Part shown: positions 1 through 64,000 of the stretch, piece by piece
How the letters are laid out: each line of letters begins with the position of its first letter
Numbering within the stretch: the first letter of the stretch is position 1
DNA from: an uncultured bacterium
GTDB taxonomy: Bacteria; Bacillota; Clostridia; Oscillospirales; Oscillospiraceae
Direction: 5' to 3'
Assembly: GCA_946548895.1 (NCBI GenBank)
Contig: CAMNQF010000001.1
Coordinates: 1 to 64,000 of the forward strand
Length of the DNA stretch: 64,000 bases
The notes under the pieces: model-generated
What the model saw: the letters and a program-made list of their open reading frames with translations, nothing else
Databases searched by the model: none
What the model was told of the DNA's origin: nothing
Translations under genes and position numbers: made by a program

Positions 1-707
1 ACACCGACATGAACGCCATCCGCCGGGACGAGGAGCTGGACAACCTCCACTCGGTGTACGTGGACCAGTGGGACTGGGAGAAGGTCATCGCCCCCCGGGA
101 CCGCAACGTGGATTACTTAAAAGGGGTGGTGCGCGCCATTATCAGCGCCCTGGCCAACACCCAGGCTACCCTGCGTTCGGCGTACCCCCAGCTCACCGCC
201 CTGCCCCTCATTGACCGAGAGGTGTCCTTCGTCACCGCCCAGGAGCTGGAGGACAGGTGGCCGGAGCTGTCCCCCAAGGAGCGGGAGGACGCCTGGGTCA
301 AGGACCACCCCACCACCTTCCTCATGGGCATCGGCGGCGCGCTGAAGTCCGGGCAGCCCCACGACGGCCGGGCCCCGGACTACGACGACTGGAGCCTGAA
401 CGGGGACATCCTGCTGTGGAACTCCCTGCTGGGCCGGGCCATTGAGATCTCGTCCATGGGCATCCGGGTGTCTCCCGAGTCCCTGGACGAGCAGCTCACC
501 ATCGCCAAGTGCGGCCACCGGCGGGAGCTGCCCTTCCACAGGGCCCTGCTGGCTGGGGAGCTGCCCCTGACCATCGGCGGCGGCATCGGCCAGAGCCGGG
601 TGTCCATGTACCTGCTAGGCAAGGCCCACATCGGGGAGGTTCAGGCGTCCATCTGGGACCCCCGGACCATCGCGGCCTGCAAAGAGGCGGGCGTCATTCT
701 GCTGTAA
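1..707 (+). CDS. asnA: Aspartate-ammonia ligase (asparagine synthetase A), 5' truncated
   Basis: AsnA makes asparagine from aspartate, ammonia and ATP in the cytoplasm. Only the C-terminal two thirds (about 233 residues; the family is about 330-340) lies in the window, because the frame is open to the left edge. The class II aminoacyl-tRNA-synthetase-like fold shows in TDMNAIRRDE followed by HSVYVDQWDWEKV, and in the C-terminal GGGIGQSRVSMYLLGKAHIGE, where the GIGQSR arginine motif binds ATP. It is followed at once by a small broken gene and a terminator, so it probably ends its operon. Identification is secure; the start is not visible. Confidence 0.95.
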   Translation, partial: TDMNAIRRDEELDNLHSVYVDQWDWEKVIAPRDRNVDYLKGVVRAIISALANTQATLRSAYPQLTALPLIDREVSFVTAQELEDRWPELSPKEREDAWVKDHPTTFLMGIGGALKSGQPHDGRAPDYDDWSLNGDILLWNSLLGRAIEISSMGIRVSPESLDEQLTIAKCGHRRELPFHRALLAGELPLTIGGGIGQSRVSMYLLGKAHIGEVQASIWDPRTIAACKEAGVILL

Positions 708-720
708 AGGGAGCGGAATC

Positions 721-893
721 ATGGAGAATAAAAAAGAAGCCTGAACGCAGGCAGCGCGGCAAAGGCGGGCATCAGCTTCGGCAGCGCCCTGGCCATGGTC
801 ATCAGCTATACCACCTGGCACTCCGTGGGCTGGGCCATCGTCCACGGCCTGATGAGCTGGGTGTACGTGATCTATTTCGTTCTGCGGTACTGA
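721..893 (+). pseudogene. Small hydrophobic protein with a frameshift in a six-A run
   Basis: An ATG at 721 with a Shine-Dalgarno site (AAAGGGAG just after asnA) reads only 7 codons to TGA at 742. The -1 frame from the A-run at 730-735 continues to TGA 891-893. It reads about 50 residues rich in Ala, Gly, Trp and Tyr with two likely membrane segments (SFGSALAMVISYTTW and GWAIVHGLMSWVYVIYFVL). One extra A would give a single 57-residue protein starting MENKK. It may be a real frameshift, programmed slippage on AAA AAA, or a homopolymer sequencing error. The hydrophobic frame looks like a genuine small inner-membrane protein of unknown function. Confidence 0.55.
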
Positions 894-897
894 CCAG

Positions 898-926
898 GAG
901 CCCCGCTCGCCAGAGCGGGGCTCTTT
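898..926 (+). terminator. Intrinsic terminator after asnA unit
   Basis: Perfect 11-bp stem GAGCCCCGCTC / GAGCGGGGCTC (898-908 with 913-923), 4-nt loop, then TTT. It closes the asnA transcript upstream of the smc promoter. Confidence 0.8.
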
Positions 927-950
927 CCGCCCCGGCGGCAAGGGCCGCTC

Positions 951-979
951 TTGAAAAGCATGGCCCGGCGTGGTATAAT
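951..979 (+). promoter_or_regulatory. SigA-type promoter for smc-ftsY
   Basis: TTGAAA at 951-956, 17-bp spacer, TATAAT at 974-979 preceded by TGG (an extended -10). It lies 72 bp before the smc start, directly after the terminator. Confidence 0.85.
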
Positions 980-1050
980 AAAACGCTATATCAAAAACCG
1001 GCGGGTTCGCCGGAGACGGGGCCGGAGGCCCCAGAGAGGGAGATGGCTGC

Positions 1051-4000
1051 GTGTACCTGAAAGCGCTGGAAATCCAGGGGTTCAAGTCCTTCCCCGACAA
1101 GACGGTGCTGTCCTTCGGCTCCGACATCACGGCGGTGGTGGGGCCCAACGGCTCCGGCAAGTCCAACATCGCCGACGCCATCCGCTGGGTCATGGGGGAG
1201 CAGTCCACCCGCACCCTCCGGGGCAGCAAGATGGAGGACGTGATCTTCAACGGCACCGAGAAGCGCAAGGGACTGGGCTTTGCCGAGGTCACCCTGGTGC
1301 TGGACAACAGCCGGCGCATCTTCCAGATGGAGGAGATAGAGGTGGCGGTGACCCGCCGGTACTACCGCTCCGGGGAGAGCGAGTACTACATCAACCGCCG
1401 GGCCTGCCGCCTGCGGGATATCAACGAGCTGTTTATGGACACCGGCCTGGGCCGGGAGGGCTACTCCATCATCGGCCAGGGCCGCATTGACGAAATCCTG
1501 TCCGTTAAGAGCGCCGACCGGCGGGAGGTGTTCGAGGAGGCGGCGGGCATTTCCCGGTTCCGCCACCGCAAGGAGGAGGCGGAGCGCAAGCTGGAGCGCA
1601 CCGACGAGAACCTGGTGCGCATCAACGACAAGATCGGGGAGCTGGAGCTCCAGGTAGAGCCTCTGCGGGTACAGGCGGAAAAGACCAAGAAGTACAACAT
1701 CCTCCGGGACGAGCTGAAGGGGCTGGAGGTCTCCGTGTGGCTGGACCAGCTGGACCAGCTGCGGGCCAGCAGCGTGAAGCTGAAGGCCGACTGCGAGGCG
1801 GCGGTCCGTCAGCGGGACGAGGCCCGGGAGGCGGTGGAGCGGCTGTACGCCGAGAGCGGCCGCCTGGCGGACGAGATGCGGGACAAGGACCTCCAGGCGG
1901 AGGAGCTGCGGGGGAAGCAGTCCGGCATGGACGAGCAGGTCCACGCCTGCGAGAACAGCATCGCCCTGCTGAAAAACGACATCAAGAACAACAGCGAGAA
2001 CGCCCAGCGCATCCGGCAGGAGCTGGAGCAGCAGGAGGGCCGGGCCGGGTCCATCGCGTCCCAGATCGACGAGGGGCGGGACCGCCTGGACCAGATTGAG
2101 CGGGACATGGCGGAATGCCAGGCCCGGATCGACGCCCTGGCCGGCCGCACCCGGGAGGTGCTGGGCTCGGCGGGCGCGCTGAACGAGGAGCTGGAGCGGC
2201 TCCAGGAGCGGGAGCGGCTGGAGACCGCCTCCGCCGGGGAGGCCCGGGAGCTGCTGTCCGCCCTGGCCGCCGCCGCCCAGGAGCTGCTGGACCGGGAGGA
2301 GAAGCTGAGCCAGGAGCTCCAGGAGCAGGAGGACCGGGCGGCTCAGGCCCGGGAGGCCCTGGACGGAACCAACAAAGAGCTGGAAAAGGTCACGGAGGAC
2401 CGGGACGCGGCGAAAAACGTCATCAGCGGCTATCAAATGCGGCTCCAGGCCCGTCAGCGGAAGCTGGACCAGGCACAGGAGAAGCACCGCCGCCTCCAGA
2501 TGGACGAGAACAACCTCAGCTCCCGCATCAAAATGCTGGCCGAGATGGAGAAGATGTACGAGGGCTACTCCAAAGCGGTGAAGCTGGTGATGGGGGAGGC
2601 CGAGCGGGGGGGCCTGCGGGGCATCCGGGGCCCGGTGGCGGGCCTGCTCCACGTGCCCGACCAGTACGCGGTGGCCATTGAGACCGCCCTGGGCGGGGCC
2701 ATGCAGAACCTGGTGGCGGAGCGGGACGAGGACGCCAAAAACGCCATCAACTACCTGAAGCGCCGGGACGGGGGCCGGTGCACCTTCCTGCCCATGAACA
2801 CCATCCGGCCCGCCGACTTCCGGGACAGGGCGGTGGAGCGGGAGGACGGCTTCGTGGGGATGGGGGACGCCCTCATCTCCTTCGACCCGGCGTATGCCAA
2901 CGTCTTTTCCAACCTGCTGGGCCGTGTGGCCGTCGCCCAGAATCTGGACAAGGCCATGGCCATAGCCCGGAAGTTCGGCCACCGGTTCCGCATCGTCACC
3001 CTGGACGGCCAGGTGCTCAACGCCGGCGGCTCCATGACCGGCGGCTCGGTGTCCCGCTCGGCGGGCATTCTGAGCCGGGCCAACGAGCTGGAGCGGCTGA
3101 ACCGGCAGAAGGACGGCCTGGCCGCCGACCTGAAAACCGCCTCGGACGAGCTGGCCCAGGCCCAGCGGGAGGTCACCGCCGCCCAATATGAGCTGGACGC
3201 CGCCGCCGCCCAGCTCCGGGAGGCGGAGGACGCGGTGCTGAAATACTCCGAGCGGGCGGACAGCGCCGCCGCCCAGGTGGCCGACCTGGAGCTGCGCCGC
3301 CAGGCGCTGGCGTCGGAGCGGGGCCAGGTCCGCCGCCGCATGGAGGAGAACACCGGCAGCACCGCCCAGGCCAAGGCCCGCATCGAGGCGCTGGAGGGCT
3401 CCGCCGCCGCCCTGCGGGCGGAGGGGGAGGCCAAGGCCCAGGGGCGCACCGCCCTCCAGGACAAGGTGTCCAGGCTCAACGAGGAGTCCGCCGGGTACAG
3501 CGCCCGGCTGGCGGGGCTGGAGGGGGAGCGGTCCGCCCTGCGGCAGAGCATCGGCGAGCTGGAGCGGCTGCGGGACGACCTGTCCGGCGACACCGCCAGC
3601 CGCACCGCCATGATCGGCCAGTTCGAGAAGCAGAACGATTACCTGGTCCGGCGCATTCAGGAGGAGGAGGAGCGGCTCCAGGGCCTGAAGGCCGCCAGCC
3701 AGGAAGGGACCGCCGCCATCCGCCGGCTCAACGACGAGAAGCTGGCCTTGGAGGGCAGGCGGAATCAGGCCGACCGCCAGGCCCGGGACAAGAACAACGA
3801 GCTCATCAACATGGAGCGGGAGGTATCCACGCTGGAGCAGAAGTCGGTGAGCGCCGTGATGGAGGAGAACCGAATCCTGGATAAGCTGTGGGAGAGCTAC
3901 CAGCTGTCCCACGAGGCGGCCCGGGCCCAGCGGGTGGAGGTGGAATCCGCCCAGAAGGCCCAGCGGCGCATCGGGGAGCTGAAGCGGTCCATCTCCGCCC

Positions 4001-4620
4001 TGGGCGGCATCAACCCGGACGCGGTGGAGGAGTTCCAGCGGGTGAACGAGCGGTACACCTACTTCACCGGCCAGCGGGACGATGTGGCCAAGGCGAAAAA
4101 GGAGCTCCAGGACATCATCGCCCAGATCGTGGGCGAGATGACGGGGATTTTTACGGAGCAGTTCGCCCTCATCAACGAGGGGTTCAAGGCGGCCTTCACC
4201 GACCTGTTCGGCGGCGGCAGGGCCAGCCTGGAGCTGGAGGACCCGTCGGACGTGCTCAACTGCGGCATTGAGATCAGGGCCCAGCCCCCGGGCAAGACGG
4301 TGCAGAACATGAGCGCCCTGTCCGGCGGCGAGCGTGCCCTCATCGCCATCGCGCTGTATTTCGCCATCCTGAAGGTACGGCCCACCCCGTTCTGCGTCAT
4401 GGACGAGATCGAGGCCGCCCTGGACGAGGCCAACGTGGTGCGCTACGCCCGGTATCTCCGCCGCATCAGCGACAAGACCCAGTTCATCGTCATCACCCAC
4501 CGCCGGGGCACCATGGAGGAGGCCGACGTGCTCTACGGCGTCACCATGCAGGAGAAGGGCGTGTCGAGGATGCTGACGATCAATTTGAATGAGGTGGAAA
4601 GCGAATTGAACATCAAATAG
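1051..4620 (+). CDS. smc: Chromosome segregation protein SMC
   Basis: SMC is the ATPase core of the bacterial condensin that organises and segregates the chromosome with ScpA and ScpB. At 1189 residues it has family length. It has the Walker A motif GPNGSGKS at residues 31-38, two long Glu/Arg/Gln/Ala-rich coiled coils, and a hinge near residues 520-660 (GIRGPVAGLLHVPDQYAVAIE, then a Gly-rich GGSMTGGS end). The ABC signature LSGGERAL and Walker B FCVMDEIEAALD lie near the C-terminus. The start is GTG 1051 with GAGAGGGAG upstream, and MYLKALEIQGFKSFPDKT is the normal SMC N-terminus. It is followed by tandem TAG stops. smc-ftsY order is conserved in Firmicutes; rnc is not next to it here. Confidence 0.98.
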   Translation: MYLKALEIQGFKSFPDKTVLSFGSDITAVVGPNGSGKSNIADAIRWVMGEQSTRTLRGSKMEDVIFNGTEKRKGLGFAEVTLVLDNSRRIFQMEEIEVAVTRRYYRSGESEYYINRRACRLRDINELFMDTGLGREGYSIIGQGRIDEILSVKSADRREVFEEAAGISRFRHRKEEAERKLERTDENLVRINDKIGELELQVEPLRVQAEKTKKYNILRDELKGLEVSVWLDQLDQLRASSVKLKADCEAAVRQRDEAREAVERLYAESGRLADEMRDKDLQAEELRGKQSGMDEQVHACENSIALLKNDIKNNSENAQRIRQELEQQEGRAGSIASQIDEGRDRLDQIERDMAECQARIDALAGRTREVLGSAGALNEELERLQERERLETASAGEARELLSALAAAAQELLDREEKLSQELQEQEDRAAQAREALDGTNKELEKVTEDRDAAKNVISGYQMRLQARQRKLDQAQEKHRRLQMDENNLSSRIKMLAEMEKMYEGYSKAVKLVMGEAERGGLRGIRGPVAGLLHVPDQYAVAIETALGGAMQNLVAERDEDAKNAINYLKRRDGGRCTFLPMNTIRPADFRDRAVEREDGFVGMGDALISFDPAYANVFSNLLGRVAVAQNLDKAMAIARKFGHRFRIVTLDGQVLNAGGSMTGGSVSRSAGILSRANELERLNRQKDGLAADLKTASDELAQAQREVTAAQYELDAAAAQLREAEDAVLKYSERADSAAAQVADLELRRQALASERGQVRRRMEENTGSTAQAKARIEALEGSAAALRAEGEAKAQGRTALQDKVSRLNEESAGYSARLAGLEGERSALRQSIGELERLRDDLSGDTASRTAMIGQFEKQNDYLVRRIQEEEERLQGLKAASQEGTAAIRRLNDEKLALEGRRNQADRQARDKNNELINMEREVSTLEQKSVSAVMEENRILDKLWESYQLSHEAARAQRVEVESAQKAQRRIGELKRSISALGGINPDAVEEFQRVNERYTYFTGQRDDVAKAKKELQDIIAQIVGEMTGIFTEQFALINEGFKAAFTDLFGGGRASLELEDPSDVLNCGIEIRAQPPGKTVQNMSALSGGERALIAIALYFAILKVRPTPFCVMDEIEAALDEANVVRYARYLRRISDKTQFIVITHRRGTMEEADVLYGVTMQEKGVSRMLTINLNEVESELNIK

Positions 4621-4625
4621 TAGGG

Positions 4626-4656
4626 CCCCGGCGAAGCGCCCTTCGGTTCGCCGGGG
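4626..4656. repeat. Short palindrome between smc and the zinc-ribbon gene
   Basis: Perfect 10-bp arms CCCCGGCGAA (4626-4635) and TTCGCCGGGG (4647-4656) around an 11-base loop. No T-tract follows, and the ribosome-binding site of the next gene comes directly after. It is more likely a processing or attenuating hairpin than a terminator. Confidence 0.6.
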
Positions 4657-4674
4657 AGAGGAGGGAAAGATCAA

Positions 4675-4989
4675 ATGAGTGAGCATATGGAAAAGCGCTG
4701 TTCCAACTGCGGCCACGGCATGAAGTATATCAAAACGGAGCAGATTCAGTTGGGCAAGACCAGCTTTGTGTTCGGCGACTGGCCCAACCTGCTGGCCGGG
4801 GCGCTGGATGTGGAGATCTGGGGCTGCCCCAGCTGCCAGAAGCTGGACTTTTACGGGGGCGGCCCGGCGGGAGAGGACTGGGAGGAGGACCGCATCGCCC
4901 AGACCACCTGCCCCGTTTGCGGCTGCGTCCACGACTTGGACGACGCCAAATGCCCCCGCTGCAAGACGCGCAACCCCAATCTACAATAA
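4675..4989 (+). CDS. Small zinc-ribbon protein
   Basis: 104 residues with three CxxC pairs (CSNC near 9, CPSC near 55, CPVC near 81, plus CPRC near 92), as expected for a protein with two zinc ribbons. The centre is a hydrophobic, Trp-containing stretch. It has a strong site GAGGAGGGAAAG before ATG 4675. It lies between smc and ftsY, 54 bp after the first and 13 bp before the second, so it is co-transcribed with them. Its function is unknown; nucleic-acid or protein binding is only a guess from the fold. Confidence 0.8.
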   Translation: MSEHMEKRCSNCGHGMKYIKTEQIQLGKTSFVFGDWPNLLAGALDVEIWGCPSCQKLDFYGGGPAGEDWEEDRIAQTTCPVCGCVHDLDDAKCPRCKTRNPNLQ

Positions 4990-5002
4990 AGGAAGGTTCC
5001 CC

Positions 5003-5869
5003 ATGGGCTTTTTTGACAAGATCAAGAAGATTGGTATTTTCAACGGCTTTTCCGAGCTGACGGACGACTTTTACGACGAGCTGGAGGAGTCCCTGGTGAT
5101 GGCCGACCTGGGGGCGGAGACCACCCTGGAGGCGGTGGAGGAGCTGCGGGAGCGCTGCAAGGCGCGGAAGATCAAGGACACCGGGGGGGCCCGTGTGTGT
5201 ATGCGGGAGATCCTGGCGGAGTACCTGGACCTGGGGGGCGCCTACGTGGACATGAGCGGCAAGCCCGCGGTGGTGCTGTTCATCGGGGTGAACGGGGTGG
5301 GCAAGACCACCTCCATCGGCAAGCTGGCCGCCCACTGGAAGCGGGTGGGCCGCAAGGTGGTGTTGTGCGCCGGGGACACCTTCCGGGCCGCCGCCGCCGA
5401 GCAGCTCACCATCTGGGCGGACCGGGCGGGGGTGGACATCGTGAAGCAGCACGAGGGGGCGGACCCCGCCGCCGTGGTGTACGACGCTCTGTCCGCCGCC
5501 AAGGCCCGCAAGGCGGACGTGGTGCTGGTGGACACCGCCGGGCGGCTCCAGAACAAGGCCAACCTCATGAGCGAGCTGAACAAGATTTCCCGGGTGATCG
5601 ACCGGGAGTGCCCCGACTCCAGCCGGGAGACCCTGCTGGTGCTGGACGCCACCACCGGCCAAAACGGCCTGATCCAGGCCAAGGAGTTTTCCAAGACGGC
5701 GGGCGTCACCGGCATTGTGCTCACCAAGCTGGACGGCACCGCCAAGGGCGGCATCGTCATCGCCATCGCCAGGGAGCTGGGGGTGCCCGTCAAGTTCGCC
5801 GGGGTGGGGGAGGGTGTGGACGACCTCCAGCCCTTCGACGCGGCCTCCTTCGTGGAGGCGCTGATATGA
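5003..5869 (+). CDS. ftsY: Signal recognition particle receptor FtsY
   Basis: FtsY is the membrane-associated SRP GTPase that docks Ffh-ribosome complexes at the translocon. This 288-residue version is short, with the NG domain and only a brief N-terminus instead of a long acidic A domain. The P-loop GVNGVGKTT is at about 95-103, DTFRAAA at 125-131, DTAGR at 177-181 and TKLDGTAKGG near 240. The start is ATG 5003 with AAAGGAAGG ahead. An open frame continues upstream in the zinc-ribbon region, but the MGFFDKIKK start with its ribosome-binding site fits the family. The stop codon abuts a palindromic element. Confidence 0.97.
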   Translation: MGFFDKIKKIGIFNGFSELTDDFYDELEESLVMADLGAETTLEAVEELRERCKARKIKDTGGARVCMREILAEYLDLGGAYVDMSGKPAVVLFIGVNGVGKTTSIGKLAAHWKRVGRKVVLCAGDTFRAAAAEQLTIWADRAGVDIVKQHEGADPAAVVYDALSAAKARKADVVLVDTAGRLQNKANLMSELNKISRVIDRECPDSSRETLLVLDATTGQNGLIQAKEFSKTAGVTGIVLTKLDGTAKGGIVIAIARELGVPVKFAGVGEGVDDLQPFDAASFVEALI

Positions 5870-6032
5870 GAACCTGTATTCACAACCTCAAGCCACCGTC
5901 TGGGCGGGCCTTTTCCCGCCATGCTTCGTTCAATTTTCTTGCCATACACCCAAGTATGCCTGCGAAAATTTGCCTCGTCCGGCGGAAAAATTCTCCGCCC
6001 ATCCGATGGTTTCGGCTGTGAATACAGGTTCT
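5869..6032. mobile_element. MITE-like fold-back element abutting ftsY
   Basis: Perfect 16-bp terminal inverted repeats, AGAACCTGTATTCACA at 5869-5884 and its complement at 6017-6032. The inverted symmetry continues inward with some mismatches (TGGGCGGGCC...TTTTCCCGCC against GGCGGA...TTTTTCCGCC) down to an apex of GCCATACACCC/AAGTATGCC. The whole 164 bp can therefore fold on itself. TGA precedes the left end (5867-5869) and TGA follows the right end (6032-6034), a possible 3-bp target duplication. It has no coding capacity, so it is a non-autonomous element or dispersed palindrome. Confidence 0.75.
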
Positions 6033-6076
6033 GACAATATTTACACTCCTGTAATGAATTTTTTCAGCGGCCGGTG

Positions 6077-6082
6077 TATAAT
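6077..6082 (+). promoter_or_regulatory. Candidate -10 box for the 6113 operon
   Basis: TATAAT at 6077-6082 in an AT-rich stretch 31 bp before the next gene. No good -35 is visible at 16-18 bp, so this is only a candidate. Confidence 0.4.
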
Positions 6083-6112
6083 AAAAAGAATGGATGAAAG
6101 AGGGGGAGCGCC

Positions 6113-6457
6113 ATGGATTGTCCGTTCTGCGGCGGGGAAACGCGGGAGGGCGCGATCCCGTCCGGGAGGCAGCTGAAATGGGTGGACAGCGGCGCGGAGG
6201 ACTCGCCCTGGGGGGCGGGCGTCCCGCTGAACGGCTTTTTCGGCGGCGAGATCAAGGGGTTTTTCTGCCCCGGCTGCCGCCGGGTGGTGCTGTCCGTGCC
6301 GGAGATCGAGGGCACGGCGGAGATGCTGCGCCGGACGCTGGACACGGCCTCAGAGAAGCTGGGCGCGGCTAAACAGCAGTGGGAGGCCCGCCGTGAAGAG
6401 GAAAAAACACGGAGGAGAAAGAAAAATTTTGGGGAAAAAGACCCGTGGGAGTTGTGA
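6113..6457 (+). CDS. Zinc-ribbon (DUF6487-like) protein
   Basis: 114 residues that begin MDCPFCGGE and carry a second pair CPGC at about residue 52, giving a CxxC...CxxC zinc ribbon split by an aromatic, Gly-rich segment (LKWVDSG, GFFGGEIKGFFC). A charged, helical, Arg/Lys/Glu-rich tail follows. The arrangement resembles DUF6487 proteins. AGAGGGGGAG precedes ATG 6113. The stop is 1 base before rdgB, so the two are translationally close and in one operon. Function unknown. Confidence 0.75.
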   Translation: MDCPFCGGETREGAIPSGRQLKWVDSGAEDSPWGAGVPLNGFFGGEIKGFFCPGCRRVVLSVPEIEGTAEMLRRTLDTASEKLGAAKQQWEARREEEKTRRRKKNFGEKDPWEL

Positions 6458-6458
6458 A

Positions 6459-7052
6459 ATGATGAAATTGGTGCTGGCCAGCAAAAATGAGAAGAAGCTC
6501 AAAGAGATGAACGAGATCCTGTCCGGCATGGGGGTGGAGGTGTGCCTTCAGGCGGACGCGGGCGTGGATGTGGACGTGGAGGAGACGGGGACCACCTTCG
6601 AGGAGAACTCCCTGCTGAAGGCGAAGGCGGTGATGGAGGCGTCCGGCCTGCCCGCCATCGCCGACGACTCCGGCCTGTGCGTGGACGCGCTGAACGGCGC
6701 CCCCGGGGTGTACTCCGCCCGGTACGGCGGCGAGGGGCTGGACGACGGGGGGCGTTACCGCCTGCTGCTGTCCAGTATGCCGGCGGGCCAGCCCAGGACG
6801 GCGAAATTCGTGTCCGTCATCACCTGCTGCTTCCCCAACGGGGATGTGCTGACGGCCCGGGGGGAGTGCCCCGGCACCATCGCCTTCGCCCCCATGGGGG
6901 AGGGCGGGTTCGGCTACGACCCGGTGTTCTTCCTGCCCAAGCTGAAAAAGACCTTCGCCCAGCTCTCCCCCGAGGAGAAGAACGCCATCTCCCATCGGGG
7001 GCTGGCGCTGAGGGCATTCCAGGCCAAGCTGGAGGAGTACTTGAAAAAGTGA
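6459..7052 (+). CDS. rdgB: XTP/dITP diphosphatase (RdgB/HAM1)
   Basis: This house-cleaning enzyme hydrolyses ITP, dITP and XTP to monophosphates, keeping deaminated purines out of nucleic acids. At 197 residues it has normal length. Its motifs are LASKNEKKLKEM at the N-terminus, TTFEENSLLKA, DDSGLCVDAL (metal-binding Asp pair), GAPGVYSARY, GFGYDPVF and SHRGLAL. ATG 6459 is chosen because GTGGGAG sits 7 bases upstream; ATG 6462 is an immediate alternative. The upstream reading frame extends further without a ribosome-binding site. The 3' end overlaps the next gene by 4 bases. Confidence 0.95.
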   Translation: MMKLVLASKNEKKLKEMNEILSGMGVEVCLQADAGVDVDVEETGTTFEENSLLKAKAVMEASGLPAIADDSGLCVDALNGAPGVYSARYGGEGLDDGGRYRLLLSSMPAGQPRTAKFVSVITCCFPNGDVLTARGECPGTIAFAPMGEGGFGYDPVFFLPKLKKTFAQLSPEEKNAISHRGLALRAFQAKLEEYLKK

Positions 7053-7414
7053 GCCTGCTGAAGGAGCTGACCGTGCCCCTGTTTTTCTCCCTGGTGCTGG
7101 CTCTGGCGGCGTTCACACTGATCGTCACGGAGTGTGTGCTGATCTCCCGGGTGTCGAAAAAAATCCGAGAGCAGGACGGCGAGGGAGTTTTGCGGGAGAC
7201 CGGGCGGATGGGCTGGGCACTGGTCGGGATCTGCGTGTGCTGGACAGTGGGGCAACTGCTGTTCGACTATGGCACCAGAGAGGATATGTCCGTGGCCGCC
7301 AGCCTTCTGGGCAGCGCCAGGGATCTGCTTATCTTGGTGATCGCCGGGGTATGGGCACGCCGGGTGTTCCGTAGGCGGGGCATGGAGCTGCTGAAAGAAA
7401 ATCAACCGAATTAG
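7049..7414 (+). CDS. Small membrane protein, unknown
   Basis: 121 residues starting at GTG 7049, overlapping the rdgB stop as GTGA, with GGAGGAG about 12 bases upstream. Three hydrophobic segments are visible: residues ~8-30 (PLFFSLVLALAAFTLIV), ~55-70 (GWALVGICVCWTVGQLL) and ~85-105 (LLILVIAGVWA). Basic loops lie between them. The last residues are charged. It is probably an integral membrane protein translated with rdgB. No family is recognised. Confidence 0.7.
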   Translation: MSLLKELTVPLFFSLVLALAAFTLIVTECVLISRVSKKIREQDGEGVLRETGRMGWALVGICVCWTVGQLLFDYGTREDMSVAASLLGSARDLLILVIAGVWARRVFRRRGMELLKENQPN

Positions 7415-7423
7415 GAGAATACT

Positions 7424-7729
7424 ATGGATCTTACAAGCAAGCAGCGGGCCCAGCTGCGCTCCCTGGCCAACGAGCTGGACGCCATCGTCCACATCGGCAA
7501 GGACGGCATCGGGCCCAACCTGGCCAAGCAGGCGGACGACGCCCTGGAGGCCCGGGAGCTCATCAAGGGCAGGGTGCTGGAGAACAGCCCCCTGTCCCCC
7601 CGGGAGGGGGCGGAAGAGCTGGCCCGGGCCACCCGGAGCCAAGTGGTCCAGGTCATCGGGAGCAAGTTCGTCCTGTACCGGGAGACCCACAGCAAGCCCC
7701 GCGACAAGAGAATCAAGCTGGTAAAATAG
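7424..7729 (+). CDS. yhbY: YhbY-type CRM-domain RNA-binding protein
   Basis: 101 residues forming one CRM domain, the fold that associates with pre-50S ribosomal particles. Typical features are LTSKQRAQLRSLAN, IVHIGKDGI near residue 25 (the GxxG-like RNA loop), ALEARELIKGRVLEN, and the C-terminal QVIGSKFVLYR. The site AGGAG at 7412-7416 precedes ATG 7424. It ends an rdgB-membrane protein-yhbY run and sits upstream of nadD, as in many Firmicutes (yqeI-nadD-yqeK-rsfS). Its last codons are duplicated downstream. Confidence 0.93.
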   Translation: MDLTSKQRAQLRSLANELDAIVHIGKDGIGPNLAKQADDALEARELIKGRVLENSPLSPREGAEELARATRSQVVQVIGSKFVLYRETHSKPRDKRIKLVK

Positions 7730-7798
7730 GGCCTTCCTCCCCGCCCCTTCGGGGCGGGGAGGAAGGCCGGGGACAACGGATCAAGCTGGTGAAATAGG
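7712..7798. repeat. Hairpin flanked by a duplicated yhbY 3' end
   Basis: The 19 bases ATCAAGCTGGTAAAATAGG (7712-7730) encode the last yhbY codons and stop. They recur at 7780-7798 with one change. Between the copies lies a perfect 18-bp stem (7730-7747 with 7751-7768) with a TTC loop and no T-tract. This is the footprint of a small palindrome insertion or a local duplication. The hairpin may also act as a transcript end. Confidence 0.75.
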
Positions 7799-7832
7799 CA
7801 TCCCCTAAACTTTTTTAGAGAGGGTGGTCCCA

Positions 7833-9023
7833 TTGAAGATCGGCATCTACGGCGGCAGCTTCAACCCCCCCCATCTGGGGCACCTGGCGGCGGCCCGGGC
7901 GGCCATGGCCGCGCTGGAGCTGGACAGGCTGGTGTTCATTCCGGCGGGTATCCCGCCCCACAAGGAGCTGGCCCCCGGCAGCCCCGACCCGGACCAGCGG
8001 CTCAAGCTGACCGCCATCGCCGCCGACCAGCTGCTCGTGCCGGAGCGCACCGAGGTGTGGGACGCGGAGGTCCACCGGGAGGGGAAGAGCTACACCGCCG
8101 ACACCCTGGAGCAGGCCGCCGCCCGCTGGCCGGGGGACGAGCTGTGGCTGCTGATGGGGACGGATATGTTCCTCACCCTCCACCAGTGGCGGGAGCCGGA
8201 GCGCATCCTGCGGCTGGCGGGGGTGTGCGCCTTCGGCCGTACCGAGGCGGACGGCGAGGCGGTGTTCGCCCCCCAGCGGGACTACCTCAGCCGGACCTAC
8301 GGCGCCCGGATCGCCACCATTGTCATTCCCGGGCTGGTGGATATCTCGTCCACCCAGCTGCGGGAGCTGCTGGCCCGGGGGGAGGGCCGGGAATATTTGC
8401 CGGAAGCGGTGTATGGTTACATTCTGCGGGAAAAACTATATGGGACCCGCGCCGACCTGAAACGCCTGAGCCTGGACGAGCTGCGGTGCGTGTCCTACTC
8501 CATGGTGTACGCCCGGCGGCTGGCCCACATCCGGGGGTGCGAGGAGGAGGCCGCCCGGCTGGCGCGGCGCTGGGGGGCGGACGAGGAGCGGATGCGCCGG
8601 GCCGCCATCCTCCACGACTGCACCAAATACCTCTCCGTCCAGGAGCACCTGGACATCTGCGCAAAGTACGGCGTGGAGCTGTGCCCCCTGGAGCGGGCCA
8701 CCGACAAGCTGCTCCACGCCAAGAGCGGCGCGGCGCTGGCCAGGTACGTCTTTGGCTATGACGACATCTACGACGCCATCCTCTACCACACCACCGCCCG
8801 GGCGGGGATGAGTTTGGAGGAAAAGCTGCTGTACATCGCCGACTACATGGAGCCCAACCGGGATTTCCCCGAGGTGGAGGAGCTGCGCCGGCTGGCCTAT
8901 ACCGACCTGGACGGGGCGGTGGCCATGGGCGCGTCCCTGTCCGTCCAGGAGATGGTCCAACGGGACAAGGAGCTCCACCACGACACCAAAGCGGCCTATG
9001 AATACTATGGGAAGGGAAATTGA
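7833..9023 (+). CDS. nadD-yqeK: Fused nicotinate-nucleotide adenylyltransferase and YqeK HD hydrolase
   Basis: 396 residues holding two enzymes that are usually separate. Residues 1 to ~200 are NadD (NaMN + ATP to NaAD), with GGSFNPPHLGH near the start and DISSTQLRELL near 175. Residues ~210-396 are YqeK, an HD-domain hydrolase of symmetrical Ap4A, with HDCTKYL near 255 and HAKSGAALA near 295. They share one frame with no stop or start between. TTG 7833 is preferred because AGAGAGGGTGG ends 7 bases upstream; GTG 7824 overlaps that site. The gene is followed by an LCP gene and rsfS. Confidence 0.95.
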   Translation: MKIGIYGGSFNPPHLGHLAAARAAMAALELDRLVFIPAGIPPHKELAPGSPDPDQRLKLTAIAADQLLVPERTEVWDAEVHREGKSYTADTLEQAAARWPGDELWLLMGTDMFLTLHQWREPERILRLAGVCAFGRTEADGEAVFAPQRDYLSRTYGARIATIVIPGLVDISSTQLRELLARGEGREYLPEAVYGYILREKLYGTRADLKRLSLDELRCVSYSMVYARRLAHIRGCEEEAARLARRWGADEERMRRAAILHDCTKYLSVQEHLDICAKYGVELCPLERATDKLLHAKSGAALARYVFGYDDIYDAILYHTTARAGMSLEEKLLYIADYMEPNRDFPEVEELRRLAYTDLDGAVAMGASLSVQEMVQRDKELHHDTKAAYEYYGKGN

Positions 9024-9025
9024 GC

Positions 9026-10540
9026 ATGAGCGACCAGTCCAGAAAGATAAATGAGGAAGGGCACAGCCATGGGGAGCCGGGAAAGCGGCTGGAGAAGAGG
9101 ATTCCACCCATTCTGACCGCCGCCCAGCTTCGGAAGAAAAAAGAGAAGCGGATCATGATCCTGATGATCGCCCTGGCGGCGGTGATGGTCATCGCGGCGG
9201 TGGCGGTGGTGCTGGTCAACCGCTGGGTGAAAAAGCCAACCATCCCCACCCCGCCGGGGCCGGGCCAATCCCAGGGGGTGGAACAGTCCCCGTCCCCCGA
9301 CGCCACGCCGGAGCCCACCCTGGGCTTCGAGGCGGTGGAGCCCAAGGTGGGGGGAGAGCGGAAGAGCGAGGACATCTTCACCGTCCTGATCTTCGGCTCG
9401 GACGTGGCCTCCGGCCTGACGGACACCATGATGGTGGCCACCTATGACGTGACCAACCAGCGGGCCACCGTCATGTCCCTCCCCCGGGACACCCTCATCA
9501 ACTCCAGCGCCAAGCCCGGCATCGACGCCAAAAAGCTCAACGCCGTGTACAACGTCTACGGCAAAGGGGACAGCGGCGTAGAGGCGCTGAAAACCGAGGT
9601 GTCCGAGCTGGTGGGCTTTGTCCCCGACTTCTACGTGCGCATCGACTGGGAGCTGGTGGGCGAGATGGTGGACGCCATCGGCGGCGTCTGGTTCGACAAC
9701 CCCTACCACATGGAGTACTATGACCCCGCCCAGGACCTGGAGATCTACCAGGAGCAGGGCTACCGGCAGATGATGGGCCGGGACGCCATGATGATTGTCC
9801 GCTGGCGGCACAACAACCCCGGCGTGCCCATCAAGCCGGGCAGCACGGTGACCTCCGTGGGCGACCTGGAGCGGCTGAATGTCCAGCACGCGTTTTTGAA
9901 GGCGGTGCTGAAGCAGACCCTCCAGATCCAGAACCTGTTCCGCATCGGCCAGCTCATTGACCTGTTCAACAGCCGGGTGGAGAGCGACCTGGACGTGGAG
10001 GAGATGCTCTGGTTCGCCCAGTCGGCGGTGTTCGGCGGGCTCCAGGTGGACGACGTGGAGTTCTGCACCATGCCCAACGCCCTGGGCAGCTACGGCGTGG
10101 CGGGGCAGAGCCGCAGTTTTGTATATCCCCTTCAGAACGAGCTGCTCACCCTGATCAACGAGAAGCTGAACCCCTATGTGGAGCAGGTGACTATCCGCCA
10201 GCTGGACCTGATGAGCCCGGCGGGAGACGGCTCCCTGCGGTCCAGCACCGGGCGGCTGGCCGAGCCCTCCCTGGGCTATCCGCCGGTGGCGGACACGCCG
10301 GAGCCGGCGGAGAGCGGTCCCCTGGAGAGCGGGGAGCCCTCCGAGAGCGACCCCGTGACCAGCGGGGAGCCATCCGGCGGCGGTCCGGGGCCGGACGGGA
10401 CCGCCCAGCCGGACCAGCCCGGCCAGCCGGCGGACCCGGACCCCGTGGAGACCATCCCCGGCTGGCTGCTGCCTCAGAACAACGCCTCGGACCCCGGCGG
10501 GGACACGGCGGGGATGGACTGGGGATACACCACAGATTGA
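9026..10540 (+). CDS. LytR-CpsA-Psr (LCP) family glycopolymer ligase
   Basis: LCP proteins transfer undecaprenyl-linked glycopolymers to peptidoglycan outside the cell. This 504-residue protein has a basic cytoplasmic N-terminus, one membrane anchor at ~50-72 (IMILMIALAAVMVIAAVAVV), then an LCP domain ~110-300 with FGSDVASGLTDTMM, VMSLPRDTLI (conserved Arg and Asp) and VDAIGGVWFDNP. The last ~90 residues are Pro/Gly/Ser/Glu-rich and disordered. ATG 9026 has GAAGGG 9 bases upstream; TTG 9020 overlapping the previous stop is possible. The tagO-wecB genes 2 kb downstream would supply its kind of substrate. Confidence 0.93.
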   Translation: MSDQSRKINEEGHSHGEPGKRLEKRIPPILTAAQLRKKKEKRIMILMIALAAVMVIAAVAVVLVNRWVKKPTIPTPPGPGQSQGVEQSPSPDATPEPTLGFEAVEPKVGGERKSEDIFTVLIFGSDVASGLTDTMMVATYDVTNQRATVMSLPRDTLINSSAKPGIDAKKLNAVYNVYGKGDSGVEALKTEVSELVGFVPDFYVRIDWELVGEMVDAIGGVWFDNPYHMEYYDPAQDLEIYQEQGYRQMMGRDAMMIVRWRHNNPGVPIKPGSTVTSVGDLERLNVQHAFLKAVLKQTLQIQNLFRIGQLIDLFNSRVESDLDVEEMLWFAQSAVFGGLQVDDVEFCTMPNALGSYGVAGQSRSFVYPLQNELLTLINEKLNPYVEQVTIRQLDLMSPAGDGSLRSSTGRLAEPSLGYPPVADTPEPAESGPLESGEPSESDPVTSGEPSGGGPGPDGTAQPDQPGQPADPDPVETIPGWLLPQNNASDPGGDTAGMDWGYTTD

Positions 10541-10565
10541 TGGAAATGGAAAAGGAGAAGATACT

Positions 10566-10934
10566 ATGCTGAACGAGCGGGAAATGACTGGAATCGCCGT
10601 GAAGGCGCTGGACGATAAAAAGGGCAGGGATATCAAGGTGCTGCGCACCGCGGACCAGACCACCCTGGCGGACTACTTCATCATTTGCAGCGGCAGCTCC
10701 AACACCCAGGTGCGGGCGCTGGCCGAGGCGGTGGAGGAGGCCCTGTCCAAGGCGGGGGAGGAGCCCCACCACATCGAGGGCCACCGGGGCGGCCAGTGGA
10801 CGCTGATGGACTACTCCTCCGTGGTGGTCCACATCTTCACCGAGGAGGGCCGGGAGTTCTACGGCCTGGAGCGGCTGTGGTCGGACGCCCAGCCGGTGGA
10901 CCTCTCCGAATACCTCGCGGCGGACGCCGAGTAA
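10566..10934 (+). CDS. rsfS: Ribosomal silencing factor RsfS
   Basis: RsfS binds uL14 on the 50S subunit and blocks subunit joining when nutrients are scarce. 122 residues with the family pattern KALDDKKGRDIKVL, TLADYFIICSGSSNTQV, EGHRGGQWTLMDY and VVVHIFTEEGREFYGLERLW. AAAAGGAGAAG precedes ATG 10566. It follows nadD-yqeK with only the LCP gene between them, a common Firmicute arrangement. Confidence 0.96.
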   Translation: MLNEREMTGIAVKALDDKKGRDIKVLRTADQTTLADYFIICSGSSNTQVRALAEAVEEALSKAGEEPHHIEGHRGGQWTLMDYSSVVVHIFTEEGREFYGLERLWSDAQPVDLSEYLAADAE

Positions 10935-10956
10935 GAAGCAGGGGGCGTGAACTGAT

Positions 10957-11961
10957 ATGGAAAACCAAGAAAAAAAGGTGATGATCTCCGGCATCCAGCC
11001 TAGCGGGATGCTCCACCTGGGCAACTACCTGGGCCCCCTGCGCCACTGGCCGGAGATGATCGACCAGTTTGACTGCTATTTCTTCCTGGCGGACTTGCAT
11101 ACCATCACCGTCCGCCAGGACCCGGCGGAGCTGCGTAAGCGCACCCTCACCCTCATCGCCCAGTACATCGCCTGCGGGCTGGACCCGGACAAATGTGTGC
11201 TGTTCATTCAGTCCCACGTCCCCGCCCACAGCCAGCTGGGCTGGGTGCTGGACTGCTACACCATGTTCGGGGAACTGTCCCGCATGACCCAGTTCAAGGA
11301 CAAGTCCGCCCGGAACGCCGACAACATCAACGCGGGGCTGTTCACCTACCCGGTGCTGATGGCGGCGGACATCCTGCTCTACCAGCCCGACTTCGTCCCC
11401 GTGGGGGAGGACCAGAAGCAGCACGTGGAGATCTGCCGGGACATCGCCAACCGCTTCAACGGCGTGTACGGCGACGTGCTCAAGGTGCCCGAGCCCTACA
11501 TCGCCAAGGTGGGGGCCCGGATCATGAGCCTGTCCACCCCGGACAGCAAGATGAGCAAGTCCCAGCCCGAGGGCTGCGTGTTCCTGATGGAGAAGCCGGA
11601 GGACATCGCCCGGAAGTTCAAGCGGGCGGTCACCGACAGCGACACCGAGCGGTGCGTGCGGTACGACCCGGAGCACAAGCCCGGCGTGTCCAACCTGATG
11701 CAGATTTACGCCTCCGCCACCGGCAAGAGCTATGAGGAGATCGAGCGGGAGTTCGACGGCCAGGGCTACGGCAAATTCAAGCCCGCTGTGGGCGAGGCGG
11801 TGGTGGAGACCCTGCGCCCCATCCGGGAGGAGACGGAGCGGCTGCTGGCCGACAAGGCGTATTTGGAGAGCGTCTACCGCGCCGGAGCGGAGAAGGCGGA
11901 GTATATCGCCAATAAAACCCTGCGCAAGGTGTACAAAAAGGTGGGCTTCCTCCCCCGGTGA
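10957..11961 (+). CDS. trpS: Tryptophanyl-tRNA synthetase
   Basis: TrpRS charges tRNA-Trp with tryptophan. 334 residues is the usual length. The class I signature is PSGMLHLGNYLGPL near residue 14 (HIGH-type HLGN), and the second motif is SKMSKSQP near 195. The region DILLYQPDFVPVGEDQKQH that contacts tryptophan is present. ATG 10957 has a GGGGGCG-type weak site upstream. It is 22 bases after rsfS, so probably in the same transcript. Confidence 0.97.
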   Translation: MENQEKKVMISGIQPSGMLHLGNYLGPLRHWPEMIDQFDCYFFLADLHTITVRQDPAELRKRTLTLIAQYIACGLDPDKCVLFIQSHVPAHSQLGWVLDCYTMFGELSRMTQFKDKSARNADNINAGLFTYPVLMAADILLYQPDFVPVGEDQKQHVEICRDIANRFNGVYGDVLKVPEPYIAKVGARIMSLSTPDSKMSKSQPEGCVFLMEKPEDIARKFKRAVTDSDTERCVRYDPEHKPGVSNLMQIYASATGKSYEEIEREFDGQGYGKFKPAVGEAVVETLRPIREETERLLADKAYLESVYRAGAEKAEYIANKTLRKVYKKVGFLPR

Positions 11962-12067
11962 ACGACACAATAGATGTCTCAGGAAACGCCTCCGGCGGAC
12001 GGCCTAAGACAGAGAGAGGGACGGCGTGCACAGCCGGGCCGCCCCGCAAAGGAGCGAAATTCCGTTT

Positions 12068-13225
12068 ATGAATTTGAGTAAGATCATGACCTCGCAGGAG
12101 ATCTGGACCGTTCTGCTGGCCCTGGGGCTGGCGGCGGCGGTGGCTTTCGCGTCCACGCCGCTGGTCAAGGCGCTGTCGGTGAAGGTGGGGGCGGTGGACG
12201 TGCCCAAGGACGGCCGGCGGATGCACGACCATCCCATCCCCCGGATGGGGGGGCTGGCCATCTTTTTCGGCTTCCTGGCCGCCATGCTGCTGTTCGTCCC
12301 CCTGGACGGGGAGAAGCAGGGGATGCTGCTGGGCGCGGTGGTCATCGTGGTGCTGGGCATTTTCGACGACATCTACGCCCTGCCCGCCAAGCCCAAGTTC
12401 CTGGTGCAGATCGGCGCGGCCCTCATCGCCGTGCTGTCGGGCAACAAGATCGAGGTGCTGTCCAACCCCAACATCTTCAGTCCCGACCCCTTCTGGGAGC
12501 TGGGGGCGCTGTCCATCCCCTTCACGGTGATCTGGATCGTGGCCATCACCAACGCGGTCAACCTCATCGACGGCCTGGACGGCCTGGCCTGCGGCGTGTC
12601 CACCATCAGCGCGGCCACTATGCTGGTCATCGCCCTGCTGGTGAGCGAGGTAGACGTGGCCGTCATGATGGCGGCGCTGGCGGGGGCGTGCGTGGGCTTC
12701 CTGCCCTACAACTTCAACCCGGCCAAGATCTTCATGGGGGACACCGGGGCCACCTTTCTGGGCTTCATCATGGCCACGGTGTCGGTGGAGGGGATGTTCA
12801 AGCAGTACACCATCATCTCCTTCGTGGTGCCCTTCCTGATGCTGGGCCTGCCCATTTTCGACGTGTGCTTCGCCGTGGTGCGGCGGGTGTCCCACGGGCA
12901 GAGCCCCATGAAGCCCGACCGGGGCCACGTCCACCACCGGCTCATCGACATGGGCTTCTCCCAGAAGCAGGCGGTGGGGGTGCTGTACGTCATCTCCGCC
13001 ATTCTGGGCCTGTCCGCCGTGGTGCTCACCGCCGCCAACGCGGTGAAGGCCATGGTGTTTCTGCTGGCCATGGGTGCGGCGGCGGTGATCGCGTGGCGGG
13101 TGTTCCTGCCCAACGGCCCCCACAGCGGGCAGGCGCCGGAAGAGGGTTCGGCCCCGGTGGAAGAGGCCCCGGTGGAAGAGGCCCCGGCCCCGGCGGAGGG
13201 GAAGGAGGAGGACAGCCATGGATAA
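12068..13225 (+). CDS. tagO: Undecaprenyl-phosphate GlcNAc-1-phosphate transferase (TagO/WecA-like)
   Basis: This polytopic membrane enzyme starts teichoic acid or similar glycopolymers by moving GlcNAc-1-P to undecaprenyl phosphate. 385 residues with about ten hydrophobic segments. Family motifs are HPIPRMGG, GIFDDIYALP (catalytic Asp pair), NAVNLIDGLDGLACG, FMGDTGATFLGF and HVHHRLIDMG. The last ~35 residues are Pro/Glu/Ala-rich with a repeated VEEAP. ATG 12068 has AAAGGAG 12 bases upstream; GTG 12026 with GAGAGAGGGA is an alternative that adds 14 residues. It overlaps wecB by 8 bases. Confidence 0.94.
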   Translation: MNLSKIMTSQEIWTVLLALGLAAAVAFASTPLVKALSVKVGAVDVPKDGRRMHDHPIPRMGGLAIFFGFLAAMLLFVPLDGEKQGMLLGAVVIVVLGIFDDIYALPAKPKFLVQIGAALIAVLSGNKIEVLSNPNIFSPDPFWELGALSIPFTVIWIVAITNAVNLIDGLDGLACGVSTISAATMLVIALLVSEVDVAVMMAALAGACVGFLPYNFNPAKIFMGDTGATFLGFIMATVSVEGMFKQYTIISFVVPFLMLGLPIFDVCFAVVRRVSHGQSPMKPDRGHVHHRLIDMGFSQKQAVGVLYVISAILGLSAVVLTAANAVKAMVFLLAMGAAAVIAWRVFLPNGPHSGQAPEEGSAPVEEAPVEEAPAPAEGKEEDSHG

Positions 13226-14366
13226 GCTGAAGGTGATGACCATATTCGGCACCCGGCCGGAGGCCATCAAAATGGCCCCGCTGGTGAAGGAGCTGGAGGG
13301 CCGGGAGGACATTGAGAGCCTGTGCTGCGTCACCGCCCAGCACCGCCAGATGCTGGACTCGGTGCTGGACATTTTCAAGCTCAAGCCCCAGTTCGACCTG
13401 GACATCATGGAGGCCGGGCAGACCCTGTCCACCATCACCTCCAAGTGCCTGCTGGGCCTGGAGAAGGTGTTTCACGAGGTGCGGCCCGACCTGGTGCTGG
13501 TCCACGGGGACACCTCCACCACCTTCGCCGGGGCGCTGGCGGCCTTCTACCAGCAGATCGCCGTGGGCCACGTGGAGGCGGGCCTGCGCACCTGGGATCG
13601 GTACTCCCCCTTCCCGGAGGAGATGAACCGCTCCATGGTGGGGCGGCTGGCGGAGCTGCACTTCTGCCCCACGGCGGCCAATCGCCGCAATCTGGAGGCG
13701 GAGGGTATCTCCAAGGGGCTGTTTGTCACCGGCAACACAGTGATCGACGCGCTGCAAACGACAGTGACGGAGAACTTCACCTTCGCCGAGGACGTGCTGA
13801 ACACCCTGGACTATGGGAATAAAAAGGTGATTCTGGTCACCTGCCACCGCCGGGAGAACTACGGCCAGCCTATGGAGGACATCATGGCCGCCCTGGCGGA
13901 CACCGCCCGGGCCCACCCGGACGCGGAGCTGGTCTACCCGGTGCACCTGAGCCCGGTGGTGCAGGAGTGCGCCCACCGGCATTTGGACGGCATCGAAAAC
14001 GTGCGCCTCATTGCGCCGCTGGACGTGGAGGAGATGCACAACCTGATGGCCCGCTGCTATCTGGTGATGACCGACTCCGGCGGGCTCCAGGAGGAGGCCC
14101 CCGCCATGGGCAAGCCGGTGCTTGTCCTGCGGAAAGAGACGGAGCGGCCGGAGGCCGTCCGGGCCGGGACGGTGAAACTGGCGGGGGTGGAGTACAATAC
14201 CATTGTGTCCATGGCGGACCAGCTGCTGAACGACCCCGCCGCCTACGCAAAAATGGCCCATGCCGTCAACCCCTACGGGGACGGCAGGGCCTGCCGCCGC
14301 ATCGCGGACGGCATTCTGTACCATTTCGGCCGGTGCGCCCAGCCGCCAGAGCCCTTCCGCAGCTGA
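13218..14366 (+). CDS. wecB: UDP-N-acetylglucosamine 2-epimerase (non-hydrolysing)
   Basis: It interconverts UDP-GlcNAc and UDP-ManNAc for cell-wall polymers; the Bacillus name is mnaA. 382 residues of family length. Visible motifs: FGTRPEAIKMAPLV at the N-terminus, VHGDTSTTFAGALAAF, GHVEAGLRTWDRYSPFPEEMNR (active-site Glu and Asp), THCHRRENYG-like TCHRRENYG, and TDSGGLQEEAPAMGKPVL. The 8-base overlap with tagO indicates translational coupling. TagO plus WecB suggests a ManNAc-containing linkage unit, as in wall teichoic acid. Confidence 0.95.
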   Translation: MDKLKVMTIFGTRPEAIKMAPLVKELEGREDIESLCCVTAQHRQMLDSVLDIFKLKPQFDLDIMEAGQTLSTITSKCLLGLEKVFHEVRPDLVLVHGDTSTTFAGALAAFYQQIAVGHVEAGLRTWDRYSPFPEEMNRSMVGRLAELHFCPTAANRRNLEAEGISKGLFVTGNTVIDALQTTVTENFTFAEDVLNTLDYGNKKVILVTCHRRENYGQPMEDIMAALADTARAHPDAELVYPVHLSPVVQECAHRHLDGIENVRLIAPLDVEEMHNLMARCYLVMTDSGGLQEEAPAMGKPVLVLRKETERPEAVRAGTVKLAGVEYNTIVSMADQLLNDPAAYAKMAHAVNPYGDGRACRRIADGILYHFGRCAQPPEPFRS

Positions 14367-14367
14367 A

Positions 14368-15129
14368 ATGGAGGACAAAAAGCGCACCGTGATGGCGGTG
14401 CTTATCATCGTGGTGGTGCTGGCGGCGGTGCTGTACAGCTTCTGCCTCAACCTGTTTGCTCCCACCCCCCGGCTGGAGCTGCCCGACCCGGACGCCACCC
14501 AGAGCTTGGACCCGGTGGAGCGGGAGAGCGGCCAGCCCGGCGGCATCGTGGTGGAGGTCACGCCCCGGACGGTGCAGAGCCTCATCGCCTACCTGGAGCG
14601 GTACGAGAGTTACCGGCGGACGGTGGCGGTGGAGTACTTCTCCGCCGGGAAATCGGTGGGGACCGTGACCGCCCAGGTGTGGGCGGACGGGGGCTGGGTT
14701 CGGTCCGACGCCGCTTTAGCCTCCGGGGCGGTGGAACACGCCGTGGTGGGGGAGGGGACCCTGTGGCTGTGGTACGACAGCGGGCCCCAGGTGTATACCG
14801 GCCCGGCGGGCCAGCGCTCCGCCGACCTGAGCCAGCGCCTGCCCACTTACGAGGACGTGCTGGCCCTGGACAAGGACGACCTGACCGCCGCCGGCTATGA
14901 GGAGCGGGAGGGCCAGCCCTGCGTATACGTGGAGGCGAAGACGCCGGGAAACTATACGGAGCGCTACTGGGTGTCGGTGGACAGCGGCCTGCTGGTGGCG
15001 GCGGAGATGGAAAAGGACGGGGAAGTGGTGTACGCCATGAGCTCCCACGATGTGGTCAGCCCCCTGGACCAGACGGCGGGGGTGTTTACCCTGCCCGGCG
15101 GGGAGGTGCTCCACCGGCCGGGGGAGTGA
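14368..15129 (+). CDS. Membrane-anchored extracytoplasmic protein, unknown
   Basis: 253 residues with one N-terminal membrane segment (residues ~8-30, VMAVLIIVVVLAAVLYSFCL) after a short MEDKKR lead, so the rest probably lies outside the cell. The body is beta-rich, with TVAVEYFSAGKSVGTVTAQVW and RYWVSVDSGLLVAAEMEKDGE, like lipoprotein-type domains that read out a carried molecule (LolA/outer-membrane-lipoprotein-like). That similarity is only structural impression. ATG 14368 lies 1 base after the wecB stop, so it is coupled to the tagO-wecB operon. It runs convergently into the 15133-16291 trio. Confidence 0.7.
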   Translation: MEDKKRTVMAVLIIVVVLAAVLYSFCLNLFAPTPRLELPDPDATQSLDPVERESGQPGGIVVEVTPRTVQSLIAYLERYESYRRTVAVEYFSAGKSVGTVTAQVWADGGWVRSDAALASGAVEHAVVGEGTLWLWYDSGPQVYTGPAGQRSADLSQRLPTYEDVLALDKDDLTAAGYEEREGQPCVYVEAKTPGNYTERYWVSVDSGLLVAAEMEKDGEVVYAMSSHDVVSPLDQTAGVFTLPGGEVLHRPGE

Positions 15130-15132
15130 GCC

Positions 15133-15525
15133 CTATCCCCGCGCTTCTCCGTCGTCCAGCCCCAGTAAAAGCAGCAGTGCCAGGGTGATGACCAGCTCCA
15201 GGTTGTCCCCGTCCTCCAGGTAGAGAAACAGGATGATGAGCACCAGCAGGATGTCTCCAGTATCGAATTTCTCCAGGGAGAAGTGCTTCAGCACCCCGTC
15301 CAGCAGCTGACTCAGCCCCCGGGCCACCTCCCCCACCAGGTCGTTCTTGGAGCGGATGGGCTCCGGGGGGCGGCGGGGGCCGCCGGGCTGATACCCGCCG
15401 GCGGGACGGCCCTGCTCCGAAGGGCGGTGGGGCTGGCTCTGATGGGGGTGATTGGGCTGGCCCTGGGCCTGGGGCTCCGGGTCCAGGAGGACAAAGCCGT
15501 CGCCGTCTAAATACCGGTTATACAT
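15133..15525 (-). CDS. Unknown protein with Pro/Gln-rich N-terminus and hydrophobic tail
   Basis: 130 residues, third gene of a minus-strand trio. Residues 15-60 are rich in Gln, Pro, His and Gly. The C-terminal part has two short hydrophobic runs (ILLVLIILFLYL and LVITLALLLLLGL) separated by EDGDN. Its start (ATG 15525) overlaps the preceding gene's end by 8 bases, so the two are coupled. The stop is 3 bases from the stop of the opposing gene. Not recognised. Confidence 0.7.
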   Translation of the reverse strand: MYNRYLDGDGFVLLDPEPQAQGQPNHPHQSQPHRPSEQGRPAGGYQPGGPRRPPEPIRSKNDLVGEVARGLSQLLDGVLKHFSLEKFDTGDILLVLIILFLYLEDGDNLELVITLALLLLLGLDDGEARG

Positions 15526-16006
15526 GGCCGTCCTCCTTGCGGGCGCGGAACAGGTCCAGCCCCGAGCGGATCAGCCGGGAGAGCTTGGCGATCTGAATCG
15601 CCTTGTCCAGCTTGGCGTACCGCTGCTCCTTTACAAAGGGCCGCAGGGCGTTGAGCAGGGCGGTGCGCTTGTCGTCGCCCCCGTCGGCGAACTGGCCGAT
15701 GAGGCCGGCGGCGGCGGACAGCATTCCCGGATCCAGCGAGTTCAGCCCGCCCAGCAGTCCCCCCAGCCCCCCTCCGGGCCCGGCGGAGGCCGGGGCGGCG
15801 GGCGGAGGCGGCGGGCTGTCTCCGCCCTGGGGCGGCGGGGCCTGGTCCTGGGGCTGGCCCTGGGCCTGCGGCTGGGAAGCCTCCGAACCCTGCTGGCCGT
15901 TTCCGCCCTGCCCGCCCAGGTTGAGGGACTGGGCCAGGGACATGATCTGGGCCATGGCCTGGGGATTGCCCAGGATATTTTCCAGTTTTTCCTCCAATTC
16001 GCCCAT
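15518..16006 (-). CDS. Unknown Gly/Pro/Gln-rich protein
   Basis: 162 residues in three parts. An N-terminal helix (MGELEEKLENILGNPQAMAQ) leads into a low-complexity Gly/Gln/Pro region at ~35-95. A C-terminal helical domain follows with DDKRTALLNALRPFVKEQR and LDKAIQIAKLSRLIRSG. The phrase 'NILGNPQAM' recalls the short helical motifs of the upstream partner at 16031. No known family. Middle gene of the trio. Confidence 0.7.
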   Translation of the reverse strand: MGELEEKLENILGNPQAMAQIMSLAQSLNLGGQGGNGQQGSEASQPQAQGQPQDQAPPPQGGDSPPPPPAAPASAGPGGGLGGLLGGLNSLDPGMLSAAAGLIGQFADGGDDKRTALLNALRPFVKEQRYAKLDKAIQIAKLSRLIRSGLDLFRARKEDGHV

Positions 16007-16030
16007 ACTGTCCCCTCCCTCCGCGGCGGT

Positions 16031-16291
16031 TTATTGCAGGCTGTCTTTCATTTTCTGGAGCAGTTTGGCCCCCTCCGGGTCCCGCATCAGCTGGCGGATG
16101 GCATCGGTGAGCTGGGCGGCGTCCCCTTTGACGGCCTTCTGGGCGGCGGCCTCCAGGTCCCCGGCGCTCTGACTGAGCAGGTCAAAGACCCGGCGGGTTT
16201 CCGGCGCGTCCCGCAGCTGTTCCAGCTTGGCGGGGTCTTTCATGAGCCGGCTGGCTTCTTTTCCCTTGAGCAGTTCGTCAAAATTCGGCAT
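16031..16291 (-). CDS. Small helical protein, unknown
   Basis: 86 residues, all predicted helix: FDELLKGKEASRLMKDPAKL, then ETRRVFDLLSQSAGDLEAAAQ and LMRDPEGAKLLQKMKDSLQ. The pair KDPAKL...RDPEGAKL suggests an internal repeat of a short helical unit. GGAGGGATC precedes ATG at 16291. It is the first gene of the minus-strand trio and has a candidate promoter just upstream. Function unknown. Confidence 0.72.
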   Translation of the reverse strand: MPNFDELLKGKEASRLMKDPAKLEQLRDAPETRRVFDLLSQSAGDLEAAAQKAVKGDAAQLTDAIRQLMRDPEGAKLLQKMKDSLQ

Positions 16292-16313
16292 AGGTGATCC
16301 CTCCGTTCACTTC

Positions 16314-16342
16314 AGTATATGTGAAACAAGGGGGATGGTGAA
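16314..16342 (-). promoter_or_regulatory. Candidate promoter for the minus-strand trio
   Basis: Read on the minus strand: TTCACC (16342-16337), 17-bp spacer, TATACT (16319-16314), 22 bp before the ATG at 16291. Four of six bases match the -35 and five of six the -10. It overlaps the leader of the divergent phosphodiesterase gene. Confidence 0.5.
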
Positions 16343-16346
16343 CAAT

Positions 16347-16805
16347 ATGAAGATTTTAGTGTTTTCAGACTCTCATGGGCGGTTGGGGCCCATGGCGGAA
16401 GCCATTGAGAAGGAGCGCCCCCAGCGGGTGTTTTTCCTGGGCGACCATTACCGGGACGGCCAGGCGATGATGGACGCCTACCCGGACGTGCCCATGGAGC
16501 TGGTGCGGGGCAACTGCGACTGGGACAGCGCCCCGGACGAGCTGATTGTGGAGGCGGGGGGCGTGAAGTTCCTGCTGACCCACGGCCACCGCTACTGGGT
16601 CAAGAGCGGTACGGACCAGCTGGCCCGGTCGGCCCGGGAGAAAGGGGTGGACGTGGCCTGTTTCGGCCACACCCACGACGCCCTGAATATGCCCGACCGG
16701 GGGATCTGGCTGTTCAATCCCGGCACCGCCGGAGGGGTTCACGCCCGGGCGGGCTACGGGGTGATCCTGGTGAACCAGGGGAAGTTTCGGACGCAATTGA
16801 AATAA
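16347..16805 (+). CDS. YfcE/MJ0936-type metallophosphoesterase
   Basis: 152-residue calcineurin-like phosphodiesterase. Metal ligands are visible: FSDSHGR at ~6-12, FLGDHYRDG near 35, VRGNCDWD near 58, LTHGHRYW near 82 and CFGHTHDA near 110, ending in FNPGTAGG. The substrate of this family in vivo is uncertain (generic phosphodiesters or 3'-5' cAMP have been tested in homologs). ATG 16347 gives the normal MKILVFSDSHG start, with AAGGGGG 12 bases upstream; ATG 16335 is in frame but overlaps that site. Monocistronic and closed by a terminator. Confidence 0.9.
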   Translation: MKILVFSDSHGRLGPMAEAIEKERPQRVFFLGDHYRDGQAMMDAYPDVPMELVRGNCDWDSAPDELIVEAGGVKFLLTHGHRYWVKSGTDQLARSAREKGVDVACFGHTHDALNMPDRGIWLFNPGTAGGVHARAGYGVILVNQGKFRTQLK

Positions 16806-16806
16806 A

Positions 16807-16836
16807 AAATTCCCGGCGCGGGCGCGCCGGGAATTT
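16807..16836. terminator. Bidirectional terminator between convergent genes
   Basis: Perfect 13-bp stem, AAATTCCCGGCGC (16807-16819) with its complement (16824-16836), loop GGGC. A/T-rich ends on both sides serve both the phosphodiesterase gene and the opposing DUF378 gene. Confidence 0.8.
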
Positions 16837-16858
16837 CTCTGTTTGGGGCATCCTGAGG

Positions 16859-17077
16859 TCAGGCGTGGCTGTGCCACGTCCTGTTGTCCTCCGTGCGGAA
16901 CAGCAGGGTCAGGCACCACAGGGCAGCCAAGCCCACGATGGTGTAGATGATCCGGGCCAGCCAGGTGCCGGAGCCGCCGGAAATGAAGGCCACCAGGTCG
17001 AAATTGAACAGCCCGATGCACCCCCAGTTCAGCCCGCCGATGATGGACAGGGCCAGGGCAATCTTATCCAGGAACAC
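16859..17077 (-). CDS. DUF378 (YuzA-like) small membrane protein
   Basis: 72 residues starting at GTG 17077 with a strong AAAGGAGG 9 bases upstream. DUF378 hallmarks are ALSIIGGLNWGCIGLFNFDLV followed by a second segment ARIIYTIVGLAALWCLTLL, giving two membrane helices. The frame extends upstream to 17158, but that part has no ribosome-binding site and is poor in family features. It stands alone between two terminator-like regions. Function unknown. Confidence 0.9.
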   Translation of the reverse strand: MFLDKIALALSIIGGLNWGCIGLFNFDLVAFISGGSGTWLARIIYTIVGLAALWCLTLLFRTEDNRTWHSHA

Positions 17078-17199
17078 GGTACAAACCTCCTTTGACCGGG
17101 AGGAGTTTTTCAAATTCCGCCCGTTTTTATGGTCGCAAGGATAGTTTGCGCCGGTCAAAATCCGCTATGCTGGAAAATTTTTTTGACCGCGGGGCGGGC

Positions 17200-18294
17200 T
17201 CACTCCGCCGCGGGGGCCTGGCTGGTGGGGATGACACACACGTAGCTCCGGCCCCGGCCCAGGGCCAGGGGGGAGCCGGTCTCGGTGAAATAGCGGAACT
17301 GGTCGCTGGGCCCGCCCTTCTCCCAGGTAATGGGGATCATCTGCCCGCCGCAGGCGAACCAGCCCTTGCCGGAGTTCAGCCCTACCTTTACCCGGCCCGC
17401 GTCGTCCTGCACCACGTAGGTGGTCTGAAGCACGATCAGGTTGGTCACGGCCACCTGGGTGCCGTCGTTGCCGTCCACGTAGGGCTCCCCGTACTCCTCC
17501 GCCTGGTAGAGGCCGCTCTCCGCGTCATAGCGGAACACGCTGGTCTTGGAGCCGAAGGGGACGGTGACGGTGAAGGCGTCCACACCACCGGCGGGGGTGC
17601 CCCCGTCGGTAAAGGACATCTCATAGGCGTAGCCCTGGCTGTGTTCCGTCAGCTCCTGCTGGGCCAGCATATTGGCGATGGCCTCGCCGGAGGTGAGCAG
17701 GGAGTGCTCAAAATCGTAGTGGTGGCCGGCCACCCGGTCCCGGTCCCGCCAGAACATCCCGGCGTCCCTGCCGGAGTAGTAGCCCCGGACGCCGTCCACG
17801 GTGAACAGGCCCAGGCTCTCCTTGGTGTTGTAGAACTCCGGGCTGCCCCCGGCGTGTATGTACACCGCGTCATGGCCCTTGGCGATCTCCCAGTAGTACT
17901 GCCGGGCGGAGCGCACCGAGCCCACCAGGCCCAGCTGTTCCGGCTCCAGGTACACCGCCAGCATCCGGGTAATGCCGCCCTCCGCCACCAGCTCATAGAT
18001 GATGTCCGCCTGGCTGTTGCCCTGCTGGGGCAGGGCGGTGCGCAGGTTGTTGAGCATCACGGCCACCGGCCGTTTGCCGCTCAGGTCCTCCCCGCAGGGC
18101 AGGCCGGTGAGGGGGTGGTAGAAGGCGGGCTCCGGCGTGGGGGTGGGGGTGGGCTCCGGCGTGGGGGTGGGCTCCGCCGTGGGGGTGGGCTCCGGGGTGG
18201 GGGTGGCGGGGGGCTCCGGGTCCCCCGCCACGCAGGCGGTGAGGGACAGGAGCAGCAGGGCGCAGAACAGGCAGGCGGTACGCTTGAGCTTCAT
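17200..18294 (-). CDS. DUF3048 (YerB-like) lipoprotein
   Basis: 364 residues. The signal peptide ends in the lipobox LSLTAC (Cys about residue 21), so the protein is anchored outside the membrane. A Pro/Thr/Glu linker (repeated TPTPEP) spans ~28-58. DUF3048 follows: HPLTGLPCGEDL, RPVAVMLNNL, ADIIYELVAEGGITRMLAVY, VGSVRSARQYYWEIA, and the C-terminal WEKGGPSDQFRYFTETG, ALGRGRSYVCVIPT. Function is unknown in the family; wall-associated roles are suspected. A near-consensus promoter lies 50 bp upstream on the minus strand. Confidence 0.92.
   Translation of the reverse strand: MKLKRTACLFCALLLLSLTACVAGDPEPPATPTPEPTPTAEPTPTPEPTPTPTPEPAFYHPLTGLPCGEDLSGKRPVAVMLNNLRTALPQQGNSQADIIYELVAEGGITRMLAVYLEPEQLGLVGSVRSARQYYWEIAKGHDAVYIHAGGSPEFYNTKESLGLFTVDGVRGYYSGRDAGMFWRDRDRVAGHHYDFEHSLLTSGEAIANMLAQQELTEHSQGYAYEMSFTDGGTPAGGVDAFTVTVPFGSKTSVFRYDAESGLYQAEEYGEPYVDGNDGTQVAVTNLIVLQTTYVVQDDAGRVKVGLNSGKGWFACGGQMIPITWEKGGPSDQFRYFTETGSPLALGRGRSYVCVIPTSQAPAAE
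18129..18215. repeat. 18-bp minisatellite inside the DUF3048 gene
   Basis: About four imperfect copies of the 18-base unit GGGGGTGGGCTCCGGCGT (plus strand). They encode tandem TPTPEP in the linker after the lipobox. Copy number is likely to vary by slippage, changing only the length of the surface linker. Confidence 0.8.
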
Positions 18295-18344
18295 GGCGGT
18301 TTCCTCCTCCAGGGGCGTCCGCGGGGCGGACAGGGTTTGACATG

Positions 18345-18373
18345 ATTATACCAATTCCCGCCGGATTTGTAAA
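18345..18373 (-). promoter_or_regulatory. Promoter of the DUF3048 gene
   Basis: Minus strand TTTACA (18373-18368), 17-bp spacer, TATAAT (18350-18345). It stands divergent to, and 34 bp away from, the next promoter. Confidence 0.8.
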
Positions 18374-18406
18374 TGGACAATTGCCGGGGCTGTCCGGGAA
18401 AGGCTC

Positions 18407-18435
18407 TTGCCTTCCGGCGCGGGATTTGCTATAAT
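18407..18435 (+). promoter_or_regulatory. Promoter of the 18475-19938 operon
   Basis: TTGCCT (18407-18412), 17-bp spacer, TATAAT (18430-18435) with TGC before it (an extended -10). It is 40 bp before ATG 18475. Confidence 0.8.
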
Positions 18436-18474
18436 ACTGGGGCATAAGTTAGAAAAGGAGTGGGAAAGCCGCCT

Positions 18475-19266
18475 ATGGAAGCTTTCGTACCCATATTCCG
18501 GCAGACGGTGGGCCCCCTGGGGCTGGACGTGCCCCCCTTGGGGGAGTGCGGCTTTGAGGAGCTGGCCGCGGCCTACCAGGTCCGGCTGGAGCCGGGGCAG
18601 GGCCCCGTCCATATCCGCGGCATGACGGCTATGGCCGAGTGCCGCGCCGCCCTGCTGGCGGCCAAAAAGCTGGGCTGCTCCCCGGTCTGGGTGAGCTGGG
18701 CCTGCGACGGGGAGGGCCGGTCCCCCGCCCGGGTGCATATGCTGGCGGCGCTGTTCGTCTGCGAGGGGATGGGGGCGGCGGGCTTCGGCATCGACTGCCC
18801 TGGGGAGTCCGCCAGGGCGCTGCTGTCCGAGCTGGCGGCCTATGCCGGCATCCCCCTGTTCCGCGCGGACGGGGAGCGCATGGAGCCCTATCCCTATGCG
18901 CCCGCGCCCCGGGACCCGGACGCCATCCCCTGTGCCACCGGGACGGACCCCTGCTTCATCAGCCCCACCATCGACGTGGGGGAGGAGCTGGAGTGCGGCC
19001 CCGACCTGCTGGAGGACATCATCGCCGCGGAGGACGACCCGGTGGGCGCGGTGAAGATCGCCATTCAGAGCCAGGACGACGTGGATATCTTCGCCCAGCA
19101 CCAGTACGCCGTCCGGGACGCCCTGTGCCTGTGGTCCGACGTGCCCGAGCTGCTGGAGGAGGCCCTGCGGGTCTACCAGGGGCGGGCGTTTTACGACGGC
19201 ACCGGCGGCCTGGACCGGGGGGATCTGGACCGAATGGCGGAGCTGTACGGGCTCATTGTGCTGTAA
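18475..19266 (+). CDS. Protein resembling a reduced homocysteine S-methyltransferase domain
   Basis: 263 residues, not firmly assigned. The middle part (FEELAAAYQVRL, then RAALLAAKKLG, PVWVSWACDGEGRS, CEGMGAAGFGIDCPGE, LLSELAAYAGIPLF) follows the layout of the Hcy-binding barrel of cobalamin-dependent methionine synthase. The zinc-binding GGCCGT-type end is absent, and ~70 N-terminal residues of the barrel are missing. The C-terminal half (ECGPDLLEDIIAAEDDPVGAVKIAI) is unfamiliar. ATG 18475 has AGAAAAGGAG upstream; GTG 18460 overlaps that site. It is first in a three-gene operon. Confidence 0.55.
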   Translation: MEAFVPIFRQTVGPLGLDVPPLGECGFEELAAAYQVRLEPGQGPVHIRGMTAMAECRAALLAAKKLGCSPVWVSWACDGEGRSPARVHMLAALFVCEGMGAAGFGIDCPGESARALLSELAAYAGIPLFRADGERMEPYPYAPAPRDPDAIPCATGTDPCFISPTIDVGEELECGPDLLEDIIAAEDDPVGAVKIAIQSQDDVDIFAQHQYAVRDALCLWSDVPELLEEALRVYQGRAFYDGTGGLDRGDLDRMAELYGLIVL

Positions 19267-19278
19267 AAGGAGGGCGCC

Positions 19279-19665
19279 ATGATCTTATCCATCGACCAGG
19301 TGAACGACATTTTGGACGGGCTGTGCGGCGAGCTGCCCGAAGCGCTGTTCCAGGAGCTCAACGGAGGGGTGCTGCTGCTGGAGGAGGCCCTGCCCGACCC
19401 GGACGCCGGGGAGGATGTCTACATCATGGGCGAGTACTGCTGGGACAAGATGGGCCGGTATATCAACATCTACTACGGCTCCTTCGCCGCCCTGCTGTTC
19501 GACGAGCCCCGGCGGGTGTGGGTGGACGAGCTGCGCACCACCCTGCGGCATGAGCTGACCCATCACGTAGAGGGGCTGGCGGGGGAGCGGAGCCTGGAAT
19601 ACAAGGACTCCGCCCAGCTGGACGCCCTGCGCCGGGGAGAGGACTGGCCCCCGGAGGACGAATAA
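19279..19665 (+). CDS. Zincin-like metallopeptidase family protein
   Basis: 128 residues with the metalloprotease motif HELTHHVEG near residue 95 (HExxH plus a further His). It resembles the small metallopeptidase (zincin_1) family found in many Gram-positives. Upstream it has ILSIDQVNDILDGL and a conserved-looking YINIYYGSF strand. No signal peptide, so cytoplasmic. AAAGGAGGGC precedes ATG 19279, 12 bases after the preceding gene. The substrate is unknown. Confidence 0.8.
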   Translation: MILSIDQVNDILDGLCGELPEALFQELNGGVLLLEEALPDPDAGEDVYIMGEYCWDKMGRYINIYYGSFAALLFDEPRRVWVDELRTTLRHELTHHVEGLAGERSLEYKDSAQLDALRRGEDWPPEDE

Positions 19666-19692
19666 AACCTACACAGAAAGGAAGGAACGTAT

Positions 19693-19938
19693 ATGGAGAC
19701 CATTCAGTACACCCCCAAGGGGGTCTGCTCCCGGCACATGGAGATCGACGTGGAGGACGGCGTGATCCAGGCCGTCCGGGTGACGGGGGGATGCAGCGGC
19801 AACCTCCAGGGGGTGGCGGCCCTGCTGAAGGGGATGAAGGTGGAGGAGGCCGTGGCCCGGATGGAGGGTATCCGCTGCGGCATGAAGCCCACCTCCTGCC
19901 CGGATCAGCTGGCCCGGGCGCTGAAAGCCGCGCAATAA
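19693..19938 (+). CDS. TSCPD-domain protein (TIGR03905-like)
   Basis: 81 residues. It has the diagnostic C-terminal TSCPDQLARAL motif plus GGCSGNLQGVA near 35 and MEGIRCGMKP near 60, giving three cysteines. TSCPD domains also occur at the C-terminus of vitamin B12-dependent ribonucleotide reductase; the stand-alone form has no settled role. AGAAAGGAAGG precedes ATG 19693. It is the last gene of its operon and a terminator follows. Confidence 0.92.
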   Translation: METIQYTPKGVCSRHMEIDVEDGVIQAVRVTGGCSGNLQGVAALLKGMKVEEAVARMEGIRCGMKPTSCPDQLARALKAAQ

Positions 19939-19967
19939 GGAATTACCTTATTATAATATGAGGTCAC

Positions 19968-19999
19968 GCAGGGCCCCCGCCGGACGGCGGGGGCTCTGC
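19968..19999 (+). terminator. Hairpin after the TSCPD gene
   Basis: 14-bp stem (19968-19981 with 19986-19999, one G-T pair), loop GGAC. There is no T-tract, but it stands between two transcription units. Confidence 0.6.
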
Positions 20000-20040
20000 G
20001 CTGTATGGAAGGCTCTTCCTGGGCTGGGAACCATTGTGGC

Positions 20041-20069
20041 TTGCCTAGTGGTTACAAAACGGTTACAAT
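20041..20069 (+). promoter_or_regulatory. sleB-1 promoter overlapped by a WalR-like direct repeat
   Basis: TTGCCT (20041-20046), 17-bp spacer, TACAAT (20064-20069). GTTACAA occurs at 20051 and again at 20062, exactly 11 bp apart. On the minus strand this reads TGTAAC-N5-TGTAAC, which fits the WalR consensus TGTWAH-N5-TGTWAH. The second copy covers the -10 box, so binding would be expected to repress. The same motif precedes the paralog at 21086. Confidence 0.6.
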
Positions 20070-20100
20070 ATGTCCATACCAACCCTGAGGAGTGACAAAC

Positions 20101-20901
20101 ATGAAAATAAGACATACTCTGCTGGGGCTGGCGCTGACGGCGGCGCTGGTCCTGCCCGGCTCCGCGGCGGAGGTTCTGACCGTCAACGGGCAGAACCTCT
20201 GGGACCAGGCGGGGGCCCGGCTGGTGGAGGACACCACCTACGTCTCCCTGCGGGCGGTGTCCCAGGTGCTGGCCCCCGGCGCCCAGGTGGACTGGGAGGA
20301 TGGGACCGCCCAGGTGCGGGCGGGGGGCGTGAGCCTCACCGCCCGGCCCGGGGACCAGTGGCTGAAGGTGAACGGCCGGGCGCTGTACATCCCTGCCGGC
20401 GTGCGGCTGGAGGGCGGCACTACCCTGGTGCCCGTCCGGGTGCTGGCGGCCGCCCTGGGCGGCCGGGTGGACTGGGACCGGGAGCGGGGCGTCACCCTGA
20501 CGGCGGGGGACGGCACCCCCAGTCCGGCGCCCTACAGCGAGGAGGACCTCTACTGGATGAGCCGGATCATCTCCGCCGAGAGCCGGGGGGAGCCCATGCT
20601 GGGCAAGCTGGCGGTGGGCACGGTGGTGCTCAACCGGGTGGCCAGCGATGAATTTCCCGGCACCATCCGCGAAGTGGTTTTTGACCGGAAGTGGGGGGTC
20701 CAATTTGCGCCGGTGGCCAACGGCACCGTCTACGACGAGCCCACGGCGGAGAGCGTCCTGGCGGCCATGCTGGTGCTGGACGGAGCCAGGGCGGCGGGGG
20801 AGAGCCTGTATTTCCTGGCCCCGGAGCTCACCGACAACCACTGGACCATGGAAAACCGCACCCACGTGACCACCATCGGATGCCACTGGTTCTACAAATG
20901 A
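20101..20901 (+). CDS. SleB-type cell-wall hydrolase with copper-amine-oxidase-like N-domain
   Basis: 266 residues. The signal peptide ends near residue 22 (LPGSAAE). Residues ~25-140 form a copper amine oxidase N-terminal-like domain (YVSLRAVSQVLAPGAQVDW; TTLVPVRVLAAALGGRVDWD). Residues ~150-266 are the SleB/CwlJ hydrolase_2 catalytic domain: YWMSRIISAESRGEPMLGK holds the catalytic Glu, then VGTVVLNRVASDEFPGT and the end THVTTIGCHWFYK. It should cleave peptidoglycan outside the membrane, in spore cortex or vegetative wall. ATG 20101 has GAGGAG 10 bases upstream. It is a paralog of the next gene. Confidence 0.9.
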   Translation: MKIRHTLLGLALTAALVLPGSAAEVLTVNGQNLWDQAGARLVEDTTYVSLRAVSQVLAPGAQVDWEDGTAQVRAGGVSLTARPGDQWLKVNGRALYIPAGVRLEGGTTLVPVRVLAAALGGRVDWDRERGVTLTAGDGTPSPAPYSEEDLYWMSRIISAESRGEPMLGKLAVGTVVLNRVASDEFPGTIREVVFDRKWGVQFAPVANGTVYDEPTAESVLAAMLVLDGARAAGESLYFLAPELTDNHWTMENRTHVTTIGCHWFYK

Positions 20902-20961
20902 CCTCCTAAAATTTTCCAGTCATATTATGTGGAAAAGAGCCGAAACTGTATAAAACATATA

Positions 20962-20999
20962 ATAACCGAACCTTCTAAAGCGGGAGGTTCGGTTATTTT
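20962..20999 (+). terminator. Terminator after sleB-1
   Basis: 12-bp stem ATAACCGAACCT / AGGTTCGGTTAT (20962-20973 with 20985-20996), 11-nt loop, then TTT. Confidence 0.8.
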
Positions 21000-21035
21000 G
21001 ACGGAGTCAAAAGGTTGCAAAATGGTTTTGAATAA

Positions 21036-21071
21036 GTTACAATGTGGTTACAATTTGAGAACAAATTGTAA
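21036..21071 (+). promoter_or_regulatory. WalR-like repeat plus operator-like palindrome before sleB-2
   Basis: GTTACAA at 21036 and 21047 (11-bp phase, as before sleB-1). The second copy forms part of a perfect palindrome, TTACAATTTG (21048-21057) and CAAATTGTAA (21062-21071) around AGAA. TACAAT at 21049-21054 could be the -10, with a weak TTTTGA 17 bp upstream. Confidence 0.6.
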
Positions 21072-21085
21072 TAAGGAGAGATTTC

Positions 21086-22228
21086 ATGAAAACACGAGCA
21101 ACCAGCTTTCTGCTGGCCGCCCTCGCTGTCGTGAGCTTTGTCCTGCCCGCGCTGGCCGCGCCCTCCGACGATATGCCGGAGGAGACCCCTGCGGCGAGCA
21201 CGGAGATTGAGGAGGTGCACAGCGCCGTCCGCCTGGACGGTGAGCCCGTCGATACAGTGGAATATGAGATCCGGGGCGGCGTGTGCTACGTCACGGTGCG
21301 CTCCTTCGTGTCCATGATGGACCCGGAGGCCATGGTGGAAGAGGAGAACGGCGTGGTCTGCGTCAACGCCTCCACTGTCACCCAGGTGATCCCCCTGTAC
21401 CCGGAGGAGCAGCTCCCTGCGGAGCAGACCGTCTTCCAGGACCCCGCGGCCCTGGACGCGGAGAGCGTTTCCCCCGGGATGGGGGAAGACCCTGCGGCGT
21501 CTGAGCCGGCGGACCCCGCCCAGGAGGGTGCGGGCCAGCAGGACTTGCTGGGCCCTGACGGTGTTCAGAATTCGGACCCCGCCCAGGGGCCGGAGGGTGT
21601 GGAGCCCGTCCAGAACCTGGACGTGGTGCCCGCCGACGTGATTACCGCCGACCTGGACCTCCAGGCCGCCGCGGGCGACGCCTACTTCGTGGCCAACGGC
21701 CGGTATCTGTACGTCAAGGATGGTCTGATCGACCTGAACGGCGCCGTGGCCGCCCCTGTGCGGCAGCTGGCCCAGGTGTTCAACCTGACCGTGGACTACG
21801 ACGGGGAGAACGACCTGGTGCTGCTGAACCGGCAGGAGGGGGCGGAGCCCTACCTGGCCTCCGGCGACCAGACCTATGACGGGGACACCATGTACTGGCT
21901 GTCCCGGATCATCAACGCGGAGAGCGGCAACCAGTCCCTGGAGGGCAAGATCGCCGTGGGCAACGTGGTGATGAACCGGGTGCACAACCCCCGGTTCCCC
22001 GACAACATTGAGGATGTGCTGTTCCAGAAGAATCAATTCACCCCGGCCATCAGCGGTTCCATTTACCGTGAGCCCAACTGGGAGTCGGTGGTGGCGGCCA
22101 AGCTGGTGCTGGACGGCGCGCAGGTGATGCCCGACGCCCTGTTCTTCAACGCCGCGGGGCTGCGGAGCTACGCCTCCCGGACCAGGACCTATGTGACTAC
22201 CATCGGGAGCCACGCGTTCTATAAGTAA
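21086..22228 (+). CDS. SleB-type cell-wall hydrolase, longer paralog
   Basis: 380 residues: signal peptide (to about ALAAPS, residue 26), a copper amine oxidase-like segment split by an acidic, Pro/Glu/Asp/Gln-rich linker at ~120-200, then a hydrolase_2 domain from ~265. That domain has YWLSRIINAESGNQSLEGK, VGNVVMNRVHNPRFPDN and the end TYVTTIGSHAFYK. It is clearly related to the 20101 gene across the catalytic domain. GGAGAG precedes ATG 21086. It probably acts on wall or cortex peptidoglycan. Both paralogs share the GTTACAA direct-repeat promoter motif. Confidence 0.9.
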   Translation: MKTRATSFLLAALAVVSFVLPALAAPSDDMPEETPAASTEIEEVHSAVRLDGEPVDTVEYEIRGGVCYVTVRSFVSMMDPEAMVEEENGVVCVNASTVTQVIPLYPEEQLPAEQTVFQDPAALDAESVSPGMGEDPAASEPADPAQEGAGQQDLLGPDGVQNSDPAQGPEGVEPVQNLDVVPADVITADLDLQAAAGDAYFVANGRYLYVKDGLIDLNGAVAAPVRQLAQVFNLTVDYDGENDLVLLNRQEGAEPYLASGDQTYDGDTMYWLSRIINAESGNQSLEGKIAVGNVVMNRVHNPRFPDNIEDVLFQKNQFTPAISGSIYREPNWESVVAAKLVLDGAQVMPDALFFNAAGLRSYASRTRTYVTTIGSHAFYK

Positions 22229-22259
22229 GCAAACGACAGGCAAACAGCGAGGACGACGC

Positions 22260-22293
22260 GCCGCGGCAGCCAAGGGCTGCCGCGGCTTTTTTT
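22260..22293 (+). terminator. Strong intrinsic terminator after sleB-2
   Basis: Perfect 12-bp stem GCCGCGGCAGCC / GGCTGCCGCGGC (22260-22271 with 22275-22286), loop AAG, then seven T. Confidence 0.95.
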
Positions 22294-22400
22294 CGCCCAG
22301 TAAGGAACAGGGATTGGCAAAATTTCCGTTCTTTGGTATAAAATCGCCCCATAACCCCCGGAACTTATGGTTTTTTTGTGGAAAATTTTTAACAAAATAG

Positions 22401-22429
22401 TTGCTTTAACATGGAAAAAAGGGTATAAT
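22401..22429 (+). promoter_or_regulatory. carD promoter
   Basis: TTGCTT (22401-22406), 17-bp spacer, TATAAT (22424-22429), in an AT-rich leader just before carD. Confidence 0.85.
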
Positions 22430-22467
22430 ATTGGTGGGAAGATATACATATTCTGGAGGTGATAGGC

Positions 22468-22947
22468 TTGTTTCAGATTGGAGATAAGGTTGTGCACCCC
22501 ATGCACGGGGCTGGGGTGATTGATTCCATCGTGCGGCGGAAGGTGGCGGGACAATTTCAGGAGTTCTACCTGCTGAAGCTGTCGGTGGGCAGTATGGTGG
22601 TCATGGTTCCCACCGACAACACCGGGGAGATCGGGATGCGCCCGGTGGTGTCCGGCCAGAAGGCGGAGGAGCTCATGTCCGAGATGGAGGGCATCGAGGT
22701 GGACATGACCCAGAACTGGAACCGCCGTTACCGGGAGAACATGGTCCGGCTGAAGAGCGGCGACCTGCTGGAGGTGGCCCGGGTGGTGAAGGGCCTGCGC
22801 CAGCGGGAGGACCAGCGGGGGCTGTCCAACGGGGAGCGGAAAATGCTCCACACCGCCAAGCAGATCCTCATCTCCGAGCTGGTGCTGGCCCAGAGCCTGC
22901 CCTATGAGACGGTGGAGAGCAGCGTGGACAAGGTATTGAGCCATTAG
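22468..22947 (+). CDS. CarD/CdnL-family transcription regulator
   Basis: 159 residues. The N-terminal Tudor-like RNA polymerase interaction domain reads FQIGDKVVHPMHGAGVIDSI, EFYLLKLSVGSMVVMVPTDN, GMRPV. A helical C-terminal domain with ARVVKGLRQREDQRGLSNGER and ILISELVLAQS would contact the -10 region DNA. CarD proteins bind RNA polymerase beta and stabilise open complexes. TTG 22468 is chosen: GGAGGTGA at 22455-22462 is correctly spaced for it and overlaps the GTG 22459 alternative. It has its own promoter and terminator. Confidence 0.93.
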   Translation: MFQIGDKVVHPMHGAGVIDSIVRRKVAGQFQEFYLLKLSVGSMVVMVPTDNTGEIGMRPVVSGQKAEELMSEMEGIEVDMTQNWNRRYRENMVRLKSGDLLEVARVVKGLRQREDQRGLSNGERKMLHTAKQILISELVLAQSLPYETVESSVDKVLSH

Positions 22948-22958
22948 CCGTGAGCGAG

Positions 22959-22980
22959 AGGGGCCGCAAGGCTCCTTTTT
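22959..22980 (+). terminator. Terminator after carD
   Basis: 7-bp stem AGGGGCC / GGCTCCT (one G-T pair) with a GCAA tetraloop, then TTTTT. Confidence 0.8.
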
Positions 22981-23001
22981 GCGCAATCCGCTGTGATGAG
23001 G

Positions 23002-23021
23002 GCGCCCCCCGCGGGGGGCGC
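23002..23021. repeat. Perfect GC palindrome before ispD
   Basis: GCGCCCCCC (23002-23010) and GGGGGGCGC (23013-23021) around GC. No T-tract follows. It would form a very stable hairpin in the ispD leader. Role unknown. Confidence 0.6.
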
Positions 23022-23053
23022 GGGACGAATATGGAATGGAGCTTGTGAGGACG

Positions 23054-23770
23054 ATGGGATTCTTCCGCAGACGGAAAAAAGAGGCCGGGCCCAGCTGTTC
23101 GGCGGTGGTGGTGGCGGCGGGGTCGTCCACCCGGATGGGCTTTGACAAGATTTTGGCGGAGGTGGGCGGCGCGCCCGCCATCGTGCGGGGCCTGCGGGCG
23201 TTTCAGGAGGCCCCCTGCGTCGCCGAGGTGGTGGTGGTCACCCGGACCGAGCTGGTGCCGGAGGTGGCCCGGCTGTGCCAGGACTATGGCCTGTCCAAGG
23301 TGACTAAGGTGATCCGGGGCGGGGATACCCGCACCCAGTCCGCCCGGCTGGGCACCCTGGAGTGCAGCCCTAAGGCAAAGCTCATCGCCATCCACGACGG
23401 CGCCCGGCCATTTGTCACCGCCCAGGTCATTGAGGACGCGGTGGCCCAGGCGGCGGTGAGCGGGGCGGCGGTCCCCGCGGTGCCGGTGAAGGACACCATC
23501 AAGGCGGCGCGGGACGGCCTGGTGGAGCGCACCTTGGACCGGGGGTCTCTGTACGCCGTCCAGACCCCCCAGGTGTTCGACGGGGACCTGATCCGGGCGG
23601 CGCTGCAAAAGGCGCTGGACGACGGGGTGGAGCTCACCGACGACTGCGCCGCCGTGGAGCGGCTGGGCATGAAGGTGGCGCTCACCGCCGGGGACGAGCG
23701 GAATATCAAGCTCACCACCCCTGTTGACCTGATGGTGGGGGAGCTGTTGGCGGAGGAGGTGACGCCGTGA
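23054..23770 (+). CDS. ispD: 2-C-methyl-D-erythritol 4-phosphate cytidylyltransferase
   Basis: IspD makes CDP-methylerythritol from MEP and CTP in the non-mevalonate isoprenoid pathway. 238 residues. Motifs are [15 protein letters not shown] (nucleotide loop), [38 protein letters not shown] and [12 protein letters not shown]. It has a short Arg/Lys-rich lead before the core. ATG 23054 has GAGG close upstream; ATG 23036 would add six residues and cannot be excluded. It overlaps ispF by 4 bases (GTGA). Confidence 0.95.
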
Positions 23771-24246
23771 GAATCGGGCACGGGTACGACGTCCACCGCC
23801 TGGCGGAGGGGCGGAAGCTCATACTGGGCGGGGTGGACATCCCCTTTGAGCGGGGGCTGCTGGGCCACTCCGACGCGGACGTGCTGGCCCACGCCGTCAT
23901 GGACGCCCTGCTGGGGGCGGCGGCGCTGGGGGACATCGGCAAGCTGTTCCCGGACAGCGACCCCGCCTATGAGGGGGCGGACAGCCTGGAGCTGCTGCGC
24001 CGGGTGTCGGAGCTGCTGGGGGAAAACGGGTATCGGATCGGCAACGTGGACGCCACGGTGCTGGCCCAGCGGCCCAGGCTGGCCCCCCACATCCCCCTGA
24101 TGCGGGAACGGCTGGCCGCCGCCATGGGGGTAGGCCCCGGCCGGGTGAGCGTCAAAGCCACCACCGAGGAGGGCCTGGGCTTCACCGGCGCCGGCGAGGG
24201 CATCGCCGCCCACGCCGTGGCGCTGATTGAGGAAACAGACCGTTAA
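23767..24246 (+). CDS. ispF: 2-C-methyl-D-erythritol 2,4-cyclodiphosphate synthase
   Basis: IspF cyclises CDP-ME 2-phosphate to MEcPP, the step after IspE. 159 residues is full length. Motifs are GHGYDVHRL (metal Asp and His), [36 protein letters not shown] and [27 protein letters not shown] 23767 overlaps the ispD stop, so translation is coupled. A terminator follows. Confidence 0.97.
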
Positions 24247-24250
24247 CATT

Positions 24251-24292
24251 CGCTCCTCCAAGGGCATACACTGTCCTTGAGAGGAGCGTTTT
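24251..24292 (+). terminator. Terminator after ispF
   Basis: CGCTCCTC/GAGGAGCG outer stem (24251-24258 with 24281-24288), inner CAAGG/CCTTG extension with one bulged A, then TTTT. Confidence 0.85.
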
Positions 24293-24331
24293 CGCGTTCC
24301 TCAAGCTATTGAGGAAGGGAATGGTGGGCCT

Positions 24332-24586
24332 ATGGTCTATTATCTCATCATCTGCCGCTCGCTCACCTACGCCCAGCGCACCGCCCAGGTGCTGGAGCGG
24401 ATGGGCATCACCGGCTGGGTCCAGCGCGCGCCCAAGGTCATCTCCAAGGAGGGCTGCGGCTACTGTGTGCGCATCCCGGAGCGGCGGCTCACCGACGCGC
24501 TGACCATCCTGCGCCGGGAGGGCATGGCTCCCAAGCAGGTGTTCCTCCAGACGGCGGACGGGGAGTACAGCGAGGTGAAATCATGA
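24332..24586 (+). CDS. DUF3343 putative Se/S carrier-like protein
   Basis: 84 residues: YYLIICRSLTYAQRTAQVLERMG, then KEGCGYCVRIPERRL with the conserved CxxC-like CGYC, and MAPKQVFL. DUF3343 proteins have been proposed as carriers of persulfide sulfur or selenium and commonly neighbour cysteine desulfurases. Here the stop overlaps the start of one (ATGA), which supports that link. ATG 24332 has a GGAAGGG-type site upstream. Confidence 0.88.
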   Translation: MVYYLIICRSLTYAQRTAQVLERMGITGWVQRAPKVISKEGCGYCVRIPERRLTDALTILRREGMAPKQVFLQTADGEYSEVKS

Positions 24587-25707
24587 TCTACCTGGACAGC
24601 GCGGCCACCACGCTGGAAAAGCCTCCCCAGGTTCCCCGGGCGGCGGCCTGGGCCATGACCCACCTGGCCAGCCCGGGCCGGGGGGGCCACGCTCCGGGCA
24701 TGGCGGCGGCGGACCTGATGTACCGAATGCGGGAGCAGGCGGCCATGCTCTTCCACGTAAGCGACCCGGAGCGGGTAGTGCTCACCTGCAGCGCCACCCA
24801 CGGCCTGAACATCGCCATCCGATCCCTGGTGAAGCCGGGAGGGACGGCGGTGATCTCCGGCTATGAGCACAACGCCGTCACCCGGCCGCTTCACGCCATC
24901 CCGGACGTGGCGGTACGGGTGGCGGCGGGCCCGCTGTTCGACCCGGACGGGGTGTACGCGGCCTTTGAGCGGGAGGTCAAGCCGGGGGTGGACGCGGTGG
25001 TCTGCAACCATGTGTCCAATGTGTTCGGCTTCATCCAGCCGGTGGACCGCATCGCGGCGCTGTGCCGGGAGCGGGGCGTGCCGCTGATTGTGGACGCCTC
25101 CCAGTCCGCCGGGGTGCTCAACGTGGACCTGGAGGGCTGGGGCGCGGCGTTTGTGGCCATGCCGGGGCACAAGGGACTGTACGGTCCCCAGGGCACCGGC
25201 CTGCTGCTGTGTGGCGGGGAGGCGCAGCCCTTGCTCTACGGCGGGACGGGGAGCCTGTCCGCCAGCCAGGAGATGCCCGGCTTCCTGCCTGACCGCCTGG
25301 AGGCGGGCACCCACAACGTGTGCGGAGCGGCAGGCCTGCTGGCGGGGATGAAATTCGTCAGCCGGACGGGGCACGCGACCATCCACGCCCGGGAGCGGGC
25401 GCTGGCCTGCCGCCTGATGGACGGGCTGGAGCGGCTCCCGGGGGTGACGGTGTTCCGTGGGCGGGACCAGAGCGGCCTGTGTTCCGCCGTCATCGGCGGC
25501 GTGGACTGCGAGGAGGCGGGGGAGGCCCTGGCACGCCGGGGCATCGCGGTGCGGGCCGGCCTCCATTGCGCCCCCCTGGCCCACCGCACGGCGGGCACCC
25601 AGGACATCGGCACCGTTCGGTTCAGCTTTTCCATATTCAACCGGCCGGACCAGGCGGACCAGGCGGTGCGGGCGGTGGGAGAGCTGGCGGGGCGCCTGAG
25701 GCATTGA
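24583..25707 (+). CDS. Cysteine desulfurase-family class V aminotransferase
   Basis: 374 residues, PLP-dependent fold type I. Motifs: YLDSAATTLEKP at the start, TCSATHGLNIAI, GYEHNAVTRPL, CNHVSNVFG, VDASQSAGVLNVD (PLP Asp) and MPGHKGLYGPQGTGLL, whose Lys is the expected PLP lysine. VRAGLHCAPLAH near 330 carries the likely active-site Cys. This fits the EF2568-type family of cysteine desulfurase-like enzymes that release S (or Se). It is coupled by 4-base overlap to the DUF3343 gene, so the pair probably works in sulfur or selenium delivery. Confidence 0.9.
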   Translation: MIYLDSAATTLEKPPQVPRAAAWAMTHLASPGRGGHAPGMAAADLMYRMREQAAMLFHVSDPERVVLTCSATHGLNIAIRSLVKPGGTAVISGYEHNAVTRPLHAIPDVAVRVAAGPLFDPDGVYAAFEREVKPGVDAVVCNHVSNVFGFIQPVDRIAALCRERGVPLIVDASQSAGVLNVDLEGWGAAFVAMPGHKGLYGPQGTGLLLCGGEAQPLLYGGTGSLSASQEMPGFLPDRLEAGTHNVCGAAGLLAGMKFVSRTGHATIHARERALACRLMDGLERLPGVTVFRGRDQSGLCSAVIGGVDCEEAGEALARRGIAVRAGLHCAPLAHRTAGTQDIGTVRFSFSIFNRPDQADQAVRAVGELAGRLRH

Positions 25708-25710
25708 GAC

Positions 25711-25738
25711 AGGGACGCGGCAAACGCCGCGTCCCTTT
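25711..25738 (+). terminator. Terminator after the desulfurase gene
   Basis: Perfect 11-bp stem AGGGACGCGGC / GCCGCGTCCCT (25711-25721 with 25726-25736), loop AAAC, T-run of 3 overlapping the stem end. Confidence 0.8.
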
Positions 25739-25784
25739 GCGCTGGCGCGCGCTGTGAATTTTCTCTTAATTCTCCCCGATTCAC

Positions 25785-25813
25785 TTGCCAAGCCTGGGGG
25801 AATAAGCTATAAT
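25785..25813 (+). promoter_or_regulatory. cdaA promoter
   Basis: TTGCCA (25785-25790), 17-bp spacer, TATAAT (25808-25813), about 70 bp before the cdaA start. Confidence 0.85.
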
Positions 25814-25881
25814 ATCCACAATGCCGTATTGCGGCAATGATTTGTCACGCACATTTTTGGGGGAAAGAAGGAGCGGCGCAT

Positions 25882-26772
25882 ATGGAGGCAATCATGCAGA
25901 CGCTGAAATCGGCGCCGGAGTATCTCAAGTTCATCGGCTTCAAAGACATCGTGGACATGGCTATCATCGCCTTTGGCATTTACCAACTGTTCCGCTTTGT
26001 CCGCCGCAGCCGGTCCGGCCAGGTGGTGAAGGCCATCGCCTTTATCGTGGTGGCCATGGCGCTGGCGAACTTGATCCCTCTGCGGGTCATCCGCACCCTG
26101 CTGAACAGCGCTGTGGAGCTGGGGGTCATCGCTCTGGTGGTCATTTTTCAGCCGGAGGTGCGGCGCTTTCTGGAGCAGGTGGGCAGCGGCAAGATCAAAG
26201 AGCTGTTTGTGGCGGAGAGCTACAGCAACGACCTGGAGAACGCCGTCAAGGAGACGGTGGACGCCTACGCCGCCCTGTCCCGGGACAAGGTGGGGGCGCT
26301 GATGGTGTTCGAGCGGCGCACCCTGCTGGACGACGTGCTCAAGACGGGCACCACCCTGGACTGCCAGGTGTCCGCCCAGCTGCTGAAAAACCTGTTCTGG
26401 AACAAGGCCCCCCTCCACGATGGGGCGGTCATTGTGCGGAACGGGCGCATTGTGGGGGCGGGCTGTATGCTCCCCCTGTCCGGCAACGTGAACCTGAGCC
26501 GGGACCTGGGAATGCGCCACCGGGCGGGCATCGGCGTCAGCGAGAACTCCGACGCGGTGGTGGCCATCGTGTCCGAGGAGACGGGCTCCATCTCGGTGGC
26601 CATCAACGGGATGCTCAAGCGGCACCTGTCCCCGGAGACCCTGGAGCGGATGCTCCGCCTGGAGCTCATGCCCGACGCCGGGGAGGAGGGCAGGTCCACC
26701 GCCGCTGCCCGGCTGTCCAGCGTATTCAAGGGCATCAAGGGAGATAATTCCAATGGGAAAGAAGATTCTTGA
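25882..26772 (+). CDS. cdaA: Diadenylate cyclase CdaA
   Basis: CdaA makes c-di-AMP from two ATP at the membrane. 296 residues: three hydrophobic segments at ~22-100 (IVDMAIIAFGIYQLF, AIAFIVVAMALANLI, VELGVIALVVIF), then the DisA_N domain with LFWNKAPLHDGAVIV (DGA) and GMRHRAGIGVSE (RHR), both catalytic. ATG 25882 has AGAAGGAGCGG upstream; the frame opens earlier at 25837 without a site. It overlaps cdaR by 20 bases. c-di-AMP controls potassium and osmolyte balance and wall integrity in Firmicutes. Confidence 0.96.
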   Translation: MEAIMQTLKSAPEYLKFIGFKDIVDMAIIAFGIYQLFRFVRRSRSGQVVKAIAFIVVAMALANLIPLRVIRTLLNSAVELGVIALVVIFQPEVRRFLEQVGSGKIKELFVAESYSNDLENAVKETVDAYAALSRDKVGALMVFERRTLLDDVLKTGTTLDCQVSAQLLKNLFWNKAPLHDGAVIVRNGRIVGAGCMLPLSGNVNLSRDLGMRHRAGIGVSENSDAVVAIVSEETGSISVAINGMLKRHLSPETLERMLRLELMPDAGEEGRSTAAARLSSVFKGIKGDNSNGKEDS

Positions 26773-28048
26773 CAGCAAAATACTCTACATGGTGCTCTCT
26801 GTCCTCATCTCCCTGTCCCTGTGGCTGTGGGTGACCTCCCGAGATGAGAATCAGGAAACCCATCCCTTCAATCTGCCCATCACCTTTGAGGGGGTGGACA
26901 TCCTGGAGGACCGAAGCCTGATGATCGTCAACCCCAACGTGACGGTCAGCGTCAACATACGCGCCACCCCCATGATCCTGGCGACCCTGAGCGAGAACCC
27001 GCCCAAGCTGACCGCCAATGTGTCCAACATCAACACGGAGGGCGCCCAGCGGGTGGCCTATTCCTACAGCCTGCCCGCCGGCGTCAGCCAGAGCGACGTG
27101 GAGTTCATCGCACGGAACAGCAGCGGCATGGCGGTGGAGGTGGAGATCGCCCGGTTCCTGCGCCGGGAGAACGTGGAGATTCGGGGGGAGTTCCAGGGCT
27201 CGGTGGAGGAGGGCTACCTGCCCGGCGACAACGACGACTTTCGGTTCTCCCCCGGCACGCTGACCATCAGCGGCCGGGCGGAGCTGGTGAACCAGGTGGC
27301 CTACGCCAAGGTGACCGTCACCGACCAGAACCTGACGGAAGAGGTGGGCAAGGATATGCCCTTCCAGCTCATCGGGGCCAGCGGGGACCCGCTGGAGGGC
27401 CTGGACGTGACCTGTGATGTGGACATGATTTACACCTCCTTCCCCATCCGGGCCACGGCGGAGATCCCCCTGGAGGTAAAGCTCATTGAGGGCGGCGGCC
27501 TGCGGACGGACGACGTGGTGATTGAGCTGAGTACCCCGTCCATCATGGTGGCGGGTACCAGCGAGGCGGTGACGGCCCTGGCCAACGAGGGGGCCATCAC
27601 CCTGGCCACCATCGACCTGGCCACCCTGGACGACGAGTACGTGCAGAACGGCGGGCAGCTCACCTACCTGATCCCCTTGCCCGACGAGCTGGAAAACCTC
27701 AGCGGCGTCAATGAGGTGAAGGCGGGGATCACGGTGAAGAAGCGGGTGGAGACCCGCACCTTTGAGGTGACGACCCGTATCAGCGCCATCGGCACGCCGG
27801 AGGGCTGGCGGGCGGACATCATTACCCAGGCTGTTCAGGTGAAGGTCCGGGGGACTAAGGCCCTGCTGGACGAGCTGACCGAGGAGAGCATCCAGGTGGT
27901 GGCCGACCTGCGGAACATCAATCAGGCCGAGGGGCGGTACACTGTCCCGGCCAGCATCCGCCTGTACAGCACCGGCACCGTGGGCGATGTGGGCGTGCTC
28001 AACCCCGGCGGAAGCACCATCGCGGTCTCCCTGGTCCGGGAGGACTGA
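26753..28048 (+). CDS. cdaR: YbbR-domain regulator CdaR
   Basis: CdaR regulates CdaA from the outer side of the membrane. 431 residues: one N-terminal membrane segment at ~10-28 (ILYMVLSVLISLSLWLWV), then four YbbR beta-domains (for example PFNLPITFEGVD, IRGEFQGSVEEGYLPG, IPLEVKLIEGGGL, FEVTTRISAIGTPEGW). It overlaps cdaA by 20 bases. In many Firmicutes glmM follows; here a DUF5685 gene does. Confidence 0.95.
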   Translation: MGKKILDSKILYMVLSVLISLSLWLWVTSRDENQETHPFNLPITFEGVDILEDRSLMIVNPNVTVSVNIRATPMILATLSENPPKLTANVSNINTEGAQRVAYSYSLPAGVSQSDVEFIARNSSGMAVEVEIARFLRRENVEIRGEFQGSVEEGYLPGDNDDFRFSPGTLTISGRAELVNQVAYAKVTVTDQNLTEEVGKDMPFQLIGASGDPLEGLDVTCDVDMIYTSFPIRATAEIPLEVKLIEGGGLRTDDVVIELSTPSIMVAGTSEAVTALANEGAITLATIDLATLDDEYVQNGGQLTYLIPLPDELENLSGVNEVKAGITVKKRVETRTFEVTTRISAIGTPEGWRADIITQAVQVKVRGTKALLDELTEESIQVVADLRNINQAEGRYTVPASIRLYSTGTVGDVGVLNPGGSTIAVSLVRED

Positions 28049-28049
28049 G

Positions 28050-28952
28050 GTGTTCGGCTATGTCCGCCCCGCGCTGGACCGGCTGGACGCGGAGCACCGG
28101 GACGCCTATCAGAGTGCCTACTGCGGCCTGTGCCACGCCTTGGGGGACCGCCACGGCCCCCTGGCCCGGCTTACGCTGCAATACGACTTTACCTTCCTGG
28201 CCATTCTGCTGACGGCGGGGGCGGAGGGCGGGCTCTGCGCCCGGCGCTGCCCGGCCCACCCCCTCCGAAAGCCCAGGGCCTGTCTGGCGGGCCCCCAGCT
28301 GGACGCCGCCGCCGACCAGAGCGTCATCCTGACCTGGCACAAGCTGTCCGACGACGTGGACGACTGCGGATTTCTCGCCGGCCTGCCCTGGCGCTTCGCC
28401 CGCCTCCTGTTCCGCCGGGCCTACCGCCGGGCCGCCGCCGCCCAGCCGGAATTTGACGGCCAGGTGCGGGAGGGGCTGGCCCGCCTGCGGGCGCTGGAGG
28501 AGGCCAGGTCCCCCCAGCTGGACCGGGCGGCGGACGCATTCGCGGGCATTCTGGCCTGCGCGTCCCGGGCGGTCCCCCGGGAGGGGGAGCGGCGGGCCAT
28601 GGCCCAGCTGCTCTACCACCTGGGCCGGTGGATATACCTGATGGACGCCTGGGACGACTTGGACGGCGACCTGAGGCGGGGGCGGTACAACCCCCTGGAC
28701 GCCCGGTTTCAGGGCCGCGCCCGGGAGGAGCGGGGCTACCTGGACACTACCGCCACCCACTCCCTGCGGCTGGCGGGGTCGGCGGCGGAGCTGCTGGAGC
28801 TGGGGGAATGGGCACCCGTGGTGGAAAACGTGCTGTATTTCGGCCTGCCGGCGGTGCAGTGCGCCGTGCTGGACGGCCGGTGGAAGGAAATGAGACATAC
28901 AAGGAGAACATCAGATGAGAGACCCTTACGAGGCGCTGGGCGTGAGCCCTGA
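28050..28952 (+). CDS. DUF5685 family protein
   Basis: 300 residues starting at GTG 28050, 1 base after cdaR, with GGGAGGAC upstream. The N-terminus (MFGYVRP...[13 protein letters not shown]) has a CGLC motif, with further cysteines at [16 protein letters not shown], typical of DUF5685. The rest is helical with many Arg and Ala residues and an acidic [18 protein letters not shown]. The last 12 codons overlap the start of the DnaJ gene (38 bases). Function unknown; pairing with a DnaJ-domain gene hints at a folding or assembly role. Confidence 0.85.
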
Positions 28953-29523
28953 CGCCAGCGACGACGAGATCAAGCGGGCGTACCGGGAACTGGCCCGAAA
29001 GTACCACCCGGACAACTACCAGAACAACCCCCTGGCCGACCTGGCCGAGGAGAAAATGAAGGAGATTAACGAGGCCTACGACGCCATCACCCGGTCCCGG
29101 TCCGGCGGCGGGCCTCCCCGCGGGGGCGCCGCCCAGAGCCAGGGAGGCTACGGCTATGGGTACTCCTCCGGCTACCAGCAGCGGCAGGGCGGCGGTGTGT
29201 TTGCCCAGGCCCGGTGGGCCATCCAGAACAACGACCTGGAGGAGGCGGAGCGCATCCTCCAGGGGACAGGCGCCCGGACCGGGGAGTGGTACTTCCTCAT
29301 GGGCTCCATCGCCTACCGCCGGGGCTGGCTGGACGAGGCGCGGCAGAATTACCAGATCGCCGTGCAGATGGACCCGGGCAATATGGAATACCGCCAGGCG
29401 TTCAGCATGATGCAGCGGGGAGGTTACAGCTACCAGCCGGATATGGCCGGGGCCCAGTGCGACGGGCTGGACTGCTGCACCACCCTGATGTGCATGAACT
29501 GCCTGTGCGGCGGATGGCGCTGA
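28915..29523 (+). CDS. J-domain protein with TPR-like middle and Cys-rich tail
   Basis: 202 residues. The J domain fills ~1-65, with the HPD motif in [11 protein letters not shown], so it should stimulate an Hsp70. A Gly/Gln/Tyr-rich linker follows, then a TPR-like pair ([39 protein letters not shown]). The C-terminus ends with cysteines ([15 protein letters not shown]) that could bind metal. It is not DnaJ proper, as it lacks the CxxCxGxG zinc domain. AAGGAG precedes ATG 28915. Confidence 0.92.
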
Positions 29524-29524
29524 G

Positions 29525-30046
29525 ATGAGACGGAAGAGCAAGGCCGTCCAAGTGGCCTATCCCGCCATCCTGGGGGCGCTGGCGGTGGCGCTGGTGTACC
29601 TGGCCGCCGTTGCTCCCGCGGGCCGGTGGGGCATCGTGGCCCTGGGCGGGCTGCTGCCCGCGGCGGCGGTGATCGACCTGGGGATGAAGGCGGGCTTACT
29701 GTGCTGGGCGGGGGCGTCCATCCTGTCCTTCCTGCTGGTGCCGGACAAGTTCTGCGTGCTGCTGTTTACCGCCCTGTTCGGGCTGTACCCCATGGTCAAG
29801 TCCCTGGCGGAGGGGCTGAAAAAAAGGCCGGCGGAGCTGCTGCTGAAGCTGGCGTTTTTCAACGCCGCCTTTACCCTGGTCTACCTGACCATGGCGGGGG
29901 CGGTGGCGGGCTCCGTGCCCAAGGTGCTGGGGGACTCCCTGTGGGCCCTCTACCCGGCGGCGAACATCGTGTTCGCCCTGTACGACTACGGCTTCAGCCG
30001 TCTGATCGCGGTGTATATGAACCGGGTCCGGCGGGCGGCCCATTAG
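29525..30046 (+). CDS. Integral membrane protein, unknown
   Basis: 173 residues with four or five hydrophobic helices (AYPAILGALAVALVYLAAV, GIVALGGLLPAAAVIDLG, CWAGASILSFLLV, LLFTALFGLYPMV, LAFFNAAFTLVYLTMAGAV). It starts 1 base after the DnaJ-domain gene stop, so it is in the same operon. The overall shape resembles small ECF-type substrate-binding subunits, but no binding motif is visible. Not assigned. Confidence 0.75.
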   Translation: MRRKSKAVQVAYPAILGALAVALVYLAAVAPAGRWGIVALGGLLPAAAVIDLGMKAGLLCWAGASILSFLLVPDKFCVLLFTALFGLYPMVKSLAEGLKKRPAELLLKLAFFNAAFTLVYLTMAGAVAGSVPKVLGDSLWALYPAANIVFALYDYGFSRLIAVYMNRVRRAAH

Positions 30047-30064
30047 AAGAAACAGGTGAGTGAA

Positions 30065-30949
30065 ATGGTGAAAAGCATGACCGGCTACGGCCGGGGGGAG
30101 GAGAACTTCGACGGCCTCCAGGTGACGGTGGAGCTGCGCTCGGTGAACAACCGTTACCTGGACTGCGCGGTGAAGATGCCCCGTGCGTATATTTTCGCGG
30201 AGGACGCCATAAAGTCCAAAATCCAGGGCGCCGTGGGCCGGGGCAAGGTGGACGTGTTCGTCACCATCGCCCGGTCCGGCGGGGACGACGCGGTGGTCAC
30301 GGTGAACGAGGGGCTGGCCCGGGGCTATGTCCAGGCGCTGGAGAGGCTCCAGAAGCTGGGGGACGGCGCCATAAAGAAGCGGTATTCCGCCGCCGACCTG
30401 GCCCGCTTCCCCGATGTGCTCACGGTGGAGAAGCGGGCGGAGGACCTGGAGCAGGTGAAGGAGCGGCTGCTGGCGGTGCTGGACCGGGCCATGGACGATT
30501 TCAACGCCATGCGCGGGGTGGAAGGCGGGCGGCTGTCCGCCGACATCCTGGGCCGGGCGGACACCATTGAGCGGCTGCTGGCGGAGATCGAGGCCAGGTC
30601 CCCCCGGACGGTGGAGGACTACCGGGCCCGGCTGGAGGCTAAAATGAGGGATGTGCTCCAGAACACCCAGATCGACGAGGGGCGGCTGCTCACCGAGGCG
30701 GCCATCTTCGCCGACAAGGTGGCGGTGGATGAGGAGACGGTCCGGCTCCACAGCCACCTGGGCCAGCTGCGGGAGCTGCTGGCCGCCGGGGGCGCGGTGG
30801 GCCGAAAGCTGGACTTCCTCATCCAGGAGTTCAACCGGGAGGCCAACACCATCGGCTCCAAGTGCAGCGACATCGAGATTACCCGCAAGGTGGTGGACAT
30901 GAAGGCGGAGATCGAGAAGATCCGCGAGCAGGTCCAGAACCTGGAGTGA
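30065..30949 (+). CDS. yicC: YicC family endoribonuclease
   Basis: 294 residues. N-terminal signature [14 protein letters not shown] with [19 protein letters not shown]-terminal [44 protein letters not shown]. YicC homologs act as RNases in RNA turnover. ATG 30065 is chosen with AGGTGAG 4 bases upstream; GTG 30056 overlaps it. The order yicC-remA-gmk-rpoZ-priA that begins here is conserved in Firmicutes. Confidence 0.95.
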
Positions 30950-30954
30950 CGGCC

Positions 30955-31215
30955 GTGCAGCTGATTGACATCGGGTTTGGGAATATGGTGTCCGCCCGGC
31001 GGGTGGTGGCCATCGTCAGCCCGGATTCCGCCCCGGTGAAGCGGCTGGGGCAGGAGGCCAGGGAGCGGGGTATGCTCATCGACGCCAGCTTCGGCCGCAA
31101 AACCCAGGCGGTGCTGGTGATGGACAGCGGCCATGTGGTGTGGTCGGCCCTGCCCGCGGGGCAGATATCCGCCCGGTTCGGGCCCGCCGGGGAAGCAGAG
31201 GAGGAGACGCCATGA
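30955..31215 (+). CDS. remA: RemA-like (DUF370) regulatory protein
   Basis: 86 residues starting GTG 30955: [30 protein letters not shown], then [28 protein letters not shown]. This is the DUF370/RemA family; Bacillus RemA is a DNA-binding activator of biofilm matrix and osmoprotection genes. It lies 5 bases after yicC and overlaps gmk (ATGA), so it is coupled to both. Confidence 0.95.
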
Positions 31216-31838
31216 GCGTGCCGCAGAAAAAAACGCGGGGGGAGCTGATCGTGCTGTCCGGCCCCTCCGGAGTGGGGAAGAGCACGGTGATTTCGGAGCT
31301 GCTGGGCAGCCGCCGGGACATCCACTTCTCCGTGTCCTTCACCACCCGCCAGCCCCGCACCGGGGAGGAGGACGGGGTGAACTACAACTTTGTGTCCCGG
31401 GAGGAGTTTGAGCGGATGATTTCCGCCGGCGAGCTGCTGGAGTACGCCGAGTACGTGGGCAATTACTACGGTACCTCCCTGAAGGTGATCCGGGAGCAGC
31501 TGGACCGCGGGGTGGACGTGCTGCTGGACATTGAGGTCCAGGGGGCGGCCAAGGTGCGGGAGCGCTGCCCGGAGGCGGTGCTCATCTTCCTGATTCCCCC
31601 CTCCATTGAGGAGCTGTCCCGCCGCCTCCACCGGCGCAACACCGACGAGGAGGCGGTCATCCAGCGCAGGCTGGAAAAGGCCCGCCAGGAGTGCCGGGAG
31701 TGCGTGCGGTACGACTACCTGGTGGTGAACGACACGGTGATGAACGCCGCCCAGGAGATTCAGTCCATCCTCCAGGCGGAGCAGTGCCGCACCCGGAACC
31801 GTGTCCACCTGGTCCAGGATATCACCGGCCAGGACTGA
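31212..31838 (+). CDS. gmk: Guanylate kinase
   Basis: GMP + ATP to GDP. 208 residues with the P-loop [12 protein letters not shown] at ~16-27, [22 protein letters not shown] (GMP binding), GTSLKVI and [15 protein letters not shown] 31212 overlaps the remA stop by 4 bases. It supplies GDP for nucleotide and (p)ppGpp pools. rpoZ follows, as usual in bacteria. Confidence 0.97.
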
Positions 31839-31864
31839 CTGTAACATCGAAAGGAAGGATTTTT

Positions 31865-32092
31865 ATGCTGCTCTATCCCCCCATTAAGGACCTGCTGGTG
31901 CAGGTGCCCAGCCGCTATATGCTGGTGAATCTGGTGGCCAGCCGGGCCCGGAAGCTGTCCAGCGAGGCGGAGGCGTCCGGCGAGCCCCTGGAGGAAAAGG
32001 CGGTGTCCCTGGCCATCCAGGAGGTGGCCGACGGCACCCTGACCGTGGAGGAGGCGGAGGCGGAGGCCGACGCCCAGAGCGAAGAGGAGTGA
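31865..32092 (+). CDS. rpoZ: RNA polymerase omega subunit
   Basis: 75 residues. LLYPPIKDLLVQVPSRYMLVNLVASRARKL is the omega core that wraps the beta' C-terminus. An acidic tail follows (AEAEADAQSEEE). GAAAGGAAGG precedes ATG 31865; the longer upstream frame is in gmk and is not used. The size and position between gmk and priA support the call. Confidence 0.93.
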   Translation: MLLYPPIKDLLVQVPSRYMLVNLVASRARKLSSEAEASGEPLEEKAVSLAIQEVADGTLTVEEAEAEADAQSEEE

Positions 32093-32095
32093 CCC

Positions 32096-32130
32096 CCAAA
32101 GGGCAAGCGGGCGGACTGCTTGCCCTTTGG
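32096..32130 (+). terminator. Hairpin between rpoZ and priA
   Basis: Perfect 13-bp stem CCAAAGGGCAAGC / GCTTGCCCTTTGG (32096-32108 with 32118-32130), 9-nt loop, no T-tract. The priA ribosome-binding site follows within 6 bases, so partial termination or mRNA processing is likely. Confidence 0.65.
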
Positions 32131-32155
32131 ATATTAGGAGGAAGGGGGCGGGAAG

Positions 32156-34633
32156 ATGGAACAGGGGGCCAGCATCGCGAAAATCGCCGTGTCCGCGGCC
32201 ACCTATGCCATCGACCGGCCCTATGACTATCTGGTCCCCCCCGCCCTGGAGGGGCGGCTCCAGCCCGGAATGCGGGCGGCGGTGCCCTTCGGCCGTGGGA
32301 GCAGGCTGTGCGACGGCATCGTGCTGGCCCTGGGCCGGCGGGAGGACACGGAAAAGCTGAAATCCGTCCAGGCCCTGCTGGACGAGGAGCCCCTGCTGGA
32401 CGCCGCCGCCATTCAGCTGGCCCTGTGGATGCGGGAGCACTACTTCTGCACGGTGTACGACGCCCTGCGGGTGATGCTCCCGGCGGGGCTGTGGTTTTCC
32501 CTGAAGGACTGCTGGCGGCTGGCCCCCGGGGTGGACCGGGAGGCGGCCTATGAGGCGGCGGGGGAGTCCAAGGGGGCCCGGAAGCTGGCGGAGCTGCTGT
32601 TTGCCAACGGCGGCTGGGCGGAGGTAGGGAAGATCCGCACCGCTTTCGGCCTGTCCGACCCCGGCCCCGCCCTGCGGCTGCTGGGGTCGAAGGGCGTGAT
32701 CGTCCGGGAGGCCAGCGCCCAGCGGGGGGTGAACGACAAGCAGGAGCTCATGGCCGCCCTGGCCATGGACCCCGGCGACGCCCTGGCCCTGCTGGCCTCC
32801 AAGCGGCGGCGGGCCCCCCTGCAATACGCCGCCGGAGAGGCCATCTGCGCCGTGGGGGAGACCTCCGCCAAGGAGCTGTGCTATTTCACCGGCGCGTCCA
32901 TGACCACCCTCCGGGCCCTGGAGCGGGCGGGAGTGCTCAGGCTGTTCAAGCGGGAGGTGTACCGCCGGCCCCAGCTCCCGGAATGTGAAACCGCCGCCCC
33001 GGTGGAGCTCAACCGGGAGCAGGAGGACGCCTGCCGGGGCCTGCTGAACCTGGGGGAACAGGGCGGCGGGACGGCGCTGCTGTACGGCGTCACCGGCAGC
33101 GGCAAGACCCAGGTGTATCTCAAACTCATCCACGCCCTGCTGGACCGGGGCAAAACCGCCCTGGTGATGGTGCCGGAGATCTCCCTCACCCCCCAGCTCA
33201 TGCGGATTTTCACCTCCCATTTCGGCCGGGAGGTGGCCATACTCCACAGCTCCCTGTCCGCCGGGGAGAGGTGCGACGAGTGGAAGCGGGCCCGCCGCGG
33301 CGAGGCCCGGGTGGTGGTGGGCACCCGCTCGGCGGTGTTCGCCCCCCTGCCCGACCTGGGCGCGGTCATCCTGGACGAGGAGCAGGAGCCCTCCTACAAA
33401 TCGGAGCAGAATCCCCGCTACCACGCCCGTGAGGTGGCCCGTTACCGCTGCTGGAAGGCGGGTGCGCTGCTGCTGCTGGGCTCGGCCACGCCGTCGGTGG
33501 AGTCCATGTACCGCGCCCGCCGGGGGGAGTACGCCCTGTTCACCCTGTCCCGCCGCTTCAACGAGCGGCGGCTTCCCCAGGTGGACGTGGTGGACTTGAA
33601 GGAGGAGCTCCGCCGGGGGAACGGCGGCACCATCAGCGCTCCCCTGGCCAGGCTGCTGGAGGAGACGGCGGACCGGGGGGAGCAGGCCATCCTGTTCCTC
33701 AACCGCCGGGGGGCCAACCGCATGGTCACCTGCGGCGAGTGCGGCGAGACGCCCGCCTGCCCCCGGTGCTCCGTCCACCTGACCTACCACTCCGCCAACC
33801 GGCGGCTGATGTGCCACTACTGCGGCTGGTCCCAGCCCCTGCCGGACCGGTGCCCCAGCTGCGGGGGGCTGCTGAACTTCGTGGGGGCGGGGACCCAGAA
33901 GGTGGAGGAGGAGCTGGGGTCGCTCCTCCCCGGGACGCGAGTGATGCGCATGGACGCGGACACCGTGTCCGCCGCCCACAGCCACCAGGCCATGCTGGAC
34001 AAGTTCCGCCGGGAGCGGATCCCCATCCTGCTGGGCACCCAGATGGTGGCCAAGGGGCTGGACTTCGAAAACGTCACCCTGGTGGGGGCGGTGTCGGCGG
34101 ACCAGCTGCTGTACACCGGCGGTGTCTATGCCTCAGAGCGGGCCTTTTCCCTGCTCACCCAGGTGGTGGGCCGGGCGGGCCGGGGGGAGAAGGCGGGCCG
34201 GGCGGTGATCCAGACCTTCACCCCGGACAACGACGTGGTCCGCTTCGCCGCCGCCCAGGATTACGACAGCTTCTACGCCCAGGAGGCGGCCATCCGGCAG
34301 GCCCGGGGACTGCCCCCCTTTGGGGACCTGTTCGTGTTCTGCGCCTCCGGGCCGGAGGAGATCGCGGTGCTCCAGGCGCTGGCCCGCCTGCGGGACGCCT
34401 TGTCCGCCGCCCTGCGGCAGGCGCCCTACGCGGGCGTCTCCTACCGGCTGCTGGGCCCCGCCCCGGCGGCGGTGGTCAAGGTGAACGACCGCTACCGCTA
34501 CCGGCTGACCCTGAGCACGGAGAACACCAAGGCCATGCGGCTGCTGGCGGCGCACCTGCTCCGCCAGGCCCAGGCCGACAAGCGCAGCCGGGGGGTGGCC
34601 CTGTCCGCCGACCTGAACCCGCTGGATGATTGA
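32156..34633 (+). CDS. priA: Primosomal replication restart helicase PriA
   Basis: PriA restarts collapsed replication forks. 825 residues: an N-terminal DNA-binding domain (~1-105, SAATYAIDRPYDYLVP), a helicase core with Walker A LYGVTGSGKTQVY near 305, motif II DEEQEPSYKS, LGSATPS and QMVAKGLDFENVTLVG, and eight Cys residues in zinc clusters (CGECGETPACPRCS; CHYCGWSQPLPDRCPSCGG). Motif II is DEEQ rather than the commoner DEEH. AGGAGGAAGGGG precedes ATG 32156. Confidence 0.97.
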   Translation: MEQGASIAKIAVSAATYAIDRPYDYLVPPALEGRLQPGMRAAVPFGRGSRLCDGIVLALGRREDTEKLKSVQALLDEEPLLDAAAIQLALWMREHYFCTVYDALRVMLPAGLWFSLKDCWRLAPGVDREAAYEAAGESKGARKLAELLFANGGWAEVGKIRTAFGLSDPGPALRLLGSKGVIVREASAQRGVNDKQELMAALAMDPGDALALLASKRRRAPLQYAAGEAICAVGETSAKELCYFTGASMTTLRALERAGVLRLFKREVYRRPQLPECETAAPVELNREQEDACRGLLNLGEQGGGTALLYGVTGSGKTQVYLKLIHALLDRGKTALVMVPEISLTPQLMRIFTSHFGREVAILHSSLSAGERCDEWKRARRGEARVVVGTRSAVFAPLPDLGAVILDEEQEPSYKSEQNPRYHAREVARYRCWKAGALLLLGSATPSVESMYRARRGEYALFTLSRRFNERRLPQVDVVDLKEELRRGNGGTISAPLARLLEETADRGEQAILFLNRRGANRMVTCGECGETPACPRCSVHLTYHSANRRLMCHYCGWSQPLPDRCPSCGGLLNFVGAGTQKVEEELGSLLPGTRVMRMDADTVSAAHSHQAMLDKFRRERIPILLGTQMVAKGLDFENVTLVGAVSADQLLYTGGVYASERAFSLLTQVVGRAGRGEKAGRAVIQTFTPDNDVVRFAAAQDYDSFYAQEAAIRQARGLPPFGDLFVFCASGPEEIAVLQALARLRDALSAALRQAPYAGVSYRLLGPAPAAVVKVNDRYRYRLTLSTENTKAMRLLAAHLLRQAQADKRSRGVALSADLNPLDD

Positions 34634-34648
34634 GGAGGAAAACAAATC

Positions 34649-35179
34649 ATGTCGCTGAGAAAGATTTTGACCCAGGGGGACCCGGCCCTGGCCAAGCAGT
34701 GCCGCCCGGTGGAGAAGTTTGACCAGAAGCTCCACTGGCTGCTGGACGACCTGAAGGAGACGCTGGCCAACGCCGGCGGGGTGGGCCTGGCCGCGCCCCA
34801 GATCGGCATACTCCGCCGCGTGGTGGTGGTGGAGGACGAGAACGAGCGGATGATTGAGCTGGTCAACCCGGTGATTGTCAGCCAGGAGGGGGAGCAGGAC
34901 GGCTGGGAGGGCTGTCTCAGCGTGCCCAACCAGTACGGCTGGGTGAGGCGGCCCAACCTGGTCACCGTCCGGGCCCAGGACCGGGACGGGAACTTTTTCG
35001 AGGCGTCCGGGGAGGAGCTGGTGGCCCGGTGCTTCTGCCACGAGCTGGAGCATCTGGACGGCCACCTCTTCGTGGAGCACACCGACGAGCTGTACAGCCC
35101 GGAGGAGATCGACGCCATGGAGGCGGCGGAGGAGGACGGGGCCAAAAAGCGGCCCCGGAGGAAGGGAAAGCGGAAATGA
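34649..35179 (+). CDS. def: Peptide deformylase
   Basis: Removes the formyl group from nascent proteins. 176 residues with the three metalloenzyme motifs GVGLAAPQ (~47), EGCLS (~90, ligand Cys) and CHELEHLDG (~130, HExxH). A charged Glu/Lys/Arg tail extends the C-terminus. TGAGGAGGAAAAC precedes ATG 34649. It overlaps fmt by 4 bases, the classic def-fmt pair. Confidence 0.97.
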   Translation: MSLRKILTQGDPALAKQCRPVEKFDQKLHWLLDDLKETLANAGGVGLAAPQIGILRRVVVVEDENERMIELVNPVIVSQEGEQDGWEGCLSVPNQYGWVRRPNLVTVRAQDRDGNFFEASGEELVARCFCHELEHLDGHLFVEHTDELYSPEEIDAMEAAEEDGAKKRPRRKGKRK

Positions 35180-36117
35180 AAATCGTCTTTATGGGCACGC
35201 CGGATTTCGCCGTGCCGTCGTTAAAAGGGCTGAGGGCGGCGGGCTATGAGATCCGCGGCGTGTTCACCCAGCCGGATAAGCCAAAAAACCGGGGGATGAA
35301 GCTCCAGCCGCCCCCGGTGAAGGTGTGCGCCCTGGAGCTGGGCCTGCCCGTATTCCAGCCCGCCAAAATGCGGGACGGGGAGGCGCTGGGCATACTCCAA
35401 GAGCTGGCCCCTGACCTCATCGCCGTGGCGGCCTACGGGAAGATCCTGCCGGCGGACATCCTGGACCTGCCCCGGCTGGGGTGCGTCAACGTCCACTCGT
35501 CGCTGCTGCCCAAGTACCGGGGGGCGGCCCCCATCAACTGGGCCATCCTCAACGGGGAGGACGTGACCGGCGTCACCATCATGCGCATGGCGGAGGGGAT
35601 GGACACTGGGGACATTCTGGCCCAGGCTCAAACGCCCATTGATATCAACGAGAACGCCGTCCAGCTCTTTGACCGCCTGGCGCGGATAGGCGCGGACCTG
35701 CTGGTGGAGACGGTCAAAAGCCTGGAGGCGGGGACCGTCAAGCCCATCCCCCAGGACGAGGCTCTGGCAACTCGCGCCCCCATGCTGTCCCGGGAGCAGT
35801 CCCCCATGGACTGGGCCAGAACCGCCCGGCAGCTCCACGACCAGGTGCGGGGGCTTTATCCCTGGCCCGCCGCCACGGCGGTGCTGGGGGGCGTCCGCTG
35901 CAAGGTGCTGCGCACGGCGCTGTCCGGGGAGGCGGCGGGCGGCGCGCCGGGCACGGTGGCGCAGGCGGACAAGAAGGGGCTGAAGGTCGTCTGCGGGGAC
36001 GGCGGAGTGCTGGATATTCTGGAGCTCCAGCCCGACGGGAAAAAGGCTATGGCGGCCCCGGCCTTCCTGTTGGGCCGCCCCATCCCCCAGGGGACCATAT
36101 TGACGAAACAGGAGTGA
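35176..36117 (+). CDS. fmt: Methionyl-tRNA formyltransferase
   Basis: Formylates initiator Met-tRNA. 313 residues: KIVFMGTPDFAVPSL, TQPDKPKNRG, the catalytic region AYGKILP and VNVHSSLLPKYRGAAPINWAIL (Asn, His and Asp of the folate enzyme group), and the C-terminal tRNA-binding domain from ~205. ATG 35176 overlaps the def stop (ATGA); the upstream open frame is inside def. Confidence 0.97.
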   Translation: MKIVFMGTPDFAVPSLKGLRAAGYEIRGVFTQPDKPKNRGMKLQPPPVKVCALELGLPVFQPAKMRDGEALGILQELAPDLIAVAAYGKILPADILDLPRLGCVNVHSSLLPKYRGAAPINWAILNGEDVTGVTIMRMAEGMDTGDILAQAQTPIDINENAVQLFDRLARIGADLLVETVKSLEAGTVKPIPQDEALATRAPMLSREQSPMDWARTARQLHDQVRGLYPWPAATAVLGGVRCKVLRTALSGEAAGGAPGTVAQADKKGLKVVCGDGGVLDILELQPDGKKAMAAPAFLLGRPIPQGTILTKQE

Positions 36118-36121
36118 TTCC

Positions 36122-37441
36122 ATGGGCTCGGCCAGAGAGACGGCGGTGCTGACCTTAGCCGCCTGCGAGCGGCAGGGGGCCTGGTCGGACGGGTATCTGA
36201 AGCGGGCCGTCCGGGAAAACGGGCTGGACCGCCGGGACGCGGCCCTGGCCGCCCGGCTGTGCTACGGGGTGCTGCAAAACAAGCTTCTGCTGGACTGGCG
36301 GCTGGCCCGGGTGTGCTCCATGAAGCTGGACAAATTGGATGTCAGGGTGCTGTGCGGCCTGCGGGTGGGGGCCTACCAGCTGCTGTTCCTGGACAAGATC
36401 CCCCCCAGCGCCGCGGTGAACGAGGCGGTGGAGCTGGCCAAGCGCCACAGCCGGAACCCCAGGGCGGCGGGGCTGGTAAACGGGGTGCTCCGGGCCCTCC
36501 TGCGGGAGGAGGAGCCGGAAATCAGGGGAGGGGACGCGCTGGAAACCCTGTCCATTCGGTACAGCCACCCCCGCTGGCTGGTGGAGGAATTCGCGGGCCT
36601 GCTGGGGATGGAGGGGGCGGAGGCGCTTTTGGAGGCGGACAACCGCCAGCCCCCCACCACCGCCCAGGTGAATACGCTGAAAACGACTGCGGAAAAGCTG
36701 GCGGGCGAACTGCGGGAGGCGGGAGTGGAGGTTGAGCCCCATCCGTGGCTGGCCGGCTGTCTCCTACTCACGGGAACGGGGGATCTGGAGCGGTTGGCCC
36801 CATTTCAGCGGGGGGAGTTCTACGTCCAAGACGCGGCCTCCCGGCTGGCGGTGCTGGCGGCTGGCCCACGGCCGGGCCAGCGGGTGCTGGACTGCTGCGC
36901 CGCCCCCGGGGGCAAGTCCTTTGCCGCCGCCATCCTCATGGAGAACCGGGGGGAGCTCATCTCCTGCGACATCCACCCCCATAAGATCAAGCTGCTGGAG
37001 GCGGGCCGGGACCGGCTGGGGCTGTCCATGATCGCGCCCGCCCTCCAGAACGCGGCCCGGTTCCGGGAGGACTGGGCGGAGGGCTTTGACGTGGTGCTCA
37101 CCGACGTGCCCTGCTCGGGGCTGGGGATCATCCGCAAGAAGCCGGACATCCGCTATAAGGACCCCGGGCCCCTGGAGGGCCTGCCCCGGGTCCAGCGGGC
37201 CATTCTGGACAACTGCGCCCGGTACGTCCGCCCCGGCGGGGTGCTGCTCTACTCCACCTGCACCCTCCTGCCCCGGGAGAACGGCGGCGTGGTGGACGGC
37301 TTCCTGGAGGAGCACCGGTCCTTCGCCCCGGAGCCCTTCGCGCTGCCCCATCTGGGGGAGCAGCCCGGCCGGATCACGTTCTGGCCCCACATCCACGGCA
37401 CAGACGGCTTTTTCGCCGCAAAGCTGCGCAGAAAGGGGTGA
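36122..37441 (+). CDS. rsmB: 16S rRNA (cytosine-967-C5) methyltransferase
   Basis: 439 residues: an NusB-like N-terminal domain (~1-135, LTLAACERQGAWSDGYLK) and a C-terminal SAM-dependent m5C methyltransferase with CCAAPGGKSFAAA, CDIHPHKIKLL, DVPCSGLG (second catalytic Cys region), and YSTCTLLPRENGGVV. RsmB modifies C967 of 16S rRNA. AGTGATTCC-type spacing puts ATG 36122 4 bases after fmt, so it is in the same operon. Confidence 0.96.
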   Translation: MGSARETAVLTLAACERQGAWSDGYLKRAVRENGLDRRDAALAARLCYGVLQNKLLLDWRLARVCSMKLDKLDVRVLCGLRVGAYQLLFLDKIPPSAAVNEAVELAKRHSRNPRAAGLVNGVLRALLREEEPEIRGGDALETLSIRYSHPRWLVEEFAGLLGMEGAEALLEADNRQPPTTAQVNTLKTTAEKLAGELREAGVEVEPHPWLAGCLLLTGTGDLERLAPFQRGEFYVQDAASRLAVLAAGPRPGQRVLDCCAAPGGKSFAAAILMENRGELISCDIHPHKIKLLEAGRDRLGLSMIAPALQNAARFREDWAEGFDVVLTDVPCSGLGIIRKKPDIRYKDPGPLEGLPRVQRAILDNCARYVRPGGVLLYSTCTLLPRENGGVVDGFLEEHRSFAPEPFALPHLGEQPGRITFWPHIHGTDGFFAAKLRRKG

Positions 37442-37446
37442 TTCCC

Positions 37447-38499
37447 ATGACCGACCTGAAATCCATGACGCCGGAAGAGCTGGAGGCGTATTTCAAGGAG
37501 CTGGGCCAGCCCGGGTTCCGGGCCATGCAGGTGTTTCGGTGGCTCCACCGGGGGGTGGAGTCCTTTGACGGGATGACCGACCTGCCCAAAAGCCTGCGGG
37601 AGCGGCTGAAGGAGGCGTGCGTCCTCACGGCGCCCCAGGTGGAGCGGAAACAGGTGTCAAAACTGGACGGCACCATCAAATACCTGTGGCGGCTGGGCGA
37701 CGGAAATTGTGTGGAAACGGTTTTGATGCGCCACAAGCATGGGAATACTGTATGCGTGTCCAGCCAGGCGGGGTGCAATATGGGGTGCGTGTTCTGCGCC
37801 TCCACCCTGGGCGGGAAGGTCCGGGACCTGACCCCGGCGGAGATTCTGGACCAGGTAATATTTACCGAAAAAGACAGCGGGGAGCAGGTCTCCAACATCG
37901 TTTTGATGGGAATTGGGGAGCCGCTGGACAATTTCGACCACGTTTTGCGCTTTTTGACCCTGGTAAACCACCCCGAGGGGGTGAATATCGGGATGCGCCA
38001 CATCTCCCTGTCCACCTGCGGGCTGGTAAAGAAAATTGACAAACTGGCCCAGCTTGGGTTACAATTGACGTTAAGCGTCTCCCTCCACGCCCCGGACGAC
38101 GAGACCCGCTCCCGTCTGATGCCGGTGAATCGGTCCGTGGGGGTGGAGGTTCTGATGGAGACCTGCCGCCGGTATTTTGAAACCACCGGGCGGCGCGTCT
38201 CCTACGAATATGCCATGATCGACGGCGTAAACGACTCCGACGGCCAGGCGGACCAGCTGGTGCGCCTGCTGCGGGGGCAGCCGGGCCACGTGAACCTGAT
38301 CCCGTTGAACGAGGTGGCGGAGTCGCCCCTGAAGCCCAGCCGCCGGGTGCGGCAGTTTCAGCGGCGGCTGGAGGAGCAGGGGGTCACGGCCACGGTGCGG
38401 CGGAAGCTGGGGAGCGATATCGACGCCTCCTGCGGCCAGCTGCGGCGGAAACGGATCATGGAGAGGGAGACGGACACCCCAGAGGAGGGATCAACTTGA
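37447..38499 (+). CDS. rlmN: 23S rRNA (adenine-2503-C2) methyltransferase, radical SAM
   Basis: RlmN methylates A2503 of 23S rRNA and A37 of some tRNAs. 350 residues with the radical SAM cluster motif GCNMGCVFCAS (CxxxCxxC near 110), NIVLMGIGEPLDN, HISLSTCGLV and LSVSLHAPDDETRS; the C-terminal Cys of the LGSDIDASCGQLR end is the methyl-carrying residue. ATG 37447 has AAAGGGGTG 8 bases upstream. It overlaps prpC by 4 bases. Confidence 0.97.
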   Translation: MTDLKSMTPEELEAYFKELGQPGFRAMQVFRWLHRGVESFDGMTDLPKSLRERLKEACVLTAPQVERKQVSKLDGTIKYLWRLGDGNCVETVLMRHKHGNTVCVSSQAGCNMGCVFCASTLGGKVRDLTPAEILDQVIFTEKDSGEQVSNIVLMGIGEPLDNFDHVLRFLTLVNHPEGVNIGMRHISLSTCGLVKKIDKLAQLGLQLTLSVSLHAPDDETRSRLMPVNRSVGVEVLMETCRRYFETTGRRVSYEYAMIDGVNDSDGQADQLVRLLRGQPGHVNLIPLNEVAESPLKPSRRVRQFQRRLEEQGVTATVRRKLGSDIDASCGQLRRKRIMERETDTPEEGST

Positions 38500-39224
38500 G
38501 AGTATGCGGTGTGACGGATACCGGCTGCCGCCGCCAGGACAATCAGGACAGCTGGACCATCCGGCATCTGGGCGGGGACGCCGTCCTGCTGGTGGTGTGC
38601 GACGGCATGGGCGGCGCCCAGGCGGGCAGCGTGGCCAGTTCAGTGGCGGTGGAGGCTTTTGCCGCCGCCGTGGAGGCGTCCGGCGCGCCGGAGGGCCGGG
38701 ACCAGTGGGAAAAGCTGCTGGCCTCCGCCTGCCGCGAGGCCAATGGGGAGGTGTACCGCCTCAGCCTGGAGCACCGGGAGTACGAGGGCATGGGCACCAC
38801 CCTGGTGGCGGCGCTGGCCCTGCCCGGCGGCGTGTGCTTCCTCAACGTGGGGGACAGCCGCGGATACGTCCTGGAGGATCAGGCGATTCATCAGGCTACG
38901 GTGGACCACTCCCTGGTCCAGATGCTGGTGGACCGGGGGGAGATCACCCCGGCCCAGGCCAGAGTACATCCCCAAAAGAACCTGATTACCCGGGCCCTGG
39001 GGGTGGAGGGCCATGTGGAGTGCGACCTGACCTGGCGGGAGCCGGGGGCGGGGAGCCGCCTGCTGCTGTGCAGCGACGGGTTGAGCAACGTGCTGGACGA
39101 TGAGACGATTTTGCGCCTCAGCGGGCAGCAGGGGTCGCCGGAGGAGTTCTGCCGGGCGCTGCTGGACCTGACGCTGGAGCGGGGTGCGCCGGACAACGTC
39201 ACCGTTGTGCTGGCGCAGCTGTAG
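38496..39224 (+). CDS. prpC: PP2C-type Ser/Thr protein phosphatase
   Basis: The partner phosphatase of PrkC. 242 residues with the metal-binding motifs DTGCRRQDNQDS, VCDGMGGAQAGSVAS, GMGTTLV, NVGDSRGYVL, and the end GAPDNVTVVL. TTG 38496 is the start: AGGAGGG ends 6 bases upstream and it overlaps the rlmN stop (TTGA). It lies in the conserved prpC-prkC-rsgA run. Confidence 0.96.
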   Translation: MRVCGVTDTGCRRQDNQDSWTIRHLGGDAVLLVVCDGMGGAQAGSVASSVAVEAFAAAVEASGAPEGRDQWEKLLASACREANGEVYRLSLEHREYEGMGTTLVAALALPGGVCFLNVGDSRGYVLEDQAIHQATVDHSLVQMLVDRGEITPAQARVHPQKNLITRALGVEGHVECDLTWREPGAGSRLLLCSDGLSNVLDDETILRLSGQQGSPEEFCRALLDLTLERGAPDNVTVVLAQL

Positions 39225-39241
39225 GAAGGAGGACTTTTACC

Positions 39242-41338
39242 ATGGATCAATACATAGGTAAAATGCTCGACAACCGATATGAAATCATTGAGTGCATTGG
39301 GACAGGCGGCATGGCCGTGGTGTACAAGGCCCGGGACCACCGGCTCAACCGGCTGGTGGCGGTGAAGATCCTCAAGCCGGAGCTGGCCAGCGACGCCGAT
39401 TTCCGCCGCCGCTTCCATGACGAGTCCCAGGCCGTAGCCATGCTGTCCCACGCCAATATCGTCTCGGTGTACGACGTGAGCCGTTCCGACGGGCTGAACT
39501 ATATCGTCATGGAGCTGATCGACGGCCTGACGCTGAAGCAATATATGCAGCGGCGGGGTACCCCCCTGAACTGGCGGGAGGCGCTGCATTTCATCACCCA
39601 GATCATGCGGGCGTTGAGCCATGCCCACAGCCGGGGCATTATCCACCGGGATATCAAGCCCCACAACATCATGGTCCTTCGGGACGGCAGCGTGAAGGTC
39701 ACCGACTTCGGCATCGCCCAGCTGGCCAGCGCCGCCCAGAACACCATGACCCAGGAGGCCATCGGCTCGGTACACTATATCTCGCCGGAGCAGGCCAAGG
39801 GCAGCCATGTGGACTGCCGCACCGACATCTACTCCGCCGGGGTGGTGCTGTACGAGATGCTCACCGGCCGGCTGCCCTTCGAGGGGGACACCCCGGTGGC
39901 GGTGGCCATCCAGCACATCAAATCCATCCCCGTGCCCCCCCGGGACTTGAACCCGGACGTGCCCCGGGCGCTGGAGGCCATCACCATGCGGGCCATGGCC
40001 CCCGACCTGGGCCAGCGGTACGCCTCCGCCGACGAAATGCTGGATGACCTGAAGGAGTTCCGCAAGAACCCGGATTTCCAGGCGGCGGGTCCCGTCCCGG
40101 AGGAGCCGGACGAGCCCACCCGGGTGGTGCCTGTGGCGGGCATCGCCGCCTCCGCCCGGGCCAAGGCGGAGCGGGAGGAGCCGGCAAAGCCCCGCCCGGA
40201 GCGGCAGGTCCGCCGCCGGGAGCCTGAGCCGGAGGACGACTACGACTATGACGACGAGCCCCGCCGGGGCGGCGGCGCGCTGGCCGGCGTGGCGGCGGTG
40301 CTCATCATCCTGGCGTTTATCGGCTGCATGATGTATTTCCTGTTCAACTTCTTCATCAAGGACCTGCTGTTCGGCGAGGCGCCGGAGTTCGAGGTCCCTG
40401 ACCTGCGGGGCTACACCATGGAGCAGCTGGAGCAGAACAAGGCCATTTTGGGGGACTTTACCCTGGAAGAGGGGGATGTGGTCTTCAATGCCGAGTACCC
40501 CGAGGGGCAGATCTGCGCCCAGAATCCCGAGCCCAAGAGCAAGGTCCGGGAGGGCGGCATGACCATCACCGTCACCATCAGCGGCGGCGAGGACAATATG
40601 TATATGCCCTTTGTGGAGGGCTGGGACGCCCGGAAGGCCGTCCAGCTGCTGCAAAACGAGATGGGGATGGACGTGAAGCAAGAGGAGGACTGGTCCGATA
40701 CCATCACCAAGGGGTTCGTCATCTCCCAGAGCCTGGTGCAGGACATCAAGGTGGTGAAGGGCCAGGAGGTGACCATTGTGGTCAGCAAGGGGCCGGAGCA
40801 GAAGCAGGCCACTGTCACCCGGTTCCTCAACGTGCCCATTGAGGACGCCAAGGTGCAGATTGAGCAGCTGGGCCTGAAGGTGGGCGAGGTGCGGGAGCAG
40901 TACAGCGATGAGTACGCCGAGGGCCGGGTGTCCTGGCAGAGCATTGAGCCCGCCACCCAGGTGGATAAGGGTACGTCCATTGACCTGTGGGTGAGCAAAG
41001 GCCCGGAGCCCGTCGCCACCCCCACGCCGGAGCCCACCCCCACCCCGCCGCCCCCCTCTGAGCCCAGCGATGTGCCGCCGGCCCAGAGCAACCAGCCGCC
41101 GGAGCCCACCATGAACGTGTCGGCCACCGGCAGCAGCCAGACGGTAACGGCGGACCTGAGCGGTTATACCGGCAGCGTCCAGGTGACGATCACCGTGGGG
41201 GATAAGACGATTTTCGACAGTATGGTGGACGCCAATTTGAACAACAGCGTGCCCCGGACGGTGTATGGCTCCGGGGAGCAGATGGTGTATATCTATATCA
41301 ACGGGGCGCTGGTGAGCAGCTACCTCCTGCGGTTCTGA
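39242..41338 (+). CDS. prkC: PASTA-domain Ser/Thr protein kinase
   Basis: Membrane kinase that senses muropeptides and controls wall growth, dormancy exit and virulence in Firmicutes. 698 residues: a Hanks kinase at ~12-275 (Gly loop IGTGGMAVVYKA, Lys in VAVKIL near 42, HRDIKPHNIM, DFGIAQ), a juxtamembrane charged segment, a membrane helix ~345-370, three PASTA domains (~380-585, each ending with VTISGG or VSKGPE), a Pro-rich stretch (~590-620), and a C-terminal beta domain. GGAAGGAGG precedes ATG 39242. Confidence 0.97.
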   Translation: MDQYIGKMLDNRYEIIECIGTGGMAVVYKARDHRLNRLVAVKILKPELASDADFRRRFHDESQAVAMLSHANIVSVYDVSRSDGLNYIVMELIDGLTLKQYMQRRGTPLNWREALHFITQIMRALSHAHSRGIIHRDIKPHNIMVLRDGSVKVTDFGIAQLASAAQNTMTQEAIGSVHYISPEQAKGSHVDCRTDIYSAGVVLYEMLTGRLPFEGDTPVAVAIQHIKSIPVPPRDLNPDVPRALEAITMRAMAPDLGQRYASADEMLDDLKEFRKNPDFQAAGPVPEEPDEPTRVVPVAGIAASARAKAEREEPAKPRPERQVRRREPEPEDDYDYDDEPRRGGGALAGVAAVLIILAFIGCMMYFLFNFFIKDLLFGEAPEFEVPDLRGYTMEQLEQNKAILGDFTLEEGDVVFNAEYPEGQICAQNPEPKSKVREGGMTITVTISGGEDNMYMPFVEGWDARKAVQLLQNEMGMDVKQEEDWSDTITKGFVISQSLVQDIKVVKGQEVTIVVSKGPEQKQATVTRFLNVPIEDAKVQIEQLGLKVGEVREQYSDEYAEGRVSWQSIEPATQVDKGTSIDLWVSKGPEPVATPTPEPTPTPPPPSEPSDVPPAQSNQPPEPTMNVSATGSSQTVTADLSGYTGSVQVTITVGDKTIFDSMVDANLNNSVPRTVYGSGEQMVYIYINGALVSSYLLRF

Positions 41339-41342
41339 GCCC

Positions 41343-42230
41343 ATGACGGGACGGATCGTCAAGGCCCTCAGCGGGTTTTACTACGTGGACCCGGGGGAGG
41401 GGGAGCCCATCCCCTGCCGGGGCCGGGGAAAGCTGCGCCACCAGGGGCTGTCCCCCCTGGTGGGGGACCGGGTGGAGTTCACCGCCGCCCAGGACGGCGC
41501 AGGCATGGTGGACGCCGTCCTGCCCCGGAAGAACCAGTTCCAGCGCCCGGCGGTGGCCAACATTGACCAGATGGTCATTGTGTGCTCCGGGGCCGTGCCG
41601 GTCACAGACCCCTACCTCATTGACCGCATGGCGGCCATGGCGGAGTGGAAGGGGTGCGAACCGCTCATTGTGTTCAATAAGTGCGACCTGGAGCGGGCGG
41701 ACGGGCTGGCGGCGCTCTACCGGGCCGCGGGCTTTCCCACCCTCCAGGTGAGCGCGGAGACGGGAGAGGGGATGGACGCCCTGGCCGCGGCCGTGGCCGG
41801 GAAGGTGTCCGCCTTCACCGGCAACTCCGGGGTGGGCAAGTCCAGCATCCTCAACGCCCTCCAGCCGGGCTTTGGGCTCCGGGTGGGGGAGGTCAGCCAA
41901 AAGCTGGGCCGGGGCCGCCACACCACCCGCCATGTGGAGCTGTTCCCGGCTGCGGGGGGACTGGTGGCGGACACGCCGGGGTTTTCCGCTTTCGACGCGG
42001 ACCAGATGGAGGCCATCCCCAAGGAGGAGCTGGCCTCCGCCTTTCGGGAGTTTGCCCCCTATCTGGACCGGTGCCGTTTTCAGGGCTGCGCCCACGTAAA
42101 GGAGCGGGGCTGCGCTGTGCGGGAGGCGGTGGAGGCGGGGGAAATCTCCCCCAGCCGCCACAAAAGCTACGTCCGGCTGTACCAACAGGCCAAGGATATC
42201 CCGCCATGGGAGCTGGCCAAAAAGAAATAA
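41343..42230 (+). CDS. rsgA: Ribosome small subunit GTPase RsgA
   Basis: RsgA helps mature the 30S subunit. 295 residues with an OB-fold N-terminus (GRIVKALSGFYYV, CRGRGKLRHQGLSPLVGDRVEF) and a circularly permuted GTPase: FNKCDLE (G4) first, then GNSGVGKSSILNAL (G1), and VADTPGFSAFD (G3). The C-terminal zinc site is CRFQGCAHVKERGCAV. ATG 41343 lies 4 bases after prkC. In Bacillus, rpe and thiN follow; here they are missing. Confidence 0.97.
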   Translation: MTGRIVKALSGFYYVDPGEGEPIPCRGRGKLRHQGLSPLVGDRVEFTAAQDGAGMVDAVLPRKNQFQRPAVANIDQMVIVCSGAVPVTDPYLIDRMAAMAEWKGCEPLIVFNKCDLERADGLAALYRAAGFPTLQVSAETGEGMDALAAAVAGKVSAFTGNSGVGKSSILNALQPGFGLRVGEVSQKLGRGRHTTRHVELFPAAGGLVADTPGFSAFDADQMEAIPKEELASAFREFAPYLDRCRFQGCAHVKERGCAVREAVEAGEISPSRHKSYVRLYQQAKDIPPWELAKKK

Positions 42231-42236
42231 CAGAAA

Positions 42237-42267
42237 GACGCCCCTCCGAGCTTCCCGGGGGGGCGTC
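42237..42267 (+). terminator. Terminator after the priA-rsgA operon
   Basis: 8-bp stem GACGCCCC / GGGGCGTC (42237-42244 with 42260-42267) with further GC pairing possible inside. A short CTGTTTGTG tail follows. It ends the long translation-related operon. Confidence 0.65.
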
Positions 42268-42332
42268 CTGTTTGTGATGCGCTGTCATATGAAACATGGG
42301 CTCCGGGCCCATTTTGTCTCCTCAGCGGGCCG

Positions 42333-42440
42333 TCAGCCGTTCAGATAGGGGTAATAGGCGACGTAGCAGAAAATATTCAGCTCACGGGCGTCGGCGCCGT
42401 TTCGCTTCTGCATCTCAATGAGACCGTTGGTCTCGAACAT
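42333..42440 (-). CDS. Small peptide, 35 residues, type 1
   Basis: Minus-strand ATG at 42440 with AAAGGAGATGA 8 bases upstream. The product is 35 residues, starting MFETNGLIEMQKRNGADAR and ending YVAYYPYLNG. It shares L-[IM]-E-M-Q-[KR], then G-A-[DE], then R-[EK] with the neighbouring 42505 peptide, so the two are paralogs. The C-terminal part is aromatic. No known family: a signalling or leader peptide are possibilities, not conclusions. Confidence 0.6.
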   Translation of the reverse strand: MFETNGLIEMQKRNGADARELNIFCYVAYYPYLNG

Positions 42441-42504
42441 GGCATTCATCTCCTTTCTTTGTTTTGAATCAGCAGGGAGGCGGTGTGCCTCCAATTCGTT
42501 TTTG

Positions 42505-42609
42505 TCAAGAGCGGAACAGGAACTGGATCAGGGTTTTGACACCAGCGACGATTTTCCGCTCCTCAGCGCCCCAGCGCTGCATCTCCATCAGATTTTGGCA
42601 GTTAAGCAT
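42505..42609 (-). CDS. Small peptide, 34 residues, type 2
   Basis: Minus-strand ATG at 42609 with a near-perfect AAGGAGGTGAG 7 bases upstream. The 34-residue product starts MLNCQNLMEMQRWGAEERK and ends with LIQFLFRS, an amphipathic-looking tail with one Cys near the start. Its first half matches the 42333 peptide (L-M-E-M-Q-R, G-A-E-E-R). The very strong ribosome-binding site argues that it is translated. Function unknown. Confidence 0.65.
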   Translation of the reverse strand: MLNCQNLMEMQRWGAEERKIVAGVKTLIQFLFRS

Positions 42610-42859
42610 GGTGCTACTCACCTCCTTCGCGAAAACTAGTATACTACCACGCAAGAAAAAAGGGAAGTGTGGACTTGTACGATATTACCAAATTGGGAAA
42701 CATTTTTTTGTGCAGAAAACCGAAAAAATGCAAAGCGGTTCGGCTTGTCCTTCAAAATAGCCACGTTTTTGCCCTGTTTTTCCCCGAAATTGCATGAACA
42801 GGACAGCCTCCTGTCACATATGCTGAATTATCATCCGATCGGGAGAGGGGGTTTGTTTC

Positions 42860-42931
42860 ATGCGAGTCGTGGTGGTAAAGTTTCCCAAGGCGCTGTGCGG
42901 CCTGATGCGCAGGATTTTCCGCATGGAGTGA
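42860..42931 (+). CDS. spoVM: Stage V sporulation protein SpoVM
   Basis: SpoVM is a tiny amphipathic helix that recognises the convex forespore membrane and anchors SpoIVA. The 23 codons read MRVVVVKFPKALCGLMRRIF and end RME. The Bacillus protein (26 residues) begins MKFYTIKLPKFLGGIVRAML, so K-[LF]-P-K-x-L-x-G-[IL]-x-R is kept. GGAGAGGGGG stands 8 bases before ATG 42860. Downstream of rsgA is the conserved location in B. subtilis. The next genes are sipL-like and spoIVA, the direct partners. Confidence 0.9.
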   Translation: MRVVVVKFPKALCGLMRRIFRME

Positions 42932-42938
42932 ACCGATG

Positions 42939-42967
42939 ACATAACCGGGCGGGCTTTTACATATAGT
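42939..42967 (+). promoter_or_regulatory. Sigma-E-type promoter before sipL
   Basis: ACATAAC (42939-42945), 14-bp spacer, CATATAGT (42960-42967), against the sigma-E pattern KMATAWW-N14-CATACANT: five of seven and seven of eight allowing N. It lies 90 bp before the sipL start, in the spoVM-sipL gap, and would serve mother-cell expression. Confidence 0.55.
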
Positions 42968-43056
42968 GGACACAGAATACGGGGAGGATCGAACCGACCG
43001 GCAAGCCGGCGCGGGCGTGTTGATTCGGCGCCTCCCGCGGCAAGGAGAGGAAGCCT

Positions 43057-44574
43057 ATGGATATGGAGCTGCAGCGCGTCACGCTGGAGGGATACCGCCC
43101 CGTGGCGCACACCATGTTTTCCCAGGAGGAGACGCTGGAGAGCATTGTGCCCGACGCCTGCCCGGACATTGCCCGCATTGTGTCGGCGTCGGGCAAAGTA
43201 TTCCTCAAGGACAAGGAGCTGGGGGAGGGGACCCTCCGCCTCAGCGGCACGGCCAGGGTGACGGTGCTGTACATACCCGAGGGGGAGGAGAAAGAGGCGC
43301 CCCGGTCCCTGGAGGTGTCTATTCCCTTCCAGTGCGCCCGGGATGACCCCAAGTACCACGCCGGATGCCCGGTGCTGGCGGATATCCAGGCTCCGTCGGC
43401 GGACGCCCGGACCATCAACCCCCGGAAGATACTGGTGCGGGTGGGGCTGGCGGTGTGGGCGGCGGCCTACGAGCAGGAAAGCCGGGAGCTCACCGCCGGC
43501 GTGGAGGGCGGGGACGGCGGGGGTTTGCAGAAGCTGGTGGTTCCCCGGAAATGCTGCGTCATCCCCAGCGTGGCGGAAAAGGCGTTCACCTTTTCCGATG
43601 TGCTGCGGCCTCCCGCCTCCCGCCCCGAGATAGGGGAGCTGCTGCTGTACCGGGCGGAACTGGGCCCGGCGGACGCGAAGTTCATCGGGAAAAAGCTGGT
43701 GCTCAAGGGGGAGGTGCAGCTGTCGGCGGTGTACCGCTCCGGGGGTGAGGTGTGCCAGACCCGGTTTGAGCTGCCCTATTCCCAAGTGCTGGATATGGGT
43801 GAGCTGCCCGACGAGGCGGAGCCGGAGGTGGCGGCGGTGCTGAAAAGCGTGGACTGCCGCCTGCGGGAGGGCGAGCTGGAAGTATCCCTGGAGGTGCTGG
43901 CCCAGGCGGCGGTGTGGGAGCGGCGGTCGGTGTCTCTTCTCAGCGACGCCTACTGTGTGGGCGCGCCCATCGACGTGGAGTGCGCGCCGGCGCGGCTGTG
44001 CACCATGGCGGAGCGGTCCGCACGGCGGGAGCTGGGCCGGAAGCTGTGCGAGTCGGGCATTCCGGCCAAGCAGGTGCTGGACTGCGCCGCCACGGTGGCC
44101 TCCCTGGCGGGGGCCCCCGCGGAGGGCGGGATGGAATTTACCGCCCAGGTGAACGCCGCCATTTTGTATCTCAGCGAGGACGACGCCCTGTGCGGCGTGG
44201 AGGCGGATATCCCGGTTGCCTGCCGGGTGGATGTGCCGGAGGGGTGCCAGTGCGCCTGCCGCTGCCGCCCGGTTGGGGAGGCCACCGCCGTCCCCGTCAC
44301 CGGAGGGCTGGAGGTGCGGTTTGAGGCGGAGTTCAGCTGGACCGTCATCCGGGAGGAGCAGGCGTCCTGCGTCACCGGCATAAAGCCCAGTCAGGTACAG
44401 GAAGCGGGGCCCCGCCCCTCGGTGGTCATCCGCCGGGTGGAGCAGGGCGAGGCCCTGTGGGATATTGCCAAATCCTGCGGCTCCACTGTGGACGACATCC
44501 GGGCGGCCAACGGCCTGCCGGGAGACGAGGCGGCAGTGGGCACGCTGCTGCTCATCCCGGCCCGCCGGAACTGA
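43057..44574 (+). CDS. sipL: SPOCS (DUF3794) plus LysM spore morphogenetic protein, SipL-like
   Basis: 505 residues. Repeated SPOCS/DUF3794 domains fill ~1-440: GYRPVAHTMFSQEETLESIVPDACPDIARIVSASGKVFL, then two further copies with CQTRFELPYSQVLD and the Cys-rich CQCACRCRPVGEA. LysM is at ~450-500 (VVIRRVEQGEALWDIAKSCGSTVDDIRAANGL). In Clostridioides difficile SipL binds SpoIVA and directs coat assembly; LysM is needed for that binding. ATG 43057 has AAGGAGAGGAAG upstream. It stands directly between spoVM and spoIVA. Confidence 0.9.
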   Translation: MDMELQRVTLEGYRPVAHTMFSQEETLESIVPDACPDIARIVSASGKVFLKDKELGEGTLRLSGTARVTVLYIPEGEEKEAPRSLEVSIPFQCARDDPKYHAGCPVLADIQAPSADARTINPRKILVRVGLAVWAAAYEQESRELTAGVEGGDGGGLQKLVVPRKCCVIPSVAEKAFTFSDVLRPPASRPEIGELLLYRAELGPADAKFIGKKLVLKGEVQLSAVYRSGGEVCQTRFELPYSQVLDMGELPDEAEPEVAAVLKSVDCRLREGELEVSLEVLAQAAVWERRSVSLLSDAYCVGAPIDVECAPARLCTMAERSARRELGRKLCESGIPAKQVLDCAATVASLAGAPAEGGMEFTAQVNAAILYLSEDDALCGVEADIPVACRVDVPEGCQCACRCRPVGEATAVPVTGGLEVRFEAEFSWTVIREEQASCVTGIKPSQVQEAGPRPSVVIRRVEQGEALWDIAKSCGSTVDDIRAANGLPGDEAAVGTLLLIPARRN

Positions 44575-44580
44575 ATTGAG

Positions 44581-44613
44581 GGGGCGGCGCGGACAAATTC
44601 CGCGCCGCCCCTT
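44581..44613 (+). terminator. Terminator between sipL and spoIVA
   Basis: Perfect 12-bp stem GGGGCGGCGCGG / CCGCGCCGCCCC (44581-44592 with 44600-44611), loop ACAAATT, then TTG. It separates the sipL transcript from the spoIVA promoter directly behind it. Confidence 0.75.
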
Positions 44614-44614
44614 G

Positions 44615-44643
44615 TCATAATTCACGGGATATCCCCATACAAA
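44615..44643 (+). promoter_or_regulatory. Sigma-E promoter of spoIVA
   Basis: TCATAAT (44615-44621) matches the sigma-E -35 KMATAWW fully. A 14-bp spacer leads to CATACAAA (44636-44643), seven of eight of CATACANT. The -10 box covers the ATG at 44643, so that codon cannot be the start of spoIVA. Confidence 0.8.
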
Positions 44644-44675
44644 TGAAAACGAGTATGCGTGAGGAGGGTTCAGCT

Positions 44676-46151
44676 TTGGAAAATAAACTGTATGAGGATA
44701 TCGCCCAGCGCACCCAAGGGGATATCTATATCGGGGTGGTGGGCCCCGTGCGCACCGGGAAGTCCACCTTTATCAAACGGTTCATGGAGACCCTGGTGCT
44801 GCCCAAAATCGAGAACGGTTTTCTCCGGGACAGGGCCCGGGATGAGCTGCCCCAGAGCGGTTCCGGCCGGGTGGTGATGACCGCCGAACCCAAATTCGTC
44901 CCCGAGGACGCGGTGGAGATGACTATGGATGACGGCGGGGTATTCTCCGTCCGGCTCATCGACTGCGTGGGCTACATGGTGCCCAGCGCCCTGGGCCAGA
45001 TGGACGGCGAACAGCCCCGGATGGTCACGACCCCTTGGTTTGACCACGAGATCCCCATGACCCAGGCGGCGGAGTACGGTACCCAGAAGGTCATCACCGA
45101 CCACTCCACCATCGGCATCGTAGTCACCACCGACGGCTCCGTCACCGATATCCCCCGGGAGGATTACCTGGAGGCGGAGGAGCGGGTCATCAGCGAGCTG
45201 AAAGGGCTGGGCAAGCCCTTCATGGTGCTGCTCAACTCCGCCCAGCCTTACGGCGAGCGGGCCCAGACCCTCCAGGCGGACATCGCCGAGCGGTATGACG
45301 TGACCTGCCTGGCCGCCAACTGCCTCACCCTGGACGAGGGGGCGGTGAGCGAGATTATCCGGGCGGTGCTCCACGAGTTCCCGCTGAAGCAGATGGACCT
45401 GTTCCTGCCCCCCTGGGTGGACGTTCTGCCCTTTGACCACCCCATCAAGAGCGGCCTGTACGCCATGATCCGGGAGGAGACGGCGGACCTCATGCGCCTG
45501 CGGGACGCGGAGGGGGCGGTTCTGGCCATGGGAGACCGGGACGAGGTGAGCTCCGCCGTACTGGATCGGATGGACATGGGCAGCGGGGTGGTCACCGCCA
45601 CCCTGGAACTGCCCAGAGGGCTGTTCTATTCCACCGTGTCCGAGCGGTGCGGCCTGGAAATCCGGGACGACGGCGACCTCATCGACCAGCTCACCCAGAT
45701 GGCCGCCATGAAGCGCAGTTATGAGAAAGTGGAGGGGGCGCTGGCCCAGGTGGCCGCCACGGGGTACGGCATCGTCATGCCCGACCCGGAGGAGATGACC
45801 CTGGAGGAGCCGGAGATCGTCAAGCAGGGGGGGCGGTACGGCGTGCGGCTCAAGGCGTCCGCGCCGTCCATCCACATGATGCGGGCGGACATCCGGGCGG
45901 AGGTGTCCCCCATCATGGGCACCGAGAAGCAGTCGGAGGAGATGGTGGACTACCTGCTCCGGCAGTTCGAGGGGGACACGGGGAAGATCTGGGACTCCAA
46001 CATCTTTGGCCGCTCCTTCCACGAACTGGTGGGAGAGGACCTGAACGGCAAGCTGAAGCGGATGCCCGAGGAAGCACGGGAGAAGCTGCGGGAAACCCTC
46101 CAGCGGATTATCAACGAGGGGTCGGGCGGGCTGATTTGCATCATTTTATGA
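44676..46151 (+). CDS. spoIVA: Stage IV sporulation protein A (coat morphogenetic ATPase)
   Basis: SpoIVA hydrolyses ATP to polymerise on the forespore and form the coat base layer. 491 residues, matching Bacillus (492). Walker A is GPVRTGKSTFIKRF near 24-37, preceded by IAQRTQGDIYIGVV. DCVGYMVPSA and TTDGSVTDIPREDY follow, and the conserved C-terminus is NEGSGGLICIIL. TTG 44676 is the start: GAGGAGGG is 7 bases upstream, while ATG 44643 lies in the promoter -10. Sigma-E control fits mother-cell expression. A terminator follows. Confidence 0.97.
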   Translation: MENKLYEDIAQRTQGDIYIGVVGPVRTGKSTFIKRFMETLVLPKIENGFLRDRARDELPQSGSGRVVMTAEPKFVPEDAVEMTMDDGGVFSVRLIDCVGYMVPSALGQMDGEQPRMVTTPWFDHEIPMTQAAEYGTQKVITDHSTIGIVVTTDGSVTDIPREDYLEAEERVISELKGLGKPFMVLLNSAQPYGERAQTLQADIAERYDVTCLAANCLTLDEGAVSEIIRAVLHEFPLKQMDLFLPPWVDVLPFDHPIKSGLYAMIREETADLMRLRDAEGAVLAMGDRDEVSSAVLDRMDMGSGVVTATLELPRGLFYSTVSERCGLEIRDDGDLIDQLTQMAAMKRSYEKVEGALAQVAATGYGIVMPDPEEMTLEEPEIVKQGGRYGVRLKASAPSIHMMRADIRAEVSPIMGTEKQSEEMVDYLLRQFEGDTGKIWDSNIFGRSFHELVGEDLNGKLKRMPEEAREKLRETLQRIINEGSGGLICIIL

Positions 46152-46157
46152 AAAGGC

Positions 46158-46196
46158 GGGCGGGGTATGAGCGGAATGCCCCGCCCGAAATTTTTT
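46158..46196 (+). terminator. Terminator after spoIVA
   Basis: GGGCGGGG / CCCCGCCC stem (46158-46165 with 46179-46186), then GAAATTTTTT. Confidence 0.9.
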
Positions 46197-46219
46197 GGAA
46201 AATTTTTGGTTTTCCCCCC

Positions 46220-46248
46220 TTGACAACCGTATCCGTGTCTGATACACT
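46220..46248 (+). promoter_or_regulatory. Promoter driving the tandem riboswitch leader
   Basis: TTGACA (46220-46225), 17-bp spacer, TACACT (46243-46248). The expected start of transcription, about 46255, is right at the 5' edge of riboswitch 1. Confidence 0.8.
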
Positions 46249-46253
46249 GTACC

Positions 46254-46340
46254 CATAACAAGGGCAAACCCGGCGAAAGCCGGCGGCGCAAAACTACAGG
46301 GCCTCAACTGCGGATACGTGGGTGTGGCAGCCAGTTGCAG
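46254..46340 (+). ncRNA. Cyclic-di-GMP-I (GEMM) riboswitch, first aptamer
   Basis: The core has the order expected for GEMM-I: AGGGCAAACC (46260-46269), a GAAA-loop stem (CGGC/GCCGG), GGCGCAAAAC near 46284-46293, CTACAGGGCC, then the P2 region ending GTGGCAGCCAGTTGC (46324-46338). The AGGGCAAACC and GCAGCCAG blocks are the strongest matches. GGCGGCGCAAAA replaces the usual GGGACGCAAAG. P1 is short (TAAC/GTTG). A terminator follows. Confidence 0.82.
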
Positions 46341-46375
46341 ACGGTTCCGTTTTCCGTCTTTCATTGGGCCTGTTA

Positions 46376-46401
46376 GGGTTGCGCCTAGGCGCAACCCTTT
46401 T
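46376..46401 (+). terminator. Terminator between the two riboswitches
   Basis: Perfect 10-bp stem GGGTTGCGCC / GGCGCAACCC (46376-46385 with 46388-46397), loop TA, then TTTT. A second hairpin (TTTTCTTGTG/CACAAGAAAA, 46398-46420) overlaps its T-tract and could act as antiterminator. It is the likely expression platform of riboswitch 1. Confidence 0.85.
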
Positions 46402-46482
46402 CTTGTGTTCCACAAGAAAAGGAGGACCCTGACAACAGGAAAGGAGGGGATGCGGTGGCACCACTGTGTCCGTCTGTTCGTC

Positions 46483-46577
46483 GATTTTCTGAAAAGAGCA
46501 AACCATTCCGAAAGGGTGGGACGCAAAGATATGGGGCTAAGGCGGAGACGCTATGCCTGCCAGTCCGCCAGAATTTC
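46483..46577 (+). ncRNA. Cyclic-di-GMP-I (GEMM) riboswitch, second aptamer
   Basis: Close fit to the GEMM-I core: GAGCAAACC (46496-46504), a GAAA-loop stem ATTCC/GGGT (46505-46517), GGGACGCAAAG (46518-46528), ATATGGGGCTAAGG (46529-46542), then CTATGCCTGCCAG (46551-46563). P1 can form between GATTTTCTG (46483-46491) and CAGAATTTC (46569-46577). It lies 35 bp before the start of the surface protein gene. Confidence 0.9.
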
Positions 46578-46612
46578 ATTTACCTTGAAAACTGAAAAAG
46601 GAGAATGAAATT
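46572..46612 (+). promoter_or_regulatory. Ribosome-site-sequestering inverted repeat
   Basis: AATTTCATT (46572-46580) and AATGAAATT (46604-46612) are perfect complements. The loop between them contains the Shine-Dalgarno site AAAGGAG (46597-46603), and the 3' arm ends at the ATG 46613. The 5' arm overlaps the P1 strand of riboswitch 2. Ligand-stabilised P1 and this anti-ribosome-site helix cannot form together. Confidence 0.7.
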
Positions 46613-48430
46613 ATGGCAAAGAAGTTTTTCCCCAAGGCCCTGTCCGTGGGCCTGTCCCTGGCGCTGTGCGCGGGCATGGTCGCGCCTGCGTTTGCGGCCA
46701 GCTTTACTGACCTTCAGAATGCTATTGATGGCAATGATGGTGGAAAACTTATCGAAGACACTGGCCGTTATGGCTATGCCGAGAAAGAGGACGGGACCTT
46801 TGGTATTGAGGCATGGGACGCAAACGGCACCCGCAACGTTACCCTCAATGAGGATGTTGATCATGAGGATGGCGATGCGGATGGGGGCATTGTCATCAGT
46901 GGAAAAGGTACCAATGTTACCTTGAACATGAACGGTAATACGATTGACTTGAACCCGGGCTCTACACTGGATATTGAAAGTGAGACATTTAAGGATGAGG
47001 CTGGGAATGAGGTAGTTGATGCCAATGTAGGGGCTGTTATTACTGTACGAGGCGGTGCGTCACTGACCATCAATGGAGCAGAAAACGATGGTGAAAAGGG
47101 TATTATCACTGGTGGCAATCACGCAACCCCCACTTTGGGCGCTGGTGGCGGGATTGTTGTTTCCACTGGCACTGTCAATTTGTCTGACGTGTCCGTTGAA
47201 GGCAACAAAGCTGTTGACGGTGGAGGAATTTATGTCAGCAGTGCTTCAGGCAAGGCCAGTGTCACAACAGATGGCGTCAGCGTTTCCGGGAACGTGGCAA
47301 CCAATATTGGTGGCGGAATTCATGTGGGCACAAACAATAAGGGAACTGTTACGCTGAATGATACCGAAGTCACTGGGAACAAGGCTTCCACCGGCGGCGG
47401 TATGGGCATCACTAAGGCGGTAGTAAGTGTGGACAAAGATAGTGTGGTCGCCAATAATATCTCGACTGTGAACGGCGATGACATTGCTACCTATCAAGGA
47501 ACCCTCACCATGCCTGATGCTGAAAAGATGGCCGATGAAAAAGGAAACTCTATCAAACTTAACGAGGACGATAAGCCCATTAACGGTTGGTACTTTGATG
47601 GAGGTACTGCAACGGATAGCGGCTGGGGTGGTAACGGAAAGTATGCCTATTACAAGTACGAGAATATCAATGGAAAGTACAAAGGATGGGCATTCTTTAA
47701 GGCCGCCCACGACCAGTATTTTAACGTGGAGTACACCGACGGCGCGGACGGAACGCTGTTTGAAACTCAGCAGTATGAGGTGGAGAACAAGAACCCCGTT
47801 CCCGTGTTTAGCGGCGGCATCCCGGAGCGCCCCGGTTACACCTTCGCGGGCTGGCTGGTGGACGGCGAGAACTTTGACCCCGCCACCGGCACTGTTACCG
47901 GGACCCTGACCCTGGTGGCCGCTTGGACCCAGAACCCCGCGGCCGTCGATCCCGAGACCCCCGACCTCCCCGACGACACCGGCGAGACCGAGCTGGACGA
48001 CCAGGCCGTGCCTCTGGCCGCGGGCCCTGTGACCCGCGCGGAGTTCATCGACTACCTGTGGCGCCATGAGGGCGAGCCCGCCAGCGACGGCGTGTGCACC
48101 TTCACCGACGTGGCCGAGGATCATGAGTACGTCCTGGCGCTGGCCTGGGCGGAGCAGAACGGCATTGCCGAGGCATATTTGAACGCCGAGGGCCACGAGG
48201 ACGGCACCTTTGAGCCCGATGAGCTGGTCTCCGCGGGTGATGTGCGGGAGTTCCTGGGCAACTTCGCCGGGGTGTTCGGCACCAACGCCGTGGCCGTGGA
48301 TGAGCTGACCACGCTCGCCAGCGATGACGGCGAGGCCGTGCTCAACTGCGACGAGGTCCTTGCCCAGTTCTTTGGCGAGGAGTACACCTCCGCCAAGGAC
48401 CAGGACGACCAGCTGGACCCCGCGGCCTGA
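46613..48430 (+). CDS. Secreted surface protein: beta-helix, InlB-type repeat and SLH-like domain
   Basis: 605 residues. The signal peptide ends near residue 26 (APAFAASF). Residues ~75-260 have the repeated Gly/Asn/Val pattern of a right-handed parallel beta-helix (GGGIVVSTGTVNLSDVSVEGN, GGGIYVSS, GGGIHVGTN). A Listeria-Bacteroides (InlB B-type) repeat lies at ~395-440 (PGYTFAGWLVDGENFDPATG). The C-terminus has one SLH-like domain (VTRAEFIDYLWRHEG, CTFTDVAEDHEYVLAL, AEQNGIAEAYL). Such proteins bind the cell wall. Two c-di-GMP riboswitches precede it. The N-terminal half is much AT-richer than the rest. Confidence 0.85.
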   Translation: MAKKFFPKALSVGLSLALCAGMVAPAFAASFTDLQNAIDGNDGGKLIEDTGRYGYAEKEDGTFGIEAWDANGTRNVTLNEDVDHEDGDADGGIVISGKGTNVTLNMNGNTIDLNPGSTLDIESETFKDEAGNEVVDANVGAVITVRGGASLTINGAENDGEKGIITGGNHATPTLGAGGGIVVSTGTVNLSDVSVEGNKAVDGGGIYVSSASGKASVTTDGVSVSGNVATNIGGGIHVGTNNKGTVTLNDTEVTGNKASTGGGMGITKAVVSVDKDSVVANNISTVNGDDIATYQGTLTMPDAEKMADEKGNSIKLNEDDKPINGWYFDGGTATDSGWGGNGKYAYYKYENINGKYKGWAFFKAAHDQYFNVEYTDGADGTLFETQQYEVENKNPVPVFSGGIPERPGYTFAGWLVDGENFDPATGTVTGTLTLVAAWTQNPAAVDPETPDLPDDTGETELDDQAVPLAAGPVTRAEFIDYLWRHEGEPASDGVCTFTDVAEDHEYVLALAWAEQNGIAEAYLNAEGHEDGTFEPDELVSAGDVREFLGNFAGVFGTNAVAVDELTTLASDDGEAVLNCDEVLAQFFGEEYTSAKDQDDQLDPAA

Positions 48431-48459
48431 GCCGCGTATTCTCCGCAAAAACGCGCAAA

Positions 48460-48487
48460 AAAGCCCCGGGAGCAATCCCGGGGCTTT
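48460..48487. terminator. Bidirectional terminator between surface gene and crp gene
   Basis: Perfect 12-bp stem AAAGCCCCGGGA / TCCCGGGGCTTT (48460-48471 with 48476-48487), loop GCAA. A T-run exists on both strands. Confidence 0.85.
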
Positions 48488-48489
48488 CC

Positions 48490-49095
48490 CTATGCCTCCG
48501 CCGGAAAGGCCAGGGCTTCCAGCCCGGCCCGGTCCAGCACCGCCACCGAGCGGTAGCCCAGCTCCGCCAGGCCCAGGGCGGATAGCTCCCCCAGCACCCG
48601 GCTCACCGTCACCCGGGACAGGCCCACCGCCTGGCCGATGCCCTCGTGGGTGGTTTTGAGCGTCCGACCGGGCTGGGCCAGCAGCCACCGGGCCACCCGC
48701 TGCCGGGCGGGCAGGGCGGAGGACTCCACATGGCCGGACAGCATACGCACCGTCCGCGCCAGATACTGGAGCATGGGCAGGGCCAGCTCCGGGTGGCGTT
48801 GGAAGGCGGCGTCCAGCTGGGCCCGGTCCACAGACAGGATGAGGCAGTCCTCCAGCGCCATGGCGGAGGTCACCCGGGGGCAGCCGTCGAAGAAAGACGC
48901 CTCTCCCATCAGGTCCCCGGCGCGGTGGACGGCCAGCACCCGCTCCTCCCCGTCTCCCGTGCTGATGAAGCTGCGCGCCGTGCCGGAGATCAGGTAATAG
49001 AAGCGGTCCGGGCGGGCGCCCTGGAGGTAGACCAGCTGTCCCGCCCGGTATTTTCTGGGGCGCCGCCCCTCCGCCAACAGGTCCCAAGCCGCCAT
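48490..49095 (-). CDS. Crp/Fnr family transcription regulator
   Basis: 201 residues from ATG 49095 (AGGTGG about 6 bases upstream; GTG 49104 is an alternative). A cyclic-nucleotide-binding-like N-domain ([33 protein letters not shown]) is followed by the helical dimer region and a C-terminal winged helix ([32 protein letters not shown]). No Cys cluster for an Fe-S centre is visible. The effector is unknown. It is convergent to the surface gene and divergent from leuC; the intergenic region holds possible control sites for both. Confidence 0.93.
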
Positions 49096-49222
49096 CACGT
49101 CCACCTCGCGGGTCCGGCCGAACGCCGGGCTTATTTTATATGCCGCATTGTATCACGGTTTGCATTTTTCGGGGAAAAGTTCTGGCATAATGAGTGCACA
49201 ATATTTTGAAGGAGGGCTTTTC

Positions 49223-50482
49223 ATGGGCATGACCATGACCCAGAAGATTCTGGCCCGTGCGGCGGGGCTGGACCGGGTGGAGGCCGGCCAGCTCATTGAG
49301 GGGAAGCTGGACCTGGTGCTGGGCAACGACATCACCACCCCGGTGGCCATCACGGAGTTTAAAAAGGCGGGGCTGTCCGCGGTGTTCGACCGGGACAGGA
49401 TCGCCATCGTGCTGGACCACTCCACCCCCTGCAAGGACATCAAGTCCGCCCAGCTGTGCGCCGCCTGCCGGGAGTTTGCCAGGGAGCATTCCGTCACCCA
49501 CTTCTACGATGTGGGCCGCATGGGCATTGAGCACGCCCTGCTGCCGGAACAGGGCCTGACCGCCCCCGGCGAGGTCATCATCGGCGCGGACTCCCACACC
49601 TGCACCTACGGGGCCCTGGGCGCTTTCTCCACCGGCGTGGGCTCCACCGACATGGCGGCGGGCATGGCCACGGGGCTGGCCTGGTTCAAGGTGCCGTCCG
49701 CCATCAAGGTGACGCTGACAGGCAAGCTGGGCCCCTATGTCAGCGGCAAGGACGTGATCCTCCATCTCATCGGCATGATCGGGGTGGACGGGGCGCTGTA
49801 CCAGTCCCTGGAGTTCGCCGGGGAGGGCGTGGCTTCCCTGGACATGGACGACCGCTTCACCATCTGCAACATGGCCATTGAGGCCGGGGCCAAAAACGGC
49901 ATTTTCCCGGTGGATGCAAAGACGCTGGACTACTTAAAGGGCCGGGTGGGCCGGGAATTCACCGCTTTCGAGGCGGACCCGGACGCGGAATATGCGAAAG
50001 AAATCGCCATCGACCTGTCCGCCCTGCGGCCCACAGTGGCCTTCCCCCACCTGCCCTCCAACACCAGGACGGTGGACGAGGCGGCGGGCAAGCCCATCCA
50101 GCAGGTGGTCATCGGCTCATGCACCAACGGGCGGCTGAAAGACCTGCGGGAGGCCGCGGCGGTCCTCCGGGGCCGGAAGGTGGCGGATGGGGTGCGGTGC
50201 ATCGTCATCCCCGCCACCCAGCAGATCTACCTGGACGCCATGGCGGAGGGGCTGGTGGCCGACTTCATCCAGGCGGGCGCGGTGGTGTCCACCCCCACCT
50301 GTGGGCCCTGCCTGGGGGGGCACATGGGGGTTTTGTCCGACAACGAGTGGGCCATCTCCACCACAAACCGCAATTTTGTGGGCCGCATGGGTCCCACCAG
50401 CTCCATGATTATCCTGGCCAGCCCCGCCGTGGCGGCGGCGTCCGCCGTGACGGGCGTGGTCACGGATCCGGCAAGCCTTTGA
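49223..50482 (+). CDS. leuC: 3-isopropylmalate dehydratase large subunit
   Basis: LeuC with LeuD isomerises 2- to 3-isopropylmalate in leucine synthesis, using a [4Fe-4S] cluster. 419 residues, the LeuC2/HacA length class. Motifs: [52 protein letters not shown] (first cluster Cys), [14 protein letters not shown], and [13 protein letters not shown] (second and third Cys). ATG 49223 has GAAGGAGGG 6 bases upstream. An extended -10 (TGG CATAAT, 49183-49191) may be the promoter. A MITE-like element separates it from leuD. Confidence 0.97.
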
Positions 50483-50492
50483 GTGGAGTTTT

Positions 50493-50669
50493 GTTCCTTT
50501 TCTTGAAAGAAAAGGAACCGAAAAGAACTTTTAGACTGTTTCTAATATGAGTTGTGCTATGAATGACCGCGCATTTCACGGGAAATTTTCTCATGTATTT
50601 GTTTTGAATAGAAATAGTTTAAAAGTCTTTCTTTTTGCTTCTTTTTCTTTCCTCAGAAAGAAAAAGAAG
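50493..50669. mobile_element. MITE-like element between leuC and leuD
   Basis: 177 bp, AT-rich. The left end is a hairpin (GTTCCTTTTCTT-GA-AAGAAAAGGAAC, 50493-50518) followed by GAAAAGAACTTTTAGAC. The right end is TTTAAAAGTCTTTC followed by a second hairpin, with CTTCTTTTTCTTTC at 50638-50651 and its complement at 50656-50669. The two ends are imperfect inverted copies of each other over about 45-55 bp. It has no coding capacity. A related left end occurs at 55942. Confidence 0.7.
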
Positions 50670-50697
50670 GCCCTTGACCTTAAAAAGGAGGACATTT

Positions 50698-51183
50698 ATG
50701 AAAATTTACAAATACGGCGACAACGTGGACACCGACGTCATCATCCCCGCCCGGTACCTGAACAATCCGGATGAGAAGTCCCTGGCGGCCCACTGCATGG
50801 AGGACATCGACGCCGGCTTCGCCTCCACCGTGGAGGCGGGGGACATCGTGGTGGGCGGAAACAACTTCGGCTGCGGCTCCAGCCGGGAGCACGCTCCCCT
50901 GGCCATCAAGGCCTGCGGGGTGAAGTGCGTCATTGCCAAGAGCTTCGCCCGCATCTTCTACCGCAACGCCATCAACATCGGCTTCCCCATCCTGGAGTGT
51001 CCCGAGGCGGTGGACGGCATCGGCGCCGGGGACGCGGTGAGCGTGGATTTTGCCAGCGGCGTCATTGTCAACGAGACGACGGGGAAAACCTTCCAGGCTG
51101 CGCCCTTCCCGGAGTTCGTCAATGGGATCATTGACAACGGCGGGCTGCTGAACTCCCTGAAAGCGAGGGGGGTGGCGAAGTGA
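50698..51183 (+). CDS. leuD: 3-isopropylmalate dehydratase small subunit
   Basis: 161 residues: [17 protein letters not shown], then [23 protein letters not shown] (substrate loop), [18 protein letters not shown]. It pairs with the 49223 large subunit to form isopropylmalate isomerase. AAAAAGGAGGAC precedes ATG 50698. It overlaps leuB by 4 bases (GTGA). The element upstream of it means leuD may depend on readthrough or its own start. Confidence 0.97.
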
Positions 51184-52256
51184 ATTACAAGATTGCCCTG
51201 ATCCGGGGGGACGGCATCGGCCCGGAGATCGTAAACGAGACGGTGAAGGTCATTGACAGGGTGGGGGAGAGGTTCGGCCACACCTTTGACTACGTGGACG
51301 TGCTGCTGGGCGGCTGCGCCACCGACGCGGTGGGGGTGAGCTACCCCGAGGGCACGGCGGAGCTGTGCAAAAGCTGCGACGCGGTGCTGCTGGGGGCGGT
51401 GGGCGGTCCCAAATGGGGCAGCGACAAGCCCGCCGGGCAGCGCCCGGAGACCGCCCTGCTGGCCATCCGCAAGGACCTGGGGCTGTACGCCAACCTGCGC
51501 CCCGCGGCCCTGCGGCCCGCCCTGGCGGAGGCCTGCCCGCTGAAAAAGGAGACGGCGGAGAAGGGCATCGACCTGCTGATGGTGCGGGAGCTCACCGGCG
51601 GCATCTACTTCGGCAGGCGGGACCGCTATCAGACCGAGGACCGGGGGATGGAGGCCACCGACCTGATGGCCTATTCCGAGAAGGAGATTGAGCGCATCGG
51701 ACGCCGGGCCTTTGAGATGGCCCGCCTGCGGCGGAAAAAGGTGTCCAGCGTGGACAAGGCCAACGTGCTGGAGACCTCCCGGCTGTGGCGGTCGGTCATG
51801 CACAGGCTGGCGTCGGAATACCCCGACGTGGCCTATGAGGACGTGCTGGTGGACAACTGCGCCATGCAGCTGGTGCGGGACCCGGGACAGTTCGACGTGG
51901 TGGTGACGGAGAATATGTTCGGCGATATCCTGTCCGACGAGGCGTCCATGATTACCGGGTCCATCGGCCTGCTGCCCTCCGCCTCCATGGGGGACGGTGC
52001 CCCGGCGCTGTACGAGCCCATCCACGGCTCCGCCCCGGACATCGCGGGCCAGGACAAAGCCAACCCCATCGCCACCATCCTGTCCGCGGCCATGATGTTC
52101 CGCTACTCCTTTAAGCTGGCCGCCGAGGCGGACGCCGTCGAGGCGGCGGTGGACAAGGCGCTGGCGGACGGCTGGCGCACCGCCGATATCGCCCGTGCGG
52201 GGGAGAGCGCCATCGGCACTCGGAAAATGGGCGAGATCATCCGCTCGAATATTTGA
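51180..52256 (+). CDS. leuB: 3-isopropylmalate dehydrogenase
   Basis: Oxidative decarboxylation of 3-isopropylmalate with NAD+, the third leucine step. 358 residues: [84 protein letters not shown] and [28 protein letters not shown] 51180 overlaps the leuD stop. leuA and leucine-responsive elements are not in the window. Confidence 0.97.
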
Positions 52257-52260
52257 GCAA

Positions 52261-52288
52261 ACGGCCGGGACGGAGACGTTCCGGCCGT
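52261..52288 (+). terminator. Hairpin after leuB
   Basis: 12-bp stem (52261-52272 with 52277-52288, one G-T pair), loop GAGA, short T-tail. Confidence 0.7.
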
Positions 52289-52300
52289 TCCATTGTCTCC

Positions 52301-52329
52301 TTGCAATGAGCGGCGTCCCGTGATAAAAT
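52301..52329 (+). promoter_or_regulatory. Promoter of the HD-coaX transcript
   Basis: TTGCAA (52301-52306), 17-bp spacer, TAAAAT (52324-52329) with TGA before it (an extended -10). Confidence 0.8.
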
Positions 52330-52352
52330 AGGCTATATAAGGGGCAATCAAG

Positions 52353-52919
52353 ATGAGAAGCGATATTTTGAACTATTTGCGGGGGGAGCTCCGGCGCCGC
52401 TGTGGGCAGCCCTCCAATCAATTTGGGATGGGCGTGTACGATCATATTGAGGCAGTGGTCAAAAACGGAGCTTTTTTGGCGGAGCGGTACGGAGCGGACA
52501 AAGAGGTTGTGATGATCGCGGCATGGCTCCACGATATTGCGTCTGTCACCGATTACGGCCTGTATCCCGGCCACCACATCCACGGGGCGGAGATGGCCCA
52601 GGGCATCCTGTCCCAATGGGATTATGAGCCGGAAAAGATCGCGCTGGTGCAAAGCTGCATCCGCAGCCACCGGGGCAGCGTGTCCCTGGACCGGGAGAGT
52701 GTGGAGGAGCTGTGCGTGGCGGACGCGGACGCGGCCTCTCATTTTGACAGCCTGCCCAGCCTGCTGTATCTGGCCTACCGGGAGCGGGGCATGGAGTTTG
52801 AGGAAGGGAAGAAATTCGTGAAGGAAAAACTGGAGCGGAGCTTTCAAAAGCTGTCGCCCCGGAGCAGGGAGCTCTATCGAAACAAATACCGGCAGGTCAT
52901 GGACATACTGAACGGATAG
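52353..52919 (+). CDS. HD-domain phosphohydrolase
   Basis: 188 residues of an HD metal-dependent hydrolase: HIEAVVKNGAFLAE (first His), AAWLHDIASV (HD near 61), IRSHRGSV and VADADAASHF (last Asp). The substrate (nucleotide or cyclic nucleotide) cannot be told from sequence. Spaced by 19 bases before coaX-like and starting at ATG 52353 behind a good promoter. It is somewhat AT-richer than its neighbours, which may indicate a recent arrival. Confidence 0.88.
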   Translation: MRSDILNYLRGELRRRCGQPSNQFGMGVYDHIEAVVKNGAFLAERYGADKEVVMIAAWLHDIASVTDYGLYPGHHIHGAEMAQGILSQWDYEPEKIALVQSCIRSHRGSVSLDRESVEELCVADADAASHFDSLPSLLYLAYRERGMEFEEGKKFVKEKLERSFQKLSPRSRELYRNKYRQVMDILNG

Positions 52920-52938
52920 AGAGAAGGGGAGAGAGGAC

Positions 52939-53712
52939 ATGGTTTTAGCCATCGACATCGGCAACATCCGCACCACCATCGCCCTGTTCACGGAGGAGGG
53001 GGCGCTGTCCTTCCAGTCGGAGCTGGAGACCGACGCCAAAATGACCGACGACCGCTGCGCCATCGACCTGATGGGGGTGTTCGCCCTCTACCAGGCGGAG
53101 CTGGGCGGGGTGGACGGGGCCATTTTGTCCAGCGTGGTGCCTCCCATCACCGGGGCCTATGCCCGCACCCTGCGGCGGCTCACCGGCAAGCCCCCCCTGG
53201 TGGTGGGTCCGGGGCTGAAAACGGGCCTCAACATCAAGGCGGAGATCCACAACCAGCTGGGCAGCGACATCGTGGCCTCCTGCGTGGCCGCCGCCGCCCT
53301 CTATCCCGCCCCCGCCATCGTCGTCAACTCCCGCACCGCCGTGACGTTTTCCTATCTGAGCGCGCGCGCGTTTGAGGGCTGCGCCATTATGCCGGGCATT
53401 GACATCGCCCTGGAGGCCCTGTCCCGGAACGGGGCCCAGCTCCCCCAAATCGGCCTGGCCCAGGTGGACACCCCCCTGGGGCGCAACACGGTGGACTCCA
53501 TGCGGGCTGGGGTGCTGTACGGCTACAGCGGCGCCTTCGACCGGGTGATCGAGTCCCTGGAGGAGGCCGCCGGGGCCAAAGCCGCCGTGGTGGTGGCCAC
53601 GGGGGGGCGCGCCCCCTCCCTCTACCGGCTGTGCCGCCGGGAGATCAAGTATGACCACGACCTGCTGGTGAAGGGGCTGTACCACCTCTACCGCAGGAAC
53701 GTCCGGCATTGA
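52939..53712 (+). CDS. coaX: Type III pantothenate kinase-like protein (divergent CoaX)
   Basis: 257 residues with the CoaX layout: AIDIGNIRTTIALF at the start, KTGLNIKAEIHNQLGSDIV near 95, and PGIDIALEALSRNGAQLPQI near 155. CoaX makes phosphopantothenate for CoA. Key motifs are altered: DxGNT is DIGNIR, GxDR is GSDI (Asp kept), and DxGTAxT is NSRTAVT (Asp and Gly lost). It may be a paralog with changed activity rather than the working kinase. GAGAGAGGAC precedes ATG 52939. Confidence 0.8.
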   Translation: MVLAIDIGNIRTTIALFTEEGALSFQSELETDAKMTDDRCAIDLMGVFALYQAELGGVDGAILSSVVPPITGAYARTLRRLTGKPPLVVGPGLKTGLNIKAEIHNQLGSDIVASCVAAAALYPAPAIVVNSRTAVTFSYLSARAFEGCAIMPGIDIALEALSRNGAQLPQIGLAQVDTPLGRNTVDSMRAGVLYGYSGAFDRVIESLEEAAGAKAAVVVATGGRAPSLYRLCRREIKYDHDLLVKGLYHLYRRNVRH

Positions 53713-53734
53713 GCGGAAAGGAAGGAATCTCTAG

Positions 53735-54361
53735 ATGAATACGAAACAGTGGACCGCAATGCTTCTGGGCGGGGCCCTGGCCCTGTCGCTGCTGGCCGGC
53801 TGCGCCGGGGAGGCGCCCCCCGCCGCCACGGACGCCCCGCCGGACGCCTCTCCGGCCGAAACCGCGGACCCCGCCCTGGGGGACGCCGCCGCCCTGGGCT
53901 CCATGGCGTCCTTCACGGCGGGCGATTTGGACGGCGGCGCGTTCACCCAGGAAGACATCGCCGCCAAGGACATGACGGTGGTGAATTTCTGGTCCGTCAC
54001 CTGCCGCCCCTGCGTGGCCGAGATGCCCGATTTGGCGGCGTTTGAGCGCGTCCTGCCGGACAATGTGCGGCTCATCACCGTCTGCCTGGACGCGGGTGAG
54101 GATGGGCAGGACGCCCGGCCCATTCTGGAGGCGGCCGGATACGGCGGCGTCACCCTGATTTCCGGCGACGGCGACCTGGCTGCGCTGTGCTATAACATCA
54201 TGTCCATCCCCACCACGGTGTTCGTGGACAGCGAGGGCAGGCTGATCGGGGACGCCATGGTGGGCGGCGGCCACAAGGACCTGTCCGCCGTCTACCTGGC
54301 GGCGCTGAACAACGCCCTGGAGGCGGTGGGAAAGGACGCGGTGAGCCTTGAAGAGGAGTGA
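53735..54361 (+). CDS. TlpA-like thioredoxin-fold lipoprotein
   Basis: 208 residues. The signal peptide ends in lipobox LLAGC (Cys ~23), then an Ala/Pro/Asp linker. The thioredoxin-fold domain (~70-200) has VVNFWSVTCRPCVAEMPDL with redox Cys pair CxxC near 95, IPTTVFVDSEG (cis-Pro) and GYGGVTLISGDGD. It works outside the membrane as a redox protein. It is first in an operon with the CD1871A peptide and a 4Fe-4S membrane protein, which suggests electrons are passed across the membrane. GGAAAGGAAGG precedes ATG 53735. Confidence 0.92.
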   Translation: MNTKQWTAMLLGGALALSLLAGCAGEAPPAATDAPPDASPAETADPALGDAAALGSMASFTAGDLDGGAFTQEDIAAKDMTVVNFWSVTCRPCVAEMPDLAAFERVLPDNVRLITVCLDAGEDGQDARPILEAAGYGGVTLISGDGDLAALCYNIMSIPTTVFVDSEGRLIGDAMVGGGHKDLSAVYLAALNNALEAVGKDAVSLEEE

Positions 54362-54365
54362 CGGC

Positions 54366-54497
54366 GTGGGCGTACTCCGGGGGGCCGCGGTGGTGCTGGG
54401 GCTGGCGTTTCTAGCGGCCGGCATCCTGCGGCGGGAGCATCTGGAGGTGCTGCAAAAGGCGGTGAGGGTGTGTCTGGAGTGCATCGGGATCGGGTAA
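54366..54497 (+). CDS. CD1871A-family CxxC small membrane protein
   Basis: 43 residues from GTG 54366, 4 bases after the TlpA gene. One membrane helix (VVLGLAFLAAGIL) is followed by a C-terminal VRVCLECIGIG with a CxxC pair, typical of the CD1871A family in clostridia. It overlaps the next gene by 28 bases. The position between a thioredoxin-fold lipoprotein and an Fe-S membrane protein is the usual one for this family. Small accessory redox or anchor role; unproven. Confidence 0.8.
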   Translation: MGVLRGAAVVLGLAFLAAGILRREHLEVLQKAVRVCLECIGIG

Positions 54498-55366
54498 AAA
54501 GAAGGCGGCCGTCCTTCCAGCGGGCCATGCAGCTGGCCTGCGCCGCCCTGTTCAACGGCTACGCCGCGGGCTTCGGCAGGGGGAGGATCTTCACCGGCCC
54601 CACCAAGATGGTGTGCGTGCCGGTGCTCAACTGCTATTCCTGCCCGGGGGCGCTGGGGGCCTGCCCCATCGGCGCGCTCCAGACCGCCCTGGGGGCCCGG
54701 CACCACGTCCCGTTCTACGTGCTGGGTACGCTGATGCTGTTCGGCGCGGCGCTGGGCCGCGCGGTGTGCGGCCTGATGTGCCCCTTCGGGCTGGTGCAGG
54801 ACCTGCTCCACAAAATCCCCGTGCCCAAGCGGAAGGTGCCCGGGCGGATCGACCGCCCCGCCCGCTATGTGAAGTACGGGGTGCTGGCCCTGCTGGTGGT
54901 GGGCCTGCCCGCCCTGCTGGGGGCGGGGGGCGGCGTGGCGGACCCGCTGTTCTGCAAGTACCTGTGCCCCGCCGGCACCCTGGAGGGCGGCATCCCCCTG
55001 CTGCTGGCCAACCCATCCCTGCGGCAGGCGGCGGGGCTGCTGTTCGGCTGGAAAACCCTGGTGCTGATCGCCGTGCTGGCCCTGTCCGCGGCGGTCCACC
55101 GGCCCTTCTGCAAGTACTTGTGCCCTCTGGGGGCGTTCTACGCCCTGTTCAACCGCTTCAGCTTTTACCAGCTGCGCCTGGACGGGGACAAATGCGTCCG
55201 CTGCGGCCAGTGCGAGCGGGCCTGCCCTATGGACGTGGAGGTCACAAAGAACATTCGGAGCCCCGAGTGCATCCGCTGCGGGAGGTGCAAAGCCGTCTGC
55301 CCCACCGGGGCCATTTCCTCCGGCTTTGCCACGGGGCCGGAGGCGGCCGCCGCGGGGGAGCCGTGA
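54470..55366 (+). CDS. NapH/CcoG-like 4Fe-4S membrane protein
   Basis: 298 residues. Four or five membrane segments carry the Cys motifs CPVLNCYSCPGALGACP, CGLMCPFGLVQD, CKYLCPAGTLEGG and CKYLCPLGAFYALF. The C-terminus has two ferredoxin [4Fe-4S] clusters (CVRCGQCERACPMDVE and CIRCGRCKAVCPTGAI). It is likely to move electrons across or along the membrane, reducing the TlpA-like lipoprotein through the CD1871A peptide. GTG 54470 is used; GTG 54479 is an alternative. Confidence 0.9.
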   Translation: MSGVHRDRVKRRRPSFQRAMQLACAALFNGYAAGFGRGRIFTGPTKMVCVPVLNCYSCPGALGACPIGALQTALGARHHVPFYVLGTLMLFGAALGRAVCGLMCPFGLVQDLLHKIPVPKRKVPGRIDRPARYVKYGVLALLVVGLPALLGAGGGVADPLFCKYLCPAGTLEGGIPLLLANPSLRQAAGLLFGWKTLVLIAVLALSAAVHRPFCKYLCPLGAFYALFNRFSFYQLRLDGDKCVRCGQCERACPMDVEVTKNIRSPECIRCGRCKAVCPTGAISSGFATGPEAAAAGEP

Positions 55367-55396
55367 CGGCCGGGCCAAAACTTGCGAAATCCGCTC

Positions 55397-55425
55397 TTGT
55401 TTTTGGGGGAGGAATAGCATATAAT
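55397..55425 (+). promoter_or_regulatory. Promoter of DUF1934-argS
   Basis: TTGTTT (55397-55402), 17-bp spacer, TATAAT (55420-55425), about 75 bp before ATG 55501. Confidence 0.8.
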
Positions 55426-55500
55426 ATCATGGTTTGAAGCGGTTGAGCAATATCCCCGCGCCTCCGCCGCCGGACGGCGGGGCGGATAGAGAGGAACGCC

Positions 55501-55941
55501 ATGACTGACAACGTGATTATTTCGATCAAAGGCAAGCAGCTGTATGCCGAGAGCAGCCCCGACGAGATGGAGCTGGTGACATCCGGCACCCTGCACTGGG
55601 ACGACCAGGGGGGATGCACCGTCACCTATCAGGAGAGCGAGCTCACCGGCCTGGAGGGCACCACCACCCGCCTGCACATCCATGGGCGGCGCGTTATCCT
55701 CCTGCGGGAGGGGAGCATCAACTCCCAGATGGTGTTTGAGGAGGGGCGGCGGCACCTGTCCATGTACGAGACCCCCTACGGCGAGCTGTCCATCGGGGTG
55801 AGCACCAAGCGGATGCGCTCTACCCTGGACGAGGCGGGGGGCGACCTGGAGATCGACTACGCCATTGAGATCGACAACCTGGTGGCGGGCCAGAACCTGT
55901 TCCGCATGAACGTGAAGAAAAATCCCACCCTGCGGCAGTGA
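55501..55941 (+). CDS. DUF1934 (YwiB-like) protein
   Basis: 146 residues of an all-beta, lipocalin-like fold: VIISIKGKQLYAESSPDEMELVTSG, CTVTYQESELTGLEGTTTRLHI, TPYGELSIGVSTKRM, and LEIDYAIEIDNLVAGQNLFRMNVKK. DUF1934 genes commonly precede argS in Firmicutes, as here. Function is unknown. GAGAGGAACG precedes ATG 55501. Confidence 0.92.
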   Translation: MTDNVIISIKGKQLYAESSPDEMELVTSGTLHWDDQGGCTVTYQESELTGLEGTTTRLHIHGRRVILLREGSINSQMVFEEGRRHLSMYETPYGELSIGVSTKRMRSTLDEAGGDLEIDYAIEIDNLVAGQNLFRMNVKKNPTLRQ

Positions 55942-55985
55942 GTTACTTTTTCTCGAGAGAAAAAATAACCAAAAAGAGCTTTCAT
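55942..55985. repeat. Partial copy of the leuC-leuD element end
   Basis: An imperfect hairpin with GTTACTTTTTCTC (55942-55954) opposite GAGAAAAAATAAC (55957-55969), loop GA, followed by CAAAAAGAGCTTTCA. This matches the left end of the 50493 element in hairpin, GA loop and the downstream AAAAGAnCTTTnA. No right end is visible before argS at 56096. It may be a decayed copy. Confidence 0.6.
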
Positions 55986-56095
55986 TTGATTCTAGCGCAC
56001 CACGTAAATTTAAGTTTCCGCTCGGTGACGGTACGGCTTTGTCCCTGGAATGGGGTTCTGCGGGGCGGGATGTTGAAGAAAGGGAGTTTTTACCT

Positions 56096-57844
56096 ATGGC
56101 AAATCTGATCCAGGCCGCCCGGGAGCAGGTGGCCCAGCTGACCCAGGCCGCCTATGAGAAGGCCGCCGCTCAAGGGCTGCTTCCGGCGGGACAGGCCATC
56201 CAGGGCACCGTGGAGGTGCCCAAGGACAGCAAAAATGGGGATTTTGCCTCCTCCTTCGCCATGGCCGGGGCCAAGGCCCTCCATATGGCCCCCCGGCAGA
56301 TCGCCCAGATCGTGCTGGACCACCTGGAGCTGGAGGGCACCCTCTTCCAGCGGGCGGAGATCGCCGGGCCCGGCTTCCTGAACTTTTTCTACGCTCCCCG
56401 CTGGTACGGCGCGGTGCTGTCCGCCGTGGAGGACGACCCGGAGGGCTACGGGGCCTGTGACGAGGGCGGGGGCCGGAAGGTGATGGTGGAGTTTGTGTCC
56501 GCCAACCCCACCGGCCCCATGCACATGGGCAACGCCCGGGGCGGCGTGCTGGGGGACACCCTGGCCAACGTGCTGGCGCGGGCGGGCTGGGACGCCTGGA
56601 AGGAGTTCTACGTCAACGACGCGGGCAACCAGATCCACAAGTTTGCCATGTCCATCCACGCCCGGTATATGCAGCTGCTGCTGGGGGAGGAGAATGTCCC
56701 CTTCCCGAAGGACGGCTACCAGGGCGACGACATCCGGGAGCTGGCCCAGGCGTTTCGCGAGATTCACGGGGACGCCTACCGGGACGCCCCAGAGGACAAG
56801 TGGCTGGCCGACATGAGCCGCTTCGGCCTGGAGCGCAATATTCCCAAAATGAAGGACGACCTGCGCAAGTACGGCATTGAGTATGACCAGTGGTTCTTTG
56901 AGTCGGAACTCCACGAATCGGGCTACGTGGCGGAGACGGTGGCCCTGCTGGGGGAAAAGGGCTGGACCTATGAGAAGGAAGGGGCCCTGTGGCTGAACAC
57001 CACCGGGCTGCTGAAGGAGAAATACATCCGGGAGGGCAAGACCCGGGAGCAGGCGGACAAGCTGGACCTGAAGGATGACGTGCTGCGCCGGGCCAACGGG
57101 TTCTACACCTACTTTGCCGCCGACATCGCCTACCACCGCAATAAGTTTGAAAAGCGGGGCTTTGACAAGGTCATCAACGTGTGGGGGGCGGACCACCACG
57201 GCCATGTGGCCCGGCTCCAGGCGGCGCTGGATGGGCTGGGGCTGGACGGCTCCCGCCGGCTGGTCATCGTGCTGATGCAGCTGGTGAACCTGCTCCAGGA
57301 CGGCAAGCCGGTGCGTATGTCCAAGCGGACGGGCAAGGCCATCGCCCTCCACGACCTGCTGGACGAGATCAGCGTAGACGCCGCCCGCTACTACTTCAAC
57401 AACCGGGCGGCCACCAGTCCCCTGGATTTCGACCTGGACCTGGCGGTGCGGCAGGACAGTGACAACCCGGTGTACTATGTGCAGTACGCCCACGCACGCA
57501 TCTGTTCTCTGATCGAGCGCATGAAGGAGGCCGGGGCCGAGGTCTGCCCCGCCCGGGAGGTGGACGCCCGCGCGCTCGCCCAGCCCGAGGAGCTGGCCCT
57601 GGTCAAGACGCTGGCCCAGTACCCGGAGGAGATCCGCCTGGCCGCCCGGGACTACGACCCCAGCCGCATCAATCGGTATTTGACCACCCTGGCGGGGGAT
57701 TTCCACCGTTTCTACAACGCCTGCCGCTGTATGGTGGACGACCCCTGCCTCCAGGCCGCCCGCCTCAAGCTGGCGGACAGCGTCCGGCTGGTGCTGGCCA
57801 ACGGGCTGGGCCTGCTGGGGGTCAGCGCGCCCAGGAAGATGTGA
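56096..57844 (+). CDS. argS: Arginyl-tRNA synthetase
   Basis: 582 residues. N-terminal additional domain (GDFASSFAMAGAKALHM), class I motif ANPTGPMHMGNARGGVLGD (HIGH equivalent HMGN), and VRMSKRTGKAIALHDLL (KMSKS equivalent, Met-Ser-Lys-Arg). The C-terminal anticodon-binding domain ends HRFYNACRCM and LGLLGVSAPRKM. ATG 56096 has AGAAAGGGAG upstream; the frame opens earlier at 56039 without a site. Confidence 0.97.
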   Translation: MANLIQAAREQVAQLTQAAYEKAAAQGLLPAGQAIQGTVEVPKDSKNGDFASSFAMAGAKALHMAPRQIAQIVLDHLELEGTLFQRAEIAGPGFLNFFYAPRWYGAVLSAVEDDPEGYGACDEGGGRKVMVEFVSANPTGPMHMGNARGGVLGDTLANVLARAGWDAWKEFYVNDAGNQIHKFAMSIHARYMQLLLGEENVPFPKDGYQGDDIRELAQAFREIHGDAYRDAPEDKWLADMSRFGLERNIPKMKDDLRKYGIEYDQWFFESELHESGYVAETVALLGEKGWTYEKEGALWLNTTGLLKEKYIREGKTREQADKLDLKDDVLRRANGFYTYFAADIAYHRNKFEKRGFDKVINVWGADHHGHVARLQAALDGLGLDGSRRLVIVLMQLVNLLQDGKPVRMSKRTGKAIALHDLLDEISVDAARYYFNNRAATSPLDFDLDLAVRQDSDNPVYYVQYAHARICSLIERMKEAGAEVCPAREVDARALAQPEELALVKTLAQYPEEIRLAARDYDPSRINRYLTTLAGDFHRFYNACRCMVDDPCLQAARLKLADSVRLVLANGLGLLGVSAPRKM

Positions 57845-57921
57845 TAAGAAGCGCGGAGCCGTCGTGAGCAGCGAGGATGGGGCGGGACCCGGAATTTCCC
57901 GGAAAAATTTTTGCCCGGGAC

Positions 57922-57950
57922 TTGCAATCCACCGTAAACCGTGGTAAAAT
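57922..57950 (+). promoter_or_regulatory. Promoter of the rimP-nusA-infB operon
   Basis: TTGCAA (57922-57927), 17-bp spacer, TAAAAT (57945-57950) with TGG before it (an extended -10). A terminator hairpin follows about 23 bp later. Confidence 0.85.
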
Positions 57951-57972
57951 AACCGGGTAATGTAAGGTTAGA

Positions 57973-58005
57973 AAGGAGTGAGGCGCGGGCCTCACTCCTT
58001 CTTTT
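57973..58005 (+). terminator. Leader terminator (attenuator) before rimP
   Basis: Perfect 12-bp stem (57973-57984 with 57989-58000), loop GCGG, then CTTTT. It lies between the promoter (start of transcription about 57957) and rimP at 58056, so part of the transcripts should end here. It suggests attenuation of the nusA operon. Confidence 0.8.
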
Positions 58006-58055
58006 GGAAGTGCGAGGATAGCCGCGCATTGACAACACTGGAGAGGAGCCTCATC

Positions 58056-58499
58056 ATGGCAAAGGTGACTGATGCGGTGGCCGAGCTGGCCCGCCCTATC
58101 GCGGAGCGGGCGGGCTGCACCCTGTGGGATGTGGAATATGTGAAAGAGGCCGGGGAGTGGTTCCTCCGGGTGTACATCGACCGGGAGGGCGGCGTGGACC
58201 TGGATTGCTGCGAGGCGGTGTCCCGGCCCCTGTCCGACGCCCTGGACGAGGCCGATCCCATCCCGGGTAGCTACACCTTCGAGGTGTCCTCCGCCGGGCT
58301 GGGCCGGGCGCTGAAGCGGCCCGAACACTTCGCCCAGTGTATGGGGCGGAAGGTGGATCTGCGGCTCTACCGCCCGGTGGACGGCGGCAAGGAGCGCACC
58401 GGCATCCTCACCGGCTATGAGGACGGGGCCGTGTCTGTGGACGGCGTCCGTTTTGAGAAGAAAGACGTGGCCCAGGTGCGGCTCCACGTCGAGTTTTGA
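58056..58499 (+). CDS. rimP: Ribosome maturation factor RimP
   Basis: RimP supports 30S subunit assembly. 147 residues: ARPIAERAGCTLWDVEYVKEAG, FLRVYIDREGGVDLDCCEAVSRPLSDALDEAD, and TFEVSSAGLGRALKRPEHF. GAGAGGAG precedes ATG 58056; the same frame is open upstream through the leader hairpin but without use. First gene of the nusA operon. Confidence 0.95.
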   Translation: MAKVTDAVAELARPIAERAGCTLWDVEYVKEAGEWFLRVYIDREGGVDLDCCEAVSRPLSDALDEADPIPGSYTFEVSSAGLGRALKRPEHFAQCMGRKVDLRLYRPVDGGKERTGILTGYEDGAVSVDGVRFEKKDVAQVRLHVEF

Positions 58500-58516
58500 A
58501 GGAGCTGAAGGTCAAC

Positions 58517-59791
58517 ATGGCTAAGAAAAAGATCGCCGCAAAAAGCACGGAGCTGGACGCCAAGGAATTTTTCGCCGCCATCTCCGATATTGAGAAGGAA
58601 AAGGGCATCCCCAAAAGCTATATGCTGGAGAAGATCACCCAGGCTTTGGTGGCCGCCTACAAAAAGGACCACGAGGGCATCACCGACAACGTGGTGGTGG
58701 ACGCCAACGAGGAACTGGGCTCCGTGCGTATGTTCGTCAAGAAGGACGTGGTGGAGGCGGTGGACAATCCCCACACCGAGATCAGCCTGGCGGACGCCCA
58801 GAACGCTCTGCCCCGGGCCCAGCTGGGCGACGTGCTGCGCATTGAGATCAAACCCAAAAATTTTGGGCGCATTGCCGCTCAGACCGCCCGCCAGGTCATC
58901 ATCCAGGGGATGCGGGAGGCGGAGCGCGGCATGATCTTTGATGAGTTCTCCGCCAAGCAGCATGAAATCCTCACCGGCACCGTCACCCGGGTGGACGAGC
59001 GCAACGGCTCGGTGGCTATCCGGCTCACCTCCGGCTCCGAGTTCACCGACGCCTTCCTGTCCGCCGGGGAGCAGGTGAAGGACGAGGTCATCCGGGAGGG
59101 TGACCGGGTCCGGGTGTATGTGGTGGAGGTCCGTCAGGCCAACCGGGGCCCCCAGGTGCTCATCTCCCGCACCCATCCCGGGCTGGTGAAGCGGCTGTTC
59201 GAGCTGGAGGTCCCTGAGATTCATGACGGCACTGTGCAGATCATGTCCACCGCCCGGGAGGCGGGCAGCCGCACCAAGCTGGCTGTGTGGAGCGACGACG
59301 AGAACGTGGACCCCATCGGCGCTTGCGTGGGCCCCCGGGGCCAGCGGGTCAACGCCGTGGTGGAGGAGCTGCGGGGCGAGAAGGTGGACATCATCAAGTG
59401 GTCGGAGGACCCCGGCCAGTACGTGGCCGCCGCCCTGGCTCCCGCCGACGTGATCAGCGTCACCGAGCTGGAGGAGGGCAAGAGCTGCCGGGTGGTGGTG
59501 CCCGACGACCAGCTTTCCCTGGCCATCGGCAAAGAGGGCCAGAACGCCCGTCTGGCCGCCCGGCTCACAGGATACAAGATTGATATCCGCCCCGCCAGCG
59601 ACCCCGAGCCCCCCGAGGAAGAGGACCCTAAACCTCCGAAGGGCGCCAAGTACGTCTGCAAGGTCTGCGGCTATGTCGCCGGGGCGGAGAAGCCCGCCGG
59701 CGGGGGTTGCCCCGTTTGCGCTGAGTCGCAGTTTGTGAATATAAACGACGCAGTTGAGAGCGGCGAGGAAGATATCAAGATCGAGGAGTAA
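58517..59791 (+). CDS. nusA: Transcription termination/antitermination factor NusA with Cys-knuckle tail
   Basis: NusA binds RNA polymerase and modulates pausing and termination. 424 residues: N-terminal RNAP-binding domain (~1-130), S1 domain (~140-205, [17 protein letters not shown]), KH1 (~235-300, [21 protein letters not shown]), KH2 (~305-370, [22 protein letters not shown]). The last ~50 residues add a rubredoxin-like knuckle, [11 protein letters not shown] then [10 protein letters not shown] (two CxxC), which normal Gram-positive NusA lacks. ATG 58517 follows GGAGCTGAAGG. Confidence 0.95.
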
Positions 59792-59815
59792 TTTCTCAGA
59801 AAGGGGGAGCACGCA

Positions 59816-60091
59816 GTGCCCAAGAAAATACCCATGCGCCAATGCCTTGGCTGCCGGGAGATGAAGCCTAAGCCGGAGCTGATCCGGGTGGTGCGCTCTC
59901 CCGAGGGGGAACTGTCGCTGGATTTCCGGGGAAAAAAGCCAGGCCGGGGGGCCTACCTGTGCCCCGATCCCGCCTGCCTGGCCCGGGCCAAGAAGAGCCG
60001 CGCCCTGGAACGGGCCCTGTCCGCCCCCATGCCGCCGGATGTTTGGGAGGCGCTGGAGGCGCAGATGAAAGCGGGTGACGGCGGTGACTAG
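59816..60091 (+). CDS. rnpM: RNase P modulator RnpM (YlxR family)
   Basis: 91 residues from GTG 59816: KKIPMRQCLGCREMKPKPELIRVVRSPEG, GKKPGRGAYLCPDPACLARAKKSRALERAL. The YlxR fold has a GRGAY/GRGAYLC RNA-binding motif. Recently named RnpM for binding the RNase P RNA. It follows nusA as usual in Firmicutes, with AAAGGGGGAG upstream. The next gene overlaps it by 17 bases. Confidence 0.93.
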   Translation: MPKKIPMRQCLGCREMKPKPELIRVVRSPEGELSLDFRGKKPGRGAYLCPDPACLARAKKSRALERALSAPMPPDVWEALEAQMKAGDGGD

Positions 60092-60503
60092 CAATGCCCT
60101 GTCCCTGCTGGGCCTGGCCCTGCGGGGAGGAAACCTTGCCGTGGGCGAGGAGCCGGTGGGGGAAGCCTGTAAGACCGGCCGCGCCAGGCTGGTGCTCACC
60201 GCCGCCGACGCCAGCCGGAACAGCGTGGACCGCGCCCGCCGCTGGGCGGAAAACGGGGGCGTCCCGTGGCTCACCGTTCCCTGGGGCAAGGAAGCCTTGG
60301 GCGGGGCGCTGGGCCGCGGCAGCTGCGCCATGGCGGCGCTGACCGACCGGGGCTTGGCGGCGGCCCTGATTCGGAAGCTGGCGGAGGCCGACCCGGCATA
60401 CCAGCCGCTGGCCGGGGATTGGGCAGGGGAGGTCCCCCGCCCCCAGCCGATGAAGAAAAAGAAGCCGCGGGCCCGGAAAAAGCCCGCTGTCCGTGAGATT
60501 TAG
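60075..60503 (+). CDS. ylxQ: YlxQ-type L7Ae/L30e ribosomal-protein-like factor
   Basis: 142 residues: LSLLGLALRGGNLAVGEEPVGEACKTGRARLVLTAADAS is the L7Ae-type RNA-binding fold; after TVPWGKEALGGALGRGSCAMAAL a Lys/Arg-rich tail ends KKKKPRARKKPAV. Such proteins bind kink-turn RNAs. GTG 60075 overlaps rnpM by 17 bases; GTG 60084 is an alternative. It sits in the fixed nusA-rnpM-ylxQ-infB order. Confidence 0.9.
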   Translation: MTAVTSNALSLLGLALRGGNLAVGEEPVGEACKTGRARLVLTAADASRNSVDRARRWAENGGVPWLTVPWGKEALGGALGRGSCAMAALTDRGLAAALIRKLAEADPAYQPLAGDWAGEVPRPQPMKKKKPRARKKPAVREI

Positions 60504-60515
60504 GAGGTGGCCTGT

Positions 60516-62861
60516 TTGAGCCTTGCGAAACTGAACGCCCGGGATGTGGCAAAGGACTTTGGGATGCAAGCCAAAGCGATTACCGCCATTCTGGCCGAGC
60601 ATACAAAGGAGAATGTGTCTCCCACTAAGATCCTGTCCGACCGGGAGCTTTCCATTGTTTTTGAGCACCTGACCCAGCACAACCAGGTGGACTCCATCGA
60701 GTCCATCTACGCCGACGTGTATCACGAGCCCGGCCGGGAGGCCGCCGCCCCCAAGGCTGCGCCTCCGCAGGACGGAAAGCCGTCCTCCGCGCCCAAGGAT
60801 CAGGGCAAGGCGGCCGCCCCCGCCGCGGTCCAGAAGGAGCAGCCCAAACAGGCGGCTCCCGCCAAGCCCATGAGCCGCACGCCGGAGAAGAAGGTAGTGG
60901 ACACCCGCAAGGGCGGCGGCGTCAACCTGGAGAAGTATGACCAGCGGCTGGAGGACCTGGCCCCGGACAAGGCCAATCGGATGCAGACCGGCAAGCAGAA
61001 GTTCCAGAATCGGAACAGCAAAAACCGAAACCAGAGCTTTGGCAGCAAGCGCAAGCAGGAGGAAGCGGAGAAAATGCGCCGCCTCCAGCTGGAGATCGCC
61101 AAAAAGACCCCGCTCACGGTCAAGATCCCCGACGAGATTGGGGTGGGCGAGCTGGCCTCCCGGATGAAAAAGACCGGCGCGGAGGTGGTCAAGTGCCTGA
61201 TCCGCAACGGCGTCATGGCCTCCCTGTCCGACATCATCGACTACGACACCGCCGCCCTGGTGGCCATGGAGCTGGGCTGCAAGGTGGAGAAGGAAGTCAT
61301 CGTCACCATTGAGGAGCGGCTCATCGACACCGCCGAGGACAAGGAGGAGGACTTGGTCCCCCGGGCCCCGGTGGTGGTGGTCATGGGCCACGTGGACCAC
61401 GGCAAGACCTCCCTGCTGGACTATATCCGCCACGCCAACGTGGTGTCCGGCGAGGCTGGCGGCATCACCCAGCACATCGGCGCCTACCAGGTGGAGGTGA
61501 ACGGCAAGCCCATCACCTTCCTGGACACGCCGGGCCACGAGGCCTTCACCGCCATGCGGGCCCGGGGCGCCATGATTACCGACGTGGCCATCCTGGTGGT
61601 GGCCGCCGACGACGGCATCATGCCCCAGACCATTGAGTCCATCAACCACGCCAAGGCCGCCGACATCCCCATCATCGTGGCCATCAACAAGATGGATAAG
61701 CCGGAGGCCAACCCCGAGCGGATCAAGCAGCAGCTCACCGAGCACGAGCTGGTGCCCGACGAGTGGGGCGGCGACACCGTGGTGTGCCCCATCTCCGCCA
61801 AGACGGGCATGGGCATTGAGAACCTGCTGGAGATGGTCACCCTCACCGCCGAGATGCGGGAGCTGAAGGCCAACCCCAACCGCACCGCCCACGGCGCGGT
61901 GATCGAGGCCCGGCTGGACAAGGGCCGGGGCCCCGTGGCCACCCTGCTGGTGCAGAACGGCACCCTGAAGCAGGGCGACGTAATTATTGCCGGCATGGCG
62001 GTGGGCCGCGTCCGGGCCATGACCGACTACAAGGGCAACAAGGTCACGGAGGCGGGGCCCTCCGTGCCGGTGGAGATCATCGGCATGGGCGAGGTGCCCG
62101 GCGCGGGCGACGATTTCCACGCCGTGGCCGACGAGCGCATGGCCCGGGAGCTGGTGGAGCAGCGCAAGGCGGAGATGAAGAACGCCACCACCGGCGCGGC
62201 CAAGCAGAAGGTGTCCCTGGAGGAGCTGTTCAGCCAGATCCAGGCGGGCGAGATGAAGGACCTGAACATCATCGTCAAGGCGGACGTCCAGGGCTCCGCC
62301 GAGGCCGTCAAGGCCAGCCTGGAGAAGATCTCCAACGAGGAGGTCCGGGTGCGGGTGATCCACTGCGCCGTGGGCGCCATCAGCGAGAACGACGTGATGC
62401 TGGCTACCACCTCCAACGCCATTATTGTGGGCTTCAACGTCCGCCCGGACAAGAACGCCGCCGACTCCGCCGCCCGGAACAAGGTGGATATGCGGATGTA
62501 CCGGGTGATCTACGACTGCATCAACGAGATCGAGTCCGCCATGAAGGGTATGCTGGCCCCCAAGTTCAAGGAAGTGGCCCTGGGTCAGGCCGAGGTGCGC
62601 CAGGTGTACAAGATCACCGGGGTGGGCTTCGTGGCCGGGTGCTACGTCACCGACGGCAAGGTGGCCCGGAACGCCCAGATCCGCCTGGTCCGGGACGGCA
62701 TCGTCATCCACGAGGGCGTGATGAATTCCCTTCAGCGCTTCAAGGACAGCGTGAAGGAGGTCGCCCGGGGCTACGAGTGCGGCATCGGTATCGAGAAGTA
62801 CAGCGACATCAAGGAGGGCGACGTGATCGAGGCCTTCGTGATGGAGCAGATAGAAGTGTGA
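60516..62861 (+). CDS. infB: Translation initiation factor IF-2
   Basis: IF-2 places initiator fMet-tRNA on the 30S. 781 residues: an N-terminal IF2_N domain ([21 protein letters not shown]) and a low-complexity Ala/Pro/Lys region ~70-140, then the G domain ([47 protein letters not shown]) and the C-terminal domains. TTG 60516 is the start: AGGAGGTGG at 60502-60510 is correctly spaced for it, while GTG 60507 overlaps that site. Confidence 0.97.
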
Positions 62862-62868
62862 TTTCGCA

Positions 62869-62897
62869 GGGGCGGGCGGTTTCGCCCGCCCCGTTTT
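62869..62897 (+). terminator. Terminator after infB
   Basis: Perfect 10-bp stem GGGGCGGGCG / CGCCCGCCCC (62869-62878 with 62883-62892), loop GTTT, then GTTTTC. It divides the classic operon just before an extra gene. Confidence 0.8.
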
Positions 62898-62914
62898 CGT
62901 GGGGAGGAGCACGC

Positions 62915-63313
62915 ATGAGCTGCGTCTATTTGCTGGCGGCGGACCGGGAACTCCCGCTGGTCGATTGTCAGGAATTTCGCGTGAAAACCATCCACAAAAC
63001 TGCGGTCGGAATGGATGCGGGATTCAAGCTGGAACCTCACCGGTACTACCGCGAGAGTGTGGATGAACTGGGCTATCCGATGAAACACTATCAATATGAG
63101 CTATCCTTAGAAGCGGACGAGAGAGATCTGGCCAGCCTGAAGCAATATCTGGCTGAACACTTTTTCCCTGGCGAGACGGTGGAACTCTGGCACATATGGG
63201 TGGGAGAATACCGCCGCCTGATCCGCTATCACGGAACCCTGTCAGAGCTTGACATGGACACGGTCAGGCAGTTTTTGGACACGGAACAGGCTTGCTTTAC
63301 CGTTGCAATTTAA
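62915..63313 (+). CDS. Unknown protein inserted between infB and rbfA
   Basis: 132 residues from ATG 62915 with GGGGAGGAG upstream. The N-terminus reads CVYLLAADRELPLVDCQEF; the body is charged and mixed (YQYELSLEADERDLASLKQYL, WHIWVGEYRRLIRYHG) and ends TEQACFTVAI. No known motif. Codon use is clearly AT-richer than infB and rbfA, so it looks acquired. rbfA, normally next to infB, follows after 13 bases. Immunity-like or stress roles cannot be judged. Confidence 0.7.
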   Translation: MSCVYLLAADRELPLVDCQEFRVKTIHKTAVGMDAGFKLEPHRYYRESVDELGYPMKHYQYELSLEADERDLASLKQYLAEHFFPGETVELWHIWVGEYRRLIRYHGTLSELDMDTVRQFLDTEQACFTVAI

Positions 63314-63326
63314 AAAGGAGGAACTT

Positions 63327-63722
63327 ATGCCAAGCAATCGCATTGGACGCGTCAACGAGGAGATCCAGCGGGAGCTGGCCTCCCTCATCCCCACGGTGAA
63401 GGACCCCCGGGTGGCCGGGGCGGGCATGGTGTCCGTCACCGCCGTGGAGACCACCCCCGACCTGAAATACGCCAAAATCTACGTCAGCGCCCTGAATAAG
63501 GACAGCAGCGCCCAGCTTTTGAAGGGGCTGAAGTCCGCGGCGGGCTACCTGCGCCGGGAGCTGGGCCGGGCCCTGAACCTGCGCAACACCCCGGAGCTGT
63601 CCTTTGTGCGGGACGACTCCATCGACAAGGGGGCCCATATCCTGGACCTGCTGCGCAACCCCGATGTGGTCAAGCCCCCCAATCCCGCCAACGCCCACAT
63701 CGTGCTGGATGAGGAGGAGTGA
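63327..63722 (+). CDS. rbfA: 30S ribosome-binding factor RbfA
   Basis: 131 residues: NRIGRVNEEIQRELASLI, VSVTAVETTPDLKYAKIYVSAL, RRELGRALNLRNTPELSFVRDDSIDKGAHI. RbfA is a KH-type 16S rRNA processing factor. AAAAAGGAGG precedes ATG 63327. It normally follows infB directly; here one gene is interposed. Confidence 0.96.
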   Translation: MPSNRIGRVNEEIQRELASLIPTVKDPRVAGAGMVSVTAVETTPDLKYAKIYVSALNKDSSAQLLKGLKSAAGYLRRELGRALNLRNTPELSFVRDDSIDKGAHILDLLRNPDVVKPPNPANAHIVLDEEE

Positions 63723-63725
63723 ACT

Positions 63726-64000
63726 ATGGACTACCGGGAAGCGGCTGAATTTTTGAAACACCGCGACAATTATCTGATTTTGACCCACAAGCGGCCCGAC
63801 GGGGACACCATCGGCTGCGCCGCTGGACTGTGCCGCGCCCTGCGGGGGCTGGGCAAAACGGCCTATATTCTGCCAAACGAGGACGTCATTCCCCTGCTGG
63901 GGGGCTACCTGGACGGGCTCACCGCCCCGGACGGCTTCACTTCGGACACGGTGGTGAGCACCGACGTGGCCACGGAGAACCTGCTGCCAGACAGCGCCGC
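63726..64000 (+). CDS. nrnA: DHH-family oligoribonuclease/phosphatase NrnA, 3' truncated
   Basis: The first 91 residues are in the window and the gene runs off the right edge. It shows HKRPDGDTIGCAAGLCRAL (DHH-family metal motif variant) and STDVATENLLP (second motif). In Firmicutes, NrnA degrades nano-RNA and pAp, and the gene follows rbfA. ATG 63726 lies 4 bases after rbfA. The family call is clear from motifs and position; the DHHA1 domain is beyond the edge. Confidence 0.92.
   Translation, partial: MDYREAAEFLKHRDNYLILTHKRPDGDTIGCAAGLCRALRGLGKTAYILPNEDVIPLLGGYLDGLTAPDGFTSDTVVSTDVATENLLPDSA

Follow-up and report, generated by a model that had tools for sequence, protein, structure and literature searches.

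The leader of the 605-aa open reading frame (ORF) at 46613–48430 (+ strand) raises the question of what two c-di-GMP riboswitch aptamers, placed in series, do to the expression of a single gene. A search of the window (the whole 64 kb stretch of DNA analyzed here) with Infernal against Rfam 15 at the gathering threshold gave two matches, both to RF01051 (GEMM-I, c-di-GMP-I): aptamer 1 at 46253–46342 (+; 60.3 bits, E 2.6e-9) and aptamer 2 at 46487–46572 (+; 66 bits, E 1.1e-10). Each lies far above the gathering score of 35 bits and thus belongs to the family by covariance score, which bears out the two aptamers of the original prediction. As was also proposed, a sigma-70-type promoter (TTGACA-17-TACACT, 46220–46248, +, 10/12 motif match) lies directly 5' of aptamer 1, and inspection by eye shows a TTGACA box ahead of aptamer 1 in each of the five leaders with the full pair. 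Two promoter-like sites were found in 46100–46700 against 0.4 expected, and the weaker one at 46585–46614 (9/12 motif match) could bypass aptamer 1. The upstream neighbor of the leader is spoIVA. The surface-protein label given earlier to the downstream gene is based on a signal-peptide-like start seen by eye and on weak repeat- and SLH-like matches in Pfam that all fall below the cut-off (Flg_new, 21.3 bits against 27; SLH, 16.9 bits against 20.8).

The two-aptamer leader in related genomes

When the leader DNA was searched against 42 genomes of the genus, 13 matched at E 0.001. Besides the window, near-whole leader matches at 70% identity were found in G063 (locus L077) and G029 (L078). Among 300 genomes of the family, 20 matched at E 1e-8, with 15 covering aptamer 2 and the start site and five covering aptamer 1 only. 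A genome of another genus, G335 (the Oscillospiraceae MAG with contig CANQHN010000015.1), has two complete copies (L243 and L244), in both of which aptamer 1 lies some 280 nt upstream of aptamer 2; 600 nt of L244 recur exactly in L103. Homologs of aptamer 1 are thus present at L077, L078, L243 and L244, and the full arrangement is found at five loci in four genomes of two genera. For aptamer 2 the scores are 66 bits (window), 75.2 (G063), 59.9 (G029), and 68.8 and 69.8 (G335), all above the gathering score.

Two models were also used, R2 for aptamer 2 with the start-site mask described below and R1 for aptamer 1 with its terminator. At E 1e-8, R2 found matches in 91 of the 400 family genomes; the lower-scoring of these include other kinds of GEMM-I such as the arrays of the window's genome. 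R1 gave 119–164 bits at four loci of three genomes (G335 twice, G000 and G314), all of which it had been trained on, and no more than 74 bits for the matches that followed. The complete pair is rare: a strong R1 match beside an R2 match was found only in G000 and G335 among the 400 family genomes.

GEMM-I aptamers also occur here in a different arrangement. On contigs C3 and C11 of the window's genome, arrays of three and two aptamers (L036:3086-3378 and L037:3196-3369, both on the minus strand) each precede a further long ORF whose start resembles a signal peptide. Their aptamers abut or overlap, with no space for a terminator between them, and such arrays look as if several aptamers shared a single expression platform. 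Relatives have arrays of up to four aptamers in a row, and by eye the base at the ligand-selectivity position discussed below varies (G, A, C) among the aptamers of one array, for example at L045, L050 and L054. Five aptamers (two at L245 and one each at L252, L253 and L254) were assigned to RF03167 (c-di-GMP-I-GGC) rather than RF01051.

Aptamer 1 resembles a transcriptional OFF switch

Between the aptamers lies an intrinsic terminator stem of 10 pairs with a T-rich tail at 46375–46398 (+); the terminator predicted there is borne out, within limits that differ from the earlier 46376–46401. It is one of three terminator-like stems in 46100–46700, where 1.1 were expected, the others being at 46157–46187 (after spoIVA) and on the minus strand. 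The 3' arm of the inter-aptamer terminator is a copy of the aptamer core (GGCGCAA in the window, GACGCAAAGCU in G335), so its 5' arm is able to pair with the core. In the minimum free energy (MFE) structure of a transcript ending before the terminator 3' arm, the core of aptamer 1 (46285–46291, +) forms the 5' strand of an antiterminator by pairing with 46379–46385, and CUACAGG (46294–46300, +) extends the helix by pairing with CCUGUUAG at 46369–46376. The antiterminator 3' strand (46369–46385, +) overlaps the terminator 5' arm. In L078, CUAAAG with CUUUAG stands in place of CUACAGG with CCUGUUAG. By these predicted pairings, the antiterminator excludes both the aptamer and the terminator, and aptamer 1 resembles a switch that turns transcription OFF. 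In the unbound leader, the core and the CUACAGG segment would pair with the segment holding the terminator 5' arm and transcription would continue, whereas ligand would hold the core within the aptamer and allow the terminator to form.

The core-to-arm pairing recurs in relatives. A terminator was predicted for 19 of the 27 family aptamers inspected, and all 19 were folded as transcripts ended mid-terminator. Between 8.5 and 10.9 core:arm pairs were expected at seven loci, two of them from one genome (the window, G029, G063, both G335 copies, G314 and G216), versus 0–1.4 at the other 12. The duplex also outperformed 1000 shuffled arms (p ≤ 0.006) in six of the seven, this test being read only where the core segment was correctly placed (six of seven; rows L272 and L270a excluded); a control, L276, beat its shuffles as well (p 0.001). 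At L078 the best duplex of the arm falls elsewhere on the aptamer, and in G216 the core complement extends into the terminator loop. The antiterminator was judged throughout from per-sequence folds, because alignment A4 has these helices out of register.

The energies bear on timing. For the window transcript to 46386, the MFE was -57.0 with core and arm paired versus -36.1 with the aptamer constrained, and with this gap of 21 kcal/mol aptamer 1 could respond only to ligand bound ahead of antiterminator formation. In the full-length fold the terminator (-65.8) lies only about 2 kcal/mol below the antiterminator (-63.7). A second hairpin (UUUUCUUGUG/CACAAGAAAA; 46398–46420, +) takes its 5' arm from the terminator U-tract, and by eye a similar hairpin in different letters is present in all five homologous leaders.

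A small ORF at 46450–46608, with an SD-like motif and running through aptamer 2, was set aside: by eye, the equivalent frame in L078 ends where aptamer 2 begins, and in L243 and L244 no ATG lies closely 3' of the AGGAGG motif. AGGAGG-like motifs at 46420–46450, in the interval between terminator and aptamer 2, occur in all five leaders, with no conserved-looking reading frame by eye.

Aptamer 2 resembles a translational ON switch

The 3' end of aptamer 2 has two possible partners. The shared strand at 46567–46580 (+), GCCA-G-AAUUUCAUU, closes the aptamer by pairing CAGAA (46569–46573) with the P1 5' strand UUCUG (46487–46491, +), on the 5' side of the aptamer. Alternatively it serves as the 5' arm of a start-site mask whose 3' arm is the region at 46598–46617 (+) comprising AAGGAG (the Shine-Dalgarno sequence), AAUGAAAUU and AUGGC. 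The Rfam model places the GCC outside its helices, and one C of this GCC is, we assume, a ligand contact (Vc2 C92). The predicted pairing masks the start in a way that excludes the bound aptamer, as in a translational ON switch, and aptamer 2 looks like one. Unbound, its 3' GCCA and the following nucleotides would pair with the Shine-Dalgarno-to-AUGGC region; bound, GCC and P1 would be engaged and the mask would lose its outer part.

The mask was examined in an alignment of 22 of 25 aptamers. AUGGC was required, which removed L261a and L261b, and L247 was dropped at a contig end; the rows include same-genome pairs. In 22/22 loci, all selected for AUGGC, the start's UGGC is the pairing partner of GCC(A/G) in the aptamer, and the strand that follows the aptamer pairs with the nucleotides separating the Shine-Dalgarno sequence from the start. 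RNAalifold predicts the mask unaided, and 83.9% of cells are paired versus 25.5–46.5% when the strands are slid. Cells changed on both sides numbered 14 versus 8.0 in shuffles, of which 4 in 500 reached that count, while pairs with double changes (4 versus 3.4) and extra pair types (14 versus 14.1) were not above shuffles. The covariation is at columns 111:158 and 117:152, where 7 and 5 sequences had changed on both sides and 6 and 7 were unpaired. The three GC pairs of GCC with the start are invariant and hence show no covariation. Cognate S1:S2 and S2:S3 strands paired better than any of 5000 permutations each, a test that sequence relatedness helps. The proteins of all 22 loci (selected for AUGGC) open with Met-Ala, the GC of the Ala codon belonging to the mask, and the leader RNA may constrain the second residue of the protein.

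Sixteen further loci (L317 and L331–L345) were put through an automatic mask test and nine passed; in three of the nine the UGGC that pairs lies three bases after the AUG. Since the loci were found with the mask-containing model, this is no independent test. The genome of L317 had also given two training rows. Among the others, the stretch examined was cut short at L331 and L333, L335 was mislocated, and L337, L340, L341 and L342 start in different sequence contexts, which by eye seem complementary.

The bound state was modeled in two ways. With P1 forced automatically, spacer plus AUG opened in 20/22 loci, the P1 register being wrong in three (L001, L077 and L078). With P1 named and GCC kept unpaired at 16 of the 22 loci (L242, L245b, L248, L253, L254 and L258 left out), the spacer became more accessible in 16/16 and the AUG in 14/16, an opening that is partly built in; AUG accessibility fell in L077 and L255. 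The Shine-Dalgarno sequence was hardly altered in most of the 16. The modeled mask energy went from -18.1 to -9.3 kcal/mol in the window and from -14.9 to -4.5 in G335. In the window, Shine-Dalgarno accessibility stayed at 0.21 and the spacer opened only to 0.41, and an inner hairpin of -9.3 kcal/mol can remain beside P1. Because of these three features of the model, the ON effect may be weak in the window.

c-di-GMP is the likeliest ligand of aptamer 2

Model position 11, which we take to correspond to the ligand-selectivity position Vc2 G20, is G in aptamer 1 (46263) and A in aptamer 2 (46497). The A is found only in the window's aptamer 2, the other 21 of the 22 aligned aptamers having G; among 114 readable of 131 GEMM-I matches, there are 98 G, 11 A and 5 C. 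On this mapping, A at the selectivity position, a trait of cGAMP riboswitches (GEMM-Ib), is carried in this leader by aptamer 2 only. The earlier assignment of c-di-GMP to both aptamers is qualified to this extent, in that the ligand of aptamer 2 is perhaps not purely c-di-GMP. The three above-cut-off GGDEF proteins of the window's genome (96% complete) carry GHxxGD and not the Ser variant, which presumably marks Hypr enzymes; in a fourth match, below cut-off, no motif is visible. SMODS was searched for in G000, G029, G063 and G335 and not found. According to the accounts in PMC9481103, A at this position is common in c-AMP-GMP binders, and cGAMP is the better-bound ligand of the A-bearing D. 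acetoxidans aptamer. Given the canonical-looking GGDEF proteins and the four genomes that yielded no SMODS, cGAMP as the second ligand was demoted to a rival, and c-di-GMP, perhaps bound more weakly, is the likeliest ligand.

Predicted opposite signs in one leader

Taken together, the sequence and the modeled folds make it fairly probable that this one leader contains two complete GEMM-I riboswitches working in opposite directions, OFF for aptamer 1 and ON for aptamer 2. The expected order, termination first and translation second, is backed by the conserved alternative pairings of the model. The tandem in series likewise stands, while the steeper response once suggested for it does not follow, the predicted signs being opposite. 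If both aptamers sense c-di-GMP, the leader would be an incoherent feed-forward device (band-pass or pulse) instead of a steeper switch. That c-di-GMP stops transcription through aptamer 1 and licenses translation through aptamer 2 of the same adhesin-like gene is a proposal to which we give an even chance. With a shared ligand, mRNA made at low signal would stay silent, would be translated when the signal rises, and would then no longer be made, so that output would be maximal at middle signal levels or come as a short burst. The product of two simple binding curves indeed peaks at middle signal (0.69, 0.39 and 0.12 in three settings) with its largest value where the ON switch has the greater sensitivity, the constants being assumed. 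Switches that act during transcription generally require more ligand than those acting on translation, which would favor a band-pass, or a self-limiting pulse translated from silent mRNA already present as c-di-GMP rises. From the computed aptamers, alternative pairings and conservation we infer the ligand identity, the signs in the cell and the band-pass or pulse.

Tandem c-di-GMP-I systems have been described, in the accounts of PMC9481103 and PMC4759541, as working in one direction, and a same-sign tandem (pseudo-cooperative or bi-mechanism) with a steeper, double-checked response would be the familiar reading. It is unlikely here, since the core of aptamer 1 can base-pair with the terminator 5' arm, which points to OFF, whereas the 3' strand of aptamer 2 would mask the start when unbound, which points to ON. 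The modeled OFF-then-ON order differs from the single direction of a pseudo-cooperative tandem; as for a bi-mechanism tandem, two levels of control are predicted and same-ligand sensing is uncertain for aptamer 2. If the A of aptamer 2 and the G of aptamer 1 at position 11 reflect different ligands, the leader would be a two-signal gate (NOT A AND B), c-di-GMP turning transcription off through aptamer 1 and cGAMP turning translation on through aptamer 2. The tie between this A and c-AMP-GMP/cGAMP binding (as given in PMC9481103) speaks for such a gate, which the GHxxGD motifs, the SMODS result and the G of the other 21 aligned aptamers make quite improbable.

The same A can also be read as a sign that aptamer 2 is decaying or has been retuned in this genus, leaving the leader in practice a single transcriptional OFF switch. 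The altered core of G029 (GGCACATC and GAGTCGC) and the weak predicted unmasking in the window would fit. Scores of 59.9–75.2 bits for aptamer 2 in the window, G063, G029 and G335, all above the gathering score, argue against decay, and we consider it improbable as well. The preferred reading remains an OFF switch followed by an ON switch.

Comparison with known systems

Tandem c-di-GMP-I pairs and bi-mechanism tandems are already known (described in PMC9481103, PMC4759541 and PMC12452182), and PMC9481103 gives 347 doublets and 12 triplets of tandem c-di-GMP-I riboswitches. Its table lists bi-mechanism pairs for SAM only, such pairs not being comprehensively evaluated there, and the words opposite, opposing, incoherent and biphasic are absent from its main text. 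No opposite-sign same-class tandem and no natural band-pass or incoherent riboswitch of this arrangement was found in open-access literature listings, and the listings for GEMM-I in gut Oscillospiraceae held no description of it. What appears to be new here, judging from sequence and folding models, is the opposite signs within one same-class tandem pair.

The tandem c-di-GMP-I systems, including B. thuringiensis Bc3-5, resemble the window in having RF01051 aptamers in series with their own platforms (PMC9481103, PMC4759541), and Bc3-5 sits 5' of surface-protein genes (PMC4759541). As those sources describe them, they are independent one-direction switches giving a more digital response, whereas the platforms in the window differ and their predicted signs are opposite. 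In the SAM-II/SAM-V bi-mechanism tandem, the first riboswitch also terminates transcription and the second controls translation; according to PMC9481103, however, ligand is predicted to lower expression through both, while the window has the c-di-GMP class and OFF then ON. The D. acetoxidans AdoCbl/c-AMP-GMP NOT A AND B gate is likewise OFF then ON, but it joins two unrelated aptamer classes and ligands where the window has the same class twice (PMC9481103). Cd1 (OFF) and pilM (ON) are homologous aptamers of opposite signs in which, by the account in PMC9262584, pairing of binding-pocket nucleotides abolishes binding. They belong to two organisms and two genes and are both transcriptional, whereas both signs are predicted in one leader here.

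The closest idea is Bc1, a c-di-GMP-I riboswitch for which the term incoherent transcription-translation dual regulation is used (PMC11218506); the same paper cites an incoherent S. meliloti SAM-II riboswitch that raises mRNA stability and lowers translation. Yet Bc1 is a single aptamer with a long platform and two terminators, c-di-GMP leads there to sequestration of the start site, the reverse of the window's prediction, and downstream expression is reported as unchanged by c-di-GMP (PMC11218506). Same-class tandems have so far been explained, in PMC9481103 and PMC4759541, as devices for steeper responses. If the reading proposed here is true, two copies of one aptamer in a single leader would also serve bacteria for non-monotonic or pulse-like control.
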